Shown here piece by piece: positions 1 to 64,000 of a stretch of DNA of 64,000 nucleotides. This DNA is from Calothrix sp. MO_192.B10. Its GTDB lineage: Bacteria; Cyanobacteriota; Cyanobacteriia; Cyanobacteriales; Nostocaceae. The stretch is taken from contig JASJDS010000073.1 of the NCBI GenBank assembly GCA_030065055.1, forward strand, positions 1 through 64,000, read 5' to 3'. Below the pieces are notes generated by a model. It was given only the letters and a program-made list of their open reading frames with translations, did no database searches and was not told where the DNA came from. Both the position numbers and the translations under genes were made by a program. How positions within the stretch are numbered: position 1 is the stretch's first letter; each line of letters starts with the position of its first letter.

Positions 1-297
1 GCTTTGACCTAGGTACTGTTTTTGTAGACAAGACTTAACAGTTGTAGACAATTGTCAACGTTTTTTCATGTGTTTTATGCATAATTTTTGCTAAAATCAA
101 CCTGATTCATTAGCGAATAATCTCTTGATTAATATGCAAAAACCAAGCACTGATCGAGAGATCCGCAAATAATTTAATATCTGAAAACGCGGACGCCTCA
201 GCCGTGTAAGCCTACTGAGGGATAACCGCTCCCATGCTCCTTATGAAGTAGGAAGTAATGTCCGGCAACTCTAGACTTTACAGAGCAGTGAACTGTA

Positions 298-627
298 CTA
301 AGTATCATTGTCTAAATCATCAACAGTCATTGGGGCTTGAGCGCTGTGCCGAACGTATAAAACATAAACTATCGTGCTTCTAATTGTAAACAGAACTCGA
401 TAAACATTCTTAGATTTGCCATACAGCAGTTGACGAACTTCCTCTGGAAAAATTTCATGCTCGACTGCTAAAGCACAGCGTTGAGGTTTTTCCTGCAACG
501 TTGCAATTGCATTCATCAATCCTCGAAACCAGTGATCTGCATACTCTGGATTTCGTTCTCGATACCAAAAGTATGCTTGCTCAATTTGTGTTTCGGCTAT
601 TGGTGTGATTTCAACCTGCAATGTCAT
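298..627 (-). CDS. RelE/ParE-family toxin of a type II toxin-antitoxin pair
   Basis: The 109-residue product resembles RelE/ParE toxins. It opens with an ITPIAETQIEQAYFWY helix, has the usual pattern of a helical hairpin followed by a short beta sheet (LLYGKSKNVYRVLFTI, TIVYVLYVRHSAQ), and matches the family's size. Members act as ribosome-dependent mRNases or gyrase poisons; which applies here cannot be told. The reading frame stays open to 714, but the ATG at 627 is chosen because the extra N-terminal 29 residues lie inside the antitoxin gene and do not look like the family. It overlaps the 3' end of the upstream antitoxin by 17 bp, so the two are translated as a pair. Confidence 0.85.
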   Translation of the reverse strand: MTLQVEITPIAETQIEQAYFWYRERNPEYADHWFRGLMNAIATLQEKPQRCALAVEHEIFPEEVRQLLYGKSKNVYRVLFTIRSTIVYVLYVRHSAQAPMTVDDLDNDT

Positions 628-874
628 ATTTTTGTTGCATGGCTTGGATGAAATCTTCAATTGGGCGAGTTTGTCCAGCATTAACTTCCTCAAAACCTTG
701 CTGGATACCCGCAATTGTTTCTAACTGATCGATTAGCTGACGTAATTTGCTAGGATCGACGTTACCCGGTTCAAGAAAAGTAACCAGAACTTGAGCCTTA
801 TCGCTTACTTCTTGCGGTAATTCGCTGAGTTGAATCTGCCCATTTTCATATATACCTGCAACAGTTTTTAGCAT
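611..874 (-). CDS. Antitoxin partner of the RelE/ParE-type toxin
   Basis: A small 87-residue protein beginning MLKTVAGIYENGQIQL, an opening often seen in short cyanobacterial antitoxins: a small beta-strand segment followed by a helical, acidic C-terminal half that would wrap the toxin. It lies directly upstream of, and overlaps, the RelE/ParE-like toxin, as in most type II modules where the antitoxin is made first and the complex represses the operon. The ATG at 874 is preferred to the in-frame TTG at 886. No DNA-binding motif can be assigned with certainty, so the family is left open. Confidence 0.75.
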   Translation of the reverse strand: MLKTVAGIYENGQIQLSELPQEVSDKAQVLVTFLEPGNVDPSKLRQLIDQLETIAGIQQGFEEVNAGQTRPIEDFIQAMQQKYDIAG

Positions 875-1010
875 TGGTTTAAACAAGGTAAACTGCCTTT
901 ATTTTAAGGGCTATCAATAAAAATACCACATAGCCGAAACTTAGGAATGTAAAGCGTCTGGAATTAATCCTTTGTTGCTTGCAAAGAGTGCGATCGCTTA
1001 TAATTATTAA

Positions 1011-1189
1011 CTACCAGTGTTCTAACAACAATCCATCTACATAATCAAAATCTGTATCATCAGCAACTCTCCCACAACAACCATTGGCAAGACTATTTCT
1101 GGTAATACCAAAACTCTTTCAGTAATTGCCACATCTCCATTCAAGAAACGAATCGCAACAGAGGTATCTAACGCAATCTTACCACTCAT
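1011..1189 (-). pseudogene. vapC remnant, PIN-domain toxin with internal deletion
   Basis: Reading from 1189 gives a clear PIN-domain start (MSGKIALDTSVAIRFLNGD, with the first catalytic Asp in LDTS) that continues to VVVGELL. The typical VapC C terminus (DTDFDYVDGLLLEHW) then follows in another frame near 1011. Roughly 70 central codons, including the conserved acidic residues of the second half, are missing. The start overlaps the end of a broken antitoxin gene just upstream. It is a dead toxin left by an internal deletion. Confidence 0.75.
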
Positions 1190-1388
1190 TCAAATCTACT
1201 TGCCGACATTCCGTTGCAATTGCTTGTTGTAGTTCTTCCGCTTCTGAGTCACTTAAAATACCTGCAAACTTTGCCAGGGGATGTTCTTTACGTATAGCCT
1301 TAACCCGATGTCAAAAATCCAGCACTGTTTGTACTATATCATCGGCAGCTTCTTCTAATTCCTGAATCAATTGTTCGCGATTTGTCAT
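1179..1388 (-). pseudogene. vapB-like antitoxin with an in-frame stop
   Basis: From the ATG at 1388 the frame reads MTNREQLIQELEEAADDIVQ then TVLDF, a TGA stop, and continues in the same frame with HRVKAIRKEHPLAKFAGILS to an end at 1179. The sequence after the stop is typical of the C-terminal part of cyanobacterial VapB-like antitoxins (DUF2281 type), so the TGA is a nonsense mutation in a once functional gene. It sits just upstream of, and overlaps, the internally deleted vapC remnant. Confidence 0.7.
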
Positions 1389-1672
1389 GGGTTTGAGGTT
1401 TCCTGACAACTTGAAATTGTGTAACTCCAATTATATCCAAAGCCTGAATTTTCTTTCTGATACTCGATAAAATTTGAGGCTTGAACTGCTTCATTCTCGA
1501 ATTGAGGAGACTGAACAACGGTTTCAGGTAATACCAAAAAATAAATTATCCCAAATAGAACAGTACATTTGTAGGGGCGCATTGCGTGCGCCCTTAATGT
1601 GGGGATATTTTAAAAATTGCAAATCCCTATCAGCAAAGGATTTGTCGCTATGCAATCACGCACAGAATTAAT
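1389..1672. other. Intergenic stretch with one dispersed hairpin repeat
   Basis: No convincing gene. The stretch contains one copy (about 1572-1596) of a small palindrome, reading roughly GGGGCGCATTGCGTGCGCCC, that recurs at about 12788, 12947, 30655 and 52700. Short open frames on both strands have no recognisable protein features. Confidence 0.5.
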
Positions 1673-2260
1673 CTATTCTGGCTCAACCCAGTTAATCCCT
1701 AAACGCCTAAAGTCTCTATCAAATGAAACTACACTTTCACCTGTGTGACGTGCTATTTCTGCCAGATAAGCATCAAGGAAATCAACATTTGCATTAGCCA
1801 TCAGACTGAGTGCTGCGGAAACTTGTTGTATTTCATCACAGCTAATACCATCAGATACAATTAACGGTAACAAAACTTCAGCTATTTGGGTGCGGGAATA
1901 TCGATAGAATGAACTCAATACCCAAACGATTTCTGCAACTACAATTGGTGAAAGTTTAAGGTTGACTTCTCCCTGTTCAGCCCTTTGTATTAATCAGGAC
2001 TTACGCAAGCCTTATTTGTCATTGCGAGCGAAACGTAGTGTAGCGAAGCAATCCCAGTATTTTGGCGATTACGTCGCTGTCGTTTGTCCTGACGGACACG
2101 CTGCGCGGTAAGCGGAGCTATGCCGTAGGCTTTACGTAATGACATAATCACGTTACTTTTGCGTAAGTCCTATTAATCTTAAAGCACGTTCTGCTAATTC
2201 AGGAGGTTCTCCTGTGAGAAAACGCGGTAAAACATTAGCATCTACCCAAAAATCTGTCAT
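1673..2260 (-). pseudogene. vapC (PIN-domain toxin) split by a MITE
   Basis: The N terminus (from ATG 2260: MTDFWVDANVLPRFLTGEPP) is a standard PIN start with the first catalytic Asp. It is separated by a 176-bp mobile element from the rest of the domain (VVAEIVWVLSSFYRYSRTQI up to SFDRDFRRLGINWVEPE at 1673). Removing the element and one copy of its 7-bp target duplication joins the two parts in frame into a full-length VapC of about 135 residues. The start overlaps the antitoxin stop by one base (TAATG). The 81-residue remainder could be started internally at 1918 but lacks the first catalytic Asp and is probably inactive. Confidence 0.85.
1989..2178. mobile_element. 176-bp MITE with 7-bp target site duplication
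   Basis: The element covers 1996-2171. Its ends are 13-bp perfect inverted repeats (AGGACTTACGCAA and TTGCGTAAGTCCT). The flanks carry the direct duplication ATTAATC at 1989-1995 and 2172-2178. It has no coding capacity and interrupts a vapC gene. A related element lies inside the glycosyltransferase gene at 27437-27528, and a matching right end is seen at 54001-54013. The transposase acting in trans is not in this window. Confidence 0.9.
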
Positions 2261-2499
2261 TATTGTTCGTTAATTATTCCTTGAGCTAAAGATTCGCCCA
2301 CTATTGTCCGAATTTCTTCTTTTCCTGGATAGGGTTTCGTTGCTTTTAATACACCGTAGAATTCGCTAAGTCTTTTTTGGGGAATTGTATCAATTTTTTG
2401 AGTACGGAATTTGATAAATTCAATAAAATCAGCTACAAGTTGAAATTGTTCTTCACTGAGGTTGTCTATTTCTTGCTTAATACTTTCTTTTGTTTTCAT
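2260..2499 (-). CDS. Antitoxin (VapB-like) of the MITE-interrupted VapC
   Basis: A 79-residue protein with an N-terminal helical region (ESIKQEIDNLSEEQFQLVAD) and a polar C-terminal tail, of a kind common in cyanobacterial VapB-type antitoxins. Its stop codon overlaps the vapC start by one base, showing translational coupling. Because the partner toxin is split by a MITE, this antitoxin is probably now an orphan, free to act only as an autoregulator or to cross-neutralise related toxins. A remnant of a WD40-protein tail lies just upstream (2571-2634). Confidence 0.75.
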   Translation of the reverse strand: MKTKESIKQEIDNLSEEQFQLVADFIEFIKFRTQKIDTIPQKRLSEFYGVLKATKPYPGKEEIRTIVGESLAQGIINEQ

Positions 2500-2570
2500 T
2501 GTGATTTGGGCTAGTCGCGTTTTTCGATTGTGTGAATATTTTTATTTTACATTTCCCCGTCTTTGACTGC

Positions 2571-2634
2571 GCTATCATGCTTTGAGGGTAGAAATTTCAG
2601 CATTGGTTAAGCCTTTGACACCTGTGATATAATA
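2571..2634 (-). pseudogene. Orphan 3' tail of a NACHT-WD40 gene (copy D)
   Basis: In one frame this reads ITGVKGLTNAEISTLKA followed by two stops, matching the last residues of the intact NACHT-WD40 protein (ITGVKGLNETEIATLKALGAV). Copy C at 3901-3990 shares the same derived sequence GCATGATAGCGC at the point where the intact gene has GCATTGGGCGC, so copies C and D descend from one damaged ancestor. No WD40 repeats precede it. Confidence 0.7.
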
Positions 2635-2682
2635 AGCCTGTTTGAAATAGAAAAGCCGCGATTTAAAATAAAAAAGTATCGA

Positions 2683-3099
2683 ATGGCGAGAGATGCTTTT
2701 CATCAACAAGTAAAAAATGCGTTAATTAAAGATGGTTGGATAATTACAAACGACCCCTTAATAATTCGCATTAGCGAAGCAATCAAAGTGCAAATAGATT
2801 TAGCCGCAGAAAGTGCGATTGCAGCAGAACGAGATACGGAAAAAATAGCAGTTGAAATCAAAAGTTTTATCTCAGGCTCTGATATTAACGAATTTCATAC
2901 AGCACTCGGACAATATCTTAATTACTGCCAAGCCTTGGAAGAAAATGAACCAGAACGAATTGTATATTTAGCAATTCCATCGGAAACTTACTTGGATTTT
3001 TTTCAGCTACCTTTTGTCCAACGTGCAATTCAGCGTTATCAGGTGAAATTGATAATTTATGACCCCAAGCAGGAGGAAATACAACAATGGATAAAATAG
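2683..3099 (+). CDS. xisH: XisH family protein
   Basis: At 138 residues, with ARDAFHQQVKNALIKDGW at the start and the nuclease-like core KIAVEIKSFI, this matches XisH, first described as one of the factors controlling excision of the fdxN element in heterocyst-forming Anabaena. The family has a PD-(D/E)XK-like fold (EIK is the visible ExK). Many cyanobacteria carry extra xisH/xisI pairs away from any excised element, where their role is unknown; this looks like such a pair. It overlaps xisI by 13 bp. It is the only gene pair on the + strand in the toxin-antitoxin island. Confidence 0.9.
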   Translation: MARDAFHQQVKNALIKDGWIITNDPLIIRISEAIKVQIDLAAESAIAAERDTEKIAVEIKSFISGSDINEFHTALGQYLNYCQALEENEPERIVYLAIPSETYLDFFQLPFVQRAIQRYQVKLIIYDPKQEEIQQWIK

Positions 3100-3422
3100 A
3101 TTTATATCGACAGTATATTAAACAAATTTTAACAGAACATGCACAAATAAGTACAGACAAAGATACAGTCAAACCGCAATTAATTTTTGATAATGAGAAT
3201 GACCACTATCAATTAGCTTATATTGGCTGGCAAGGAGAAAAGCGTGTATTTGGTCCGGTGATGCATTTTGATATTATAAATGGGAAAATATGGATTCAAT
3301 ATAACGGCACGGAGGAACTTGTTGCGGATAGATTGGTTGAGTTGGGTGTGCCATCTTCGGAGATTGTAATTGGTTTTTATTCACCATTTAAACGTCAATT
3401 TACCGCTTATGCCGTGGAGTAG
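3087..3422 (+). CDS. xisI: XisI family protein
   Basis: This 111-residue protein is the usual XisI partner. Visible family features are DLYRQYIKQILTEHA at the start, WQGEKRVFGPVMHFDI in the middle and the closing segment SEIVIGFYSPFKRQFTAYAV. It starts inside the end of xisH (13-bp overlap), so the two are co-translated. XisI is required with XisH for fdxN element excision in Anabaena; no recombinase gene xisF or element border is visible here. Length is normal and the frame is intact. Confidence 0.92.
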   Translation: MDKIDLYRQYIKQILTEHAQISTDKDTVKPQLIFDNENDHYQLAYIGWQGEKRVFGPVMHFDIINGKIWIQYNGTEELVADRLVELGVPSSEIVIGFYSPFKRQFTAYAVE

Positions 3423-3439
3423 AATTTTCGACCTTATTA

Positions 3440-3592
3440 CTAGGCAAACCTTAGCACCCATTCAGTTTCTAAAATTACAGTATCTGGAATAAAAATCGTT
3501 TGTGTTTGGAAAATCTCTAGGCTTTTTTGATATTGAACTTCATCATCTTGAGTTAATAAACGCACAATTATGTTCGTATCAACTGCCACCAT
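3440..3592 (-). pseudogene. Truncated vapC (N-terminal 50 codons of a PIN toxin)
   Basis: From the ATG at 3592 the product reads MVAVDTNIIVRLLTQDDEVQ and continues to PDTVILETEWVLRFA, where a TAG stop ends it at 50 residues. This is the N-terminal third of a PIN-domain RNase, with the first two conserved acidic residues (VDTN and LETEW) but not the second half of the active site. It overlaps the preceding AbrB-type antitoxin gene by 14 bp, the normal VapBC arrangement. The toxin should be inactive. Confidence 0.8.
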
Positions 3593-3842
3593 GCCACGAT
3601 TCCTCTACACCTTGACGGATAGCATCATCCATATCAGCTAAGGATTTTGGCTTGCCTTGATATTTTAAGCAACCTGCGACTTCATTTAATGTAGTTTCTG
3701 GAAACGGTTTTCTCGGTTTGAGAAGAATACCATCGCCTGTATCAATTACAACTAGTTCCTGACCAACTTCCCAGCCATAAGATTTACGTAATTGTTCGGG
3801 AATAATTACTTGTCCTTCTTTGGATACTTTTGTGATTTCCAT
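3579..3842 (-). CDS. AbrB/MazE-type antitoxin
   Basis: The first 45 residues form a SpoVT/AbrB swapped-hairpin DNA-binding domain (KVSKEGQVIIPEQLRKSYGW, then GDGILLKPRKPF). The C-terminal half is a flexible toxin-binding tail of 87 residues in all. It is the antitoxin half of a VapBC-type module whose VapC is truncated. Such proteins bind their own promoter, alone or with toxin. A NACHT-WD40 tail remnant lies about 60 bp upstream. Confidence 0.85.
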   Translation of the reverse strand: MEITKVSKEGQVIIPEQLRKSYGWEVGQELVVIDTGDGILLKPRKPFPETTLNEVAGCLKYQGKPKSLADMDDAIRQGVEESWHGGS

Positions 3843-3900
3843 AATTTAGAAATTTTATTTATCTAGGCTTAATAATTTTATCTTTTCTCTTCTTCCACCG

Positions 3901-3990
3901 CGCTATCATGCTTTGAGAGTGGCAATTTCGGCATCGGTTAAACCCTTCACACCAGTAATATTCATTCGTTCATAGGGGCGATACTCTTTC
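3901..3990 (-). pseudogene. Orphan 3' tail of a NACHT-WD40 gene (copy C)
   Basis: This reads TLKEYRPYERMNITGVKGL then TDAEIATLKA and two stops. The match to the end of the intact neighbour (PYERMNITGVKGLNETEIAT) is close at both protein and DNA level. It lies between the MazF-like toxin gene and the AbrB antitoxin gene, in the same orientation, with no start codon or WD40 repeats before it. Confidence 0.75.
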
Positions 3991-4012
3991 AGAGTTGCTA
4001 CGCGATATACTA

Positions 4013-4360
4013 TTACGATAATTGAAAGGCTTTAATCATAATTTCATTCAATTTTTGTATGTGCTTAGTTGTTAGCTGACCCAAGCGTCTTATTACCAAA
4101 AGACGATTTATGGTAGCTAGTCTCGTGACTCTCACTTTAGAAGAAATGCGTAATCCTGTTGTGGCAAAATCTTCATCGGAGTCTAGTATTGCGAATTCTT
4201 CCGATGTCAAATTGTTGACATTTTGAGATGAGATAAAGCAAAGAGTAATTTCATTTTTTGCTGAATCAACCCACAGTATCACCGCAGGGCGTAATTTTGT
4301 TTGACTTAAATCGGTGAAGGGGAATTGGGTTAAAACAATATCACCTTTACTCAAGCTCAT
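4013..4360 (-). CDS. MazF/PemK-family endoribonuclease toxin
   Basis: This 115-residue protein has the MazF/PemK signature: SKGDIVLTQFPFTDLSQTKL at the start (residues 4-23), RPAVIL and the later beta-strand segment GLRISSKVRVTRLATI. Members cut mRNA at short sequences. The gene is intact and of normal length. Its start codon overlaps the upstream antitoxin stop by one base. This and the RelE/ParE pair are the modules in the island with no visible damage. Confidence 0.87.
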   Translation of the reverse strand: MSLSKGDIVLTQFPFTDLSQTKLRPAVILWVDSAKNEITLCFISSQNVNNLTSEEFAILDSDEDFATTGLRISSKVRVTRLATINRLLVIRRLGQLTTKHIQKLNEIMIKAFQLS

Positions 4361-4566
4361 TAAACTGGTTCTCCATCTTCGCTGGTATAAATATCGGGTT
4401 CATCAGATAAAAAATCCAAAGCTAGACCTTTTTCTGCGAGGTGCATTAATTCCAGGGTAGAAGGATAGTTGACATCGCTAAATAATTTTTTTTCGAGTAG
4501 GGCTTGTTCCGTTGCAGATAGCGAACGAATAATTTGGACTAAAGTATCAACTAATTGAGTATTCAC
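4360..4566 (-). CDS. Antitoxin paired with the MazF-like toxin
   Basis: A 68-residue acidic protein (NTQLVDTLVQIIRSLSATEQ, then a tail rich in Asp and Glu) directly upstream of, and overlapping by one base, the MazF-like toxin. It has no evident AbrB or ribbon-helix-helix motif; the LSATEQALLEKKL segment is common in small cyanobacterial antitoxins. Function is assigned by position and size. A WD40 tail remnant (4617-4698) sits just upstream. Confidence 0.75.
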   Translation of the reverse strand: MNTQLVDTLVQIIRSLSATEQALLEKKLFSDVNYPSTLELMHLAEKGLALDFLSDEPDIYTSEDGEPV

Positions 4567-4616
4567 AGCTTTATTATTTTCGGATTTCCTAGTATTTTAA
4601 TTCTACATTTCCCTGT

Positions 4617-4698
4617 CTTCCACCGCACCTAATGCTGTGAGGGTGGTTATTTCCGCATCGTTTCAGCCTTGGACACCTGTGATGTTCATATATTCGTA
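4617..4698 (-). pseudogene. Orphan 3' tail of a NACHT-WD40 gene (copy B), joined to vapC
   Basis: The frame reads YEYMNITGVQG, a TGA stop, then NDAEITTLTALGAVEDREM and a natural stop. It is homologous to the last 30 residues of the intact NACHT-WD40 protein. Its 5' end is fused to the first codons of a vapC gene (MQFLLDTNI). The joint falls in TACGAA, present in both parents, so it looks like a deletion between short homologies. Confidence 0.75.
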
Positions 4699-4942
4699 TC
4701 GAGCAGGAATTGCATTATAATGTTTCTCTTCTGTCTAAAAGGGGTTGTTCTCTAGTTGGCATAAAATCATCAGAAAAGAGGTTTAAGCTATCAAATAAGG
4801 TTTGCCAAGGATTGTCTTTGGAAATTAGAACCACAGCATTACCTACTTTTTTGATGTAAACTTCAGATCCTTGCATCTGGAATTATTTGGGTAAAATTAC
4901 TGTTTGGCGATCGCCGTTTGTTATTAATTGAGCAGTATTCAT
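4689..4942 (-). pseudogene. vapB antitoxin with nonsense mutation plus first codons of vapC
   Basis: From ATG 4942 the frame reads MNTAQLITNGDRQTVILPK, a TAA stop at codon 20, then FQMQGSEVYIKKVGNAVVLI, typical of the AbrB-like VapB family, to a natural stop at 4715. The stop overlaps an ATG that opens a vapC (MQFLLDTNI), but after nine codons the sequence switches to a WD40-gene tail. Both halves of the module are therefore dead. Confidence 0.75.
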
Positions 4943-4987
4943 CTTTGAGCCTCCCACTTTTTGGACATAGATATTGCATTTGCTCTC

Positions 4988-7900
4988 CTATTCTCCATTA
5001 TCCACTGCGCCCAATGCTTTGAGGGTGGCAATTTCCGTTTCATTTAAACCCTTCACACCTGTGATGTTCATACGTTCGTAGGGTTTGTCACTTTTCAGGG
5101 TTTTGAGACACTCGCCTTTTTTAATATCCCAAAGTTTTATTGTTTCATCAGCACTACCACTGGCAAGGGTATTACCTTGAGGACTAAAAGCAACTGAATG
5201 TACCCAACTGGTGTGTCCCTGCAAGGTGTGGAGGCATTCCCCCGTGGATATATCCCATATTTTAACGCCAGTATCACCACCGGCACTGGCAAAGGTGTAA
5301 CCGTCTGGGCTGAATGCTACTGAATCTACCCAACTGGTGTGTCCCTGCAAAGTTTGGCGGCATTCACCCGTGGATATATCCCATAGTTTAACACTGGAAT
5401 CACTACTGCCACTGGCAAGGGTGTGACCGTCCGGACTGAAAGTCACCGAAGTTATCCCATGGGTATGTCCTTGGAAGGTTTGGCGACATTCACCCGTGGA
5501 CAGATCCCATAGTTTGACAATAGCATCCTCACTGCCACTGGCAAGGGTGTAGCCATCCGGACTAAATGCTACTGAACGTATCCTACTGGTATGTCCCTGG
5601 AAGGTTTGGCGACATTTACCTGTAGACAGATCCCATAGTTTGACAATAGCATCTTCACTGCCACTGGCAAGGGTGTGACCATCTGGACTAAATGCTAGTG
5701 AATATACCCTACTGCTATGTCCCTGCAAGGTATAGCGACATTCTCCTGTGGATATATCCCAAATTTTAATACTGGTATCTTCACTGCCACTGGCAAGGGT
5801 TTGACCTTGAGGACTGAATGCTACTGAACGTATGCGACTGGTATGTCCCTGGAAGGTTTGGCGGCATTTACCCGTGGACAGATCCCAAATTTTAATACTG
5901 GTATCTTCACTGCCACTGGCAAGGATGTGACCATCGGGATTGAATGCTACTGAACGTATGCGACTGGTATGTCCCTGGAAGGTTTGGCGATATTCACCTG
6001 TGGGCATATTCCAAAGCTTGATGCTGGCATCACGACTGCCACTAGCAAGCATGTGACCATCAGGACTAAATGCCACTGAATGCAACCCACTGGTATGCCC
6101 TTGCAAAGTTTGGTAGCATTCACCCGTGGATATATTCCAAAGCTGGATGCTGCAATCATCACCACCACTGGCAAGGATATGACCGTCAGGACGGAATGCT
6201 ACTGAACATACCTTACTGGTATGTCCTTGCAAAGTTTGGCGGCATTCACCCGTGGATATATCCCAGAGTTTGACACTTCCATCCTCACCACCACTGGCAA
6301 GGATATGACCGTCAGGACTGAATGCTACTGAACATACCTTACTGGTATGTCCTTGCAAAGTTTGGCGGCATTCACCCGTGGATATATCCCAGAGTTTGAC
6401 ACTTCCATCCTCACTACCACTGGCAAGGGTGTCACCTTCAGGGCTGAATACCACTGAATGTACCCTACTGGTATGTCCTTGCAAAGTTTGGCGGCATTCA
6501 CCCGTGGATATATCCCAGAGTTTGACACTTCCATCCTCACCACCACTGGCAAGGGTGTCACCTCCAGGGCTGAATACCACTGAATGTACCCAACTGGTAT
6601 GTCCTTGCAAAGTTTGGCGGCATTCACCCGTGGATATATCCCAGAGTTTGACACTTCCATCCTCACCGCAGCTGGCAAGGGTGTCACCTTTAGGGCTGAA
6701 TACCACTGAATGTACTTCACCCAAGTGTCCTTGACAGTCCAAAAGTTTTTTACCACTTGCAGTTTTCCACAGGCAAACTACACCATAATGATCCCCTGTA
6801 GCCAAAAGGAAACCATCGGGACTAAATGCCACTGAAAAAACAGTGCCCAAAACTTTTGTAAAAACACAATCAGCCAAATTCGCCCCAGCAAAATTCACAT
6901 CCTGCAAACTCGCACTACTAAAATCCGCCCCCTTAATCACCACACCACTAAAATCTCTCTTCTCCAACGCATCCTTATCAAGCTTCACGGCTAAATTTGC
7001 CGTATTCCCGCCAACATAACCCACCTCATTTTCACTTTTCCCCCGCGTTTCCTCAATCGCATCCATAAGGGATTGGTTGTCCCCCACCATTCCCATCATC
7101 AAATCCATCACTGCTTTCGTCAGTGGTGCTTTGCCAAAACTCTCGCGCAATAACTCCAGGGACTCCCTGACAAAACCCTTTAAACCTGCAATGGGAACAA
7201 TATCCCCAGCCGCATCTACTTGTCTTCTAAAATAAGCAGACCAAGTGTAATCCTCTGATGTAACACTTTCATCTAAATTAGACTGTTCTTGCGCTACCTC
7301 TGTAAAATCACTAGCTAACACTCCCAATTCAGCCGCAAATTTATACGCCACAAAAAACTCCAACAGCGAACGATGCGCCGGAGTATAATCACCAACAGCA
7401 TTGCGGATGAGCATTGTCTGCCCCATCATGTCATAATGCCAGTGGTCTAAATCCTTCTCTTCCTGCACCACAGAACCAAACAATCGCCGAATTCTATCGG
7501 GAAATAGCCGATAATTGATACTCATCTGGTCATTTGACAGCATCTCCCAGGACAACTCGCACAAAAAGTACAGCTTATCTGCCAAGGAAGTAAAGGTACG
7601 TTCCGCTTTTATATCCCGTTCCATCTTCCGCCGCACCGCATACAGATAAACCCGCGACATATCCACCGGCTTACCCGCTTCAATATCTGGCAATGCTTCC
7701 AAAATTAAATCAGTCATCACTGGACGACGTGCCAAGTCCAACAGTTGGGGATTGCCCATCACTTCCTCAACTGTGGTAGGCTCTGCTTGGAATGATAAAA
7801 CCTGCCTAATTTGCTCGTCGTTAAATTTCTCCAACTCCAGCACTTCAAACTGGGGTGTTTCTCCCGTCAAATTAGCGGTAGATGCCTGTAACTCTGCATT

Positions 7901-9448
7901 CAACAAAGCCCGTCTTTCCTTTGCTTCGGGGAAATGCTCTGTGCGACAGGTTAAAATCACCTTGGCACCAGGAACCACTACCTTCGCCAGTTCCCAAAAG
8001 TTATTTATCATCTCTTGGCGGTTAACCCGTGCTGCCATTTCATCAAAACCATCGAATATCAGCAACAGTTTCCCCATGCGGTTGAGTTGTTCAAAAGCTG
8101 AATAACCGGGTATGGGAATTTCATATTGGCGAAAGAAAAACTCAGAAAACAGGGATTCCACACTCACCGCTTTGGCATAGTCCCGCAGAGGAATCACCAA
8201 AGGTAAACGGGGAAGTTGCACACCGCGTCTTTGGGCATCTCGATAACGTTGCAGCGCCACCCAAGCATAATGCAGAGCGAACCAAGTTTTACCCGTACCA
8301 AATTCCCCTAAAATCGAGATATGCTCTTTGGTAGAGTCATCTAACCACAGGTCGATATAACCCTCAATCCAGCCATCTTCCTCACCATAATGACTAACTG
8401 CTATTTGCTGCTTAGTAACTGGATCTATCTCTTCCTTAGTACAAGCAAGGGGCACATACTTAGTATCAATTTTGCGATGTTTGATTTCTGCTTCTAACCA
8501 GTCGAGATAGCTGCTAAAGTCAGCATCCTGGACAAGAAGTTCATCAAATGTATAGCACCCCAGGAAATCATTTTCCTCCTTCTCAACCTCATTCCGTGCA
8601 GCCTTGGCAATACGGCGATTCGTTACCAGCCATCCTTCATCTGTGCGTTGCTGTTCCACTGACTGGCGCAAAGCCATCACATCCCCAAGTCCCGCTTCAC
8701 CTTCAATACCCCGCACGAGAATTCTGTCATAGCGATTGCGTCTTACCGGAATATTAATAATCCACTCAAAATAACTGTCTTCCCATACCTGATGCTTTTC
8801 AAATCTATATCCCAAGGTTTCAAACCAGCCGCGCATTTCCTGGGCAAGAGCTATAGCGCGACACTGATTTTCCCTGGATGTTTGAGCTTCTGGCAATGCA
8901 GAATCATCCTGTGCTGCCAGCCGTGCCATTTCTGTCCGAATTCCTTCTAGGGTGGGCAACCTCTCAAGATTTTCTTGAATAGTTACAATCCTTCTATGCA
9001 AGGAAGTAATTTGTTGGCTCATTAGTGTATCTGCTGGGTTGCGAGTGCGTTTAGCAACTTCCGCAAATACAATATAAAACGCCACAATTTCTCGCTTGAT
9101 GTCAATTCCCAAACTTTTAACTTCATCCCCCAAGGCATAAGCCTCCACAAAATCATCCACCTCGGAGAGTAAAATTGAGGGGTTGTTATGGTCAAATGCT
9201 TGACGAAATGCCCTTTTGATTGATTCTTGCTGGAATAATTGCAAAAAAGGCTTCGGTTTCCCAATACCGTACTCTACCAAAGCATAGGCATAAACCCCAC
9301 TAAAATCAGCCGGTGGATGTTCGGGTTCGAGGTTAAATTTTTTTAATAATTGGATGATAACTTGATTACGCTGCAACTTGTCCTTTACAATTGGACTAGC
9401 AATACCAGCGATCGCTTCAATTAGTTTACCAAGAGGAATCAGTGACAC
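4988..9448 (-). CDS. NACHT-WD40 STAND-type protein (NLR-like)
   Basis: A 1486-residue signal-transduction ATPase. Residues 1-190 form a helical region. Residues about 195-310 resemble a restriction-endonuclease (Mrr-like) fold (RILVRGIEGEAGLGDVMALR, GWLVTNRRIAKAARNE), though the usual ExK catalytic pair is not evident. The NACHT domain follows: Walker A GEFGTGKT (381-388), Walker B LLLIFDGFDEM (461-471) and TCRTEHF (500-506). A short pentapeptide-like stretch (GADFSSASLQDVNFAGANL, about 840-860) precedes 14 WD40 repeats of 42 residues (about 868-1455), enough for two seven-bladed propellers. A 30-residue tail closes it. Translation starts at GTG. Such STAND proteins oligomerise on ligand binding; several bacterial relatives act in phage defence, but the ligand and output here are unknown. 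Confidence 0.9.
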   Translation of the reverse strand: MSLIPLGKLIEAIAGIASPIVKDKLQRNQVIIQLLKKFNLEPEHPPADFSGVYAYALVEYGIGKPKPFLQLFQQESIKRAFRQAFDHNNPSILLSEVDDFVEAYALGDEVKSLGIDIKREIVAFYIVFAEVAKRTRNPADTLMSQQITSLHRRIVTIQENLERLPTLEGIRTEMARLAAQDDSALPEAQTSRENQCRAIALAQEMRGWFETLGYRFEKHQVWEDSYFEWIINIPVRRNRYDRILVRGIEGEAGLGDVMALRQSVEQQRTDEGWLVTNRRIAKAARNEVEKEENDFLGCYTFDELLVQDADFSSYLDWLEAEIKHRKIDTKYVPLACTKEEIDPVTKQQIAVSHYGEEDGWIEGYIDLWLDDSTKEHISILGEFGTGKTWFALHYAWVALQRYRDAQRRGVQLPRLPLVIPLRDYAKAVSVESLFSEFFFRQYEIPIPGYSAFEQLNRMGKLLLIFDGFDEMAARVNRQEMINNFWELAKVVVPGAKVILTCRTEHFPEAKERRALLNAELQASTANLTGETPQFEVLELEKFNDEQIRQVLSFQAEPTTVEEVMGNPQLLDLARRPVMTDLILEALPDIEAGKPVDMSRVYLYAVRRKMERDIKAERTFTSLADKLYFLCELSWEMLSNDQMSINYRLFPDRIRRLFGSVVQEEKDLDHWHYDMMGQTMLIRNAVGDYTPAHRSLLEFFVAYKFAAELGVLASDFTEVAQEQSNLDESVTSEDYTWSAYFRRQVDAAGDIVPIAGLKGFVRESLELLRESFGKAPLTKAVMDLMMGMVGDNQSLMDAIEETRGKSENEVGYVGGNTANLAVKLDKDALEKRDFSGVVIKGADFSSASLQDVNFAGANLADCVFTKVLGTVFSVAFSPDGFLLATGDHYGVVCLWKTASGKKLLDCQGHLGEVHSVVFSPKGDTLASCGEDGSVKLWDISTGECRQTLQGHTSWVHSVVFSPGGDTLASGGEDGSVKLWDISTGECRQTLQGHTSRVHSVVFSPEGDTLASGSEDGSVKLWDISTGECRQTLQGHTSKVCSVAFSPDGHILASGGEDGSVKLWDISTGECRQTLQGHTSKVCSVAFRPDGHILASGGDDCSIQLWNISTGECYQTLQGHTSGLHSVAFSPDGHMLASGSRDASIKLWNMPTGEYRQTFQGHTSRIRSVAFNPDGHILASGSEDTSIKIWDLSTGKCRQTFQGHTSRIRSVAFSPQGQTLASGSEDTSIKIWDISTGECRYTLQGHSSRVYSLAFSPDGHTLASGSEDAIVKLWDLSTGKCRQTFQGHTSRIRSVAFSPDGYTLASGSEDAIVKLWDLSTGECRQTFQGHTHGITSVTFSPDGHTLASGSSDSSVKLWDISTGECRQTLQGHTSWVDSVAFSPDGYTFASAGGDTGVKIWDISTGECLHTLQGHTSWVHSVAFSPQGNTLASGSADETIKLWDIKKGECLKTLKSDKPYERMNITGVKGLNETEIATLKALGAVDNGE
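5084..6853 (-). repeat. Array of 14 WD40-coding 126-bp repeats
   Basis: The DNA coding the C-terminal half of the NACHT-WD40 protein consists of 126-bp units. Units at about 6215-6715 (repeats 2 to 6 of the protein) are nearly identical at nucleotide level, for example the shared stretch coding VKLWDISTGECRQTLQGHT. Units at both ends are more diverged. This pattern points to recent duplication or gene conversion within the array. Confidence 0.9.
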
Positions 9449-9554
9449 AGGACTGTATATAAAAGGACGAATAGAACCTGTTGATTACTCTTATGTTAGC
9501 GTGTGATTTCAAAGAAATTACTATCATCCTAGTAGAATTTGCGATCGCATTTGA

Positions 9555-9628
9555 ATTAAGTAATAAGTAATAAGTAATAAGTAATAAGTTTGTTTTTGGG
9601 ACCGGGATTCAAACCCCGTCCCAAAAAC
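9555..9628. repeat. TAAGTAA heptamer array and adjacent hairpin
   Basis: Positions 9556-9590 hold about five copies of the heptamer TAAGTAA, a short tandem repeat type common in filamentous cyanobacteria. It is followed at 9593-9628 by an imperfect palindrome (TTTTTGGGACCGGG, seven-base loop, then CCCCGTCCCAAAAA). Neither strand shows a T-run after the stem, so it is not called a terminator. Confidence 0.6.
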
Positions 9629-9684
9629 ATTCTGCCTCAAAAGACAGGGCACCAGACCCCAATATTTCGGTAAACCACCCCATA

Positions 9685-10446
9685 CTAAAGTTGTTCGGGA
9701 TCGATTCCTTTTTCCTGCAACTTTTTCAACAAATCTTGATAGCGTTGTTGTTCTGCTTCTAGCTGGGAAATAGCAGTTTCCGCACGTTGATGCTCAGTTT
9801 CCGCACGTTGATGCTCAGTTTCCGCACGTTGATGCTCAGTTTCCGCACGCTGACGTTCCAGTTCTCGTTGTTGTGCAAGTTCTACAGAGGTGAGAAATTT
9901 TTCCCCATCAGGACGATATATTTCCAAAGTTTCTGGTGTTAACTGAAAACGTATACCTAAACGAGGACTTACCCAACTATCCATCTCTTCGATTACTTCT
10001 AAGCCATTTTCTTGGTTTTCTTGATTCCGCAACCATCCATTCAAATCAATTTTATCTGGATCATAGATATAATACTCCTCAACTCCATAGCGTTCGTAAA
10101 ATTTGAGTTTTTTTGCCATTTCCTTGAGGGTGTTACCAGGAGATAATATTTCAAATACTACTTGTACGGGAATATTATCTTCTTCCCATTGTTTGTAGGA
10201 ACCCCTGTGTCCTTTTGGTCTACCAAAAACAACCATCGCATCGGGTGCTTGACTGGTTAGTTCTCCTGATACCGGATACCAAAGTAAATCACCAGCCACA
10301 AATACATCGGGTTGAGACGCAAATAGGATTTCTAAGTTTTCTTTAATAGTGACTATCCATTGAAATTGCTTAGTATTATCAGCCATTGGTTGTCCGTCAC
10401 TATCGGGGTAGATGATATTAGTGGAGGTTTCTGGTGTGATTACCAT
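9685..10446 (-). CDS. Uma2-family (DUF820) putative endonuclease with coiled-coil tail
   Basis: A 253-residue protein of the large cyanobacterial Uma2/DUF820 family, which has a PD-(D/E)XK nuclease fold. Visible core elements are VFVAGDLLWYP, PDAMVVFGRPKGHRGSYKQW, VQVVFEILSPGNT (the catalytic E) and KLKFYERYGVEEYYIYDPD. Residues about 195-245 form a coiled coil built from tandem EHQRAET heptads, coded by 21-bp direct repeats at 9780-9848. Family members are numerous in cyanobacteria and of unknown biological role. It stands alone, with repeats on both sides. Confidence 0.88.
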   Translation of the reverse strand: MVITPETSTNIIYPDSDGQPMADNTKQFQWIVTIKENLEILFASQPDVFVAGDLLWYPVSGELTSQAPDAMVVFGRPKGHRGSYKQWEEDNIPVQVVFEILSPGNTLKEMAKKLKFYERYGVEEYYIYDPDKIDLNGWLRNQENQENGLEVIEEMDSWVSPRLGIRFQLTPETLEIYRPDGEKFLTSVELAQQRELERQRAETEHQRAETEHQRAETEHQRAETAISQLEAEQQRYQDLLKKLQEKGIDPEQL

Positions 10447-10973
10447 AAAGCGTTACCCAATGCTAGTCGTGGGGATTATCTACAGTTTAACAAGGCTAAT
10501 AAGGTTATTTAAGTGGACATCATAATTTTACCCCTTAGAAAAATAGTAGGTTGGGTGGAACTCATAACTTGCAGCAATGTCGTTTAGCCCAAATTTCACG
10601 GGAATAAATTCCCTTTTCTCACAGACAAAGTCTGATAAATCAGACGCTCGTAAGACTTTTAGCACGTTTCAACGTGCTTGGTTTGTTAGCCTTGAAATTT
10701 ATTTCAAGGTGGGAATGTGGGCTAATTGAGAATGCTGCAAGTTGTTAGGTGGAACGAAACCAAACCCAACAATCATGTTGACAGTGTTGGGTTACTCTAC
10801 TCCAAACCGGTGCGCCTCTACATCCCTCAACTCAACCTACGCCTTTAACCAACTTTGGGGGTTAAATTCCCCTGCTTCTACAAGCAGCACGTTTTGCGTC
10901 GGGGTAAAATCCCTGTTGCAAAACGTAATTCTAAATTCTAAATTCTAAATTCTACATTCTTTTAATCCAAAAT
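10447..10973. other. Repeat-rich intergenic region with nested palindromes
   Basis: No gene. It holds part of a dispersed GTAGGTTGGGTGGA-type repeat (10546 onward). Inside lies a nested inverted repeat: outer arms AACTTGCAGCA (about 10567) and TGCTGCAAGTT (about 10732), inner arms TTAGCCCA (about 10582) and TGGGCTAA (about 10720). A heptamer run ATTCTAA lies at 10928-10960. The nested arms suggest one small element inserted in another. Confidence 0.55.
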
Positions 10974-11198
10974 CTAAAATTGTTCGGTCAAATTATCAAG
11001 TTTAACTAATATTCTTAAGCCTTCTTCCGGATTTCCTGTTGCAGCCATAGCTTTAAATCTGGTATGAGCATCAAATTCTGCTAAAGCGATAGTAGAAAGT
11101 TCTTCAATTAGTTTATTAACACTTATTCCTCTAGTTCGAGCAAGTTCTTTTAATCTATTATGTTTGTCATCTGGTAAACGAATAGTTAAAGTGCCCAT
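10974..11198 (-). CDS. Ribbon-helix-helix protein, possible orphan antitoxin
   Basis: A 74-residue protein starting GTLTIRLPDDKHNRLKELAR then TRGISVNKLIEEL, the beta strand plus two helices of a CopG/Arc-type ribbon-helix-helix DNA-binding domain. Such proteins are usually antitoxins or small repressors. No toxin gene adjoins it on either side. The C-terminal half (ALAEFDAHTRFKAMAATGNP) resembles those of HicB-like or CopG antitoxins. Confidence 0.75.
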   Translation of the reverse strand: MGTLTIRLPDDKHNRLKELARTRGISVNKLIEELSTIALAEFDAHTRFKAMAATGNPEEGLRILVKLDNLTEQF

Positions 11199-11521
11199 TT
11201 GTATTTAACTCCTAATGATGTCTTCAGGTTTGAGGATAACCACAAAGACGCATTAGACACGAAGTGGCTTCCCGTAGGGTAGGACGCAAAGAAAGAATTT
11301 TCTGATAGAGAAAGAAAAGAAAATCATCCCGCAAAGGAAGCAACGCCAAAAATAGCCTTAACAGTATGTGCTATATGCTGCGTTGGTAAAAACAGACTCC
11401 AAGCTAATTATATCAAATCCGGTTACACCGGAATGATAAAAAAACCACAGAGGCGCAGAGAACGCAGAGTCAGAGGAAGAGAGAGGAAATTTAAATAATT
11501 CCGATACAAACGGAAACGATA
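11199..11521. other. Intergenic region without recognisable genes
   Basis: Contains fragments of short dispersed repeats (for example ACACGAAGTGGCTTCCCGTA near 11257, related to motifs at 30616 and 34228) and AGAGGCGCAGAGAACGCAGAG near 11450. Nothing else was recognised. Confidence 0.4.
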
Positions 11522-12676
11522 TTACCCCTTAGCCAAAGCCAACTTCCTCACCAACTCATCCTTTAACTGTTGAAAATAATTCGCCGTATCTTCCAACCCC
11601 GCAGCCTTTGCATAACGAATCAAAGGTTCCAACAACCAAGCTTCCGTGGGAGTAATTTTTGGCTCCAGAGTGCCTAAACTCAACTTCATCTGCACCCATT
11701 GCAAACTAGAAGTAATATGTTCGGAATGGGGACGACAAGTTTGCAGAACTTCCTGGAAAATCACTTCCACATCTTCCTGCAAATCATAAACCTTCACCAT
11801 TTGTCCCACCCGAAATACTTGATACACTAACTCCCGCATCCTGGGTTGATGGACAGGATCTAAAATTTCTCCCACCGTTAAAGCCCGAAAATTACCCTGA
11901 GAATCGATCGCTAATAATTGTCCCAGAAAATTAGTCACTAAATTCACCAAAGCCTTATCAAATTCCACCCGGGTAGGGGAACCATGCACCGCTTCTTCAA
12001 ACCAAGCTCCCCTACCAGCTAAAATCTCAGTGCAATAAGCCCTAGTAATAGCATCTGTACCAGTAATTTGGGTACGTCCACTTGGTCCCGGTTTATATAC
12101 CGTATTTTTACCACTACCTTGGCGCAATCCAGTTTGAATAGTTACACCGCGTAACAATCTACAAACTATTTGTGGCATAATTGCAGGCCATAAATCTGGG
12201 AGACGGGCAAACAGAATAGCTTCTTCTATTTTCTCAACAAAAATTTGGCGGAAACGTTGGAAATATATACCATTAGCAGCAAGTACAAAGATGGGGAAAG
12301 ATTCCTGAAGCGCAGATATCGATCCCCGTTCGTAAAGCATAACTAACAACTCCACCATAGTAGTAATTACCCCTAGAAGTTGGTCAGGATTAGTACAAAC
12401 AAGTACAATTTCTGGTAAGAAGCCAGACTGACAACAAGTAAGTAAATCTGACTGCAAAAGATTTTCTGTTTCTAGGGACTGGATTCCTTGGGGGGTAGCA
12501 ATGTTGATTTTGCCACTCTGTTTTAAAGCTGCTGCGCTTGTGGAACCCCGACGTTCTAAAAAATATACTTGACCATTTATTTGTTGTAATTCCCCCGTTA
12601 AATGGTAGAAAAGACTGACACCCAGTGCCCCCGGTGGTAAAATCCCAATGCTGCCTTTGATTAAAGAAGTAGCCAT
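11522..12676 (-). CDS. Conserved cyanobacterial protein with Rossmann-like N terminus
   Basis: A 384-residue protein. It opens KGSIGILPPGALGVSLFYHL, which resembles the nucleotide-binding loop of ketopantoate reductase-like dehydrogenases (GxxGxxGxxL). A middle helical region with LVCTNPDQLLGVITTM and a GxxRTQITGTDAITRAY segment follow. The true function is not recognised. The frame is open to 12760, but those 28 extra residues (KSKIQN repeated) are coded by a heptamer-like repeat (12677-12725), so the ATG at 12676 is chosen. No neighbouring gene suggests a pathway; the ACT-domain gene upstream on the same strand is separated by 380 bp of repeats. Confidence 0.7.
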   Translation of the reverse strand: MATSLIKGSIGILPPGALGVSLFYHLTGELQQINGQVYFLERRGSTSAAALKQSGKINIATPQGIQSLETENLLQSDLLTCCQSGFLPEIVLVCTNPDQLLGVITTMVELLVMLYERGSISALQESFPIFVLAANGIYFQRFRQIFVEKIEEAILFARLPDLWPAIMPQIVCRLLRGVTIQTGLRQGSGKNTVYKPGPSGRTQITGTDAITRAYCTEILAGRGAWFEEAVHGSPTRVEFDKALVNLVTNFLGQLLAIDSQGNFRALTVGEILDPVHQPRMRELVYQVFRVGQMVKVYDLQEDVEVIFQEVLQTCRPHSEHITSSLQWVQMKLSLGTLEPKITPTEAWLLEPLIRYAKAAGLEDTANYFQQLKDELVRKLALAKG

Positions 12677-13054
12677 TCGATTTTGGATTTTGGATTTTAG
12701 ATTTTGGATTTTAGATTTTGGGTTGCTCCCATATATCAAAATTATCAGGTGAAAAATCAACGTCGAGGATGAAAATGCTTTGTGATTAACTCCTCAAGGG
12801 CGCACGCAATGCGCCCCTACTGCGGCTCCTACACCTAAGCTGTCAACCATCAACTAACAACTAACAACTAACAACCATTTTCAAGCTAGCCCCCCACGGT
12901 CAAATCCCACAACCTGCGGATCTGAAAATGCTTTGTGATTAACTCCTCAAGGGCGCACGCAATGCGCCCCTACTGCGGCTCCTACACCTAAGCTGTCAAC
13001 CATCAACTAACAACTGTCAACTAACAACTAACAACTAACAACTATCAACCATTT
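12677..13054. repeat. Heptamer-like run and a duplicated segment of about 115 bp
   Basis: Positions 12677-12725 repeat GATTTTGGATTTTA-like units. Two direct copies of a segment starting GAAAATGCTTTGTGATTAAC lie at about 12770-12884 and 12924-13054; each holds the GGGCGCACGCAATGCGCCCC palindrome and ends in tandem AACTAAC units. A third, inverted partial copy is at about 30654-30705. Confidence 0.75.
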
Positions 13055-13462
13055 TCAAACTTCTAAGGCAGATAAAATTTGACTAGCATTCTTTACATCA
13101 GAAACCTTGACCATCAGCCGCATTTTTTCTCCAGAACTAACAGTACTACCATAAGTATACTCAATGTTAATTTTAGCGTCGGCTAAGGCTTTGGCGATTC
13201 GTGCTAATAAACCAGGACTATCAATAATTTCTAAGGCGATGACATCTGCTTCAATCACATAAAAACCCTCTTGTAGGAGTAAATTTTTACAGGTGGTGGG
13301 TTCGCTAGTAATCAAACGGATCACACCTTGTTCAATATTATCGACTAAAGAAATTGCCTCAATGTTAATATTATGTTCAGATATAACTTTGCTAACTGCT
13401 GCTAAACGACCAGGATAGTTTTCTAGAGCAACGGTGAGTTGACGTTGAATGGTAAATTTCAT
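13055..13462 (-). CDS. Double ACT-domain regulatory protein
   Basis: A 135-residue protein made of two ACT domains: residues about 5-70 (LTVALENYPGRLAAVSKVIS, then HNINIEAISLV) and 72-135 (VIALEIIDSPGLLARIAKAL, then KINIEYTYGS). ACT domains bind amino acids and regulate metabolic enzymes; stand-alone double-ACT proteins of this length occur throughout bacteria. The ligand is unknown. The gene is intact, with the standard beta-alpha-beta-beta-alpha-beta pattern in both halves, and sits alone between repeat regions. Confidence 0.9.
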   Translation of the reverse strand: MKFTIQRQLTVALENYPGRLAAVSKVISEHNINIEAISLVDNIEQGVIRLITSEPTTCKNLLLQEGFYVIEADVIALEIIDSPGLLARIAKALADAKINIEYTYGSTVSSGEKMRLMVKVSDVKNASQILSALEV

Positions 13463-13809
13463 GGCAATTTAATGACCATAATCAGTAGTAACATAACAGA
13501 AACTAATAGTTGCAATTTTAGTCACAGATCCCCGACTTCTTCAACTCGACTTTAGCCAATTTGGATTTCTGAGACTCATTGTCTCCAATAGCGTAAGCTG
13601 TGCGGATCAGAGCAATTTAGAGGTGAAATCCCCAAACCCTTTTAGGTCAAGAATTTTAATTAAAACCGGAGTACCCAAAATCCGTAATCCGGTTTTATTC
13701 CCTGACAATTCCGTGAAACCCTAATGCTGCTGAAGTCTAGTAAACGTGTAAATGGCTAAAGTCGAATTCAAGAAGTCGGGGATCGCTCATACCCGCGATT
13801 CAAAGTGTT
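13463..13809. repeat. Intergenic region with a 259-bp inverted-repeat element
   Basis: Arms of roughly 30 bp at 13526-13557 (AGATCCCCGACTTCTT, then CTCGACTTTAGCC) and 13754-13784 (GGCTAAAGTCGA, then AAGAAGTCGGGGATC) bracket about 200 bp with no coding potential. The outer part belongs to the GATCCCCGACTTCT palindrome family also found at 34298, 42594 and 56396. Confidence 0.7.
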
Positions 13810-14994
13810 TTAAGATAAACGATTAGGTTGACATTGAGCGATCGCTTCATCATCTCTACCTGTAACAAAATTAGCAAATCGTTGTGCTAAGGGCGGTACT
13901 ATTACTAGGGGATTACTAAAACCAGAAAATATCTGTAAACCTTGCCAACCAGGAATTTCACCAATTAAAGGTAAGCTGTCTTGACTAAATGCCACTAAAC
14001 AATGATGCCAAGTTCCTGGTATATCTTTTAGCACTGGCAAGACTTCGCCAATACTTTGACGTAATGCAGTTTCACTCCCACTAGGGTCAATCTCTGCAAA
14101 CGGATCTGTAAGGGTGCGACTAATTTGACCTAAACGTAAACTCCCATCCAGGAATTGCACCGCACCAGGATCTAAAATTGGCGGTGCTGGTTGATTTCCG
14201 GGTTCTTTCCAGGGGCGATCGCTTGTGGTAGAATCAGCTTCTAGCTGGAAGCGTTTTAATTGTGCTGGCATCACCAAGGTATGCAATTTGATATCTACAG
14301 GTAAAGTTGCAATCATTTCTGCATGGGTGAAATATAGTTTAATATTGATCCCCGATGCTTTTAATAGTTGGCGACTGTACCCCCCCGCACATATGGCCAC
14401 ATTGCTACTGTGATATGTCTGTGAGGTTGTTTTCACCCCCGTACAGGTAGAGAAAGTATCATTGGCAGAGGAAATAGACTGTAGCTGCTGTACTCGAGTA
14501 ATTTCCATTTTCCCCCCACCACGGAGAAATCCTTGGATGTAAGCTTGTGCTGTCTTTTGGGGATGGATATGACCATGTTTCACTGTTAAAGCACCTGATA
14601 TGGCTTCCCGATTTAGCAGTGGTTCTAACTCACAAGCCTCGGCAACAGTTAGTAGTTGGGGAGGGTTCGCAAAACGATTATAGCTATTTGCTATGGCTTG
14701 GCGATCGCTATCTTTAGGAATAGTTAACAGTAAATCTAACTCCCGAAATTCAGTGTCAGCATCTAATTCTGTAGAGAGGATGCGATGACGGGCAATTCCC
14801 TCCTCACATAATTGGCTGCTTAGGAGTGTAGTTCCAGACCAAAAGGCTAAACCACCATAGCTATAACGGGTAGCGTTATTAGGTATGGTATCTTGTTCTA
14901 ACAGAAGTACAGAAAAATTTTGTTTGACTAATTCATAAGCCAGCGCAGCACCCGTAATTCCTGCACCAACAATAATCCAATCGTAGGTTTTCAT
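13810..14994 (-). CDS. FAD-dependent oxidoreductase of the D-amino-acid oxidase family
   Basis: A 394-residue protein with the N-terminal dinucleotide-binding motif WIIVGAGITGAALAYEL and the acidic residue closing the second strand (LLLEQD), followed by the DAO-fold substrate domain (GALTVKHGHIHPQKTAQAYI). Near the C terminus the usual FAD contact GLQIFSGFSNPLVIVPPLAQ is visible. The family includes glycine oxidase, sarcosine oxidase and similar enzymes; the substrate is not evident. The start at 14994 places the GxGxxG loop 12 residues in; the open frame to 15045 adds a non-family extension. No operon partner is visible. Confidence 0.87.
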   Translation of the reverse strand: MKTYDWIIVGAGITGAALAYELVKQNFSVLLLEQDTIPNNATRYSYGGLAFWSGTTLLSSQLCEEGIARHRILSTELDADTEFRELDLLLTIPKDSDRQAIANSYNRFANPPQLLTVAEACELEPLLNREAISGALTVKHGHIHPQKTAQAYIQGFLRGGGKMEITRVQQLQSISSANDTFSTCTGVKTTSQTYHSSNVAICAGGYSRQLLKASGINIKLYFTHAEMIATLPVDIKLHTLVMPAQLKRFQLEADSTTSDRPWKEPGNQPAPPILDPGAVQFLDGSLRLGQISRTLTDPFAEIDPSGSETALRQSIGEVLPVLKDIPGTWHHCLVAFSQDSLPLIGEIPGWQGLQIFSGFSNPLVIVPPLAQRFANFVTGRDDEAIAQCQPNRLS

Positions 14995-15625
14995 CCAGCA
15001 AATTCGCGATCGACAGCTGATATCATATCTGTTTGAACGCAGCAAACCTGTGAGCAGTAAAATTTTGACTTGCGCGTAGGGCTATATTTTCGGTAAATTT
15101 AGCAGCGATCGCTTGAATAGTATATCGCTAATCAGTATAATTAAGTATGATTACTTAATTATAATGATTTTGAATTATCCCTGATGGGATGCTTGTATTT
15201 TCCAGAAAATAAATCTTCAGAAAAGGGAAATCTACACTTCATTTTTATGTAATAGATTTTACCGAAATTTATATTGAATTTAATAGGTTATTTATATAAA
15301 TTTAAATTGTGTATATAAAACACAAATAGTCTCTATACGCCATAATATTCTCTCGGTAAAGCAATCTTGCTACCAGATTCAGGATTTCCCAAAGACCTGA
15401 TATCTAAGCTAGCAGACAAATAATACCGTTAGTTAATTACCGTAAATAAATCCTAAAATCATGGAGTTGGGCTTCGATGGTCAATCCGATCTCAGTCTCT
15501 CCAAGCGAACCTTTTAATTTGGTGTTTTTGCCTTCACTCATGGGAGGCGATGCTCTGTTGTCATAGACAGCCACCTAAGGGGAATGTTCCCCAGGGGTTA
15601 CATTGAACTTACCAAAGGATGAGGT
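14995..15625. other. AT-rich intergenic region with a structured 3' part
   Basis: No gene is seen. Positions 14995-15440 are AT-rich and unremarkable. Positions about 15455-15610 change to balanced composition with several inverted repeats, including the perfect palindrome GGGGAATGTTCCCC at about 15580, followed by AGGGGTTACA. On the + strand this is reminiscent of the 3' bubble hairpin of 6S RNA, but the closing stem is only partly convincing. Confidence 0.35.
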
Positions 15626-16111
15626 TTATTGGCTGGGGGGAAAAGTTTGTTTTATGTCTGATTTAATTGTCCGATAGTCTTTAGCTACTAGGTTGACTTT
15701 TAGCTTGTAGCGTAAAAGTTTATGAACTGTTTTGTATGATGCTTTGACACCACACTCGCATTCCAGCCATGTGTGGACTTCTTTGTAAGTTTTGAATGCT
15801 TGTGGTTGCTGCAAACGTTCTTGCAATTTTGCGATCGCCGCTGTTGAAATTACTGCTTTCTTACCCGGTGCCCGCTTATCCTCTAACAAGGTAGTCAAAC
15901 CAGATTCTCTATAACTTTTCAGCCATCTAGTAATAGTTGCTTCACTACGATGAAGCAGTTCTGCTACTTCTTGACGAGTCTTAACTTTGCCAATTTTCAG
16001 CCAGTAAAGCATTTGTAAGCGTTCTTTTTTACTGGCTGTCATAGTGAGTTTGAGTAATTTTTCTAATTCTGAGACCGTTTCATGAATAGTTATTTGTAAT
16101 GGGCGAGACAT
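15626..16111 (-). CDS. Truncated IS630-type transposase, DNA-binding part only
   Basis: The 161-residue product matches the N-terminal half of IS630-family transposases: a helix-turn-helix (KTRQEVAELLHRSEATITRW, about 50-70) and a second winged-helix-like segment (TYKEVHTWLECECGVKASYK). The catalytic DDE half is absent; the sequence ends QTFPPSQ before the downstream structured region. It may be an IS remnant or a domesticated DNA-binding protein, since such half-length versions recur in cyanobacteria. The ATG at 16111 (MSRPLQITIHE) is preferred over 16129. Confidence 0.75.
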   Translation of the reverse strand: MSRPLQITIHETVSELEKLLKLTMTASKKERLQMLYWLKIGKVKTRQEVAELLHRSEATITRWLKSYRESGLTTLLEDKRAPGKKAVISTAAIAKLQERLQQPQAFKTYKEVHTWLECECGVKASYKTVHKLLRYKLKVNLVAKDYRTIKSDIKQTFPPSQ

Positions 16112-16904
16112 TGTGATGCAATTCACCACGACAATTGTTCTGTTGAAATTATCTCAGAATTTCAAAACAAACTTAGCAATAATCCGGAAACTTTACATAA
16201 AATTTATAGTGTTTTGTATGGTAATTTTAGCTTTTCGTGGAGCAGAGAAAAAACAAATTTGCCCTTGACAATCATCTCTAATGACTATTACCAAATACTT
16301 ACAGTCTATTCATCAGGATTTGTCACTCCATAAATTCAGTGTGTATAGCCCCAAAACTTACATAAAGATTGTATAAAGTTGAAGTAAAAATTTAATTTTA
16401 TCCATCCATATTAAAACAAAAAGATGAACTATTTAATATTTCGACACATACGTAAAAGTAGCAGATTCCCATTCTGTGGAGTATACAAAACATTAAGGAA
16501 GGAAGAAGGTTTGAGCGGAAGAAGGTTCAATGTTCCTGGGGGATTCTCACCCCCAGTAATTGTAGACCAGTAAATCTATGATTTACTGGGGTTCTAAAAC
16601 CCAGGTTGGGCAAGAGGCAAGGTATTCATGGCTGACCTTAAAACTTATTTTTGACTCCTGCCTCCTGACTCCAGCATAGATGCCTTGCCCGTTGGCGTAG
16701 CCGCCCGCTCAAGGGCTAGGGCTGATAAGTAAAGATACTGCGAAAAAATTTGTATTTCATGCAAGTGAAAAATGTTATAGTTTGAAAGAGTTAAGATGCC
16801 CACAGATTATAGATCCTGTGTACACCATATAAGTCAAATACCCCAACTAACCCTATGTTAGGTTGGGGCTTGCGGAAAACCAATTTTTCTGGTCTACGGT
16901 ACGC

Positions 16905-17068
16905 CTCTGAAGAAACACAGCAGGAGGCAGAAGGCAGCCCCTGTTTCTTCCATTCATAGCGAGGGGATTTAATTATTTATTACTTCATCACCCCATCACC
17001 CCATCACCCCATCATCTCATCACCCTATCACCCCATCACCCCATCCTTTTCCCTGTGTTTCTTCAGAG
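16905..17068. mobile_element. MITE-like element with CACCCCAT minisatellite
   Basis: Perfect 16-bp terminal inverted repeats (CTCTGAAGAAACACAG at 16905-16920, CTGTGTTTCTTCAGAG at 17053-17068) enclose about 130 bp that includes seven or so copies of an octamer ATCACCCC (about 16986-17044). There is no coding capacity. A clear target duplication was not seen. Confidence 0.65.
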
Positions 17069-18074
17069 TACTATCAAAATTCAATAACATAATCAGCACA
17101 ATCAACCCCTGTTTTCATTTATTTTTTTACCTGAACTAGATATTTTGTTATCAACTCTTAACATTTTTTATTAAGTTATGTATCTCTGACTAGAAAATTT
17201 ATCTCTGTAAAGGTGCGCTTAATTATTGACTAGACATACAAGATGGAAATCTGAACTATTTTCTATTTATGATTCTTATCTGCTTTACATGAAGAACAAC
17301 TGCTTAGTGTAGTAGTCTTTGCGATCCCTGCCCACTGTATTAAGCTCATGTTTACAGAGAAATAGTATCTTGGTATGCCAATACTGCAAATTGAGTAGAA
17401 CGTAAGTAAAAAAAACTGGTATAAGTAAGTCAGGTAATCAATATAGACACTATATAAAAATTACCTAGTTATCGCCAATGACAATTTCACGATCTGAGCA
17501 TTGGATTGAAGACTATAGTTGTTCAAATTACTTTGTCGCTATTGTTTGATATTTGTTCGACTTTCAAAGCTAAATCCCGTATTTTAAGTTTAATCTAAAA
17601 TATTGTAGGCAGGGATAAATTTTGTTAGTCAAATAATAATTCTAGGGGATGGAGGATGTGCATGTACCAGACTATTTTGTGTGTTGATATATTCAAAACT
17701 TCCGATTTACTTCACTATATATATTCCCTATATGTATTCGATCTATTCGATGGCTAGTTACCCTAGTTGCTTTTAGCATTATTTGTGGTGGTTAAAACCA
17801 TCAAAATTAATGCAATATAGCAATCCAATTTTATGAATGAGATCATACTGAGTCTGAAAGTCAGTGAATCAAGTTACATTTAATTAATTTTGAGGCTAAT
17901 ATTTAGACGATAAAAGTCTGATACAGCGTACCATCAAAGCATGAATCTATCCCAGTAATATAGCGGTATAAATCTTCATCTGAATGAAAATCAAAAACGA
18001 AAAATCCAGATTTTCTAGCACATCTGAGGTGAAAAGATAGGCATTTTAAGATTAGTGGGATAAGTTCATCAACA

Positions 18075-18187
18075 TCGTCCATATTGAAACCTGGAGTTGC
18101 TAATTATTAAGATGTGTCATTGCGACTTAAGGGAGTAATCCCAAACTCGTATTAGAAAACTATAATTCTCCAAATAAATGAGGTGTA
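18075..18187. repeat. Dispersed repeat of about 113 bp (copy 1)
   Basis: The stretch beginning CGTCCATATTGAAACCTGGA and running through GTGTCATTGCGACTTAAGG to AAATGAGGTGTA matches 32961-33072 along its whole length with scattered differences. The GTCATTGCGA...GCAATCCCA core also occurs in the MITEs at 1996-2171 and 27437-27528. Confidence 0.75.
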
Positions 18188-18682
18188 ATCCTGTAATACG
18201 GGGAATAAATACAACATCTTTAGCAGCAATAAATATTTATCTTGTGTCTGAATTGATTTGAGACTGAATTAAGTCTGTTCAGATAAAAGTAATTTTTCCC
18301 AACTAGGTCTTCTAATTAGACCCGTAAGTAAATGAATTAAATTCCTAATTCAAGTCAAACCAATAAATCTTCCTGTGTGTGCCAGCTAAATAGTTTGATG
18401 TTTTGTTGATAGCCTTACTAATTATTATCGGTCACGACTCGCGCTACCCAGAGCGAATATCGTCGTCGCGGTGAGTTAGTACTCCATCCCTTTTCCCCGA
18501 CTTGAAGTAACTAACGAACCCTTTAGGGGGTCGCTCGTCAATTAACTGCATATATTTGGCTGATGCTTTACTCCCAATCACAGAAATATACTGGAAAACT
18601 GAATTTGTTTGACTATTTATTTTCAAAAGCATATTTTTCTGGGAATATGTTGCTCAATCATGGATAGAGAGGATGTGAAATC

Positions 18683-20725
18683 ATGAATTTATTGTTTTTT
18701 CTGTCTCGAAATCAATTACAGCCATCAAGTAAATTCTTGCTGAAAAAGTTATTAAATCTCAGGAATAGGCATTGGTTTATTATTGATATATTGACGTTTT
18801 TGATCACACCATTGTTAGCATTGTTGCTACGTCATGACGGTCATTTTACCTTAGATACATACAAACATGAAATTGTCTACGCAGCAATACTATTTTTAAC
18901 AGTCAAAATGACTGTGCTGTGGTTTTGTGGCTTTTATCGTCGTTACTGGCGTTATGCAAATATTGAAGAACTTACATATGTAGGGATGTTGATGATGGCT
19001 GCTGTGATCATCCAAACCTTCTTATTTGATGCCATCTCTTATATGCCAAATTCTGTCATATATAAATTACCAAAATCATTACCTTTTATTGATGGTTTGC
19101 TGGCTTTCGTTGCCATCGGAGCATTGCGTTTTAGTGTCAGAGCAGTAGACAGGATCTGTCAGAAACATACAGAATGTCAAAATTGGGAACGAGTGTTGGT
19201 TGTGGGTGCAGGTAGTGCGGGAGTGGCCTTAGTAGAAGAAATGCAAAGGAATCCCCAGCTAGGTTTTTATCCAGTTGCTTTCATTGATGATGATCCACAC
19301 AAATTGAACTTACGAATTCGTGGTATTTCTGTAGTTGGCGATCGCTTCCAAATTCCTGAGGTTAGCAAGTCTCTGGAAATTCATCAGGCAGTGATTGCCA
19401 TGCCAACGGTATCAGGACGAGTAATTCGAGAAATCCTCGATATTTGTAAAGTCAATGGCATTAAAACCAGTACTTTACCGGGAATACATGAAATTCTCAA
19501 TGGTCGAGTCCGTTTAGATAGTATCCGCAATGTAAAAATTGAGGATTTATTAAGACGGGAACCCGTAGAGACTGATATCGAAAAAGTATTGGAATTTCTC
19601 CAAGGAAAAAAAGTACTAATTACCGGTGCTGGTGGGTCAATCGGTAGCGAACTTTGTCGGCAAATTTGTAAGTGCCAACCCGCTGAAATGGTGTTATTGG
19701 GACATGGAGAGAATTCTGTTTTCAATATCCAACAAGAGTTAAAACAAGTTTTATTGTCACTGCAACAAGAGAATGCAGCCCACATCCCCAAACTGGTTAG
19801 TTTTATTGCTGATATTCGTTTTCGGGAGCGTTTAAAGAATGCATTCGAGGAATTCCGGCCAGATGTAATTTTCCATGCAGCAGCCCACAAACACGTGCCC
19901 TTAATGGAGTTAAATTCCCCAGAAGCGATTACAAATAATGTGATTGGCACAAAAAATTTAGTGGAGTTGGCACGGGAATATAACGTTAAGCATTTCGTGA
20001 TGATTTCCACAGATAAAGCTGTGAATCCCACAAATATCATGGGTGCAAGTAAGAGAATTGCGGAAATGTTAGTGTTGCAAGCGGCAAGAGAAAGTGGTAA
20101 TTCTTATGTAGCTGTGCGTTTTGGCAACGTTTTGGGTAGTCGTGGTAGCGTCGTTCCCACCTTCAAAAAACAAATTGCCGCAGGTGGTCCGGTTACAGTT
20201 ACCCATCCCGATATCTGCCGTTATTTCATGACTATCCCCGAAGCAGTGCAACTGGTTTTGCAAGCGGCGGTACTCGGTCGCGGCGGCGAAGTTTTAATGT
20301 TGAATATGGGCAAACCAGTGAAAATTGTTGATTTGGCAGAAGAATTGATTCGTCTGTCGGGATACGAAGTCAACAAAGATATTGAGATTGCTTTTACAGG
20401 ACTACGTCCGGGGGAAAAATTATTTGAAGAATTGTTTATTCAAGGAGAGGAATACGAACCAACTGAACATGAAAAACTATTTGTTGTCAAAAATGCCAGT
20501 GGCATGATTGCAGGCAATTTGGGTGCGATTGTAGATAATTTGTGCCAAGCGGCGCTGAGAAATGATATCAATTCGATTCGATTTTTACTCGAACAGATAG
20601 TTCCGGGATATCAACCACAATACTTACAAAATAGCTTGCCTGCTGCTGCACCGAAAAATCCCACTGCGACTCCGCCCAATAATGTAGTCAATATTTTAGG
20701 AAAATTAGAACCTAAAAGTGTGTAA
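18683..20725 (+). CDS. CapD/WbpM-like membrane nucleotide-sugar 4,6-dehydratase
   Basis: A 680-residue polysaccharide biosynthesis protein. N-terminal hydrophobic segments (residues about 35-150) give four to five membrane spans. A first Rossmann-like CoA/NAD-binding domain follows (VLVVGAGSAGVALVEEM, about 173-189), then the catalytic SDR domain with GAGGSIGSEL (about 314-323), ISTDKAVNPTNIMGASKRIA (the family's catalytic region) and LRPGEKLFEELF. Relatives (CapD, WbpM, PglF) convert UDP-GlcNAc to a 4-keto-6-deoxy sugar, the first step toward bacillosamine- or FucNAc-type residues. It is the first gene of the exopolysaccharide cluster and has a GAGAGGATG ribosome-binding region. Confidence 0.93.
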   Translation: MNLLFFLSRNQLQPSSKFLLKKLLNLRNRHWFIIDILTFLITPLLALLLRHDGHFTLDTYKHEIVYAAILFLTVKMTVLWFCGFYRRYWRYANIEELTYVGMLMMAAVIIQTFLFDAISYMPNSVIYKLPKSLPFIDGLLAFVAIGALRFSVRAVDRICQKHTECQNWERVLVVGAGSAGVALVEEMQRNPQLGFYPVAFIDDDPHKLNLRIRGISVVGDRFQIPEVSKSLEIHQAVIAMPTVSGRVIREILDICKVNGIKTSTLPGIHEILNGRVRLDSIRNVKIEDLLRREPVETDIEKVLEFLQGKKVLITGAGGSIGSELCRQICKCQPAEMVLLGHGENSVFNIQQELKQVLLSLQQENAAHIPKLVSFIADIRFRERLKNAFEEFRPDVIFHAAAHKHVPLMELNSPEAITNNVIGTKNLVELAREYNVKHFVMISTDKAVNPTNIMGASKRIAEMLVLQAARESGNSYVAVRFGNVLGSRGSVVPTFKKQIAAGGPVTVTHPDICRYFMTIPEAVQLVLQAAVLGRGGEVLMLNMGKPVKIVDLAEELIRLSGYEVNKDIEIAFTGLRPGEKLFEELFIQGEEYEPTEHEKLFVVKNASGMIAGNLGAIVDNLCQAALRNDINSIRFLLEQIVPGYQPQYLQNSLPAAAPKNPTATPPNNVVNILGKLEPKSV

Positions 20726-20751
20726 GTCCCATTCTTTATGGCGATGAAAAA

Positions 20752-22038
20752 ATGCAACAAGCTAAACCACTAACATTACGTCGTAACTTCTCCTGGACAT
20801 TCATTGGCAACGCTATTTATGCAGGTTGCCAGTGGGGAATGCTTGTGGTGCTGGCAAAGCTAGGCAGTCCGGAAATGGTAGGGAAGTTTACTTTGGGCTT
20901 GGCTATTACTGCACCTGTAATTATGTTTACTAATTTGCAGCTGAGAACAGTCCAAGCAACAGACGCGAAACAACTGTATTTATTTAGGGATTACTTGGGG
21001 TTGAGATTGTTAAGTACGAGTCTGGCTTTAGTAGTAATTACAGCCATTACTCTCATGTCTGGATATGCCTGGGAAACATCTGTAATTATTTTGCTAGTGG
21101 GTTTGGCCAAGGCATTCGAGTCCATTAGTGATGTATTTTACGGACTGATTCAGCAGCACGAACGGATGGATCGCATGGCCATATCACTGATGATTAAAGG
21201 TCCTCTGTCCTTGCTATTCCTGGGCATGGGTGTCTACATATCGGGTAATTTGATGTGGGGTGTATTGGGTTTGGTCTTTGCCTGGGCTGCGGTTTTACTG
21301 GGGTACGATGTTCGTAGCGGCATATATATCCTCAGTAGCAATAGTTCCCAACACGGAGAATTACAACCCCGTTGGCATCTGAAAACCCTGGGTCAACTGG
21401 TATGGCTTGCCTTGCCTATGGGTTTTGTGATGATGTTGATTTCCCTAAATACTGATATCCCTCGATACATCATTGCCGGTTATATGGGTGAGCGGGAACT
21501 GGGCATTTTTGCAGCGATCGCCTATCTAATGGTAGCAGGAAATATGATAGTCAATGCCCTAGGGCAATCAGCTAGTCCTCGACTGGCAAAATACTATGCG
21601 GCGGGTAATGGGGCTGCATTCCGCACCCTGCTGGTGAAGTTAGTAGGAATTGGTACACTGCTGGGTGGGATAGCTATTGTACTGGCTGTGGTTGCCGGTC
21701 GGCAAATTCTCACCCTGGTTTATCGACCTGAATATGCCCAACAAGTCAATTTGTTTGTTTGGCTGATGGTGGCAGGGGGCATCGGCTATGCAGCTTCTTT
21801 CCTGGGTTATGGAATGACCGCTGCTAGGTACTTCCGCATCCAAATGCCCTTGTTTACTGCGGTTACAGGTACCTCAGCCATTGCTTGTTTGTGGTTAATT
21901 CCCATGCGGGGATTACAAGGGGCGGCGATCGCTCTAATTTTAGCAGCAATTGTCCAATTAGGTTTTAGTTTTGGGGTGATAGTCCATGCTCTACGCAAAA
22001 TTAAGACAGCAAATTTACTGGTGGAATCACAGAATTAG
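20752..22038 (+). CDS. wzx: Wzx-type polysaccharide flippase
   Basis: A 428-residue, very hydrophobic protein with about 12-14 predicted membrane spans and the N-terminal features of the MOP/PST superfamily (FSWTFIGNAIYAGCQWGMLV; later GFVMMLISLNTDIPRYIIAG). It should flip undecaprenyl-linked repeat units across the plasma membrane. It follows the dehydratase by 26 bp, and the next gene starts within its last 53 bp, so the three are likely cotranscribed. Wzx proteins are poorly conserved, so assignment rests on topology and the cluster. Confidence 0.88.
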   Translation: MQQAKPLTLRRNFSWTFIGNAIYAGCQWGMLVVLAKLGSPEMVGKFTLGLAITAPVIMFTNLQLRTVQATDAKQLYLFRDYLGLRLLSTSLALVVITAITLMSGYAWETSVIILLVGLAKAFESISDVFYGLIQQHERMDRMAISLMIKGPLSLLFLGMGVYISGNLMWGVLGLVFAWAAVLLGYDVRSGIYILSSNSSQHGELQPRWHLKTLGQLVWLALPMGFVMMLISLNTDIPRYIIAGYMGERELGIFAAIAYLMVAGNMIVNALGQSASPRLAKYYAAGNGAAFRTLLVKLVGIGTLLGGIAIVLAVVAGRQILTLVYRPEYAQQVNLFVWLMVAGGIGYAASFLGYGMTAARYFRIQMPLFTAVTGTSAIACLWLIPMRGLQGAAIALILAAIVQLGFSFGVIVHALRKIKTANLLVESQN

Positions 22039-23914
22039 TCTGTGGAAATTATTACTTGCTTCTCTGGCGATCGCCCTTGTATTTGGCGCCCATGCTTTAT
22101 CTATGAAAAGCAGTATATTCCCAAGTAAAAGCCTAGTTAAGCTATATCCCACCCCTAGGGAAGCAACTCCAAGCAGTACCTATACTGTGATGGTGAATGG
22201 CAAACCCGTATTTGTGCAAAAATATAACTCACTCAGCTACGCCCAATTCGCCTTTGCAGGTCAGGCCAATATTGAAATTAAAGTCAAAGAACAGGTTAAA
22301 AAATATACTCTTAGTCCTAAGAGTTATAAACTCAAATCAAAGCACCAGGGAAAGGAAATTTCTTTCTCCCTAACAACTCCTAGAAAGTTGATTTTGCATC
22401 AAGTCAATTCCTTAGATGAAAAATTGTTTATTTTTGCAGAACCCCTGGAAGAAAAAGTTCCTCAATTGGGCGATTATAAGGTTATAAACATCACTAAATA
22501 TAAGGTAGATAATACGGGTAAAAAAGATGTAACTACCAAGATTCAACAAGCTATAGACCAAGTTGCTGCCCGCCGGGGCATTCTTTATTTTCCCGCAGGG
22601 GTGTATAAAACAAGGCAGTTAAATCTGAAGAGTAATCTCACCCTCTATTTAGCACCAGGGGCTGTACTAGAAGCGTCAACAGAGCGAAATCCTTCCTATG
22701 GCAAGGGGTTAATCCAAATTGAAAACGCCGAGAATGTCAAGATTATGGGGCGTGGTACCATCAATGGCAATGGGTCTTATTGGCGATCGCGGGGCGGATG
22801 GTACAGTTTAATTTTGCTCAAGAATACCAAGAAAATTACCTTGCAGGACATCCTTCTGAAAGATCCACCAGTAGCTAACGTTTGGATCTCTTATGCCGAT
22901 AATGTCCACATTGATAATGTGAAAATTTTAGCCAATCCCGAACCAGAATTTCTCAATACCGATGGCTTTGATTTCTGGTCTGCGAGGAATATTACCATTA
23001 ACAACATCCTTTACAAAGGTACGGATGACGCTACATCTCACGGTGGCGATCGCCAGGGTAAAATCCAAAATAATGAAAATATTAATGTCACCAATGCTGT
23101 GTTTTACGGAGGTAATGGATTCAAAATCGGTACAACCACCAAACAGAGACTCATAAGTAATATTACATATGAAAATATTGATGTCGTGTATGCAAACGAA
23201 CTGTCTGGCTTTTGGCCAATGACAGGAGCCAATTTTGAGAATATCTACTTTAAAAACATTCGGGTAGAAGACATCCTGGATGCGAAACAAACAGATAAGT
23301 CAGCAGGTCTATTTCAATGGCGGATTAAAGCCGCTGACTGGCAGCCCGAATCATCACCGGAAAAGTTGGGTTACATCAAAAACGTCTACATCCAGAACTT
23401 GAAAGTTGACGATCGCGGCGGAGCCAAATCAGTTTTTCAAGGTTACGATTCTCGACGGAATATCAGTAATATTACCTTTGATAACCTGTATATTCAAGGG
23501 AAGAAAGCTTTAAATCCCCAAGATGCCTATTTCGACATTCAAAATCGGTATGTGGATCTGAAATTTACCCACAGTAATCCCACGATTGTGAATATCAAAG
23601 CAACCAATATCTATGGATCTGAATCGGGGAATGTAGGGCAATTTCAGATTACGCGCACCGGCAGGGTAAATAAACCATTAACAGTGAAATATCGCATCCG
23701 GGGGACCGCTGAAAATGGTAAAGATTACCAAACCATTACTAACACCGTGCAGATTAAGCGTGGTCAGACTTCTGCCGTAATTGCCATTCGACCAAAACCG
23801 GATTCCCAACGGGAAGGACTGGAGACAGTCTTACTCTCCCTGGAAAACCAGCCCCATAGCACCAATTATATGCTTGGTCCCGACTTTCAAGGAGTGGTGA
23901 ATATTCGTGATTAA
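21986..23914 (+). CDS. Membrane-anchored GH28-like polysaccharide hydrolase with Calx-beta tail
   Basis: A 642-residue protein. A single hydrophobic segment at residues 18-38 acts as signal anchor. The central right-handed beta-helix (about 165-540) has the polygalacturonase (GH28) active-site set in order: NTD (324-326), DD (347-348), HG (352-353) and RIK (446-448). Residues about 560-642 resemble a Calx-beta domain (YRIRGTAENGKDYQTI, EGLETVLLSL). A glycan-cleaving enzyme inside an exopolysaccharide cluster may trim or release the polymer outside the plasma membrane. The start overlaps the flippase gene by 53 bp and is kept because it supplies the membrane anchor. Confidence 0.85.
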   Translation: MLYAKLRQQIYWWNHRISLWKLLLASLAIALVFGAHALSMKSSIFPSKSLVKLYPTPREATPSSTYTVMVNGKPVFVQKYNSLSYAQFAFAGQANIEIKVKEQVKKYTLSPKSYKLKSKHQGKEISFSLTTPRKLILHQVNSLDEKLFIFAEPLEEKVPQLGDYKVINITKYKVDNTGKKDVTTKIQQAIDQVAARRGILYFPAGVYKTRQLNLKSNLTLYLAPGAVLEASTERNPSYGKGLIQIENAENVKIMGRGTINGNGSYWRSRGGWYSLILLKNTKKITLQDILLKDPPVANVWISYADNVHIDNVKILANPEPEFLNTDGFDFWSARNITINNILYKGTDDATSHGGDRQGKIQNNENINVTNAVFYGGNGFKIGTTTKQRLISNITYENIDVVYANELSGFWPMTGANFENIYFKNIRVEDILDAKQTDKSAGLFQWRIKAADWQPESSPEKLGYIKNVYIQNLKVDDRGGAKSVFQGYDSRRNISNITFDNLYIQGKKALNPQDAYFDIQNRYVDLKFTHSNPTIVNIKATNIYGSESGNVGQFQITRTGRVNKPLTVKYRIRGTAENGKDYQTITNTVQIKRGQTSAVIAIRPKPDSQREGLETVLLSLENQPHSTNYMLGPDFQGVVNIRD

Positions 23915-23933
23915 TTAATTATGAGGTAGTGAA

Positions 23934-25139
23934 ATGAGTACTTCTACTATAGGTAAAGAAAATCTGCATCAAAACTTAGTTGCCCAACGTCCCATCCGCA
24001 TTCTCCATGTAGTGGGGGGAATGGTCAGGGGTGGCATTGAAACCTGGTTAATGCATATCTTGCGACACATCGATCGCGATCGCTTCCAGATGGACTTTTT
24101 AGTCCATACTCTAGAGCCTTGTGCTTACGATGAGGAAATCCGTGCCCTTGGTAGTCGCATTATTCCCTGTCCCTTGCAACGGTGGCTACCGTGGGTTTAT
24201 GCTGCTAACTTCAAAAAAATTCTCCGGGAATACGGTCCCTATGACATCGTTCACAGCCACGTCCACCACTTCAGTGGCTATACCCTGGGTTTAGCCAAGC
24301 AAGCAGGGGTATCCTTATGTATTGCCCACAGCCATAACGATACTTCCTCCCAGGAGGCACAGGCAGGATTGTATCGCCGCTTGTACTGTAAATTAACCGC
24401 ATCCTGGATTTCTCGACACGCCACCCTTGGTTTGGGATGCAGTCGCAAAGCCGCAGCCGACTTATTCGGCTCTGACTGGGAAACAGAACCCCGGTGGAAG
24501 ATTCTTTACTATGGCATTGACCTCACCCCATTCCAGGATGTTGTCGATCCCGTAGCTGTGCGTGCTGAGTTTGGTATTCCCGCAGATGCCTTCGTTATCG
24601 GTCATGTAGGCAGATTTCACCCTCAAAAGAATCATCAATTCTTAATTGAAATTGCCGCAGAGATCGTCAAACGAGAGCCGAAAACACGCTTCTTGTTATT
24701 GGGAGAAGGCTACTTGCAACCAGAAATTGCTCAACAAGTTGCCCAGATGGGTTTAGGGGATAAAGTTATCTTTGCAGGTTCGCGATCGGATGTCCCTAGA
24801 CTCATGCTGGGGGCAATGGATGTTTTCCTCTTACCATCTCTACACGAAGGCTTACCCTTAGTATTATTAGAAGCGCAGGCAGCAGGACTACCCTGTATAT
24901 TTTCGGATGTAATTACCAAAGAAGTTGATGTACTCCAGTCTTCAATCTTCAGACTATCTCTATCACAGTCTCCAGAACAATGGGCAGAAACTGTTATAGC
25001 CCAAAAAAACAGAGTATCAGATAAGACTAGACAATCTGCCTTGGCACTGATAAAGCAAAGTCCCTTCAGCATTGAAACATCTATGCAGAACTTACAAAAC
25101 ATTTATCAAACACAATTAGTTGGCGAGGCTATGGTATGA
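23934..25139 (+). CDS. GT4-family glycosyltransferase (EpsF-like)
   Basis: A 401-residue GT-B fold enzyme. The N-terminal acceptor domain begins RILHVVGGMVRGGIETWLMH, like EpsF-type transferases. The C-terminal donor domain has GHVGRFHPQKNHQFLIEIA (about 221-239) and the E-x7-E signature in HEGLPLVLLEAQAAGLPCIF. It probably adds one sugar of the repeat unit on the cytoplasmic face. It overlaps the next gene by four bases (ATGA), so translation is coupled. Confidence 0.92.
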   Translation: MSTSTIGKENLHQNLVAQRPIRILHVVGGMVRGGIETWLMHILRHIDRDRFQMDFLVHTLEPCAYDEEIRALGSRIIPCPLQRWLPWVYAANFKKILREYGPYDIVHSHVHHFSGYTLGLAKQAGVSLCIAHSHNDTSSQEAQAGLYRRLYCKLTASWISRHATLGLGCSRKAAADLFGSDWETEPRWKILYYGIDLTPFQDVVDPVAVRAEFGIPADAFVIGHVGRFHPQKNHQFLIEIAAEIVKREPKTRFLLLGEGYLQPEIAQQVAQMGLGDKVIFAGSRSDVPRLMLGAMDVFLLPSLHEGLPLVLLEAQAAGLPCIFSDVITKEVDVLQSSIFRLSLSQSPEQWAETVIAQKNRVSDKTRQSALALIKQSPFSIETSMQNLQNIYQTQLVGEAMV

Positions 25140-26722
25140 AACTTCAGAAATGGCGATATTCTCGCAGGAGATTGCCCAAAAGGCAACACACCTTGCGGCA
25201 AAAACACCCCATATATCCGGATAGTCTGATGATGGCAGTTTTTATCTGCATCCTGATTATCTTCTGCTTCCTGCAAACTTCAGGGCAATTTTTACACTGG
25301 TTTGTGATTCCAGTAGGCTTATGTGGAATTTTAATTGGTATTGATGCCATTGACTGGTTCCGGGGGAAGTTGAATCTTTTCGATCCTGTGGGCATTCTTG
25401 GTTTATTAGGTTTTCATTTCTTTTTCATCGCCCCCCTCCTCCACGTCAGTTTAGACTTTTGGATGGATGAAGATATTATGCCCCCCAATGACTGGCGAAT
25501 TTGGATTGGGGGAATGGCAATTCTCAATTTCTTGGGAATTTTGGTTTATCGTTTTTCCCGCAACTTGATTAGTCAGCCGAAAAAAAATAAATCAAAGCAG
25601 ATTATTTGGAAAATAGAACCAAAACGTTTTTTCCCAATTGTTTGTGTTGCCTTGATTCTGGCCGCCATTTTACAGCTAATGGTATACCAAAAATTTGGCG
25701 GTCTGGAAAACTATATTGCAGCTGCCACTAGAGCCGCGAGGAGAGAAGGAGAAAATGAATTTCAAGGTATGGGAATTGTCTTCTTACTGTCCGAGAGTTT
25801 TCCGATTTTGTCAATGATGGCATTTGCCGTTTATGCCAAAACTAAAAAATGGCTACAAACCAATACAGCATTGATCATAGCTCTAATTATATTTCTGGGA
25901 TTACAACTTATTTTTGGTGGACTCCGAGGCAGTCGCAGCAACACAATTTGGGCATTATTTTGGGCAGTAGGAATTATTCATTTTTGGTTGCGCCAAATTA
26001 ACAAAAAACAAATTGCCATTGGGTTAGTATTTCTCGTTCTATTTATGTATCTGTATGGCTTTTTTAAAACTGGAGGTTTAGAGGGACTCAATACAGCATT
26101 AGAGGGGCAAGAAGCCCGTACCACATTGCAGGAAGAATCTGGGCGATCTTGGGAAAGTTTAGCCTTGCAAGACCTGGGACGCAGCGATGTTCAAGCTTTC
26201 TTGCTCTATCGGCTGATGGACCCTAATAGCGATTATGAATATGCCTGGGGTAGAACTTATTTACCAGCATTAACTATGTTCGTACCTAGTGCAATTATGC
26301 CTGAAAAACCAGCGGAAAAAATGAAAGAAGGTACGGAAATACAATTCGGTAAAGGGACTTATCATCCCCAGCTCTGGAGTTCTTCAAAAGTCTACGGACT
26401 TGCCGGTGAAACAATGCTCAATTTCGGTCCTTATGCAGTGCCATTTTCTTTTATTGTACTAGGTATTGTTGTCGGATACGTGCGACGTTGGCTGGTGAAT
26501 TGGTCAGTGGGAGACAACCGATTATTACTGTTACCAATGTTGGTGAATTTTTGCTTTATAGTGCTAGTCGCTGATACGGATAATTATATATTTTTTATCC
26601 TCAAAAACAGTGGCATGGCTATTTTAGTAATTTTCTTGAGTTGTAAAAGGATAGTTGTCAATAGAAATGATTTAAATAATATAGGCGATCGCCCCAAAAA
26701 ATTAGGATATCACCTGCCATAA
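25136..26722 (+). CDS. Wzy-like polysaccharide polymerase (multi-pass membrane protein)
   Basis: A 528-residue membrane protein with about 10-12 hydrophobic segments and a long periplasmic loop late in the sequence (about 310-420, including RSWESLALQDLGRSDVQAFL and YAWGRTYLPALTMFVPSAIM), the layout of O-antigen/exopolysaccharide polymerases. Position in the cluster next to the flippase and glycosyltransferases supports Wzy. Sequence conservation in this family is low, so the name rests on topology and context. The start overlaps the stop of the preceding glycosyltransferase. Confidence 0.82.
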   Translation: MKLQKWRYSRRRLPKRQHTLRQKHPIYPDSLMMAVFICILIIFCFLQTSGQFLHWFVIPVGLCGILIGIDAIDWFRGKLNLFDPVGILGLLGFHFFFIAPLLHVSLDFWMDEDIMPPNDWRIWIGGMAILNFLGILVYRFSRNLISQPKKNKSKQIIWKIEPKRFFPIVCVALILAAILQLMVYQKFGGLENYIAAATRAARREGENEFQGMGIVFLLSESFPILSMMAFAVYAKTKKWLQTNTALIIALIIFLGLQLIFGGLRGSRSNTIWALFWAVGIIHFWLRQINKKQIAIGLVFLVLFMYLYGFFKTGGLEGLNTALEGQEARTTLQEESGRSWESLALQDLGRSDVQAFLLYRLMDPNSDYEYAWGRTYLPALTMFVPSAIMPEKPAEKMKEGTEIQFGKGTYHPQLWSSSKVYGLAGETMLNFGPYAVPFSFIVLGIVVGYVRRWLVNWSVGDNRLLLLPMLVNFCFIVLVADTDNYIFFILKNSGMAILVIFLSCKRIVVNRNDLNNIGDRPKKLGYHLP

Positions 26723-26781
26723 AATAGCTAAAAAATCTATTCATACTATTGACAAAATCATCAAATTAGAGGCAAATAAAT

Positions 26782-28167
26782 ATGGAAAATAAATTACACA
26801 AACAACAGCAAAAAATAAATTTAATTGTCGTTCTAGAACATCGTTTTCGCAAAACTCCCGATGGAGCAATATGGACGCTGACTATGTTTCCCTATGAATT
26901 TTGGCAGCGTTACCTAGAAGTTTTCGATCGCGTCCGTGTAGTCGCTCGGGTGTGCGACGTTGAGTCAGTTCCACCCAATTGGAAGCGCGTTAATGGCGAA
27001 GGAGTTTCATTTGTCCCCATTCCCTATTACATAGGGGTTCAACAGTACTTATCACGGGTACAACAAGTAAATCAAGCTGTGAGAAATGCCTTTACTCCCG
27101 GTGATGCGGTAATTATGCGGGTTCCTTCCCAAGTTGCTACCCATTTACTACCTTTGTTAAAGCAATACCAGTATCCTTACGGTGTGGAAGTGGTTGCCGA
27201 TCCCTACGATGTGTTTGCACCCGGTTCTGTGAAACACCCCTTGCGACCTTTTTTCCGGTGGTGGTTCCCACGTCGGTTGCGACGACTGTGTGCATCAGCT
27301 TGTGCAGCGGCTTATGTCACTGAAAATGCCTTGCAATCTCGGTATCCTGCGGGAATTAATACTTTTTCTACCTTTTACTCAGATGTAGAGTTGCCTGATT
27401 CAGCTTTTGTATCTGTACCTCCCATCCTTAATCAACAGGACTTACCCACGGACAACGTCAGCACAGTCATTGCGACGCAAGGAAGCAATCCCAACCACCT
27501 GACTTCTCCTAACGAGTGCGTAAGTCCTAAGAAAGACAAAGATGTCTTCAGATTGATTAGTGTGGGCACAATGGATCAACTTTATAAAGCTCCTGACGTG
27601 TTAATTGAGGCCGTTGCAGAATGCATCCGGGAAGGGCTGAATCTGGAATTAGTATTTGTGGGAGATGGTAAATATCGAGGGGAATTAGAGGCAAAAGCCG
27701 CAGATTTAGGCTTAGGAGAAAGAGTTAGTTTCTTAGGTTGGTTACCTGCTGGGAATGCTGTGCGTAGGGAATTAGATCAAGCAGATGTTTTTGTCCTACC
27801 ATCCCATCAAGAAGGTTTACCCAGAGCCATGGTAGAAGCAATGGCGCGGGGGCTTCCCTGTATTGGTTCTAACGTAGGGGGTATTCCCGAACTTCTCCAT
27901 CCTAGGGATATGGTACCGCCTGGTGATGCAGAGGCTCTAGCCAGCAAAATCGCGGAAGTGGTTACTAATCCCCAACGGATGGCTCGCATGTCTACTTGCA
28001 ACTTGCAGAAAGCCAAAGATTACGCCGGAGAATCTTTACACCAACGACGAATTCAGTTCTATCGCCATGTCCGCAGTAAAACTGAGGAATGGTTACAAAA
28101 TCAAGCTCAAACTTGTGGTCACAAAAGTACAGCAGTTACAAATGCTGAGTTGATCTGGGAAAAATAA
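26782..28167 (+). CDS. GT4-family glycosyltransferase carrying an in-frame MITE-coded insert
   Basis: A 461-residue GT-B enzyme. It is a close tandem paralogue of the next gene (shared PDGAIWT/PNGAVWT start, YPYGVEVVADPYDVFAPGSV, GTMDQLYKAPDVLIEAVAEC). The donor domain shows HQEGLPRAMVEAMARGLPC. Between the two Rossmann domains, residues about 217-250 have no counterpart in the paralogue; they are coded by a 92-bp MITE at 27437-27528. The insert keeps the frame and falls in the interdomain linker, so the enzyme may still work. The next gene starts 2 bp after the stop. Confidence 0.92.
   Translation: MENKLHKQQQKINLIVVLEHRFRKTPDGAIWTLTMFPYEFWQRYLEVFDRVRVVARVCDVESVPPNWKRVNGEGVSFVPIPYYIGVQQYLSRVQQVNQAVRNAFTPGDAVIMRVPSQVATHLLPLLKQYQYPYGVEVVADPYDVFAPGSVKHPLRPFFRWWFPRRLRRLCASACAAAYVTENALQSRYPAGINTFSTFYSDVELPDSAFVSVPPILNQQDLPTDNVSTVIATQGSNPNHLTSPNECVSPKKDKDVFRLISVGTMDQLYKAPDVLIEAVAECIREGLNLELVFVGDGKYRGELEAKAADLGLGERVSFLGWLPAGNAVRRELDQADVFVLPSHQEGLPRAMVEAMARGLPCIGSNVGGIPELLHPRDMVPPGDAEALASKIAEVVTNPQRMARMSTCNLQKAKDYAGESLHQRRIQFYRHVRSKTEEWLQNQAQTCGHKSTAVTNAELIWEK
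27437..27528. mobile_element. 92-bp MITE inserted in frame in a glycosyltransferase gene
   Basis: The left end AGGACTTACCCAC and right end GTGCGTAAGTCCT are inverted repeats (12 of 13 bases) and match the ends of the 176-bp element at 1996-2171; the core GTCATTGCGACGCAAGGAAG is shared with the other repeats. The element plus a 7-bp duplication gives 99 bp, exactly 33 codons. The flanks (AATCAAC and AAGAAAG) are too altered to confirm the duplication. Confidence 0.75.
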
Positions 28168-28168
28168 G

Positions 28169-29422
28169 ATGAATCTACTCCTAACACTCGACCACCGCTT
28201 CCATCGGACTCCTAACGGAGCAGTCTGGACACAGACAACATTTGCTCATTCATTTTATCAGCGTTATCTACAGGTATTTGAACAGGTGCGAGTACTTGCC
28301 CGCATCCGCGATGTGCCATCAGTTCCACCCCATTGGAAACGGGCGGATGGAGAAGGAGTATCCTTTGTTGCTGTACCCTACTACGTGGGCCCAGTGCAGT
28401 ATGTTTTACGGATACGACAAATAAAGCAGGCAATTAGAAATGCCTTTACCATCGGTGACGCTGTCATCATGCGGGTTTCTTCCCCCCTTGCCAACTATCT
28501 CTACACTCTTCTCCAACAAAATAACTATCCTTACGGAGTGGAAGTTGTTGGCGATCCCTATGATGTTTTTGCTCCCGGTTCTGTCAAACATCCCTTCAGA
28601 GCCTTTTTCCGCTGGTTTTTTCCCCGTCAATTACGACAGCAATGTGCCGGAGCCTGTGCAGCCAGTTATGTGACTGAATATACCCTGCAACAGCGTTATC
28701 CACCGGCAAATTCGGCGTTTTCGACCCACTATTCCAGTGCGGAATTACTTGATGAGGCTTTCGTCTCCGTTCCCCGCCTACCTCCCCAGGAAATGGATCG
28801 GTTCACCATTATTACTGTCGGCACCCTAGATCAACTTTATAAAGCTCCAGATGTACTAATTAAAGCCGTTGCCATCTGTGTAGCCAAGGGATTAAACCTA
28901 CAGTTAGTCTTGGTGGGAGATGGCAAGCACAGAGCAGAATTAGAGGCACAAGTTGCAGAACTAGGTTTAACAGAGCGGGTTCATTTCTTGGGAGAATTAC
29001 CTGCTGGGGATGCTGTACGTACTCAGTTGGATCGAGCAGATATTTTTGTCTTGCCATCTCATCAAGAAGGCTTACCCAGGGCAATGATTGAGGCGATGGC
29101 AAGGGCACTGCCCTGTATTGGTTCTACAGTGGGAGGTTTTCCTGAATTACTTCCTCCAGAAGATATGGTATCCCCTGGTGATATTGCAGGTTTAGCCAGC
29201 AAAATTCAGGCAGTGTTGACTGATTCCAAGCGTATGGCTGGGATGTCGGCTCGCAATTTGGAAAAAGCTAGGGAATATCGAGAAGAAGTTTTAAACAGTA
29301 GAAGAGTCTGTTTATACCAAAGATTAAGAGAAAAAACTGAGCAATGGTGGCAAATACACCGTGGAACTGGTGAGCCACAAAAACACAGAAATGATATCAA
29401 CTTATCTGGTAAAGTCATATGA
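28169..29422 (+). CDS. GT4-family glycosyltransferase (tandem paralogue)
   Basis: A 417-residue GT-B glycosyltransferase closely related to the gene before it over its whole length, without the MITE-coded insert. N-terminal acceptor domain: NGAVWTQTTFAHSFYQRYL; linker: VSVPRLPPQEMDRFTIITVG; donor domain: GDGKHRAELEAQVAELGL and HQEGLPRAMIEAMARALPCI. The pair arose by tandem duplication and may add similar sugars at different positions. Its 3' end overlaps the next gene start by four bases. Confidence 0.93.
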   Translation: MNLLLTLDHRFHRTPNGAVWTQTTFAHSFYQRYLQVFEQVRVLARIRDVPSVPPHWKRADGEGVSFVAVPYYVGPVQYVLRIRQIKQAIRNAFTIGDAVIMRVSSPLANYLYTLLQQNNYPYGVEVVGDPYDVFAPGSVKHPFRAFFRWFFPRQLRQQCAGACAASYVTEYTLQQRYPPANSAFSTHYSSAELLDEAFVSVPRLPPQEMDRFTIITVGTLDQLYKAPDVLIKAVAICVAKGLNLQLVLVGDGKHRAELEAQVAELGLTERVHFLGELPAGDAVRTQLDRADIFVLPSHQEGLPRAMIEAMARALPCIGSTVGGFPELLPPEDMVSPGDIAGLASKIQAVLTDSKRMAGMSARNLEKAREYREEVLNSRRVCLYQRLREKTEQWWQIHRGTGEPQKHRNDINLSGKVI

Positions 29423-30579
29423 ATAAACTTTTAGTCATTGCTGCCATTCCCAATACCCTCCGAGCCTTCCTGTTACCCTTTGCGGAACACTTCCGGGCTA
29501 GGGGCTGGCGTGTTGATGCTATGGCAAAAGGCGTTTCCACAGACCCTGAATGCCTACAAGCTTTCGATCGCGTTTGGGATGTAGATTTATGCCGCAGTCC
29601 CTTAGATCCACGCAATCTATTAATTGCCCCCTCACAGATCCAAGACATCGTCGTTCGGGAAAAATATGACATTGTTCACGTACATATGGCAGTGGCTGGT
29701 TTTGTGACCCGCTATGCCCTCAGGAATGCGATCAAACAAGGAAGTCCTAAGGTGATCTATACCGCCCACGGCTTTAATTTTTACCGAGGAGGACCGCCAC
29801 TACACAACGCCATATTTTTAACCCTGGAAAAACTAGCTGGACAATGGACTGACTACTTAGTGGTGATGAATAGTGAGGATGAGTCAGCGGCAAAACGCCA
29901 TCATATCCTTCCTCCTCAGCGAGTTAGGTATATGCCCGGAATTGGGGTAGATATTAATCACTATGGTCGGGATGGGGTTACGGATGCTGATGTCTGGCGA
30001 GTACGCCAAGAAATGGGACTAACAGCAGATACTCCTCTATTTCTATCCATTGCCGAGTTTACTCCTCGCAAGCGTCATGGAGATATGTTAAAGGCATTTG
30101 CCAGGGTTACAAAACCCAACGCCTGTTTGGCTTTTGCTGGAGAGGGACCCCTGATGGAAGAGATGCAAAAATTGGCATCTCAACTAGGGATACAAGACAG
30201 GGTGAAGTTTTTAGGCTTCCGGCGGGATATTCCCACCTTAATTCGGGCTGCTTGCGCCACCATACTGGTTTCCGAACACGAAGGACTACCCAGAAGTATT
30301 CTGGAATCTCTGTCAATGGGAGTTCCTGCCATCGGTACGGATATTAGGGGTATCCGAGACTTACTTTTATCTGGTTGTGGTCTACTGGTGAAATTGGCAG
30401 ATTTAGAAGGTCTGGCAAAGGCAATGGACTGGATATTAGACCATCCTCAAGAAACTCAGGTAATGGGCAAACGCGGACAAGAAGCGATCGTCGCTTACGA
30501 CCTCCAGCATATCCTCAAACTACACGAAAGTTTATATGCAGAGGCTTTAGGAAAAGTAAACGAGCCAGTCCTTGTCTAG
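29419..30579 (+). CDS. GT4-family glycosyltransferase
   Basis: A 386-residue GT-B enzyme resembling the family of CapM/PglA-like transferases. The N-terminal half has KLLVIAAIPNTLRAFLLPFA, YDIVHVHMAVAGFVTRYALR and VIYTAHGFNFYRGGPPLHNA; the donor half has FTPRKRHGDMLKAFAR and the E-x7-E motif in HEGLPRSILESLSMGVPAIG. These HVH and TAHGF motifs are typical of transferases acting on the first lipid-linked sugar. It starts within the stop of the preceding gene and ends before a 222-bp repeat-bearing spacer. Confidence 0.92.
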   Translation: MNKLLVIAAIPNTLRAFLLPFAEHFRARGWRVDAMAKGVSTDPECLQAFDRVWDVDLCRSPLDPRNLLIAPSQIQDIVVREKYDIVHVHMAVAGFVTRYALRNAIKQGSPKVIYTAHGFNFYRGGPPLHNAIFLTLEKLAGQWTDYLVVMNSEDESAAKRHHILPPQRVRYMPGIGVDINHYGRDGVTDADVWRVRQEMGLTADTPLFLSIAEFTPRKRHGDMLKAFARVTKPNACLAFAGEGPLMEEMQKLASQLGIQDRVKFLGFRRDIPTLIRAACATILVSEHEGLPRSILESLSMGVPAIGTDIRGIRDLLLSGCGLLVKLADLEGLAKAMDWILDHPQETQVMGKRGQEAIVAYDLQHILKLHESLYAEALGKVNEPVLV

Positions 30580-30813
30580 CTAGAAAATAGCGAGTGAAGG
30601 AGTGAAGGAGTGTAGACGCGAAGCGGCTTCTCGAAGAGTAGGAGTGAAGGAGTAGGGGCGCATTGCGTGCGCCCTTGAGGAGTTAAGAACAAAGCATTTT
30701 CATGCTTGTTTGCGTACAAATGACAATTAGCCAGTCCTCAATATTGACTTTTCCAAACAAATGTCACCGAACGCGTAACATTTATAGCATCAAAACAAGG
30801 AGTGTTCTACCTT
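30580..30813. repeat. Spacer with short tandem and dispersed repeats
   Basis: Holds GAGTGAAG tandem units, the motif GTAGACGCGAAGCGGCTTCT (about 30613) and an inverted partial copy (about 30654-30705) of the segment duplicated at 12770 and 12924, including its palindrome. The ribosome-binding site of the next gene (AAGGAG, 30797-30802) is at the end. Confidence 0.65.
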
Positions 30814-31560
30814 ATGAATAAAGAATCTTTTTCTAATACTGTTGTTCTCGATCGCATTCAAAAATCTACCGATATTTGGACAGAGGAAAAATGGCAAGAA
30901 TTTTCGAGTCATTTTCTCGAAGAGCATCAAGGGATCAAAATACAACTACTATGTAAACGCCTATTAGATATTACCCTTGCCACCATTGCCATTCTTCTTT
31001 TCTTGCCAGTTTTATTGGTCATTGCTTTAGCGATCAAACTCACTTCCCCAGGACCAATTCTATTTTGCCAAGAACGCTTGGGAAGGCTAGGCAAACCATT
31101 TGTGATTTATAAATTCCGCACAATGGTTGATGGAGCCATTCATATTGGTGCTGGTTTAGATACATTCAAAGGAGATCCCAGGATTACACCTATTGGTAAG
31201 TTCTTACGGGAATATCACCTTGATGAGTTACCTCAACTATTTAATATTCTCCGTGGTGATATGAGTTTAGTCGGGCCAAGACCACTCTTAGTTTCCACCT
31301 TAGAAACTTATACCAATGAACAAAAACGACGTTTGTTAATGCCCTCTGGACTCACAGCCTGGGAAGCTGTAAATGGAGGTTTAGATAATACTTTAGATGA
31401 GCGAATTAAGCTAGATGTTTGGTATGTAGACCACTGGAATTTTTGGTTAGATATAGTAATTATTTTGCGAACAATTCCCGTTGTACTTCGCAAAGAGGGA
31501 GTATATCAAAAACATAGCAACTTGTTTGTAGCTACTCAAAAGTTAAATCAAGAAATCTAA
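30814..31560 (+). CDS. Priming undecaprenyl-phosphate sugar transferase
   Basis: A 248-residue bacterial sugar transferase (WbaP/WcaJ C-terminal type). A hydrophobic hairpin lies at residues about 50-75 (DITLATIAILLFLPVLLVIA), followed by the family motifs SPGPILFCQERLGRLGKPF, YKFRTM, EYHLDELPQLFNILRGDMSL and VGPRP. It transfers a sugar-1-phosphate to undecaprenyl phosphate to start each repeat unit. The in-frame GTG at 30802 lies within the AAGGAG ribosome-binding site, so the ATG at 30814 is chosen. It lies in the middle of the cluster after a repeat-filled spacer and may begin a second transcription unit. Confidence 0.93.
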   Translation: MNKESFSNTVVLDRIQKSTDIWTEEKWQEFSSHFLEEHQGIKIQLLCKRLLDITLATIAILLFLPVLLVIALAIKLTSPGPILFCQERLGRLGKPFVIYKFRTMVDGAIHIGAGLDTFKGDPRITPIGKFLREYHLDELPQLFNILRGDMSLVGPRPLLVSTLETYTNEQKRRLLMPSGLTAWEAVNGGLDNTLDERIKLDVWYVDHWNFWLDIVIILRTIPVVLRKEGVYQKHSNLFVATQKLNQEI

Positions 31561-31589
31561 ATTGCACACCTAAAAAAGAGTTAGCACTG

Positions 31590-32294
31590 ATGACAATTGC
31601 AGTAATTCACCAACCACAGTATTTACCCTACCTAGGTTTCTTTCACAAGTTACAACAAGGTGATATCTATGTGGTAATGGACAATGTACAGTTCCAGCGA
31701 CGGGGTATTCAACACCGTAACAAAATCAAAACCTCCCAAGGCCCACAATGGCTGACTGTACCAGTGTTCCACCACTCCCGAGATGAAGAACGCATTAACC
31801 AGATGTGCATCAACTCAGAATTCCCTTGGGCGCGTAAACACTGGAATGCCTTAGTTACAAATTATTCTCGCGCTCCGTACTTCCACCAGTACGCACCGGA
31901 ATTAGAAGCAATATTAACCAGGGAATGGACTCATTTGTGCGAACTGGATATGGCTTTGATTCAATGGGTGATGGATGTGTTGGGCATCCACAAGCCGATT
32001 GTTTACCTCTCTACATTGGCAGTAGAAGGTAGCAAATCTGACTTGCTAATCAATGCCTGTAAAGCAGTAGGAGCGAATACATATTTGTCAGGTTCTGGAG
32101 GCAAAAGGTATATGGATTTAGAAGCCTTTGCCACTGCTGGAATCGATATTCTCTGGCAAGAATTCAGTTACCCATCTTACGAGCAGGTTTTTCCCGAATT
32201 GGGCTTTATACCAAACCTCTCAATTATCGATACTATCTTCTGTTGTGGTTCCCACACCAGAAATTTCTTAGAGCGTGAGTTAGTCAAGCTATGA
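31590..32294 (+). CDS. WbqC family protein
   Basis: A 234-residue WbqC-like protein: it opens MTIAVIHQPQYLPYLGFFHK, with VVMDNVQFQRRGIQHRNKIK and the conserved GANTYLSGSGGKRYMDLEAF. WbqC proteins are found in O-antigen and capsule clusters and are thought to take part in modifying amino sugars, though their reaction is unproven. The following deacetylase gene starts within its stop codon (ATGA), which suggests linked roles. Confidence 0.92.
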   Translation: MTIAVIHQPQYLPYLGFFHKLQQGDIYVVMDNVQFQRRGIQHRNKIKTSQGPQWLTVPVFHHSRDEERINQMCINSEFPWARKHWNALVTNYSRAPYFHQYAPELEAILTREWTHLCELDMALIQWVMDVLGIHKPIVYLSTLAVEGSKSDLLINACKAVGANTYLSGSGGKRYMDLEAFATAGIDILWQEFSYPSYEQVFPELGFIPNLSIIDTIFCCGSHTRNFLERELVKL

Positions 32295-32956
32295 ACAGGG
32301 TATTGATTATTGCACCACACGCAGATGACGAAGTATTGGGCTGTGGGGGCACCATAGCACGTTATGTAGATAATGGCGATGAAGTCCATGTCTTAGTCAC
32401 CACCCAGGGGGATCCCCAGATGTATCCCCCTGAGGTACAAGAAAAATTACATCAAGAGTTAGGTGCAGCCCATGATGTTTTAGGGATATCTACTGTTCAG
32501 TTTCTCGAATTTTTTGCCCCCAAATTAGATACTATCCCCGGATATAAATTAGCTGGTGCCATTGACGGGGTAATTCGCTCACTCCAACCCAATATTATTT
32601 ACTTGCCCCATCGAGGGGATTTACATAGCGATCATCAGGCTGTGTATCAGGCAACACTAGTTGCTTGCCGTCCCATTAACGGCTGTTCTGTACGTCAGAT
32701 TTTCTGCTATGAGACTCTCTCAGAAACGGAGTGGGCTGCTCCCTTGGGGGATCAAACATTTATCCCCACAGTATTTGTCAATATCACAGACTATTTAGAG
32801 CGGAAACTGAAAGCAATGAGTTGCTATCAAAGTCAACTCAAAGGCGCACCACATCCCCGTTCTTTAGAAGCAATTACCGCTTTAGCTAAGTTGCGGGGTG
32901 CTACTGCCAGTTTATTAGCAGCAGAAGCTTTCATGCTAGTCCGGGAAATACGTTAA
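32291..32956 (+). CDS. PIG-L/LmbE family deacetylase
   Basis: A 221-residue Zn-dependent N-acetylglucosaminyl deacetylase-like protein. The metal-binding motif PHADDE appears at residues about 9-14 (VLIIAPHADDEVLGCGGTIA), and the third ligand is in HSDHQ (about 116-120). Family members remove an N-acetyl group from GlcNAc-type sugars. Coupled to WbqC and followed by an N-acetyl sugar amidotransferase and acyltransferase-like genes, it probably frees an amino group for further substitution. Frame and length are normal. Confidence 0.92.
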   Translation: MNRVLIIAPHADDEVLGCGGTIARYVDNGDEVHVLVTTQGDPQMYPPEVQEKLHQELGAAHDVLGISTVQFLEFFAPKLDTIPGYKLAGAIDGVIRSLQPNIIYLPHRGDLHSDHQAVYQATLVACRPINGCSVRQIFCYETLSETEWAAPLGDQTFIPTVFVNITDYLERKLKAMSCYQSQLKGAPHPRSLEAITALAKLRGATASLLAAEAFMLVREIR

Positions 32957-32960
32957 ACCC

Positions 32961-33072
32961 CGTCCATGTTGAAACCTGGAGTTTCTGATTATTCGGATGT
33001 GTCATTGCGACGTAAGGAAGCAATCCCAAATTCATGGCTCGAAAACTACGGTTCTCAAGGTAGATGAGGTTT
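32961..33072. repeat. Dispersed repeat of about 113 bp (copy 2)
   Basis: This copy (from CGTCCATGTTGAAACCTGGA through GTCATTGCGACGTAAGGAAG to GATGAGGTTTA) matches 18075-18187. It fills the space between the deacetylase and amidotransferase genes, just upstream of the latter's ribosome-binding site. Confidence 0.75.
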
Positions 33073-33106
33073 AGTTGCAAAAAATAAATTATTTCTGGAG
33101 TTAATT

Positions 33107-34186
33107 ATGACTATACAACATACTTTGATCAAAAAATTCGGGTTTATGCTGCCTAAATTTTTGCGCGAAGACTATTCACCATACAAATGTAAGGTATCTG
33201 TCAACGGCATAAATTATGATTTCCGCACCCGCAGAATACATTGGCAAAATAAAATTAAGACCTGGATTAATACAGGTAAAAATCCGTTCATCAAGCCCGT
33301 AGAATGTAAAACTTGCTTATTCGATACCCGCATACCAAACATATACATTGGTGCTGACGGTATTTGTAATATGTGTATGACATATAAACAGAATTTCAAA
33401 CAAGAAATTCTAGATAGCGAACTGGAAACATTTTTAAATACCCCCAGAGAAGAGGGTGCAACCATAGATGCTGTGGTGGGATTTTCTGGTGGTAAGGATA
33501 GTGCAGTTTCTCTAATTACAGCACGGCAAAAATTTGGTTTAAATCTGACTGCTGTTTTGGTTCAAAATGGCTTTATTCCCGAACCAGTAATTGAAAATGG
33601 TCGGAAGTTGTGTGACAAATTGGGTGTTGAATTGGTTGTATTAGATATTGACCTTGCACCCTATGTCAAAGAGATGATGGATAATAACTTTAAGACTGGA
33701 TATCCCTGTTACAAGTGTGGGGATATGTTTTATAAGGAAATTCAAGATTACTGTGTTGAACACCGGATCAATCGAATCATCATGGGACGTAACTGGTGGC
33801 ATTGGATTGAGCCAGAAGTACGTTCTACAAAATGGGTGACGGATGAAAAATCAGGGATGAAATTGCAAATATTTTCTTTACCATTTGTGTTGCAATTAAC
33901 AGAACATGATATCTATCAAATACTGGATGAATTTGGTTGGTCAACGGTGAAAATTCATGGTAATAGTACCAACTGTGTTTTACCGGGATTAGTGGAATAT
34001 GCAGTTAGCCAAAGGTTGGGTTATCATCCAGAATTACAGTTACTTTCCCGGGAAGTAATTACTGGCTTTTTAGATAAAGAAGAAGCTAAACATCAACTAT
34101 CAGAAGTTAGGGATAATACAAAGACTCTAGAAAAGATGGTGAATGCAAAACTAGAAGAAATCAAAGATAGGAATAACGAAAACTAG
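33107..34186 (+). CDS. N-acetyl sugar amidotransferase (WbpG/PseA-like)
   Basis: A 359-residue PP-loop ATPase. Two cysteine pairs near the N terminus (KTCLFDTRIPNIYIGADGIC, CNMC) and CYKCGDMF around residue 200 suggest a bound zinc. The ATP-binding PP-loop is GFSGGKDSA (about 125-133), followed by MGRNWWHW. WbpG/PseA-like enzymes add an amidino group to amino sugars, using ammonia from HisH/HisF-like partners, which are not visible here. With the dehydratase, aminotransferase and deacetylase, this points to an unusual diamino or amidino sugar in the polymer. Confidence 0.93.
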   Translation: MTIQHTLIKKFGFMLPKFLREDYSPYKCKVSVNGINYDFRTRRIHWQNKIKTWINTGKNPFIKPVECKTCLFDTRIPNIYIGADGICNMCMTYKQNFKQEILDSELETFLNTPREEGATIDAVVGFSGGKDSAVSLITARQKFGLNLTAVLVQNGFIPEPVIENGRKLCDKLGVELVVLDIDLAPYVKEMMDNNFKTGYPCYKCGDMFYKEIQDYCVEHRINRIIMGRNWWHWIEPEVRSTKWVTDEKSGMKLQIFSLPFVLQLTEHDIYQILDEFGWSTVKIHGNSTNCVLPGLVEYAVSQRLGYHPELQLLSREVITGFLDKEEAKHQLSEVRDNTKTLEKMVNAKLEEIKDRNNEN

Positions 34187-34431
34187 GGACTGTTTTCAAA
34201 CTCATTCGTAGGTTGGGTGGAAGGTTGTGTAGACCCGAAGGGGCTTCTCGCAGAGTAACCCAACCTACCATTCTTCTGAACTGAAACGCGGGCATTGAGA
34301 TCCCCGACTTCTGAATCAATATCTGCACATTTTAGCCCTAGGATAGAAGTCGGGGATCTGTTCCCTAGCCCTCACTATTTATTGTATTTCTGTTGAAGCC
34401 CAATTAATTAACTAAATGAGATGAAAATTAT
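34187..34431. repeat. Spacer with GGTTGGG and GATCCCCGACTTCT palindromic repeats
   Basis: At 34208-34269 lies a GTAGGTTGGGTGG ... ACCCAACCTACC inverted repeat, preceded by ACTGTTTTCAAAC, the end of the element seen at 49224. At 34298-34359 is a GATCCCCGACTTCT ... AGAAGTCGGGGATC palindrome. The stretch has no gene. Confidence 0.7.
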
Positions 34432-35550
34432 ATGCTAAATATTCAAATCATTGATTTAAGTAACCCTATGTGGTTAGAAATATTACAAAAATTACGCCAT
34501 GATTTTTATCATTTGCCTGAGTATGTATATTTGGAGTCTCAACGAACTAATACTATTCCTCAAGGAATTCTCATTTCTCAAGCAGATAAGTTACTTTTTT
34601 TACCCTATCTCTTGCGTGAATGTAATGATATCTCTGGGAAAGAAGTAAACTCAAAAATGTTTGATGTGATCTCACCCTATGGCTATCCAGGAATTTTATT
34701 GAGTGAGGCAGCTTCTAATTCACCAGATTTTTTGGAATTAGCAATGCATGATTTAATATCTGCCTTTAACTCTCAAAATATATGTTCTGCTTTTTTAAGG
34801 TTACATCCCATATTAAATCAGAACTTAGAGAAAATTTATGGTGCTGACATCTGTAAAATAACGGGGGAAACTATTGGGATTGATTTAACACTTTCTCCTG
34901 AAGAAATATGGAAACAAACACGTTCTGACCATCGTAAAGATATTAATCGTCATAAACGTTTTGGACTTGAAGCCAGGATGGTTAATTTTCAGGAATATTT
35001 TCATGAATTTATTGATTGTTATCAGCAAACTATGGAAAGGGTTGGTGCTAATCAATTATATTTCTTTAGTCACGAGTATTTTAAGAATATTGCCCATCAA
35101 TTAGGTGATTACTTGCATTTAGGGATTGTCGAGTTTGCCGGTGAGGTAATGTGTGCTTGTATATTTACTGAATGCTGTGGAATAGTTCAATCTTATTTAA
35201 GTGGTACCAAGAACAAATTTTTAAAACAATCTCCTGACAAACTACTTTTCGATTATGTCAGATTTTGGGCAAAAGAACGGGGTAATCAAGTGTTACATCT
35301 AGGGGGAGGATATGGAGGTAAGAAAGATGGTGTTTATCAATTTAAAGCAGGCTTTTCTCGCAAACGCTATACTTTTTTGACTTTACGCCTGATTACGAAT
35401 CCAGAAAAATATGATTATTTAGTTGCATCAAAGGCAAAAGCCTTAAATATTAATCCTCATGAGATGATGCGATCGGATTTTTTCCCCGCATACCGTTCTT
35501 TATTAACAGGTAATGTACAACCATCAAAACTTACTATATCTGCAAAATAA
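34432..35550 (+). CDS. FemAB/GNAT-like acyltransferase (paralogue 1)
   Basis: A 372-residue protein with the C-terminal GNAT fold of FemAB-like transferases: TRSDHRKDINRHKRFGLEAR, CYQQTMERVGANQLYFF, SYLSGTKNKFLKQSPDKLLF and LHLGGGYGGKKDGVYQFKAG. Such proteins attach aminoacyl or acyl groups to amino sugars in polysaccharide clusters. A second copy (35620-36699) follows after 69 bp. Both are more AT-rich than flanking genes such as the aminotransferase, which may mean later acquisition. Substrate unknown. Confidence 0.82.
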   Translation: MLNIQIIDLSNPMWLEILQKLRHDFYHLPEYVYLESQRTNTIPQGILISQADKLLFLPYLLRECNDISGKEVNSKMFDVISPYGYPGILLSEAASNSPDFLELAMHDLISAFNSQNICSAFLRLHPILNQNLEKIYGADICKITGETIGIDLTLSPEEIWKQTRSDHRKDINRHKRFGLEARMVNFQEYFHEFIDCYQQTMERVGANQLYFFSHEYFKNIAHQLGDYLHLGIVEFAGEVMCACIFTECCGIVQSYLSGTKNKFLKQSPDKLLFDYVRFWAKERGNQVLHLGGGYGGKKDGVYQFKAGFSRKRYTFLTLRLITNPEKYDYLVASKAKALNINPHEMMRSDFFPAYRSLLTGNVQPSKLTISAK

Positions 35551-35619
35551 AAAATTCTAGCATAGGTAGACAAAAACAATCGACATACTGATTGCCTAGG
35601 AGTGTATATACCAAATTCG

Positions 35620-36699
35620 ATGAAGATACAAGTGCTGCATGTCTCAGATAGTATCTGGTTAGAAACACTGCAAAAATTCAGACATGATATCTATCAATTA
35701 CCTGATTATTTTGCCTTAGAAGCCGCCAGAAATATGTCAAAAGCTGAAGCCATTTTGCTCAAAGATGAAGATAAAATCATGTTTGTACCTTACTTATTGC
35801 GTAGTTGTGAGGATATAGGCATAGATCATTCCATCTCTACAGATTTTTTGGATGTAGTTTCTCCTTATGGGTATCCAGGAATTTTATTAAATGAAGCAGC
35901 AACAAATACACCGGATTTCCTCGATATTGCCATTAGTCAGTTAAGAGAAGTTTTGCAAAAAAAGGGCGTGTGTTCGGCTTTTTTTCGATTACATCCAATT
36001 ATTAATGATAATTTTGGGCACAAATTTCAACAGCAGAATATTTTGACATTAAATGGTAAAACAGTGTCGATTAATTTACAGCTTTCTGATGAAGATATAT
36101 GGAAACAAACAAAACGCGATCGCCGAAAAAAAATTAATCATTGCCAACAAGTAGGTTTAACTGCCACCATGGTGCCACTTGAGGAATATATGGATGAGTT
36201 TGTGGCAATCTATGTTGAGACAATGGAAAGAGTTAAGGCTGATAAACTATATTACTCGTTTCACTATAAATACTTCTTAGAAATGCAAAATATTCTCAAA
36301 CATCATCTAAATTTATGTATCGTGGAAATTAATAACCAACTTGCTTCTGCTGGCTTATATACTGAGTGCTGTGGGATAGTACAAGCAATTTTTCGCGGTA
36401 CAAGAACCAAGTTCATAGAACTTTCTCCTAGCTCTTTAGAAATTGACTATGTGAGGTTTTGGGCGAAGAAAAGAGGTAATCAAATTTTTCACTTAGGAGG
36501 TGGATTAGGAGGTTCACAAAATAGCCTTTATAACTTCAAAGCCAGTTTTTCTAAACAGCGACATAATTTTATGACCATGCGCCTCATTATTGATGAAGAA
36601 AAGTATCTTTATCTAGTAAAAATGCGGGCTAAGGAGTTAAAATTAGAGTTAAGAAAGATACAGAACTCTCAGTTTTTTCCTGCATATCGTTATGCTTAG
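35620..36699 (+). CDS. FemAB/GNAT-like acyltransferase (paralogue 2)
   Basis: A 359-residue paralogue of the preceding gene, sharing ISPYGYPGILL/VSPYGYPGILL, the EIWKQTRSDHRK/DIWKQTKRDRRK segment and the FHLGGGLGG loop. The open frame begins at a GTG (35602) inside the ribosome-binding sequence; the ATG at 35620 aligns with the start of paralogue 1 and is chosen. Divergence is considerable, so the two probably have different acceptors or donors. Confidence 0.82.
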   Translation: MKIQVLHVSDSIWLETLQKFRHDIYQLPDYFALEAARNMSKAEAILLKDEDKIMFVPYLLRSCEDIGIDHSISTDFLDVVSPYGYPGILLNEAATNTPDFLDIAISQLREVLQKKGVCSAFFRLHPIINDNFGHKFQQQNILTLNGKTVSINLQLSDEDIWKQTKRDRRKKINHCQQVGLTATMVPLEEYMDEFVAIYVETMERVKADKLYYSFHYKYFLEMQNILKHHLNLCIVEINNQLASAGLYTECCGIVQAIFRGTRTKFIELSPSSLEIDYVRFWAKKRGNQIFHLGGGLGGSQNSLYNFKASFSKQRHNFMTMRLIIDEEKYLYLVKMRAKELKLELRKIQNSQFFPAYRYA

Positions 36700-37009
36700 A
36701 ATGGCTTGTGCAAAAATTTAAATACTGAAAATTGCTGCCATATTCAGGGTACATCTCTTGTTATCTACATCATAGAAATAGGGTCTGCTGAATAACTATA
36801 AAACATTGATTTTTCAATACTTTTAGGCTATTCTTTAGGTCATCAGTGCAAGGGAATTCGGATTTTAGGTTTAAAATTGTTGCGGCTGTAATTTTTGATG
36901 ATATTTTGAATAGAAAAAAGAGTCTGTAACTATTGCCTATTGCCTATTCCCTACCCCCACTAAAAGACTTTTACAGCAAGCCCTAAATAGAAAATAGGAG
37001 TTTGCAGAA
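36700..37009. other. Intergenic region, no clear function
   Basis: AT-rich spacer with a short run of CTATTGC units near 36933-36952. No gene, terminator or promoter was recognised, although its length allows an internal promoter for the methyltransferase gene. Confidence 0.4.
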
Positions 37010-37789
37010 ATGACTAGCATCAGTACAAGAATTTCTAGCCCCAAACAGATGTACCTGACCGTTGAGTTTGATTTGTGGGCATACAAACAAGAACTATTGC
37101 CAGAAGAGAAGTTCATGATTGGAACCTATTTAGATAAAAATCTGAAAACAGTTGATGCTGGAACAGGAGGAGGAAGGCTAGCCTCCTATATGCAAAAGCT
37201 AGGTTTTAAAAATCTTTATGGCTTCGATTATGTACCGGAATTTATTGAAGTAGCGCGAAAAAGAGATACTACAGGAAGTATATCTTTTACTGTGGAAGAT
37301 GCCACAAATTTAACCTACAATGACTGCGAGTTTGACCAAGTAGTTTATCTGCAACAAATAATTTGTAGTATTGAAGATGAAGTAGGGAGATTAAATGCAT
37401 TTAAAGAAGCATATCGCATTCTCAAAAAAGATGGTACGGCAATATTTTCATTTCTGAATTTTGATGCTCAAGATCGGAAACTATTTTGTCGTCCATATTT
37501 AGCCTATATCTCATTACTCAGAAAGCTGCGTAATCACAAACTGCCAATTCAATATATCCCCAGATTAAAGTTCGCAAATAAAATGAATTTTGGTTCTTTG
37601 TTAGATCGACCACCTTACTTATATTGGTATAGACTTGAAGAAGCATACCAAATTCTCAAACAGGCAAATTTTGAAATAGTTGCCCTTGGTTCTGATTTTC
37701 AGGCAATTGAAGGAAGGATGTGTAGATACCTGGAAAATTTACGGCAGGAACCAATTGAAGGGATGCTTTATTTCGTTTGTAAGAAATAA
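37010..37789 (+). CDS. Class I SAM-dependent methyltransferase
   Basis: A 259-residue protein with motif I VDAGTGGGRLASYMQKLGF (about 49-67), the acidic residue ending strand 2 (YGFDYVPEF) and motif II-like FDQVVYLQQIICSI. It is probably an O- or N-methyltransferase decorating a cluster-specific sugar, but the substrate is not shown by the sequence. It is separated by 56 bp from the DegT aminotransferase on the same strand. Confidence 0.88.
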   Translation: MTSISTRISSPKQMYLTVEFDLWAYKQELLPEEKFMIGTYLDKNLKTVDAGTGGGRLASYMQKLGFKNLYGFDYVPEFIEVARKRDTTGSISFTVEDATNLTYNDCEFDQVVYLQQIICSIEDEVGRLNAFKEAYRILKKDGTAIFSFLNFDAQDRKLFCRPYLAYISLLRKLRNHKLPIQYIPRLKFANKMNFGSLLDRPPYLYWYRLEEAYQILKQANFEIVALGSDFQAIEGRMCRYLENLRQEPIEGMLYFVCKK

Positions 37790-37845
37790 AGCATAGCTGC
37801 TTGGCTGAGAAGTGAACATCTATTGAACAGCAGTCACATAAAATC

Positions 37846-39006
37846 ATGAATAAACCAATTCTCCTCTCAACTCCCCATATGGGCGATCGCGAACTGGAGT
37901 TCGTCAAAGAAGCATTTGATACCAACTGGATTGCTCCAGTGGGTCCCCATGTGGATGCATTTGAGCAAGAATTTTGTCAGGCGGTAGGGGCTAGTCATGG
38001 TGCTGCTGTCACCTCTGGTACCGCAGCAATCCATTTGGCTTTGCGATTAGTGGGCGTACAGCCAGGGGATGAAGTTTTTTGTTCCAGCCTGACATTTATC
38101 GCCAGTGCTAGCCCCATTACTTATCTGGGTGCGAAACCAGTCTTTATTGATAGCGATCGCATTTCCTGGAATATGAATCCCGACCTATTATGGGGAGCGC
38201 TACAACGGCGAGCCAGGACGGGTAAATTACCGAAAGCGGTGGTGGTGGTCAATTTGTACGGTCAAAGTGCAGATATGGACCCAATTGTGGAAGCTTGCAA
38301 CCATTATGGCATTCCCTTAATTGAGGATGCGGCGGAATCCTTAGGAGCCACCTACAAAGGGCGTAGTTCTGGAACTTTCGGATATATGGGGATTTACTCA
38401 TTCAATGGTAATAAAATTATCACTACTTCCGGTGGGGGGATGTTGGTTTCCTCAGATGAATCAGCGATCGCCAAAGCCCGGTTTTTAGCCACCCAAGCTC
38501 GAGACCCCGCACCTTATTACCAACATTCATCAATCGGCTATAATTACCGCCTGAGTAATGTTTTGGCTGGTATTGGTCGGGGTCAATTGCGGGTATTAAA
38601 TGAGCGAGTTGCAGCTAGAAGACGCAACTTTCAAATTTATCAGCAGTCCTTAGGGAACTTACCGGGTATAGAATTTATGCCAGAACCGAGTTTTGGTAGA
38701 GCTACTCACTGGCTCACTTGTCTGACAATCGATCCTGACGCTTTTGGTGCGGATCGAGAACAAGTCCGTCTCAGCCTCGCCCAACAACAAATTGAATCCC
38801 GTCCGGTATGGAAACCTTTACATCTCCAACCAGTGTTTGCTGATTGTGAATGTATTGGCGGTGCTGTATCAGAAGATTTATTTACACGGGGTCTGTGTTT
38901 GCCTTCTGGTTCTAATCTGACAGATGAAGATTTGCAAAGAGTGATCGCAGCGATCATGGCAGTATACAATGAAAATAGGTGCAATAATTCTCTATTATTG
39001 TGTTAA
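37846..39006 (+). CDS. DegT/DnrJ/EryC1/StrS-family sugar aminotransferase
   Basis: A 386-residue PLP-dependent aminotransferase. Visible are the substrate-binding start LLSTPHMGDRELEFVKEAFD, the cofactor region SGTAAIHLALR, IEDAAESLGA with the PLP-contacting Asp, and the Schiff-base Lys in YSFNGNKIITTSGGG. It would aminate the 4-keto sugar made by the CapD-like dehydratase, as in PglE/PseC-type pathways (bacillosamine or related). This links the first gene of the cluster to one of its last. Confidence 0.94.
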   Translation: MNKPILLSTPHMGDRELEFVKEAFDTNWIAPVGPHVDAFEQEFCQAVGASHGAAVTSGTAAIHLALRLVGVQPGDEVFCSSLTFIASASPITYLGAKPVFIDSDRISWNMNPDLLWGALQRRARTGKLPKAVVVVNLYGQSADMDPIVEACNHYGIPLIEDAAESLGATYKGRSSGTFGYMGIYSFNGNKIITTSGGGMLVSSDESAIAKARFLATQARDPAPYYQHSSIGYNYRLSNVLAGIGRGQLRVLNERVAARRRNFQIYQQSLGNLPGIEFMPEPSFGRATHWLTCLTIDPDAFGADREQVRLSLAQQQIESRPVWKPLHLQPVFADCECIGGAVSEDLFTRGLCLPSGSNLTDEDLQRVIAAIMAVYNENRCNNSLLLC

Positions 39007-39157
39007 GACAATTGGGTATTAACATCAATATTTTTCGCAACATTTCTTAGCAATTAATCGAGCTATTTGATTACACTTTATTTCATTTATAGAACCACCA
39101 GAATTAAACCATCATCATATCTATTATTTTAGAATCATGGTCGGGGGAGTATCAATC

Positions 39158-41407
39158 ATGGAATCACAAGAATCCTTTGTTAGCTTTGAAACATATTGGC
39201 AGATTTTACAGAGACGTTGGCTATCAGCCTTAGCCATGTTTACTTTTGTTTATATATCCTCCTTGTTGGTGTTCTCTACTATCAGAAAAACTGATTATGA
39301 AGCGTCAGGGAAATTATTGTTTCAAAGGACAAATACAGTTTCTGCACTCACAGGGGTAGGAACAGAACTAGGTAAATTAGAACCAGTAGTGCAGGATAGA
39401 AGTAATCCTTTGAATACAGAATCAGAAGTAATTCGTTCTGTGCCTGTTGTACAAAATACTATAGAACGACTCGATCTTCAGGATAACAAAGGTGGAACCC
39501 TGAGATTTAAAGATTTTCTGAAACGACTAACTGTTAAAGAACTCAAAGGCAGCGACGTTTTACAAGTTTCCTATAAAGACAGAAATCCGCAAATAGCAGC
39601 AGAAGTGGTTAATACTCTGATGCAAATCTATTTAGAGCGGAATGTTAATTCTCACAGACTAGCAGCACAATCTGCACGTAAGTTTATCGAGGAACAATTA
39701 CCAACAGCCGAGTCAGTTGTCCGTAACGCGGAAGTTAAACTCCGCCAATTTAAAGAAAAAAACCAAGTGATTGCTCTGCCAATCGAAGCCAATCAAGGAG
39801 TAGAAATGATCGCTAATTTGCAAAGGCAAATTGGCGAAGTGCAAGGGAGAATTGCCGATGTTCAGGCTCAGTCTCAAGTAATACGTAATCAATTGCGTAT
39901 GAATGCCCAGCAGGGTGTAATGATGACTTCCCTGAGTCAGTCTCGAGGTGTGCAAGATGTACTCACCCAGGTTCAACAGTTAGAGACTCAACTAGTTACT
40001 AGACGTTCTGTGCTTCAGGACAATCATCCAGAAATCATTCGTTTACAAAACAATTTAACAGCATTAAGAGGGATACTACAAAGCCGTATCCAACAGGTTG
40101 CAGGAACCAGCCCAACCCAAGTCAATCAGAACCTACAAAATGGAGAACTGCAACAACAACTTACCTCCAGGCTAGTGGAATTAGAATCAACTTATCAGGG
40201 TTTAAGTAGTCAATTATCGACTTTATCAAACTTACAAGTTAATTACAGGCAAAAGCTCAACCGACTACCAAAATTAGAGCAACAACAACGGGAGTTAGAA
40301 CGGCAACAACAAGCTGCCCAATCTACCTATTCACTATTGCTACAAAAATTGCAAGAGAGTCGAATTGCAGAGAATCAGAATTTGGGTAACGCGCGCCAAA
40401 TTTCTCAGGCATTAGTTCCAGATGAACCCGCTTCTTCCCCAATGCTGTCTTATATGAGTGCTGGATTATTGGGTATTTTGGCAGCTTTGGCAACGAGTTA
40501 CATTTTGGAAATCACCGATAAATCCGTTAGAAATATTGACGATATTAGGGAATTATTTGGATTTACCATCTTGGGGGTAATTCCTTGCTTTAGCAAAGAG
40601 CAAAAATTGATTTTTGGTAGAGAAGAATCTCAATTTGCTCACCAAAGATTGATTGTCAATTATGCACCTGGTTCCTTGATTAGCGAAGCTTATCGGATGT
40701 TAAGGGCAAATTTGACATTTGTCAGCACTGATAAAGAGTTAAAAACCATTGTTGTTACCAGTTCTGTGCCTCAAGAAGGTAAATCAACTGTATCCGCAAA
40801 TTTAGCTCTAGTTATGGCGCGAATGGGGCGTAAAGTATTGTTAGTAGATGGAGATTTACGTCGTCCAGTTCAGCATCATATTTGGGAGTTGTCCAACAGT
40901 GAAGGTTTGAGTCATGTGATTGTCGGACAGAGTAACGTGAGAACTACAATTGCAAAAGTCAGTGATAATTTAGATGTTCTCACAGCTGGTGTGGTTCCTC
41001 CCTCTCCAGCCTCACTGCTAGACTCAAAACGGATGGCTACATTAATCCACGATTTTGCCATCGACTACGACTTTGTAATTATTGATGCTCCTGCCTTAAC
41101 AGTTGCGGCTGATGCTGCAATTTTAGGTCAAGTGGCTGATGGTATGTTATTAGTAGTGCGGCCTGGGGTAGTTAATTCTGTTGATGCAACAATTGCTGGG
41201 GAAATTTTACAACAATCCGGTCAAAATGTTCTCGGACAGGTAGTTAATGGATTAATTACTCAAAATGAACCCCGCCATTACTACTATACAGAAGAAGAAA
41301 GTGCCCCAGAAACCTCACTTCAAAAAGAGATGGTAGGTAGTGGTTTTGGTGACTTTCCCAACAACAGTAAGGTAAGTAAGGTAAGTAGGGAGAGAAGAAG
41401 AATTTGA
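39158..41407 (+). CDS. Wzc-type polysaccharide co-polymerase and tyrosine kinase
   Basis: A 749-residue protein combining an N-terminal Wzz/chain-length domain (first membrane span about residues 20-40), a long coiled-coil periplasmic region (about 150-400), a second span (about 425-445) and a cytoplasmic BY-kinase: Walker A SVPQEGKST, Walker A' VLLVDGDLRRP, Walker B FVIIDAPA. A small tyrosine cluster (HYYYTEE) lies near the C terminus. It controls polymer length and export through phosphorylation. The ATG at 39158, nine bases after GGGGGAG, is preferred to 39137. A Wza-type outer-membrane exporter is not in this window. Confidence 0.93.
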   Translation: MESQESFVSFETYWQILQRRWLSALAMFTFVYISSLLVFSTIRKTDYEASGKLLFQRTNTVSALTGVGTELGKLEPVVQDRSNPLNTESEVIRSVPVVQNTIERLDLQDNKGGTLRFKDFLKRLTVKELKGSDVLQVSYKDRNPQIAAEVVNTLMQIYLERNVNSHRLAAQSARKFIEEQLPTAESVVRNAEVKLRQFKEKNQVIALPIEANQGVEMIANLQRQIGEVQGRIADVQAQSQVIRNQLRMNAQQGVMMTSLSQSRGVQDVLTQVQQLETQLVTRRSVLQDNHPEIIRLQNNLTALRGILQSRIQQVAGTSPTQVNQNLQNGELQQQLTSRLVELESTYQGLSSQLSTLSNLQVNYRQKLNRLPKLEQQQRELERQQQAAQSTYSLLLQKLQESRIAENQNLGNARQISQALVPDEPASSPMLSYMSAGLLGILAALATSYILEITDKSVRNIDDIRELFGFTILGVIPCFSKEQKLIFGREESQFAHQRLIVNYAPGSLISEAYRMLRANLTFVSTDKELKTIVVTSSVPQEGKSTVSANLALVMARMGRKVLLVDGDLRRPVQHHIWELSNSEGLSHVIVGQSNVRTTIAKVSDNLDVLTAGVVPPSPASLLDSKRMATLIHDFAIDYDFVIIDAPALTVAADAAILGQVADGMLLVVRPGVVNSVDATIAGEILQQSGQNVLGQVVNGLITQNEPRHYYYTEEESAPETSLQKEMVGSGFGDFPNNSKVSKVSRERRRI

Positions 41408-41430
41408 TTTTTTCAACCAGCCACAAATTA

Positions 41431-41467
41431 AAATACAAGCCGTTTTTCACATTGGCGGCTTGTATTT
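41431..41467. terminator. Bidirectional terminator-like hairpin
   Basis: Perfect 12-bp arms AAATACAAGCCG (41431-41442) and CGGCTTGTATTT (41456-41467) with a 13-base loop lie between the convergent kinase and PEP-CTERM genes, 23 bp after one stop and 5 bp before the other. The A/T-rich outer arms give short T-runs in both directions. Confidence 0.8.
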
Positions 41468-41471
41468 ATCA

Positions 41472-42401
41472 CTAAACTTGGTTACGGGAGGTAAAGTGGG
41501 TCTTTTTACGTTTATAATTACTAGCGATCGCAGTTAATGCACCAGATATTAGTAAAGCGAGACTGGTAGATGGTTCTGGTGCTGCAACTCTAACTTGAGT
41601 TCTCCTGGTGGCAAATAGGGTGAGTTTGGATTGTTTGTCAAAAGTGCGTTCCAAGGAGCCTTGAAACAAGGCTGTGGTAAATTCGTTGAGATTATCTTCT
41701 TCAAAATCAACAACTTTGTCTTGAACATTTAAAAAGACGTTGTCACTCTTGTTGCTACTAATATTATCGTCATTACCCAATGTATTTAAGTTAGCACCGA
41801 GAGTAAAATATTCTAAGGCTCTATTGGCAAAATTAATATTGGTATCTGCAAATAAATTATCTGAAAAGTTCTCTAAATCTTGTTCGTTTAAACCTGTAGT
41901 ATCAAATAACCAGAATCCAACTTCTGCACTGGCTTGAGCATTCTCTGTTGGTGGTGCGTCTATTCTCGTTTCTAAGTCTACAAATGCTTCAAAACTAAAA
42001 GTAAATAGTTCTCCTTGAGCGACATCGAAATTACCAACTATTTTGGCATTAGTATTTCCAGTTCCCAGATAATCTTTATTCTGACCAAAAGCTTCACTAA
42101 TGGCAAAGGTTTCTATTTTTATGGGTTCTAAAAGATTGTTAGTAATATTTACCGCAGCAGGGCTATTTATTACTTCTACTGGTGCATTTTCATCCTTGGA
42201 TATGGCATCAGTGTCTGCTTCATTTAAGCTATCAAGGAAAGAAGATTGAGCAGTCAACCCAGAAATTGTTAATTCTGCTTGAGAAAAAGACAAGGTAGCG
42301 GCTTTACTGGGTGATGCAGCTAATACAGAAGTGGCAACAACAGGAGCTAAGAGTAAAGATAATCTTTGAGCTTTTCTTGATTTTCTAAGATTATTTGTCA
42401 T
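41472..42401 (-). CDS. PEP-CTERM domain exported protein
   Basis: A 309-residue secreted protein. A signal peptide (LLLAPVVATSVLAASPSKAA, cleavage near residue 35) is followed by a beta-rich region with no recognised domain. The C terminus has the sorting signal: PEPST, a hydrophobic segment LALLISGALTAIA and a basic end NYKRKKTH. Such proteins are processed by an exosortase and are often linked to exopolysaccharide production, which fits its place at the end of this cluster. The exosortase gene itself is not in the window. Confidence 0.88.
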   Translation of the reverse strand: MTNNLRKSRKAQRLSLLLAPVVATSVLAASPSKAATLSFSQAELTISGLTAQSSFLDSLNEADTDAISKDENAPVEVINSPAAVNITNNLLEPIKIETFAISEAFGQNKDYLGTGNTNAKIVGNFDVAQGELFTFSFEAFVDLETRIDAPPTENAQASAEVGFWLFDTTGLNEQDLENFSDNLFADTNINFANRALEYFTLGANLNTLGNDDNISSNKSDNVFLNVQDKVVDFEEDNLNEFTTALFQGSLERTFDKQSKLTLFATRRTQVRVAAPEPSTSLALLISGALTAIASNYKRKKTHFTSRNQV

Positions 42402-42817
42402 ATAAACCTCTATTATTCATACTTAATACTGATTTTTTGGTTGTCTTTACTTGTGTGCCGATTGGAAGTTAAAAATAATGCCAAACTAAAAGCAGCATTG
42501 CTGATGGGGAAATTTAACAACAAGTCTACGGAATAATACCAATGTGATGATGGCTATTTCCGGAAAATAAAATTAAAAGATCGGATGGGCCACAGATCCC
42601 CGACTTCTTTAAGAAGTCGGGGATCTCTCACACCCGCGACGTAGCTTCATACTAAATTTATATTTAGCAAGGATACATATAAATCCTAGGACAATTAGAC
42701 CTATTTACTTGTTAATTTTATGTAAAATTACGCTAAATTATATATTTATATTTTTTGGTAATATAAAGTTACTGTGAATACACGAAGAAAAAAGCATTTT
42801 TTGATTGCGTATTAGCG
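42402..42817. other. Intergenic region with a near-perfect 33-bp palindrome
   Basis: At 42594-42626 two 16-base arms (AGATCCCCGACTTCTT / AAGAAGTCGGGGATCT) with a one-base loop form a palindrome, a member of the family at 13526, 34298 and 56396; CACCCGCGAC follows it as in other copies. The rest is AT-rich and probably contains the promoter of the PEP-CTERM gene. Confidence 0.6.
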
Positions 42818-42964
42818 ATGGATCTGGAATCCCAAATCAGACTTGAATCAAGCCAAGCAGCTTCTTTAAGCAAGGAAGCTAACCTTGCCTTTGCAGCCAG
42901 GAACTTTACCCAAGGTAGGGAATTAATGAGACAGGCAGTAGAAGCTGGGAAGAGATGCCGCGCC

Positions 42965-42991
<27 letters not shown>
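42818..42991 (+). CDS. Small protein of 57 residues, function unknown
   Basis: From the ATG at 42818 an uninterrupted frame codes MDLESQIRLESSQAASLSKE, then ANLAFAARNFTQGRELMRQA and a Cys-containing end (GKRCRALIQQLLCH). It looks like two amphipathic helices with a balanced, protein-like composition, reminiscent of a single TPR-type hairpin. Its 3' end overlaps the convergent miaA gene by 27 bp. Not recognised as a known family; homologue searches would decide whether it is real. Confidence 0.5.
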
Positions 42992-49073
<6,082 letters not shown>

Positions 49074-49481
49074 TTCAGGTGATGAGGTGATGGTTGACAG
49101 TTGATAGTTGACAGTTGACAGTTGACGGTTTAGTTCTTTCCTCCATCACCCCATCTCCCCACACTCCCCATCTCCCCATCTCTCCGTTCCCTACCCTCCG
49201 CAATCATGACTTTTTCAGCCAGCCCTAGGGTCTGTTTTCAAACCCAAAATTAGCATCAATTGTAGGTTGGGTTGAGGAACGAAACCCAACATTTTCCTTA
49301 CACCCAGTTGGGTTTCACTTCGTTCTACCCAACCTACACCATAGTTTGAAAACACGCCCTAGGTACTTAGTAATAAGTTAATACGCAGCTAAATTGTATA
49401 AAGTAAAAAATCAGGTGATTGTAGTGCGGGCATCCTGCCCGCTTTATGTATACAATTTAGACCCTTAACAGCTTATCGCTA
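49074..49481. other. gyrB downstream spacer with several repeats
   Basis: Contains tandem TTGACAG units (49091-49127), a C-rich tract (49141-49200), a 140-bp MITE-like element (49224-49363) and a hairpin repeat AGTGCGGGCATCCTGCCCGC at 49420-49445 that recurs at 52756-52783. No gene. Confidence 0.6.
49224..49363. mobile_element. 140-bp MITE-like element
   Basis: Terminal inverted repeats of about 20 bp with two mismatches (CCTAGGGTCTGTTTTCAAAC and GTTTGAAAACACGCCCTAGG) enclose an inner palindrome (TGTAGGTTGGGTTGAGG ... CTACCCAACCTACA). The same inner sequence appears at 10546, 34208 and 53863. No coding capacity. Confidence 0.7.
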
Positions 49482-50945
49482 CTAGCACTGCCAAACTTTA
49501 ATTTTTCCATCATTGCTAGCACTAATAATACTTTTTGAATCCGGACTAAATTTGACTGTATTGAGACTTGTTGAATGTTGGTAAACAGTATAAAGTTCTT
49601 CTCCAGTCATAGCATTCCATACTTTTAAAGTACCATCTAGACTTGTACTAGCAATAAACTGGGAATCTGGGCTAAAAGTCAGCGATAAAACATGAGTATG
49701 ATGACCCAGTAAAGTTTTAATTATCTTTCCTGTATTAATTTCCCAAAGTATAATCATTTTATCTGAGCCTCCGCTAGCTAGAAACTGCCCGTCTGGACTT
49801 ATAGAGATAGTCGTAACACAACCTAAATGTTTTGCTAAAACATTAATCAGTTTTCGATTTTTAATTTGCCATAATTTAATTGTTTTATCACTACTACAGC
49901 TAACTAAGATTTTATTATTTGGGCTAATTATTAATTTATAAACTGAATCATTGTGTGCTTTAATAACTTGTAACATTTCTCCCATATTAATATGAGAAAT
50001 TTTGATAGTAGTGTCGCCACTACTACTCAGTATAGTTTGATTATCTGGGCTAATAATAACTGAGTAAACTGGAGCAGAATGTACTTGAATGTGATTGATT
50101 AATTTACCAGTTTCGACTTGCCAAATAAAAATGCTACCGTCGTCACTACCACTAGCAATTAATTGGCCATCCTGACTAAAAGCAACACATCTGACAATTT
50201 TTTTATTTTGAGTCAAGGTATTTAGTAACTTTTCTAATTTGAAATCCCAAATTTTAATAGTATTATCAATACCAGCAGAAGCAATAAACTTTCCATTGGG
50301 ACTAATATCTAATGTATAAATGCCATTTTCGTGATTTATAGTCTTAACTATTTTCCAAGGAGATTCTATATTTGTTTGGTGAGAATAATGAACAAATCCT
50401 TCTAAATCATAATAATTATCCGTGAATCCTTGAGCTTTTCGCTCTTGCATTTTTCTTTTATGTTTTAATGCCTCAAGGTCTAATACTTTTCTTCTATCGG
50501 ACTTAGCACGATTGGTATAACCTAATTTTTCACAAGCTAATGCCCTAAATTTATAAGCTTCAAGATAATTTTTATCTAACCGAATTGCCAGGGTAAAGTC
50601 TTCAATCGCTTCTTGATACTGCCTATTTTGAGCCTTTTTCATTCCTCTTTGGTACAATGTCTCTGGATTTGAGACTTTTGAGTAAATATTTTGCTTGTTT
50701 GATATTGAATTTGTATCTGCTGAATTCGTGTCATTAATTGCCTGATTATTTTTCAGAAATTCGTAAGCTTGGTTAATGATTTTAATTCTTTCTTCGGCAT
50801 CAAGCTTTTGTGATGGCTCTAAAAAGCGGTCTGGATGGCATTCTTTAGCTAACTTTCGATAAGCTTTTTTTATTTCTTCTGGGGATACACCTGGTTCTAA
50901 ATTGAGAGTTTTAAAAGCAAGATGGATATTGATGGACTCTGACAT
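49482..50945 (-). CDS. DnaJ-TPR-WD40 fusion protein
   Basis: A 487-residue protein. Residues about 5-66 form a J domain with the catalytic HPD (LAKECHPDRF), which stimulates Hsp70 ATPase. Residues about 95-160 hold a TPR pair (QRGMKKAQNRQYQEAIEDFT, AYKFRALACEKLGYTNRAK). Residues about 195-487 form seven WD40 repeats, a full propeller (for example FIASAGIDNTIKIWDF, ILVSCSSDKTIKLWQI). It probably recruits DnaK to WD40-bound clients; no Hsp70 gene is adjacent. The repeats are diverged, unlike the nearly identical ones at 5-7 kb. Confidence 0.9.
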   Translation of the reverse strand: MSESINIHLAFKTLNLEPGVSPEEIKKAYRKLAKECHPDRFLEPSQKLDAEERIKIINQAYEFLKNNQAINDTNSADTNSISNKQNIYSKVSNPETLYQRGMKKAQNRQYQEAIEDFTLAIRLDKNYLEAYKFRALACEKLGYTNRAKSDRRKVLDLEALKHKRKMQERKAQGFTDNYYDLEGFVHYSHQTNIESPWKIVKTINHENGIYTLDISPNGKFIASAGIDNTIKIWDFKLEKLLNTLTQNKKIVRCVAFSQDGQLIASGSDDGSIFIWQVETGKLINHIQVHSAPVYSVIISPDNQTILSSSGDTTIKISHINMGEMLQVIKAHNDSVYKLIISPNNKILVSCSSDKTIKLWQIKNRKLINVLAKHLGCVTTISISPDGQFLASGGSDKMIILWEINTGKIIKTLLGHHTHVLSLTFSPDSQFIASTSLDGTLKVWNAMTGEELYTVYQHSTSLNTVKFSPDSKSIISASNDGKIKVWQC

Positions 50946-51177
50946 AACAAATAATCATAAGTATATATACCCTAATAATTTATTATTCCCAGATAGATTA
51001 ATTGAATAACATACCCGTAATAATGATGGCGACTGCTACAAAGAGAAATATGAACCGCTTCCCTAGTCTCAACAACTTCCCCCACTAAATTTACTTCCTA
51101 GCTAGAATAATATAGATCGATCGCACAAACTAATAAATCAGCGCAGGCGATCGCTAATCAAAATGGTACAATTATTC

Positions 51178-51262
51178 CCATGCTAGGGGTGCCTGTGAAT
51201 CCGGGCTGAGAACACACCCTTAACACCTGAGACTGGGTAATACCAGCGGAGGGAAGCTGTTT
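51178..51262 (+). promoter_or_regulatory. TPP riboswitch (thi box) upstream of thiC
   Basis: The conserved blocks occur in order: GGGGTGCC, GGCTGAGA, ACCTGA and GGGTAATACCAGCGGAGGGA, as in TPP-binding thi-box aptamers. It ends about 17 bases before the thiC start, so ligand binding probably blocks translation initiation. Confidence 0.95.
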
Positions 51263-51266
51263 ATAG

Positions 51267-52652
<1,386 letters not shown>

Positions 52653-52868
52653 TAGAGGGAAGGAGTGAGGGAGTGAGGGAGTGAAGGAGTGAAGGAGTAG
52701 GGGCGCAATGCTTGCGCCCTGGAGTGAAGGAGGGGGAGCATCCCAAATATTAAATATTGTAGTGCGGGCATCTTGCCCGCATCAGATACCAAGAAACTTG
52801 CTCGCACTCGCAATTTCTAGGTTCCCTCACCTCAACCCGGCCTCAGAAGCAACTTGCTCACACTAGAT
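52653..52868. repeat. Spacer with GAGTGAGG tandem repeats and two hairpin repeats
   Basis: Tandem GAGTGAGG/GAGTGAAG units (52665-52697), the GGGGCGCAATGCTTGCGCCC hairpin (about 52700) and the AGTGCGGGCATCTTGCCCGC hairpin (52756-52783). No gene. Confidence 0.65.
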
Positions 52869-53492
52869 TTATTGATCATTTTCTAACAGGCTTTCGAGCA
52901 TCGGTGTCAGAATTTTTACAATAGGATTATTTGTTAGCTCAAGCAGAGTTGCCGTACCGCCAGCTTTCAAAGCCTTTATGATTTTATTTTTTATTTTTGG
53001 CTTTTTCTCAATTTCCTCCATTGCCTTCGTTGCAACATTAGCTTTCTCCACAGTCGTGGTAGTTGGGTAAGTCTTAGATAGCTGATCTAGCAAGTCTTGA
53101 ATCTCTTGTGCAGCTTCCGCTAAGGTTTGCTTTGTATGAGGACTAAGATCAATGTTATTGACGCTTTGATCATGAATACTATTATTGATACCTTCAGAAA
53201 GAATACTGATTTGGTTATTCTTAATTTGACCAATCTGTACTTGATTTTCTTCTGCCACAGCAATAGTCCTCTCAATAAGATATCTATTTTTCTCAACTTG
53301 TGCACCAAGTTTATCTATTGTGCCATTTAAATAATGTTGGTTTTCCATAAGACCATCAATTAAGCGTCGATCTCTATGCTCTATTTGATCGATTATTTCC
53401 TTTAGTTCAATAGCTAATGCTTCAATTTTGCCTTTAAGTAATCGTATTTCTGATTTGAGTTGATCTATTTCCTCTTTATTCCAAAAAGGCAT
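52869..53492 (-). CDS. Coiled-coil protein, cyanobacterial family of unknown function
   Basis: A 207-residue soluble protein. Residues about 5-100 are a strongly heptad-like coiled coil (EIDQLKSEIRLLKGKIEALA; QVEKNRYLIERTIAVAEENQ). The C-terminal part (LAEAAQEIQDLLDQLSKTYP, then IIKALKAGGTATLLELTNNP) is a helical module often seen at the end of cyanobacterial proteins, some linked to NTPase-type sensors. No function can be given. It stands alone, convergent with thiC. Confidence 0.75.
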   Translation of the reverse strand: MPFWNKEEIDQLKSEIRLLKGKIEALAIELKEIIDQIEHRDRRLIDGLMENQHYLNGTIDKLGAQVEKNRYLIERTIAVAEENQVQIGQIKNNQISILSEGINNSIHDQSVNNIDLSPHTKQTLAEAAQEIQDLLDQLSKTYPTTTTVEKANVATKAMEEIEKKPKIKNKIIKALKAGGTATLLELTNNPIVKILTPMLESLLENDQ

Positions 53493-54018
53493 TTGTCATT
53501 TATCTCCTCCATAGTATTGCTTGGTAAGCTGGCTAACTATTTATGAAATGGAAATTTCACGTCTATCACACCAGTCAATCCAGTCAAATAGTGCATTACA
53601 GAGAATTTAGTCATAATATCAATAACTTTAATATACACTTATTATACAATATATTTACGGATAAAGACTTATTTTGGTAAGATATCAAGAAGCTTCCTGG
53701 CTATCATTTTTTCGGTTAATAGACGGAATGATTACGCATATCTAGGCAATTTTATAGGTAAGGACGAGCTTTTTAATATATTTATCGTTGATATAGGACT
53801 TCTATTTGATTTTTGAAAAACTAAGATGGCTAGACGCTTGCCCTATAAAGTTTTACTTCTCAGGTGTAGGTTGGGTTGAGGGACGAAACCCAACAACCAA
53901 AAACCTCGGTATTGTTGGGTTACGCTACGCTCCACCCAACCTACATTTATTTTTCTTTTTCCAGAGTGACAGAAAAGGGTTAAATAAAATAATGTACCAT
54001 TTGCGTAAGTCCTATTTA
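53493..54018. other. Intergenic region with a GGTTGGG palindrome and possible MITE
   Basis: At 53863-53945 lies a palindromic repeat (GTAGGTTGGGTTGAGGGACG ... CCACCCAACCTAC). It is bracketed by AGGACTT at 53795 and TTGCGTAAGTCCT at 54001-54013, the end sequence of the MITE family at 1996, but no target duplication is clear. No gene. Confidence 0.5.
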
Positions 54019-54620
54019 TTATGGAGTACCGTTTTCCTCCAACCAAGTAATCAAATCATCCATTTCAGAAATATTTAACAAAGCCACACCTAAAGCTTCT
54101 AACTTCTCAACTGATAAAACTTCAACCTTTTCAGCAATGGATGATTCCAACTCACCAAAACGCTGGTTGAGCAAAAGCATACAAAATGAAAGTGCTTCTT
54201 TTTGCTTCCCCTTTTCTTCTCCTTTTTTTTCTCCCTTTTGCTCTATATCTTGGTAAATAACTGACTCTCGCATAATATCCTCGCTTAAAAACTTACGAAT
54301 TAAATCCTTCTCAAATTTTAAACCTGCTAAAATCTCCGTATATGCTGTAAAATCTACCATTAACAGTTGTGAATAAATCAGTTTTGCCATCCCCATTAAG
54401 GCATTGCTGAATCAGGATATGAAACGTCAAAATCACCTTTATTTTTCTTTGTAACTTTGCGCCTTTGCACGCCAGTTGCTTCAAGTCGGCGGAGCCGCCC
54501 AACGCACTGGCTCGTCTTTGCGTGAGCTAAATTCATATTTTCAATCAGCAACGCCCCCATTAAAATCTCCAAAACGTAATGTGAGCGATCGCATATTTTG
54601 GCAGAATCAGCCCAAAGCTA
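54019..54620 (-). pseudogene. Rpn-type nuclease remnant split by a MITE
   Basis: Positions 54019-54396 code the C-terminal 125 residues of a PD-(D/E)XK/Rpn-family protein (KFLSEDIMRESVIYQDIEQK, then EKKGEEKGKQKEA and the helical tail RFGELESSIAEKVEVLSVEK typical of DUF4351-like ends). Removing the 157-bp element at 54400-54556 extends the frame through SHYVLEILMG before a TAG near 54615. The catalytic N-terminal half is missing. Confidence 0.75.
54393..54563. mobile_element. 157-bp MITE with 7-bp target duplication
   Basis: The element (54400-54556) has ends GGCATTGCTGA and TCAGCAACGCCC as imperfect inverted repeats, a common end type of small cyanobacterial elements. The flanking 7-bp duplication CCATTAA is at 54393-54399 and 54557-54563. 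It lies within the Rpn-type nuclease remnant. Confidence 0.85.
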
Positions 54621-54747
54621 GTCAGCATAAGGGAGAAGAAAGCTTTCATCACCTATTCCTCCGGAGCTTTCTGTAAGCCCAAGGTTCCTGGTAACTCCCA
54701 CTCAACACCCCTAAACGCAGTTCTTTTGCAATCTGCTGTAGATGTAA

Positions 54748-54785
54748 CAAACAAAAGGACGATTCTCTGGAAAAGAAAATCGCCC
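54748..54785 (-). terminator. Rho-independent terminator after chlN
   Basis: On the minus strand the stem GGGCGATT / AATCGTCC is followed by TTTTGTTTG. It lies about 60 bp after the chlN stop and probably ends the chlL-DUF5331-chlN transcript. Confidence 0.75.
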
Positions 54786-54846
54786 TCTTTATCATTTATT
54801 TACCCTTACCAGAATTAGCTAAGGGACAGTGCAAAGAGTGATACTG

Positions 54847-56605
<1,759 letters not shown>

Positions 56606-57523
56606 TTAATTTTGGGAGAAGATTTCCGCCATTTCAGTGGTGTCAATAGCTTCAGTTGACATTTCTTCTCCGAATTGGTTGATGGCTTCTCCATTTTGGG
56701 AAGCACTTTCTTCACTCCAGACATCCTTCATAACGTCGCTAAATGCATCATCCGCAGAAGCACCGATATCGCCAAACATCTGTTCGTCCATGTTTCCTTC
56801 AGCTTCACCAGCAGCAGCATCGGCTGTGTGGGAATCTTTTAAATCATCGAAGGAAATATCACCAAAAGCATCATCATCAGCTCCAATCTGTGTTTCTTCA
56901 AAAGCTGCGGATGATAAATCTGCCATACCATTTTCTGGCTCTTCAAAAGCTGCTGCTGATAAATCTGCCATACCATTTTCTGGCTCTTCAGGGATTTGGA
57001 ATGCCTCGGTATCATCGGTAGGCATTACATCTTGCATAGCTACCTCAGCATCCTGCATAGCTACCTCAGCATCCTGCATAGCTACCTCAGCATCCTGCAT
57101 ACCCACCTCAGCAACTGCGAAGCCTGCATCGGTATCCGCTACAGTATCGTTGATTGCTTCTTCTTCATGGCGTACTGCATCCATGACATATTCTGAGCTG
57201 TCATCATCAGCAGACTCTACCACATCGGAGTTGGGTTGCAGAGAATTCCCTAGAGCAATGTTGGGATCGAAGTGTAAGCCTAAAACCTCCACTAAGGTAT
57301 CGGCATCAGCATTTAACTTGGAAAAGGGTAGCATCAACTGCGCTAGCTTGGGTTCTAGTGCATTGGCTACACCCAGGATGAGGTAAGAAGCAGGGCGTTT
57401 GCCGCCATCTGGAGTGAAAACCGATTCGACCTTCATGTGAAGCTCGATCCAGTCGCGATTAGTTTGAAAAAATTCTAGCCACTTATTCTTGAGTGAATCC
57501 GTAAAACTGTAAAAAAATGCCAT
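56606..57523 (-). CDS. DUF5331 protein between chlL and chlN
   Basis: A 305-residue protein. The N-terminal 110 residues (AFFYSFTDSLKNKWLEFFQT, VFTPDGGKRPASYLILGVAN) are the conserved part found beside chlL/chlN in many cyanobacteria. The rest is a very acidic, probably disordered tail with four tandem EVAMQDA heptads (21-bp repeats at about 57030-57112) and two EEPENGMADLS units. Its position suggests a role in the dark protochlorophyllide reductase, but none has been shown by anything in the sequence. The start at 57523 lies 32 bp after the chlL stop. Confidence 0.85.
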   Translation of the reverse strand: MAFFYSFTDSLKNKWLEFFQTNRDWIELHMKVESVFTPDGGKRPASYLILGVANALEPKLAQLMLPFSKLNADADTLVEVLGLHFDPNIALGNSLQPNSDVVESADDDSSEYVMDAVRHEEEAINDTVADTDAGFAVAEVGMQDAEVAMQDAEVAMQDAEVAMQDVMPTDDTEAFQIPEEPENGMADLSAAAFEEPENGMADLSSAAFEETQIGADDDAFGDISFDDLKDSHTADAAAGEAEGNMDEQMFGDIGASADDAFSDVMKDVWSEESASQNGEAINQFGEEMSTEAIDTTEMAEIFSQN

Positions 57524-57554
57524 AGGTGTCCCCCATCCTGAGAAACTAAATGAT

Positions 57555-58421
57555 TTATACAATCATTAAGTCTAGTTCCTCTTCCGGATTAAGAACTGGG
57601 GGTTTACTCGGATTTAAGTAAAAATCTGATAATAGGGAAAATAGCTCGCGGTCCTGAGCGTCTTGTGGAACAACGCCTTCAGGTCTGGCAAGAATTTGAT
57701 CGGCAATATTCAGATAGTAGTCACATACGTAATTTAACGAGGGTTCTTTATCCGCCATTTCAAATAAAGTCTTACCTTTGACTCTAGAAATACGGATATC
57801 TTCAATTAAAGGTAACACTTCTAGTACGGGCATAGGTACGGTATCTACGTACTTATCGATCAAATCGCGCTTAGAAGTGCGGTTACCAATTAACCCAGCT
57901 AAACGTAAGGGGTGAGTCCGTGCTTTTTCCCTGACAGAAGCGGCAATGCGGTTGGCGGCAAATAAGGCATCAAAACCGTTGTCTGTAACAATCATGCAGT
58001 AATCAGCATAGTTGAGCGGAGCTGCAAATCCACCACAAACAACATCACCAAGGACATCAAACAGTATTACATCATACTCATCGAAAGCGTTAAGTTCCTT
58101 CAGTAATTTTACTGTTTCTCCCACTACGTAACCTCCGCAGCCTGCACCAGCCGGAGGGCCACCTGCTTCTACGCAATCTACTCCGCCATAGCCTTTGTAA
58201 ATTACATCTTCGGGCCAGACATCTTCGTAGTGGTAGTCTTTTTCTTGCAGAGTATCGATAATTGTGGGAATCAAGAACCCTGTGAGGGTAAATGTACTGT
58301 CATGTTTGGGATCGCAGCCAATTTGCAGCACTTTTTTACCCCGTTTGGCTAGGGCGACGGAAATATTACAACTAGTTGTGGATTTGCCGATTCCACCTTT
58401 TCCGTAAACTGCTAATTTCAC
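57555..58421 (-). CDS. chlL: Light-independent protochlorophyllide reductase iron-sulfur ATP-binding subunit
   Basis: A 288-residue NifH-like protein. The P-loop [10 protein letters not shown] is at residues 6-15. The cluster-ligating cysteines are in [15 protein letters not shown] and in [12 protein letters not shown] (switch II). It passes electrons to ChlN-ChlB coupled to ATP hydrolysis. The length and all motifs are normal. It is the first gene of the chlL-DUF5331-chlN group. Confidence 0.98.
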
Positions 58422-58912
58422 TTTTTTGCCTCTTAAATAATTTCTGAGCAGAATATTGGCTCAAATAATTGCTTTCACCTAGCCGCCTATGGCGATGTGT
58501 GTGGTCTAGTGAGTTTCATTATTGTGGAAACTTCTCGGAAAATAAAGGGGTTAAATATCTGAAAAATGCTTATATATGAAGATATATAGACTAATAAACT
58601 ATATAATCTTTATTTTATTTGCTTAAATCCAAAATAATCATAAATAATCCATTTAAATCATTTTTGTTTTAATTTTAAATAAAAATAGTTACAAAATAAA
58701 AAATTTAATTAATTTTAAGATTGTAGTTAATCAACTACAGTTTTGGTATATACGTATATACGGGTATATAGGCGATCGCAAGGTTAAAATATAGTTTTGC
58801 CAATATTCTACTGGTGGAAAACTAATAAATTTAAGTAGTTTTAGCTATTTTCCCAAAACTGTGCTCCATGATTTTGGCTGAATTCAAATATCAATGCAAA
58901 AAAATATTACAT
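58422..58912. other. AT-rich spacer upstream of chlL
   Basis: About 490 bp, very AT-rich between 58560 and 58730, with one HIP1 site near 58772. It serves as the chlL promoter region and the 3' end of the kinase operon. No gene, repeat or clear terminator was found. Confidence 0.45.
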
Positions 58913-60043
58913 TTATTGTTTATCAGTTGCTTTTGGTAGGCTAAACCAAAATCGCGAACCATTTTCAGGTAATGGGGAATAACCAATCTCACCACCCCAA
59001 CGTTCAACTGTAATGCGACAGAAATAAAGTCCCAATCCTACTTTGCCTGTTCTATCTGTTCCTTGAGCAAACTTCTTAAACAAGTTTTTAGCAATCTCCG
59101 GTGCTACCCCTTTACCTTGATCGTCGATGGTCACTAAGATAGTATTATCATCTTGCTGTAAGCCAATTGTAACTGTAGTATTTGGTGGGCTATGATGCAA
59201 AGCGTTTTCCGTTAAATTTGTAATTACTCTTTCCAGACGAGATTTATCGCCCACCACTTTCCAATCAGCATTCATGTTAACGTCAGCAGCAAGTTTTAGC
59301 TCTACATGATTCAGAGAAAAACTGGGAGTTAAAACCTGGATTATCTGCTGAGTTATAAGTAGTGCATCTGGAGCTATTTCTGGATTGACTGTAAAAGCTT
59401 CTAGGGATTGCATTTCCACAGAGAATGCATCTAGTATTTCTCTAATTAGCATCTCTTGCTTAATGGTTTGCTGTTTGCCAATGTTCAGGGTTTCCTTGCC
59501 TTTAGGGGTTAAATTTTCCAAATCTAAGAGTGCAAAGCAGCAATTAATGCCACTTAATTGCCCTGCCATATCATGGATGATGCAATGTATTAATATATCC
59601 TTTTTCTGGCTTTCTTTAACAGAATATTGAAAATCTAATTGATTTTCTCTAGCTTTTTGAATAATATTTTGTTGCTGCTGGTATTCTTCCGCTAAATGTT
59701 TAATCAGGATAATTTTTTGATTATTTACTTTAATGGCAGTGGCTTCAAAAAAATACTCATTATCAGAGTCATCAACATGATTCCAAATTCCAGAATTAAT
59801 TGTTTGGGGTTGTTGAGATTCATCTTGTTCCCAAAATTCTTCAGCATCAATTAAAAAGTTTTCTAAAAATGATAATTCTGCTTTTTTGAGCAAAATTTTA
59901 TGACCTGATTCTACTGGATAAGGACATAAAGTTTTTGCCCAATCTGGTACTGTACCAATAAGTTGATAACAATCTCCCTTAAGCTTTTCTAAGACCAAAA
60001 TATTTAAAGCTGCAAATATATCGGCTGTGATAGATTCACTCAT
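58913..60043 (-). CDS. Sensor histidine kinase with N-terminal PAS-like domain
   Basis: A 376-residue soluble kinase. Residues about 1-135 form a PAS-like sensor. The dimerisation segment contains the phospho-accepting His in ILIHCIIHDMAGQL (about 155-168). The HATPase domain has the N box ERVITNLTENALHHSP, G1 DDQGKGVAPE and G2 GKVGLGLYFCRITVERWGG. No membrane span and no receiver domain is adjacent. It is the last gene of a five-gene operon, 21 bp after the PAS-like protein, and may be controlled by the GTPase module upstream. Confidence 0.92.
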   Translation of the reverse strand: MSESITADIFAALNILVLEKLKGDCYQLIGTVPDWAKTLCPYPVESGHKILLKKAELSFLENFLIDAEEFWEQDESQQPQTINSGIWNHVDDSDNEYFFEATAIKVNNQKIILIKHLAEEYQQQQNIIQKARENQLDFQYSVKESQKKDILIHCIIHDMAGQLSGINCCFALLDLENLTPKGKETLNIGKQQTIKQEMLIREILDAFSVEMQSLEAFTVNPEIAPDALLITQQIIQVLTPSFSLNHVELKLAADVNMNADWKVVGDKSRLERVITNLTENALHHSPPNTTVTIGLQQDDNTILVTIDDQGKGVAPEIAKNLFKKFAQGTDRTGKVGLGLYFCRITVERWGGEIGYSPLPENGSRFWFSLPKATDKQ

Positions 60044-60064
60044 ACTTAATAAAATACTATTAAA

Positions 60065-60466
60065 TTATTGATTGAATATTTTAGTTACTTTATCCTGCAT
60101 AAGGATAGATTCATTGATTGACTGTTGAATCATACAGAGCTGCATTTCTTCTAAAGTAGCATCTAAAAACAACACCCAATCTCCATCTTTGGAGGGAAAT
60201 ATGTGAATGTCTGCACAAATTCCATATTCAGTTTTCATGCGGGGAATAAAAATAGGATCGTCGTTTAATGGCAGCATTCCTTCTAGAAAAAAAACCTGCT
60301 TTTCTACTTTTTCCCCTTCCTGGAGTTGTTCAATCCCATATGCTGCAAGCTTTCCACCCCATTGGGATAAACAACCATCTTTATTCACCAATAAATAAGC
60401 AAGGGAGTGTTTTTCAATCATCAAATTGAGTAGATAATTAATAATGGGAGTGGGGACATCCAGCAT
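60065..60466 (-). CDS. PAS-like sensor protein
   Basis: A 133-residue protein with a PAS-type pattern: helix IEKHSLAYLLVNKDGCLSQW, a central loop, and the two closing strands YGICADIHIFPSKDGDWVLF then LDATLEEMQLCMIQQSINES. It probably binds a small ligand or makes protein contacts, perhaps with the kinase that follows. Its ATG directly follows the GTPase stop (TAAATG), so the two are tightly coupled. Not recognised as a named family. Confidence 0.75.
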   Translation of the reverse strand: MLDVPTPIINYLLNLMIEKHSLAYLLVNKDGCLSQWGGKLAAYGIEQLQEGEKVEKQVFFLEGMLPLNDDPIFIPRMKTEYGICADIHIFPSKDGDWVLFLDATLEEMQLCMIQQSINESILMQDKVTKIFNQ

Positions 60467-60964
60467 TTATCCCTCCAGTATCTTATTTGCAAGAGTTTGA
60501 AAGACTTCTTCTACACCCAAGCCTGTTTTGGCACTAGTTTTAATCACAGTCCAATGGTTTTGTCCGAGTTGTTTAATTTCTTGGTCATTAATTTCCCACT
60601 CATCCATAATATCTGATTTATTCAGTACGAGAATGAAGGGAACTTTGCCAATAGCTTCTTCGACCCTAGTTTGTAGGTCTAATGCTTTATTTAGGGTATT
60701 TTTTCTGGTACCATCAACTACTAATAAATAGCCTGATGAACCTCTTAAATAAGACATTCTTACTTTTTGAAATTCATCTTCTCCATGAAGATCCCAAAGG
60801 ATTAAATTTATCTCTCTATCTTGAATATTAATTGTTTTTTTATCTATTTTTACACCTACAGTAGTTTGATATTTTTCTGAAAAAATACTGCGGACAAACT
60901 GTGCTACTAAACTTGTTTTACCTGTGGCGAATGCACCGACCATACATATTTTTTTCTGTAACAT
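60467..60964 (-). CDS. Rab/Ras-like small GTPase
   Basis: A 165-residue, single-domain GTPase. G1 is GAFATGKTS (residues 10-18), the effector-loop Thr is in KYQTTVGVKI, G3 is WDLHGEDEF (DxxG present), G4 is NKSD and G5 is SAKTG. At the position of the catalytic Gln of Ras (Gln61) it has Glu or Asp (GED), as in GTPases that rely on a partner for hydrolysis. No prenylation signal at the C terminus. It lies between an OmpA-type membrane protein and a PAS/histidine kinase pair, an arrangement that suggests a signalling switch. Confidence 0.92.
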   Translation of the reverse strand: MLQKKICMVGAFATGKTSLVAQFVRSIFSEKYQTTVGVKIDKKTINIQDREINLILWDLHGEDEFQKVRMSYLRGSSGYLLVVDGTRKNTLNKALDLQTRVEEAIGKVPFILVLNKSDIMDEWEINDQEIKQLGQNHWTVIKTSAKTGLGVEEVFQTLANKILEG

Positions 60965-60978
60965 ATGTGGATATTCCT

Positions 60979-62766
60979 TTATTTCAATTTATCCTTGAGG
61001 AATACCCGAAAAGATACCCTGCGGTTAGATATGCGATTTTCTTTTTTACTACGGGTAAGTAGCCTCTGACTAGAACCTACTCCCACAGCTGTAAAAATAC
61101 TCTTTTTGAATCCTTGTTTCTGAAAATAAGATAGTATTTTCTGAGCGCGAGCTTGACTGAGGATTTTATTACTTTTTTCTGTGCCAATGGTGTTTGTGTG
61201 TCCTACTATTTGAATAGTTATATTCTGATTCAAATCTTGAGAGACTTGTACAATTTTTTTGATTACTAAGGCTAAATCCATTAACTTTTTCGATTCACCT
61301 GGTGCAAATTTAGTTTTCCCTGCTAAAAAGAACAGATTATTACCTTCAATTTGTTGCTTGTAGGTGTTTAACTGAGTTAGTTCTGAAGGGGTAAGATTTC
61401 GATCCTGATATTTATTGATCCCAGGGATAAAACGCCATAATTTTCGCGATCGCACTATCCATTTTTGAGGAGCTACACCACTAGCTTTGAGGGTTCCATT
61501 GTCGTCAATTTCTAAGGATGTGGTTTTTGGAGGTATCAGGTATTCTGTGGCTCTTTTTGGGGTTAATTGTGGGTCTAAAGAAATATAAGATTGCCATTGA
61601 CCGATTACTTTTTCTGGTGGAAGAGATGCTTGTTTAATCAACTCCTGGGGATTTTTGGCTAATGGATCGCGCATTCCGACAACCAAGTATTTGCCATTAC
61701 TTTTCCGCTCTGCTTTAATCACCACAATTCCCGGCTCAGAGTTAAGTTGTGCTAAATATTTATGCCACTTTCTTTGTTCCTGGATGGCAAAAACAGCCCA
61801 AATTCCGAGTGCGATCGCTACTATACCAAATAAACTCCATGCATAGGTATATTTTTTGGAGGCAGATTTTTGATATTGAACTCCTAAACAATCTTCTAGA
61901 TAAGGTTGAGCGGCTGCAAATGGTGCTGTTTCCCCTTGAAAATCATCCAGTTGTTGAGCTAAATTAAGTTGAATTTTTGCGATCGCATTTTGAAAGGCAA
62001 GTCTTAATTCTTGAGGTGGGATACCTCGAATTACCCCTGCTAATAGGGCACTGGGACTTTCTTCAACCCAAATTGTCAGTTCTCCAAATTGTAAACTTTG
62101 CAGTCCATCCCCTTTACCTACAGCGAAGGAGTCTTTGACAAAGTCTTCAATAGCCGTCAACATCGCCGAAACTATATCCCCATCTTGGGCAGATACCTGG
62201 GGTGCTACTAGGTGTTGCAACAACAAACCGGTTTGCTTGTGAATCAAAAACAGTTGCTCTACCCGATAGACTAATGTACGCAGCATGACAACTTCAGCAA
62301 AGGTTTTTCCCGTTCGCTTGGCTTCTAATCTCCATCTCCAGCTTTGCGGTGACAAGCTATGCTCTAAAGTTTGATTCAAACTCTGAATCATCTGCTCTAA
62401 AGCTGCGTTAATTGCCTTGCGAGTAGCTGGAGCTAAAATCGGAAAAATTACTTCTGATAAAGTCTTCTCATCTTTTTGAATGGAAAATTTAATTGCTTCT
62501 TCTACAGTTGTTGTAATTGCTTCCACTAACTGCCTATCTTTCTGAGTTTGTAATTGCACAGCTTCTGGAAGCAAATTGCCGATATCTTCAGCATGAATTT
62601 GAGGATTATTTAATCGCTCATATAATTGATTGAGTTGTCTTGGCTCTATACCTAAAAGTAAGCTGCGTAATTCATCTAGTTCTTGGTTCGCCGTTGTATT
62701 TTCTGTTTGGCTAATAGGAAGATTGAGGGATTTCTGTGTTAACTGATTTCTAGAATTATCACCCAT
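60979..62766 (-). CDS. OmpA-domain membrane protein with possible roadblock/longin-like segment
   Basis: A 595-residue protein. The N-terminal 315 residues are cytoplasmic and helical; a segment at about 185-285 (LIHKQTGLLLQHLVAP, SAMLTAIEDFVKDSF, FGELTIWVEESPSALLAGVI) resembles roadblock/longin-type partners of small GTPases. A single membrane span (about 323-345, WSLFGIVAIALGIWAVFAIQ) is followed by a C-terminal OmpA-like peptidoglycan-binding domain (IQIVGHTNTIGTEKSNKILS, about 520-595). The ATG at 62766 leaves proper spacing to GGGGGA; the one at 62778 does not. It ends 14 bp before the GTPase gene. Confidence 0.85.
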   Translation of the reverse strand: MGDNSRNQLTQKSLNLPISQTENTTANQELDELRSLLLGIEPRQLNQLYERLNNPQIHAEDIGNLLPEAVQLQTQKDRQLVEAITTTVEEAIKFSIQKDEKTLSEVIFPILAPATRKAINAALEQMIQSLNQTLEHSLSPQSWRWRLEAKRTGKTFAEVVMLRTLVYRVEQLFLIHKQTGLLLQHLVAPQVSAQDGDIVSAMLTAIEDFVKDSFAVGKGDGLQSLQFGELTIWVEESPSALLAGVIRGIPPQELRLAFQNAIAKIQLNLAQQLDDFQGETAPFAAAQPYLEDCLGVQYQKSASKKYTYAWSLFGIVAIALGIWAVFAIQEQRKWHKYLAQLNSEPGIVVIKAERKSNGKYLVVGMRDPLAKNPQELIKQASLPPEKVIGQWQSYISLDPQLTPKRATEYLIPPKTTSLEIDDNGTLKASGVAPQKWIVRSRKLWRFIPGINKYQDRNLTPSELTQLNTYKQQIEGNNLFFLAGKTKFAPGESKKLMDLALVIKKIVQVSQDLNQNITIQIVGHTNTIGTEKSNKILSQARAQKILSYFQKQGFKKSIFTAVGVGSSQRLLTRSKKENRISNRRVSFRVFLKDKLK

Positions 62767-62854
62767 AATTACCACCATTCCCCCAATTTACATCAATTAT
62801 ATATCTGTATTTACCGAGCTGGTTACAATCACCAATAATCCATAATTTATCATT

Positions 62855-63451
62855 TTATTGCTGATTAGTGAGACGAAAAGCTAACTCTGTAAACATAGAT
62901 GCGAGATGAGAATTATCAATTTTTTCGTTGCGGAGGTCTTGGGATTCCTTTTGCAGCAAATTTAGAATTTCTTCATATTTTTGCTGGATCTCATCCTGTA
63001 AATTTTTAGATTGATTTAATACCTGTTCTCTCAGTTCCCTTTGACTGTTATTAGTTTGTTCGTCAAACTGGGAAAACTTACTTTCCAAAGAAGATATGAT
63101 TTTCCTTTGTTCTGCGGCTAAATTATTGATGCTTGTATCCCGTTCTACTTTCTCATTTTTCAGGCGATCGCTTAATGTTTCTATTTCTTTTTTCAGGTAG
63201 TTTTCCAGTAAGTCTAAACGTTTTTTAGTTTCCTCTCGCAAGCTAGCACATTCTTGAGATATCAGTGCTTCTAAGTTGGCAAATTTTTTTTCTTGCTCTC
63301 TTATCTGTTGCCCAAAAAGGATCTCTCTAACTTTCTCTAAGTTTTTACTTTCACCAAAACTAGTATCAGTAAATGCAGGTTGTTTTTTATCTGAAATAGA
63401 ATTATTTACGCCGTCTATATTATTATTTTTTTTGTCTGTTGGTGAATTCAT
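62855..63451 (-). CDS. Coiled-coil protein, first gene of the GTPase operon
   Basis: A 198-residue protein. After a polar N terminus comes LEKVREILFGQQIREQEKKF and an almost continuous coiled coil (residues about 45-175; TKKRLDLLENYLKKEIETLS, LSDRLKNEKVERDTSINNLA). The VREILFG start and the KKRLDLLE segment recur in a family of bacterial coiled-coil proteins of unknown role. It is 88 bp upstream of the OmpA-type gene on the same strand and 66 bp after rnc. Confidence 0.8.
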   Translation of the reverse strand: MNSPTDKKNNNIDGVNNSISDKKQPAFTDTSFGESKNLEKVREILFGQQIREQEKKFANLEALISQECASLREETKKRLDLLENYLKKEIETLSDRLKNEKVERDTSINNLAAEQRKIISSLESKFSQFDEQTNNSQRELREQVLNQSKNLQDEIQQKYEEILNLLQKESQDLRNEKIDNSHLASMFTELAFRLTNQQ

Positions 63452-63517
63452 CGTATCAAAATATCCATTAATTAAGTGGTTTTGATTGTATTTTAAAAAA
63501 TTAACATTTTGGCATCT

Positions 63518-64000
63518 TTATGAAATATCTTGTTTCTTGATTTTTCCTAAAGCATCTTTCGCCGCAGCTTTTTCAGCTTCCTTTTTATTACTTCCCCTAC
63601 CTTCTCCAAATAGTTTGCCATTTACCAGTACTTTGGCTAAAAAAACTGGGCTATGAGATACACCACCTACCTGCAATGTGACGTATTTTGGCGGGGTAGG
63701 GGAAATATGACGTTGTGCCCATTCTTGGAATTGGTTTTTGATATCCAAATTAGAGCGAGATGTAATATGTTCGGATACAGATTCAAATAATGGTTGGATA
63801 ATAGCTCTCACTGCTGCAATATCTGAATTATTGTCAAGATAATAAGCTCCAATTAAAGCTTCAAAAGTACTGCTCAGTAAATTGGGATTTTCATAGCCTC
63901 CTTCCAAGATGGCACCTTTTCCCAAAAGCATTTTTTCATGCACACCTACCTCAATGGCAAACTGTGCTAATTGAACTTCATCTACTAGTGCTGAACGCCT
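63518..64000 (-). CDS. rnc: Ribonuclease III, N-terminal part beyond the window
   Basis: The window holds the last 160 residues of RNase III; the frame is open to position 64000. Visible are the end of the RIII domain with the second catalytic acidic residue (LSSTFEALIGAYYLD) and a C-terminal dsRNA-binding domain (NLDIKNQFQEWAQRH, GEGRGSNKKEAEKAAAKDAL). The first signature (ERLEFLGD) would be outside the window. The gene cleaves structured RNA in rRNA processing. It precedes the GTPase operon by 66 bp. Confidence 0.95.
   Translation of the reverse strand, partial: RRSALVDEVQLAQFAIEVGVHEKMLLGKGAILEGGYENPNLLSSTFEALIGAYYLDNNSDIAAVRAIIQPLFESVSEHITSRSNLDIKNQFQEWAQRHISPTPPKYVTLQVGGVSHSPVFLAKVLVNGKLFGEGRGSNKKEAEKAAAKDALGKIKKQDIS

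Follow-up and report, generated by a model that had tools for sequence, protein, structure and literature searches.

In some filamentous cyanobacteria, small toxin-antitoxin (TA) modules stand in rows behind a large, sensor-like NACHT-WD40 gene. Copies of the last ~100 bases of this gene, referred to here as tails, lie between the modules and appear to act as joints at which they are swapped within and between species. Judged by comparison of sequences, the tail is probably a recombination joint of ~100 bp that loads horizontally moving TA cassettes behind the gene. The cassettes belong to a shared pool that is transferred horizontally, their flanks switch at the tail, and orphan tails (copies detached from a gene body) lie downstream of the gene; together with the narrow zone in which orphans start and an error found in several genera, this makes the tail look like a recombination joint.

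The arrangement was described in Calothrix sp. MO_192.B10 (assembly GCA_030065055.1, contig JASJDS010000073.1), in a stretch of 64,000 nucleotides that is called the window and whose position 1 is the end of the contig. Its features are as follows, starting from the intact gene.

4988 to 9448, minus strand: intact NNH5-NACHT-WD40 (STAND) gene, 1486 aa (open reading frame; Pfam NNH5 9.2e-52, 14 WD40 repeats)
4964 to 5083, minus strand: tail A, the real, attached gene end (nhmmer 100.7 bits)
4715 to 4876, minus strand: module 1, VapB/MazE-type antitoxin remnant, 53 aa, without a Pfam hit itself
4693 to 4715, minus strand: module 1, first codons of vapC (MQFLLDT), joining tail B at TACGAA (from the sequence)
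4583 to 4699, minus strand: orphan tail B, with an in-frame TGA (nhmmer 98.5 bits)
4360 to 4566, minus strand: module 2, MazE-like antitoxin, 68 aa, named from its position before MazF at six loci
4013 to 4360, minus strand: module 2, MazF/PemK toxin, 115 aa, frame intact (Pfam PemK_toxin 1.3e-11)
3863 to 3977, minus strand: orphan tail C (nhmmer 92.6 bits), with the error GCATGATAGCGC at 3911-3900
3579 to 3842, minus strand: module 3, AbrB/MazE-fold antitoxin, 87 aa (Pfam MazE_antitoxin 1.7e-10)
3440 to 3592, minus strand: module 3, VapC (PIN) cut to 50 aa (Pfam PIN 7.6e-6)
3087 to 3422, plus strand: xisI, opposite to the array (Pfam XisI 9.6e-45; relatives at loci L088, L092 and L094)
2683 to 3099, plus strand: xisH, opposite to the array (Pfam XisH 5.4e-57)
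2526 to 2632, minus strand: orphan tail D (nhmmer 85.4 bits), with the error GCATGATAGCGC at 2580-2569
2260 to 2499, minus strand: module 4, DUF2281/VapB-like antitoxin, 79 aa, weak (DUF2281 0.033, TA_VapB 0.0053)
2172 to 2260, minus strand: module 4, N-terminal piece of VapC (PIN), by eye against the intact 134-aa copy of L088
1996 to 2171, no strand assigned: interspersed repeat of 176 bp with inverted ends AGGACTTACGCAA / TTGCGTAAGTCCT, splitting the module 4 vapC
1673 to 1995, minus strand: module 4, C-terminal piece of VapC (PIN) (Pfam PIN 1.6e-7 on 1673-1918)

A preliminary description of this DNA held that the TA modules alternate with tails, of which A is attached to the gene, while B, C and D repeat its last ~20-30 codons without being joined to it. 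This was borne out, with nhmmer scores of 85-101 bits from a model partly built from these four tails themselves. Model-free alignment, which had been proposed there as a check, gave 79% identity between tails C and D over 87 nt and 75% between A and B over 97 nt. A search of the genome with the protein of tail A recovered C (E 1.9e-9), B (9.7e-7) and D (0.11); tail D is weak by protein and therefore rests on its DNA match. The xisH-side junction of tail D resembles, by eye, those in L092 and L094. The error common to C and D is present as described, and so is the run of vapC into tail B, which begins at TACGAA (4698-4693), inside the frame of a vapC whose start codon is at 4715-4713. The same junction is present in genome G002 (locus L068).

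The module identities given earlier agree with Pfam for PemK/MazF, AbrB/MazE, the truncated PIN, XisH/XisI and the split PIN, and are weak for the module 4 antitoxin, whose Pfam (DUF2281) and NCBIfam (TA_VapB) scores both fall below the cut-off and whose DNA is 96.6% identical to the L088 copy. The module 1 region shares 84% DNA identity with L009 (4687-4961) and L077 (4687-5065); the L009 relative of its VapB reaches MazE_antitoxin at 4.2e-5 (23.8 bits, just under the cut-off of 24.7), and the intact L077 relative of its vapC begins MQFLLDTNTCIY and matches VapC families. The MazE-like antitoxin of module 2 has no family match in Pfam or NCBIfam. The module 3 VapC is 129 aa long in L059 and L099 versus 50 aa in the window, and the repeat at 1996-2171 has 43 matches in its own genome, itself counted, mostly partial. 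Between 1673 and 5090, frames are uncut in the MazEF and XisHI pairs alone, and three vapC toxins are cut. Across the cassettes, PemK/MazF, AbrB/MazE, PIN and ParE lie above the Pfam cut-off and PhdYefM and DUF2281 below it; a RelE-like gene and some antitoxins match known families in Pfam and NCBIfam only below cut-off. As small antitoxin-toxin operons, the modules would be classed as type II TA systems of known families, and only their arrangement and mode of movement are unusual.

When the same tail was sought in other genomes, as had been recommended, 110 loci were recovered, including arrays with TA cassettes. They hold 136 tails, 88 joined to a WD40 body and 48 orphan. Tolypothrix brevis and Calothrix/Brunnivagina elsteri CCALA 953 are examples of strains that bear arrays. 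The loci were picked via tail matches and not randomly, so every proportion given here applies to tail-bearing loci. The comparison of flanks took tails with scores of 45 bits or more, which come from 39 of the 110 loci, and the resulting pairs are not independent. Orphans from different genomes form 599 pairs. In 26 of these the left flank alone is shared, although 10 of the matches score just 70-101 and may rest on short repeats; in 25 the right flank alone is shared, and in 2 both are. Attached-orphan pairs (n = 896) have only the right flank in common in 42 cases and only the left in 1. L092 and L094 are 96.3% identical over 7.3 kb from 8 bp before the tail, with gene ends at 66-72%, and the tail-cassette block of L073 and L097 is 97.7% identical over 864 bp; in both pairs, a single tail-cassette block follows a real gene in one of the genomes and an orphan in the other. 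G002 is colinear with the window (87%) until the end of tail C, after which different modules follow. L102 and L103 have their downstream flank in common but carry different cassettes. Cassettes have the same leader after real genes and after orphan tails, and an attached tail, a cassette and an orphan tail form an element bounded by the gene end and its duplicate.

Across the tail, the identity of right-sharing pairs rises only in the last ~20 nt, and that of left-sharing pairs fades past about position 70. Given this profile, exchange may be concentrated close to the stop codon, as it would be at an integrase site. Site-specific integration, with the tail as attachment site, an integrase acting in trans and the cassettes as minimal elements that rebuild the 3' end of the gene, was weighed; e14 at icd and cis-mobilizable elements are parallels for elements of that kind. 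One-sided growth, a gene that stays whole and a tail of attachment-site size would suit it, as would the bias of the switch zone, which has no fixed point, to the 3' third of the tail, and the likeness at synonymous codons, which is 0.70 in the tail versus 0.58 in NACHT for genes with high-scoring tails and 0.62 versus 0.58 for other genes, a comparison that is partly circular because the groups were defined by tail score. However, the crossover place varies by eye, from the 5' edge of tail C (window and G002) to the 3' half (L068C and L092). Furthermore, no recombinase or integrase was recognised with Pfam and NCBIfam among the annotated cassette ORFs, which are a subset of the ORFs. Integration of this type is considered unlikely.

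The preliminary description had preferred descent from an array in which full-length NACHT-WD40 genes stood in tandem, with a TA module after each, and lost their bodies by later deletion. Deletions of this kind do occur, since a NACHT part is joined straight to a tail in L087 and a NACHT fragment lies ahead of a tail in L077. Tandem full-length genes exist in L075, L080, L082 and L083, where the tail is of a more distant type, and orphans in L090, L101 and L105 still include as much as ~100 nt from the final WD40 repeat. As the main cause, however, deletion of whole bodies was rejected on the 5' ends of the orphans, their polarity and the error lineage. Deletion predicts remnants of all lengths, but 48 of 48 orphans start inside one 133-nt zone (46 of 46 once L069, which a contig end truncates, and L147, which is probably a broken gene with its tail still attached, are set aside), whereas truncated attached bodies, up to 16 of 77 non-edge copies, are cut anywhere from 183 to 2562 nt. 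L092 and L102, which belong to these truncated copies, show body matches farther upstream. It also predicts orphans on either side of a surviving gene, but the 26 orphans of 15 array loci are all downstream and none is upstream, with an upstream view of less than 1.4 kb in 7 of these loci. In a sixteenth array locus, L124, an orphan follows one gene and precedes another by 120 nt, and in L147 a broken tail lies 970 nt ahead of body sequence. A second attached tail was found in none of the 15 array loci. Deletion would further be expected to leave orphans that resemble the gene beside them, but in the order of similarity to tail A, B comes 17th, C 18th and D 22nd of 26.

The error lineage leads to the same judgement. 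The complex error GCATGATAGCGC is present in 10 of 48 orphans versus 0 of 88 attached tails. In 217 genomes searched with at most one mismatch, 10 real matches (8 exact) were obtained versus 6 chance matches of a backward control; all ten fall in orphan tails of the existing set, in 6 genomes of 6 genera. The shared error is thus no local event, as it recurs across six genera and in orphans only. When genome contigs were scanned for the error pattern, 16 stretches matched; L150, L151 and L159 are cyanobacterial, and the remaining 13 were taken for chance matches. The earlier interpretation is upheld in part: body deletion is distinctly unlikely as the origin of the arrays, and repeated TA insertion at the 3' end of the gene, recreating the tail each time, which the preliminary description had named as its alternative, fits much better.

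Orphans sit behind a body or body fragment in 31 of 48 cases. The preliminary description had named tails far from any NACHT-WD40 or TA gene as the observation that would refute it, and this holds for part of the set: 9 of 48 orphans are isolated in this sense, lacking both a NACHT-WD40 body in the 6 kb upstream and any TA family of the pool (the only families sought) within 900 nt on either side, a count that includes the contig-end locus L069. In rows of at least two orphans, the last scores below the first in 6 of 7, a weak decay with distance. Pool TA genes, searched with queries from the arrays, lie within 1.5 kb behind 12 of 52 full-length genes, and the majority of genes lack a row. Orphan tails contain small inserts, which mark a repeat-rich setting. 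The string GTAGCRTCTC lies upstream of 4 of 48 orphans and is taken here to be of SDR5 type, a name that follows PMC4390886; some orphan ends may stem from an SDR5-type insertion into HIP1.

Transfer of the cassettes is indicated by their codons. Identical synonymous codons are more frequent in cassettes than in recA in 107 of 123 pairs (means 0.79 versus 0.57), and in 16 pairs recA is as alike or more so; these pairs are non-independent and exclude those with less than 60% amino-acid identity or fewer than 40 aligned codons, and recA was taken by motif for 22 of 23 loci, G022 being dropped. By best match per genome in 30 genomes, among the 42 MazF and 98 AbrB matches listed, a tail lies ahead of MazF in 6 of 7 cases at 85% identity or more and in 1 of 23 below 75%, and ahead of AbrB in 7 of 7 at 83% or more and in 4 of 23 below 81%. 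The tail has been captured by a few TA lineages, and G183 has a close MazEF (87.7%) without it. Carriage of the cassettes by phages was rejected, with no match in 50,697 phage records. Twelve plasmid records match, seven on tail-containing parts of the queries (H1, H7-H12) and five on MazF.

Many tail copies finish in GAAATGTAAAATTAAAA or a near-match directly ahead of the antitoxin gene, as would be expected if the tail carried a promoter or leader needed by the TA genes and were kept by selection for expression, with no role in recombination. However, promoter-like sites, scored by a sigma-70-like consensus only, number 11 in 2200-5200 of the window versus 9.8 (sd 3.0) in shuffles, reverse-oriented cassettes follow the tail too, and the tail is absent from most of the more distantly related MazEF and AbrB copies. 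A promoter role, which is very unlikely, was rejected for this lack of excess sites. That the tail is a small mobile repeat of its own (MITE- or REP-like) landing anywhere is highly unlikely, since, for all its nine isolated copies and the inserts in a repeat-rich setting, it has few copies (a search of 7.8 Mb at E values up to 10 gave 14 matches, of which 8 fall on frames above 800 aa), mostly sits behind bodies or fragments, and has flanks that recur on one side.

If the tail is a recombination joint, cassettes would pass from genome to genome within this cyanobacterial family, accompanied by a duplicate of the final ~100 bp of the NNH5-NACHT-WD40 gene, the travellers being MazEF, AbrB-VapC, Phd-VapC, VapBC, DUF2281-PIN, Tox-PL-2, RelE-like and XisHI pairs. 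Exchange within the tail would place a cassette directly behind the intact gene, whose C-terminus would thereby stay whole, or behind an existing orphan tail. A newcomer would leave the older cassette downstream behind a tail fragment, so that rows extend away from the gene. The far end of the newcomer would be joined crudely, at short homologies, at HIP1 sites (GCGATCGC) or with inserted small repeats, which would account for the cut toxin genes and the ragged 5' ends of orphans. The exchange would be homologous and of RecA type, with a homology-facilitated illegitimate second end, and the order of events would be as given. Neither excision circles nor ongoing exchange were observed. Homology-facilitated joining alone gives no account of the confinement of all orphan 5' ends to 133 nt.

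More tentatively, the 3' end of the STAND gene might be an integrase-free platform, a TA docking joint shared across Nostocales, where tail-closed circles or linear donors cross genera and re-dock at any tail. This would be integron-like shuffling by ordinary recombination, and addiction modules would tie the array to a putative immune gene. The benefit may be a harmless landing site for the TA modules and protection of the STAND gene from loss. Such a portable homology arm, docking without gene breakage, would give TA modules a concrete way to spread and accumulate in the chromosomes of cyanobacteria, and the tail with its error lineage offers a testable marker of TA traffic among genera.

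In the open-licence literature, no description of TA rows behind a STAND gene with tail joints was found in the titles and abstract beginnings of the matches listed. Integrons hold a row of small cassettes, TA pairs included, with short repeats between them and one end anchored, and the present arrays share these traits. In contrast to integrons, the repeat here is the 3' end of a coding sequence, with copies that stand ahead of the cassettes, and no integrase was recognised in the annotated cassettes. In the immunity arrays of the Vibrio cholerae T6SS, newcomers load by a conserved part and older genes shift downstream; the authors propose homology-facilitated illegitimate recombination and remark on the likeness to integrons (PMC5361080). 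Those arrays consist of effector-immunity pairs of a secretion system, with orphan immunity genes in place of repeated gene tails, and their breakpoints were at no specific site. In layout, the present arrays resemble the orphan cdiA-CT/cdiI and rhs-CT/rhsI modules, in which a full-length gene is followed by detached modules, many headed by a stretch of the host gene, some modules are common to several strains, and in one case homology runs exactly from block to block (Poole 2011, PMC3150448). Here too, the full-length gene comes first and tail-headed modules follow downstream, with L124 as the exception. The VENN block, however, lies inside the CDI/Rhs gene and each module carries an alternative toxic end of the host protein, whereas here the block is the last ~30 codons, the modules are separate TA operons past the stop codon, and the host, a STAND protein of NACHT-WD40 type, retains its tail unchanged. 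The principle of the CDI/Rhs orphan array would thereby be extended from toxin delivery genes to STAND genes.

TA modules were said in the preliminary description to alternate with orphan tails of a NACHT-WD40 gene, and this was confirmed, as three body-less tails (B, C, and D) were located behind the gene, whose attached end is tail A. A tail comprises the final ~30 codons of this gene. The array is composed as follows:

9448-4988, minus strand: intact NNH5-NACHT-WD40 gene, 1486 aa (ORF and Pfam)
4699-4583, minus strand: orphan tail B, body-less copy downstream of the gene
3977-3863, minus strand: orphan tail C, body-less copy downstream of the gene
2683-3422, reversed relative to the array: XisH-XisI pair
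2632-2526, minus strand: orphan tail D, body-less copy downstream of the gene

The first module between or behind these tails consists of a VapB remnant and the opening codons of a vapC. Further modules are MazE-like and MazF genes as a pair, AbrB with a truncated PIN gene, and the reversed XisHI pair; in the last, a weakly DUF2281-like antitoxin is accompanied by a PIN gene that a 176-bp interspersed repeat divides in two. The derived error reported for two tails, GCATGATAGCGC, is indeed common to C and D, and the reported vapC-tail junction is present, with tail B starting inside vapC at TACGAA. The 176-bp repeat (1996-2171, 13-bp inverted ends) interrupts the vapC of module 4 and has 43 matches in the same genome including this copy, mostly partial. 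Towards the contig end, 298-1400 contains further TA genes without tails, a ParE-type toxin with a partner and a PIN-like fragment (by eye).

Tail-cassette arrays, in which TA or XisHI modules stand beside tails, are real and occur across many genera of a single family. The Calothrix genome of the window has 14 tail matches at E up to 10, 8 of them on frames >800 aa. Tail matches were found in 30 of 39 genomes and, with DNA model R1, in 201 of the 217 genomes of the family, this genome included in both counts. The genomes studied include Richelia sp. SL_2_1 and the Nostocales Tolypothrix brevis GSE-NOS-MK-07-07A and Calothrix (now Brunnivagina) elsteri CCALA 953. The 110 loci examined, which were picked by tail matches and not at random, contain 136 tails at E <1e-4, of which 88 are joined to a WD40 body and 48 are orphan; among the latter, L069 is interrupted by a contig end, and L147 is probably the attached tail of a broken gene. 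In L075, L080, L082, and L083, full-length NACHT/WD40 genes stand in tandem and have a tail that is related but of another type (VTGLTEAQK). A CRISPR-looking repeat array, translated VSVPLRGKGSLK, lies behind the orphan tail of L056, downstream of 7206 (by eye only).

The arrays are polar. In 16 loci with both kinds of tail, 27 orphans follow the first attached tail downstream on its strand, with none preceding it. L124 is the exception among them, with an orphan also 120 nt ahead of the body sequence of a second gene; without it, 15 array loci have 26 orphans downstream and none upstream, the view upstream of the gene being at least 2.4 kb in 8 of the 15 and <1.4 kb in the other 7. The cassettes, which occupy the spaces between tails or follow them, form one pool whose order and combination vary by locus, with families named by Pfam/NCBIfam matches or by eye. 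MazEF recurs in six loci and AbrB, with or without VapC, in six; Phd-VapC, VapBC, DUF2281-like antitoxins with PIN genes, reversed RelE-like pairs, reversed VapC-Phd, and a Tox-PL-2 pair (Pfam 5e-29) also belong to it. Tox-PL-2, a papain-fold toxin, recurs with an unnamed partner behind tails in L009, L070, L076, and L094; the partner in L070 has no Pfam match. Reversed XisHI pairs are placed between tails in three arrays (window, L092, L094) and after the last tail in L088, a placement suggestive of TA-cassette-like behaviour. The second array of the window genome, L009, combines relatives of three window modules differently. With TAs from the arrays as queries, 12 of 52 full-length genes have pool genes no more than 1.5 kb behind them; seven of the 12 have orphan rows (window, L009, L068, L070, L073, L088, L091) and five do not (L099, L103, L104, L118, L127). 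On the upstream side, one of the 52 has a pool gene at up to 1.5 kb. L096 has two tails in a row and no pool TA; their spacer (7779-7853) resembles a repeat present several times behind the L089 tail (7723-7982). Two TA genes look chimeric by eye: an antitoxin in L102 (array-oriented 7946-8209) joins a DUF2281-like front to a VapB end, and a PIN toxin (L068:8059-8562) ends like the AbrB-linked VapC.

Flanks were compared between genomes over ~160 bp to the left and 180 bp to the right of tails of at least 45 bits in 39 of the 110 loci, with a match cut-off of 70 (shuffled right flanks reached at most 27 in 300 trials). Among orphan-orphan pairs, which are not independent, 26 shared only the left flank, 25 only the right, 2 both, and 546 neither; 10 of the 26 left-flank matches score just 70-101 and may rest on short repeats. 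Attached-orphan pairs, likewise not independent, shared only the right flank in 42 cases, only the left in 1, and neither in 853. From 8 bp before a tail onward, L092 matches L094 at 96.3% identity for 7.3 kb, yet this tail belongs to a gene in one locus and is an orphan in the second, and the gene ends are 66-72% alike; L073 and L097 present a similar case (97.7% over 864 bp). The window is colinear with genome G002 at 87% until the end of tail C and different beyond, and L102 and L103 have a common downstream flank (97.7% over 3.2 kb) with different cassettes. For several cassette types, a type-specific leader follows the tail and does not differ between attached and orphan tails (by eye and by score). 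Judged by mean identity along the tail, most switches appear to lie at tail positions ~60 to 95, close to the stop codon and not at one base.

Most likely, incoming [tail-cassette] DNA is loaded by recombination in the tail, behind either an intact gene or a tail that is already orphan. Its second end would close by illegitimate joining, which would often cut a toxin gene, and older cassettes would be left behind a tail fragment. Tail B lies in vapC after ~8 codons, and the orphans of L009 and L098 also lie in vapC, the latter at a HIP1 site. We infer that RecA dependence, circles, and a benefit may belong to this process.

Cassette genes were compared with recA in 123 gene pairs from different genomes (not independent; pairs with <60% amino-acid identity or <40 aligned codons left out), recA covering 22 of 23 loci with G022 dropped. 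Identical codons among conserved residues were more frequent in the cassette in 107 of 123 pairs (means 0.79 vs 0.57), and plain DNA identity was higher in 94 of 123. The extremes are L092/L094 (cassettes 99-100% vs recA 77.7%) and L073/L097 (98.8% vs 76.6%); the opposite case is Tox-PL-2 of G021 and G062, both of genus g20 (84.7% vs 93.1%). The derived error has 10 occurrences, spread over 6 of 217 genomes and 6 of 56 genera (backward control, 6 chance matches), in 10 of 48 orphan and 0 of 88 attached tails. Six of the 48 orphans, and none of the 88 attached tails, have a ~25-nt insert (GTTCACG.AGTG.GGCGCTA) at one point of the tail (array-oriented L073:6522, L077:8297, L088:10084, L105:1599, L107:5229, L107:6055). 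Orphan tails therefore have their own history. In likeness to tail A, window tails B, C, and D rank 17, 18, and 22 of 26; orphans rank 20 and 13 in L068, 9 and 11 in L094, and 1-6 in L009, L070, L088, L091, L096, L097, and L098. From this range of ranks, both import and local exchange of tails seem to occur.

An ancestral array of full-length genes with deleted bodies, as preferred in the preliminary description, was not upheld as the main cause. The 5' ends of 48 of 48 orphans lie in a zone from -101 to +32 nt relative to the PYE codons, whereas up to 16 of the 77 attached copies that are not at contig ends have bodies cut short at points scattered over 183-2562 nt (L092 and L102 have more body matches upstream). 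The background of body ends is ~0.6 per 100 nt vs 48 in 133 nt for orphans. Fusions of NACHT to tail by deletion, in L087 and probably L077, are exceptions. The shortness of orphans is left partly unexplained by tail-cassette loading. Several orphan 5' ends coincide with HIP1 (GCGATCGC), a sequence that excerpts of PMC4390886 tie to site-specific and illegitimate recombination.

In the best match of each of 30 genomes (of 42 MazF and 98 AbrB matches listed), a tail lies upstream of 6 of 7 MazF relatives of at least 85% identity and 1 of 23 below 75% (weak, 26 bits), and of 7 of 7 AbrB relatives of at least 83% (one weak, 24 bits) and 4 of 23 below 81%. G183 has a close MazEF with no tail. Therefore, these TA families exist without the tail, and a few lineages captured it and spread with it.

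The arrays, which simple gene-array decay does not explain, extend the orphan-array principle in a new form. They resemble the CDI/Rhs orphan arrays, as described in excerpts of PMC3150448, and the loading scheme here is close to one put forward for the immunity arrays of V. cholerae, as outlined in excerpts of PMC5361080.
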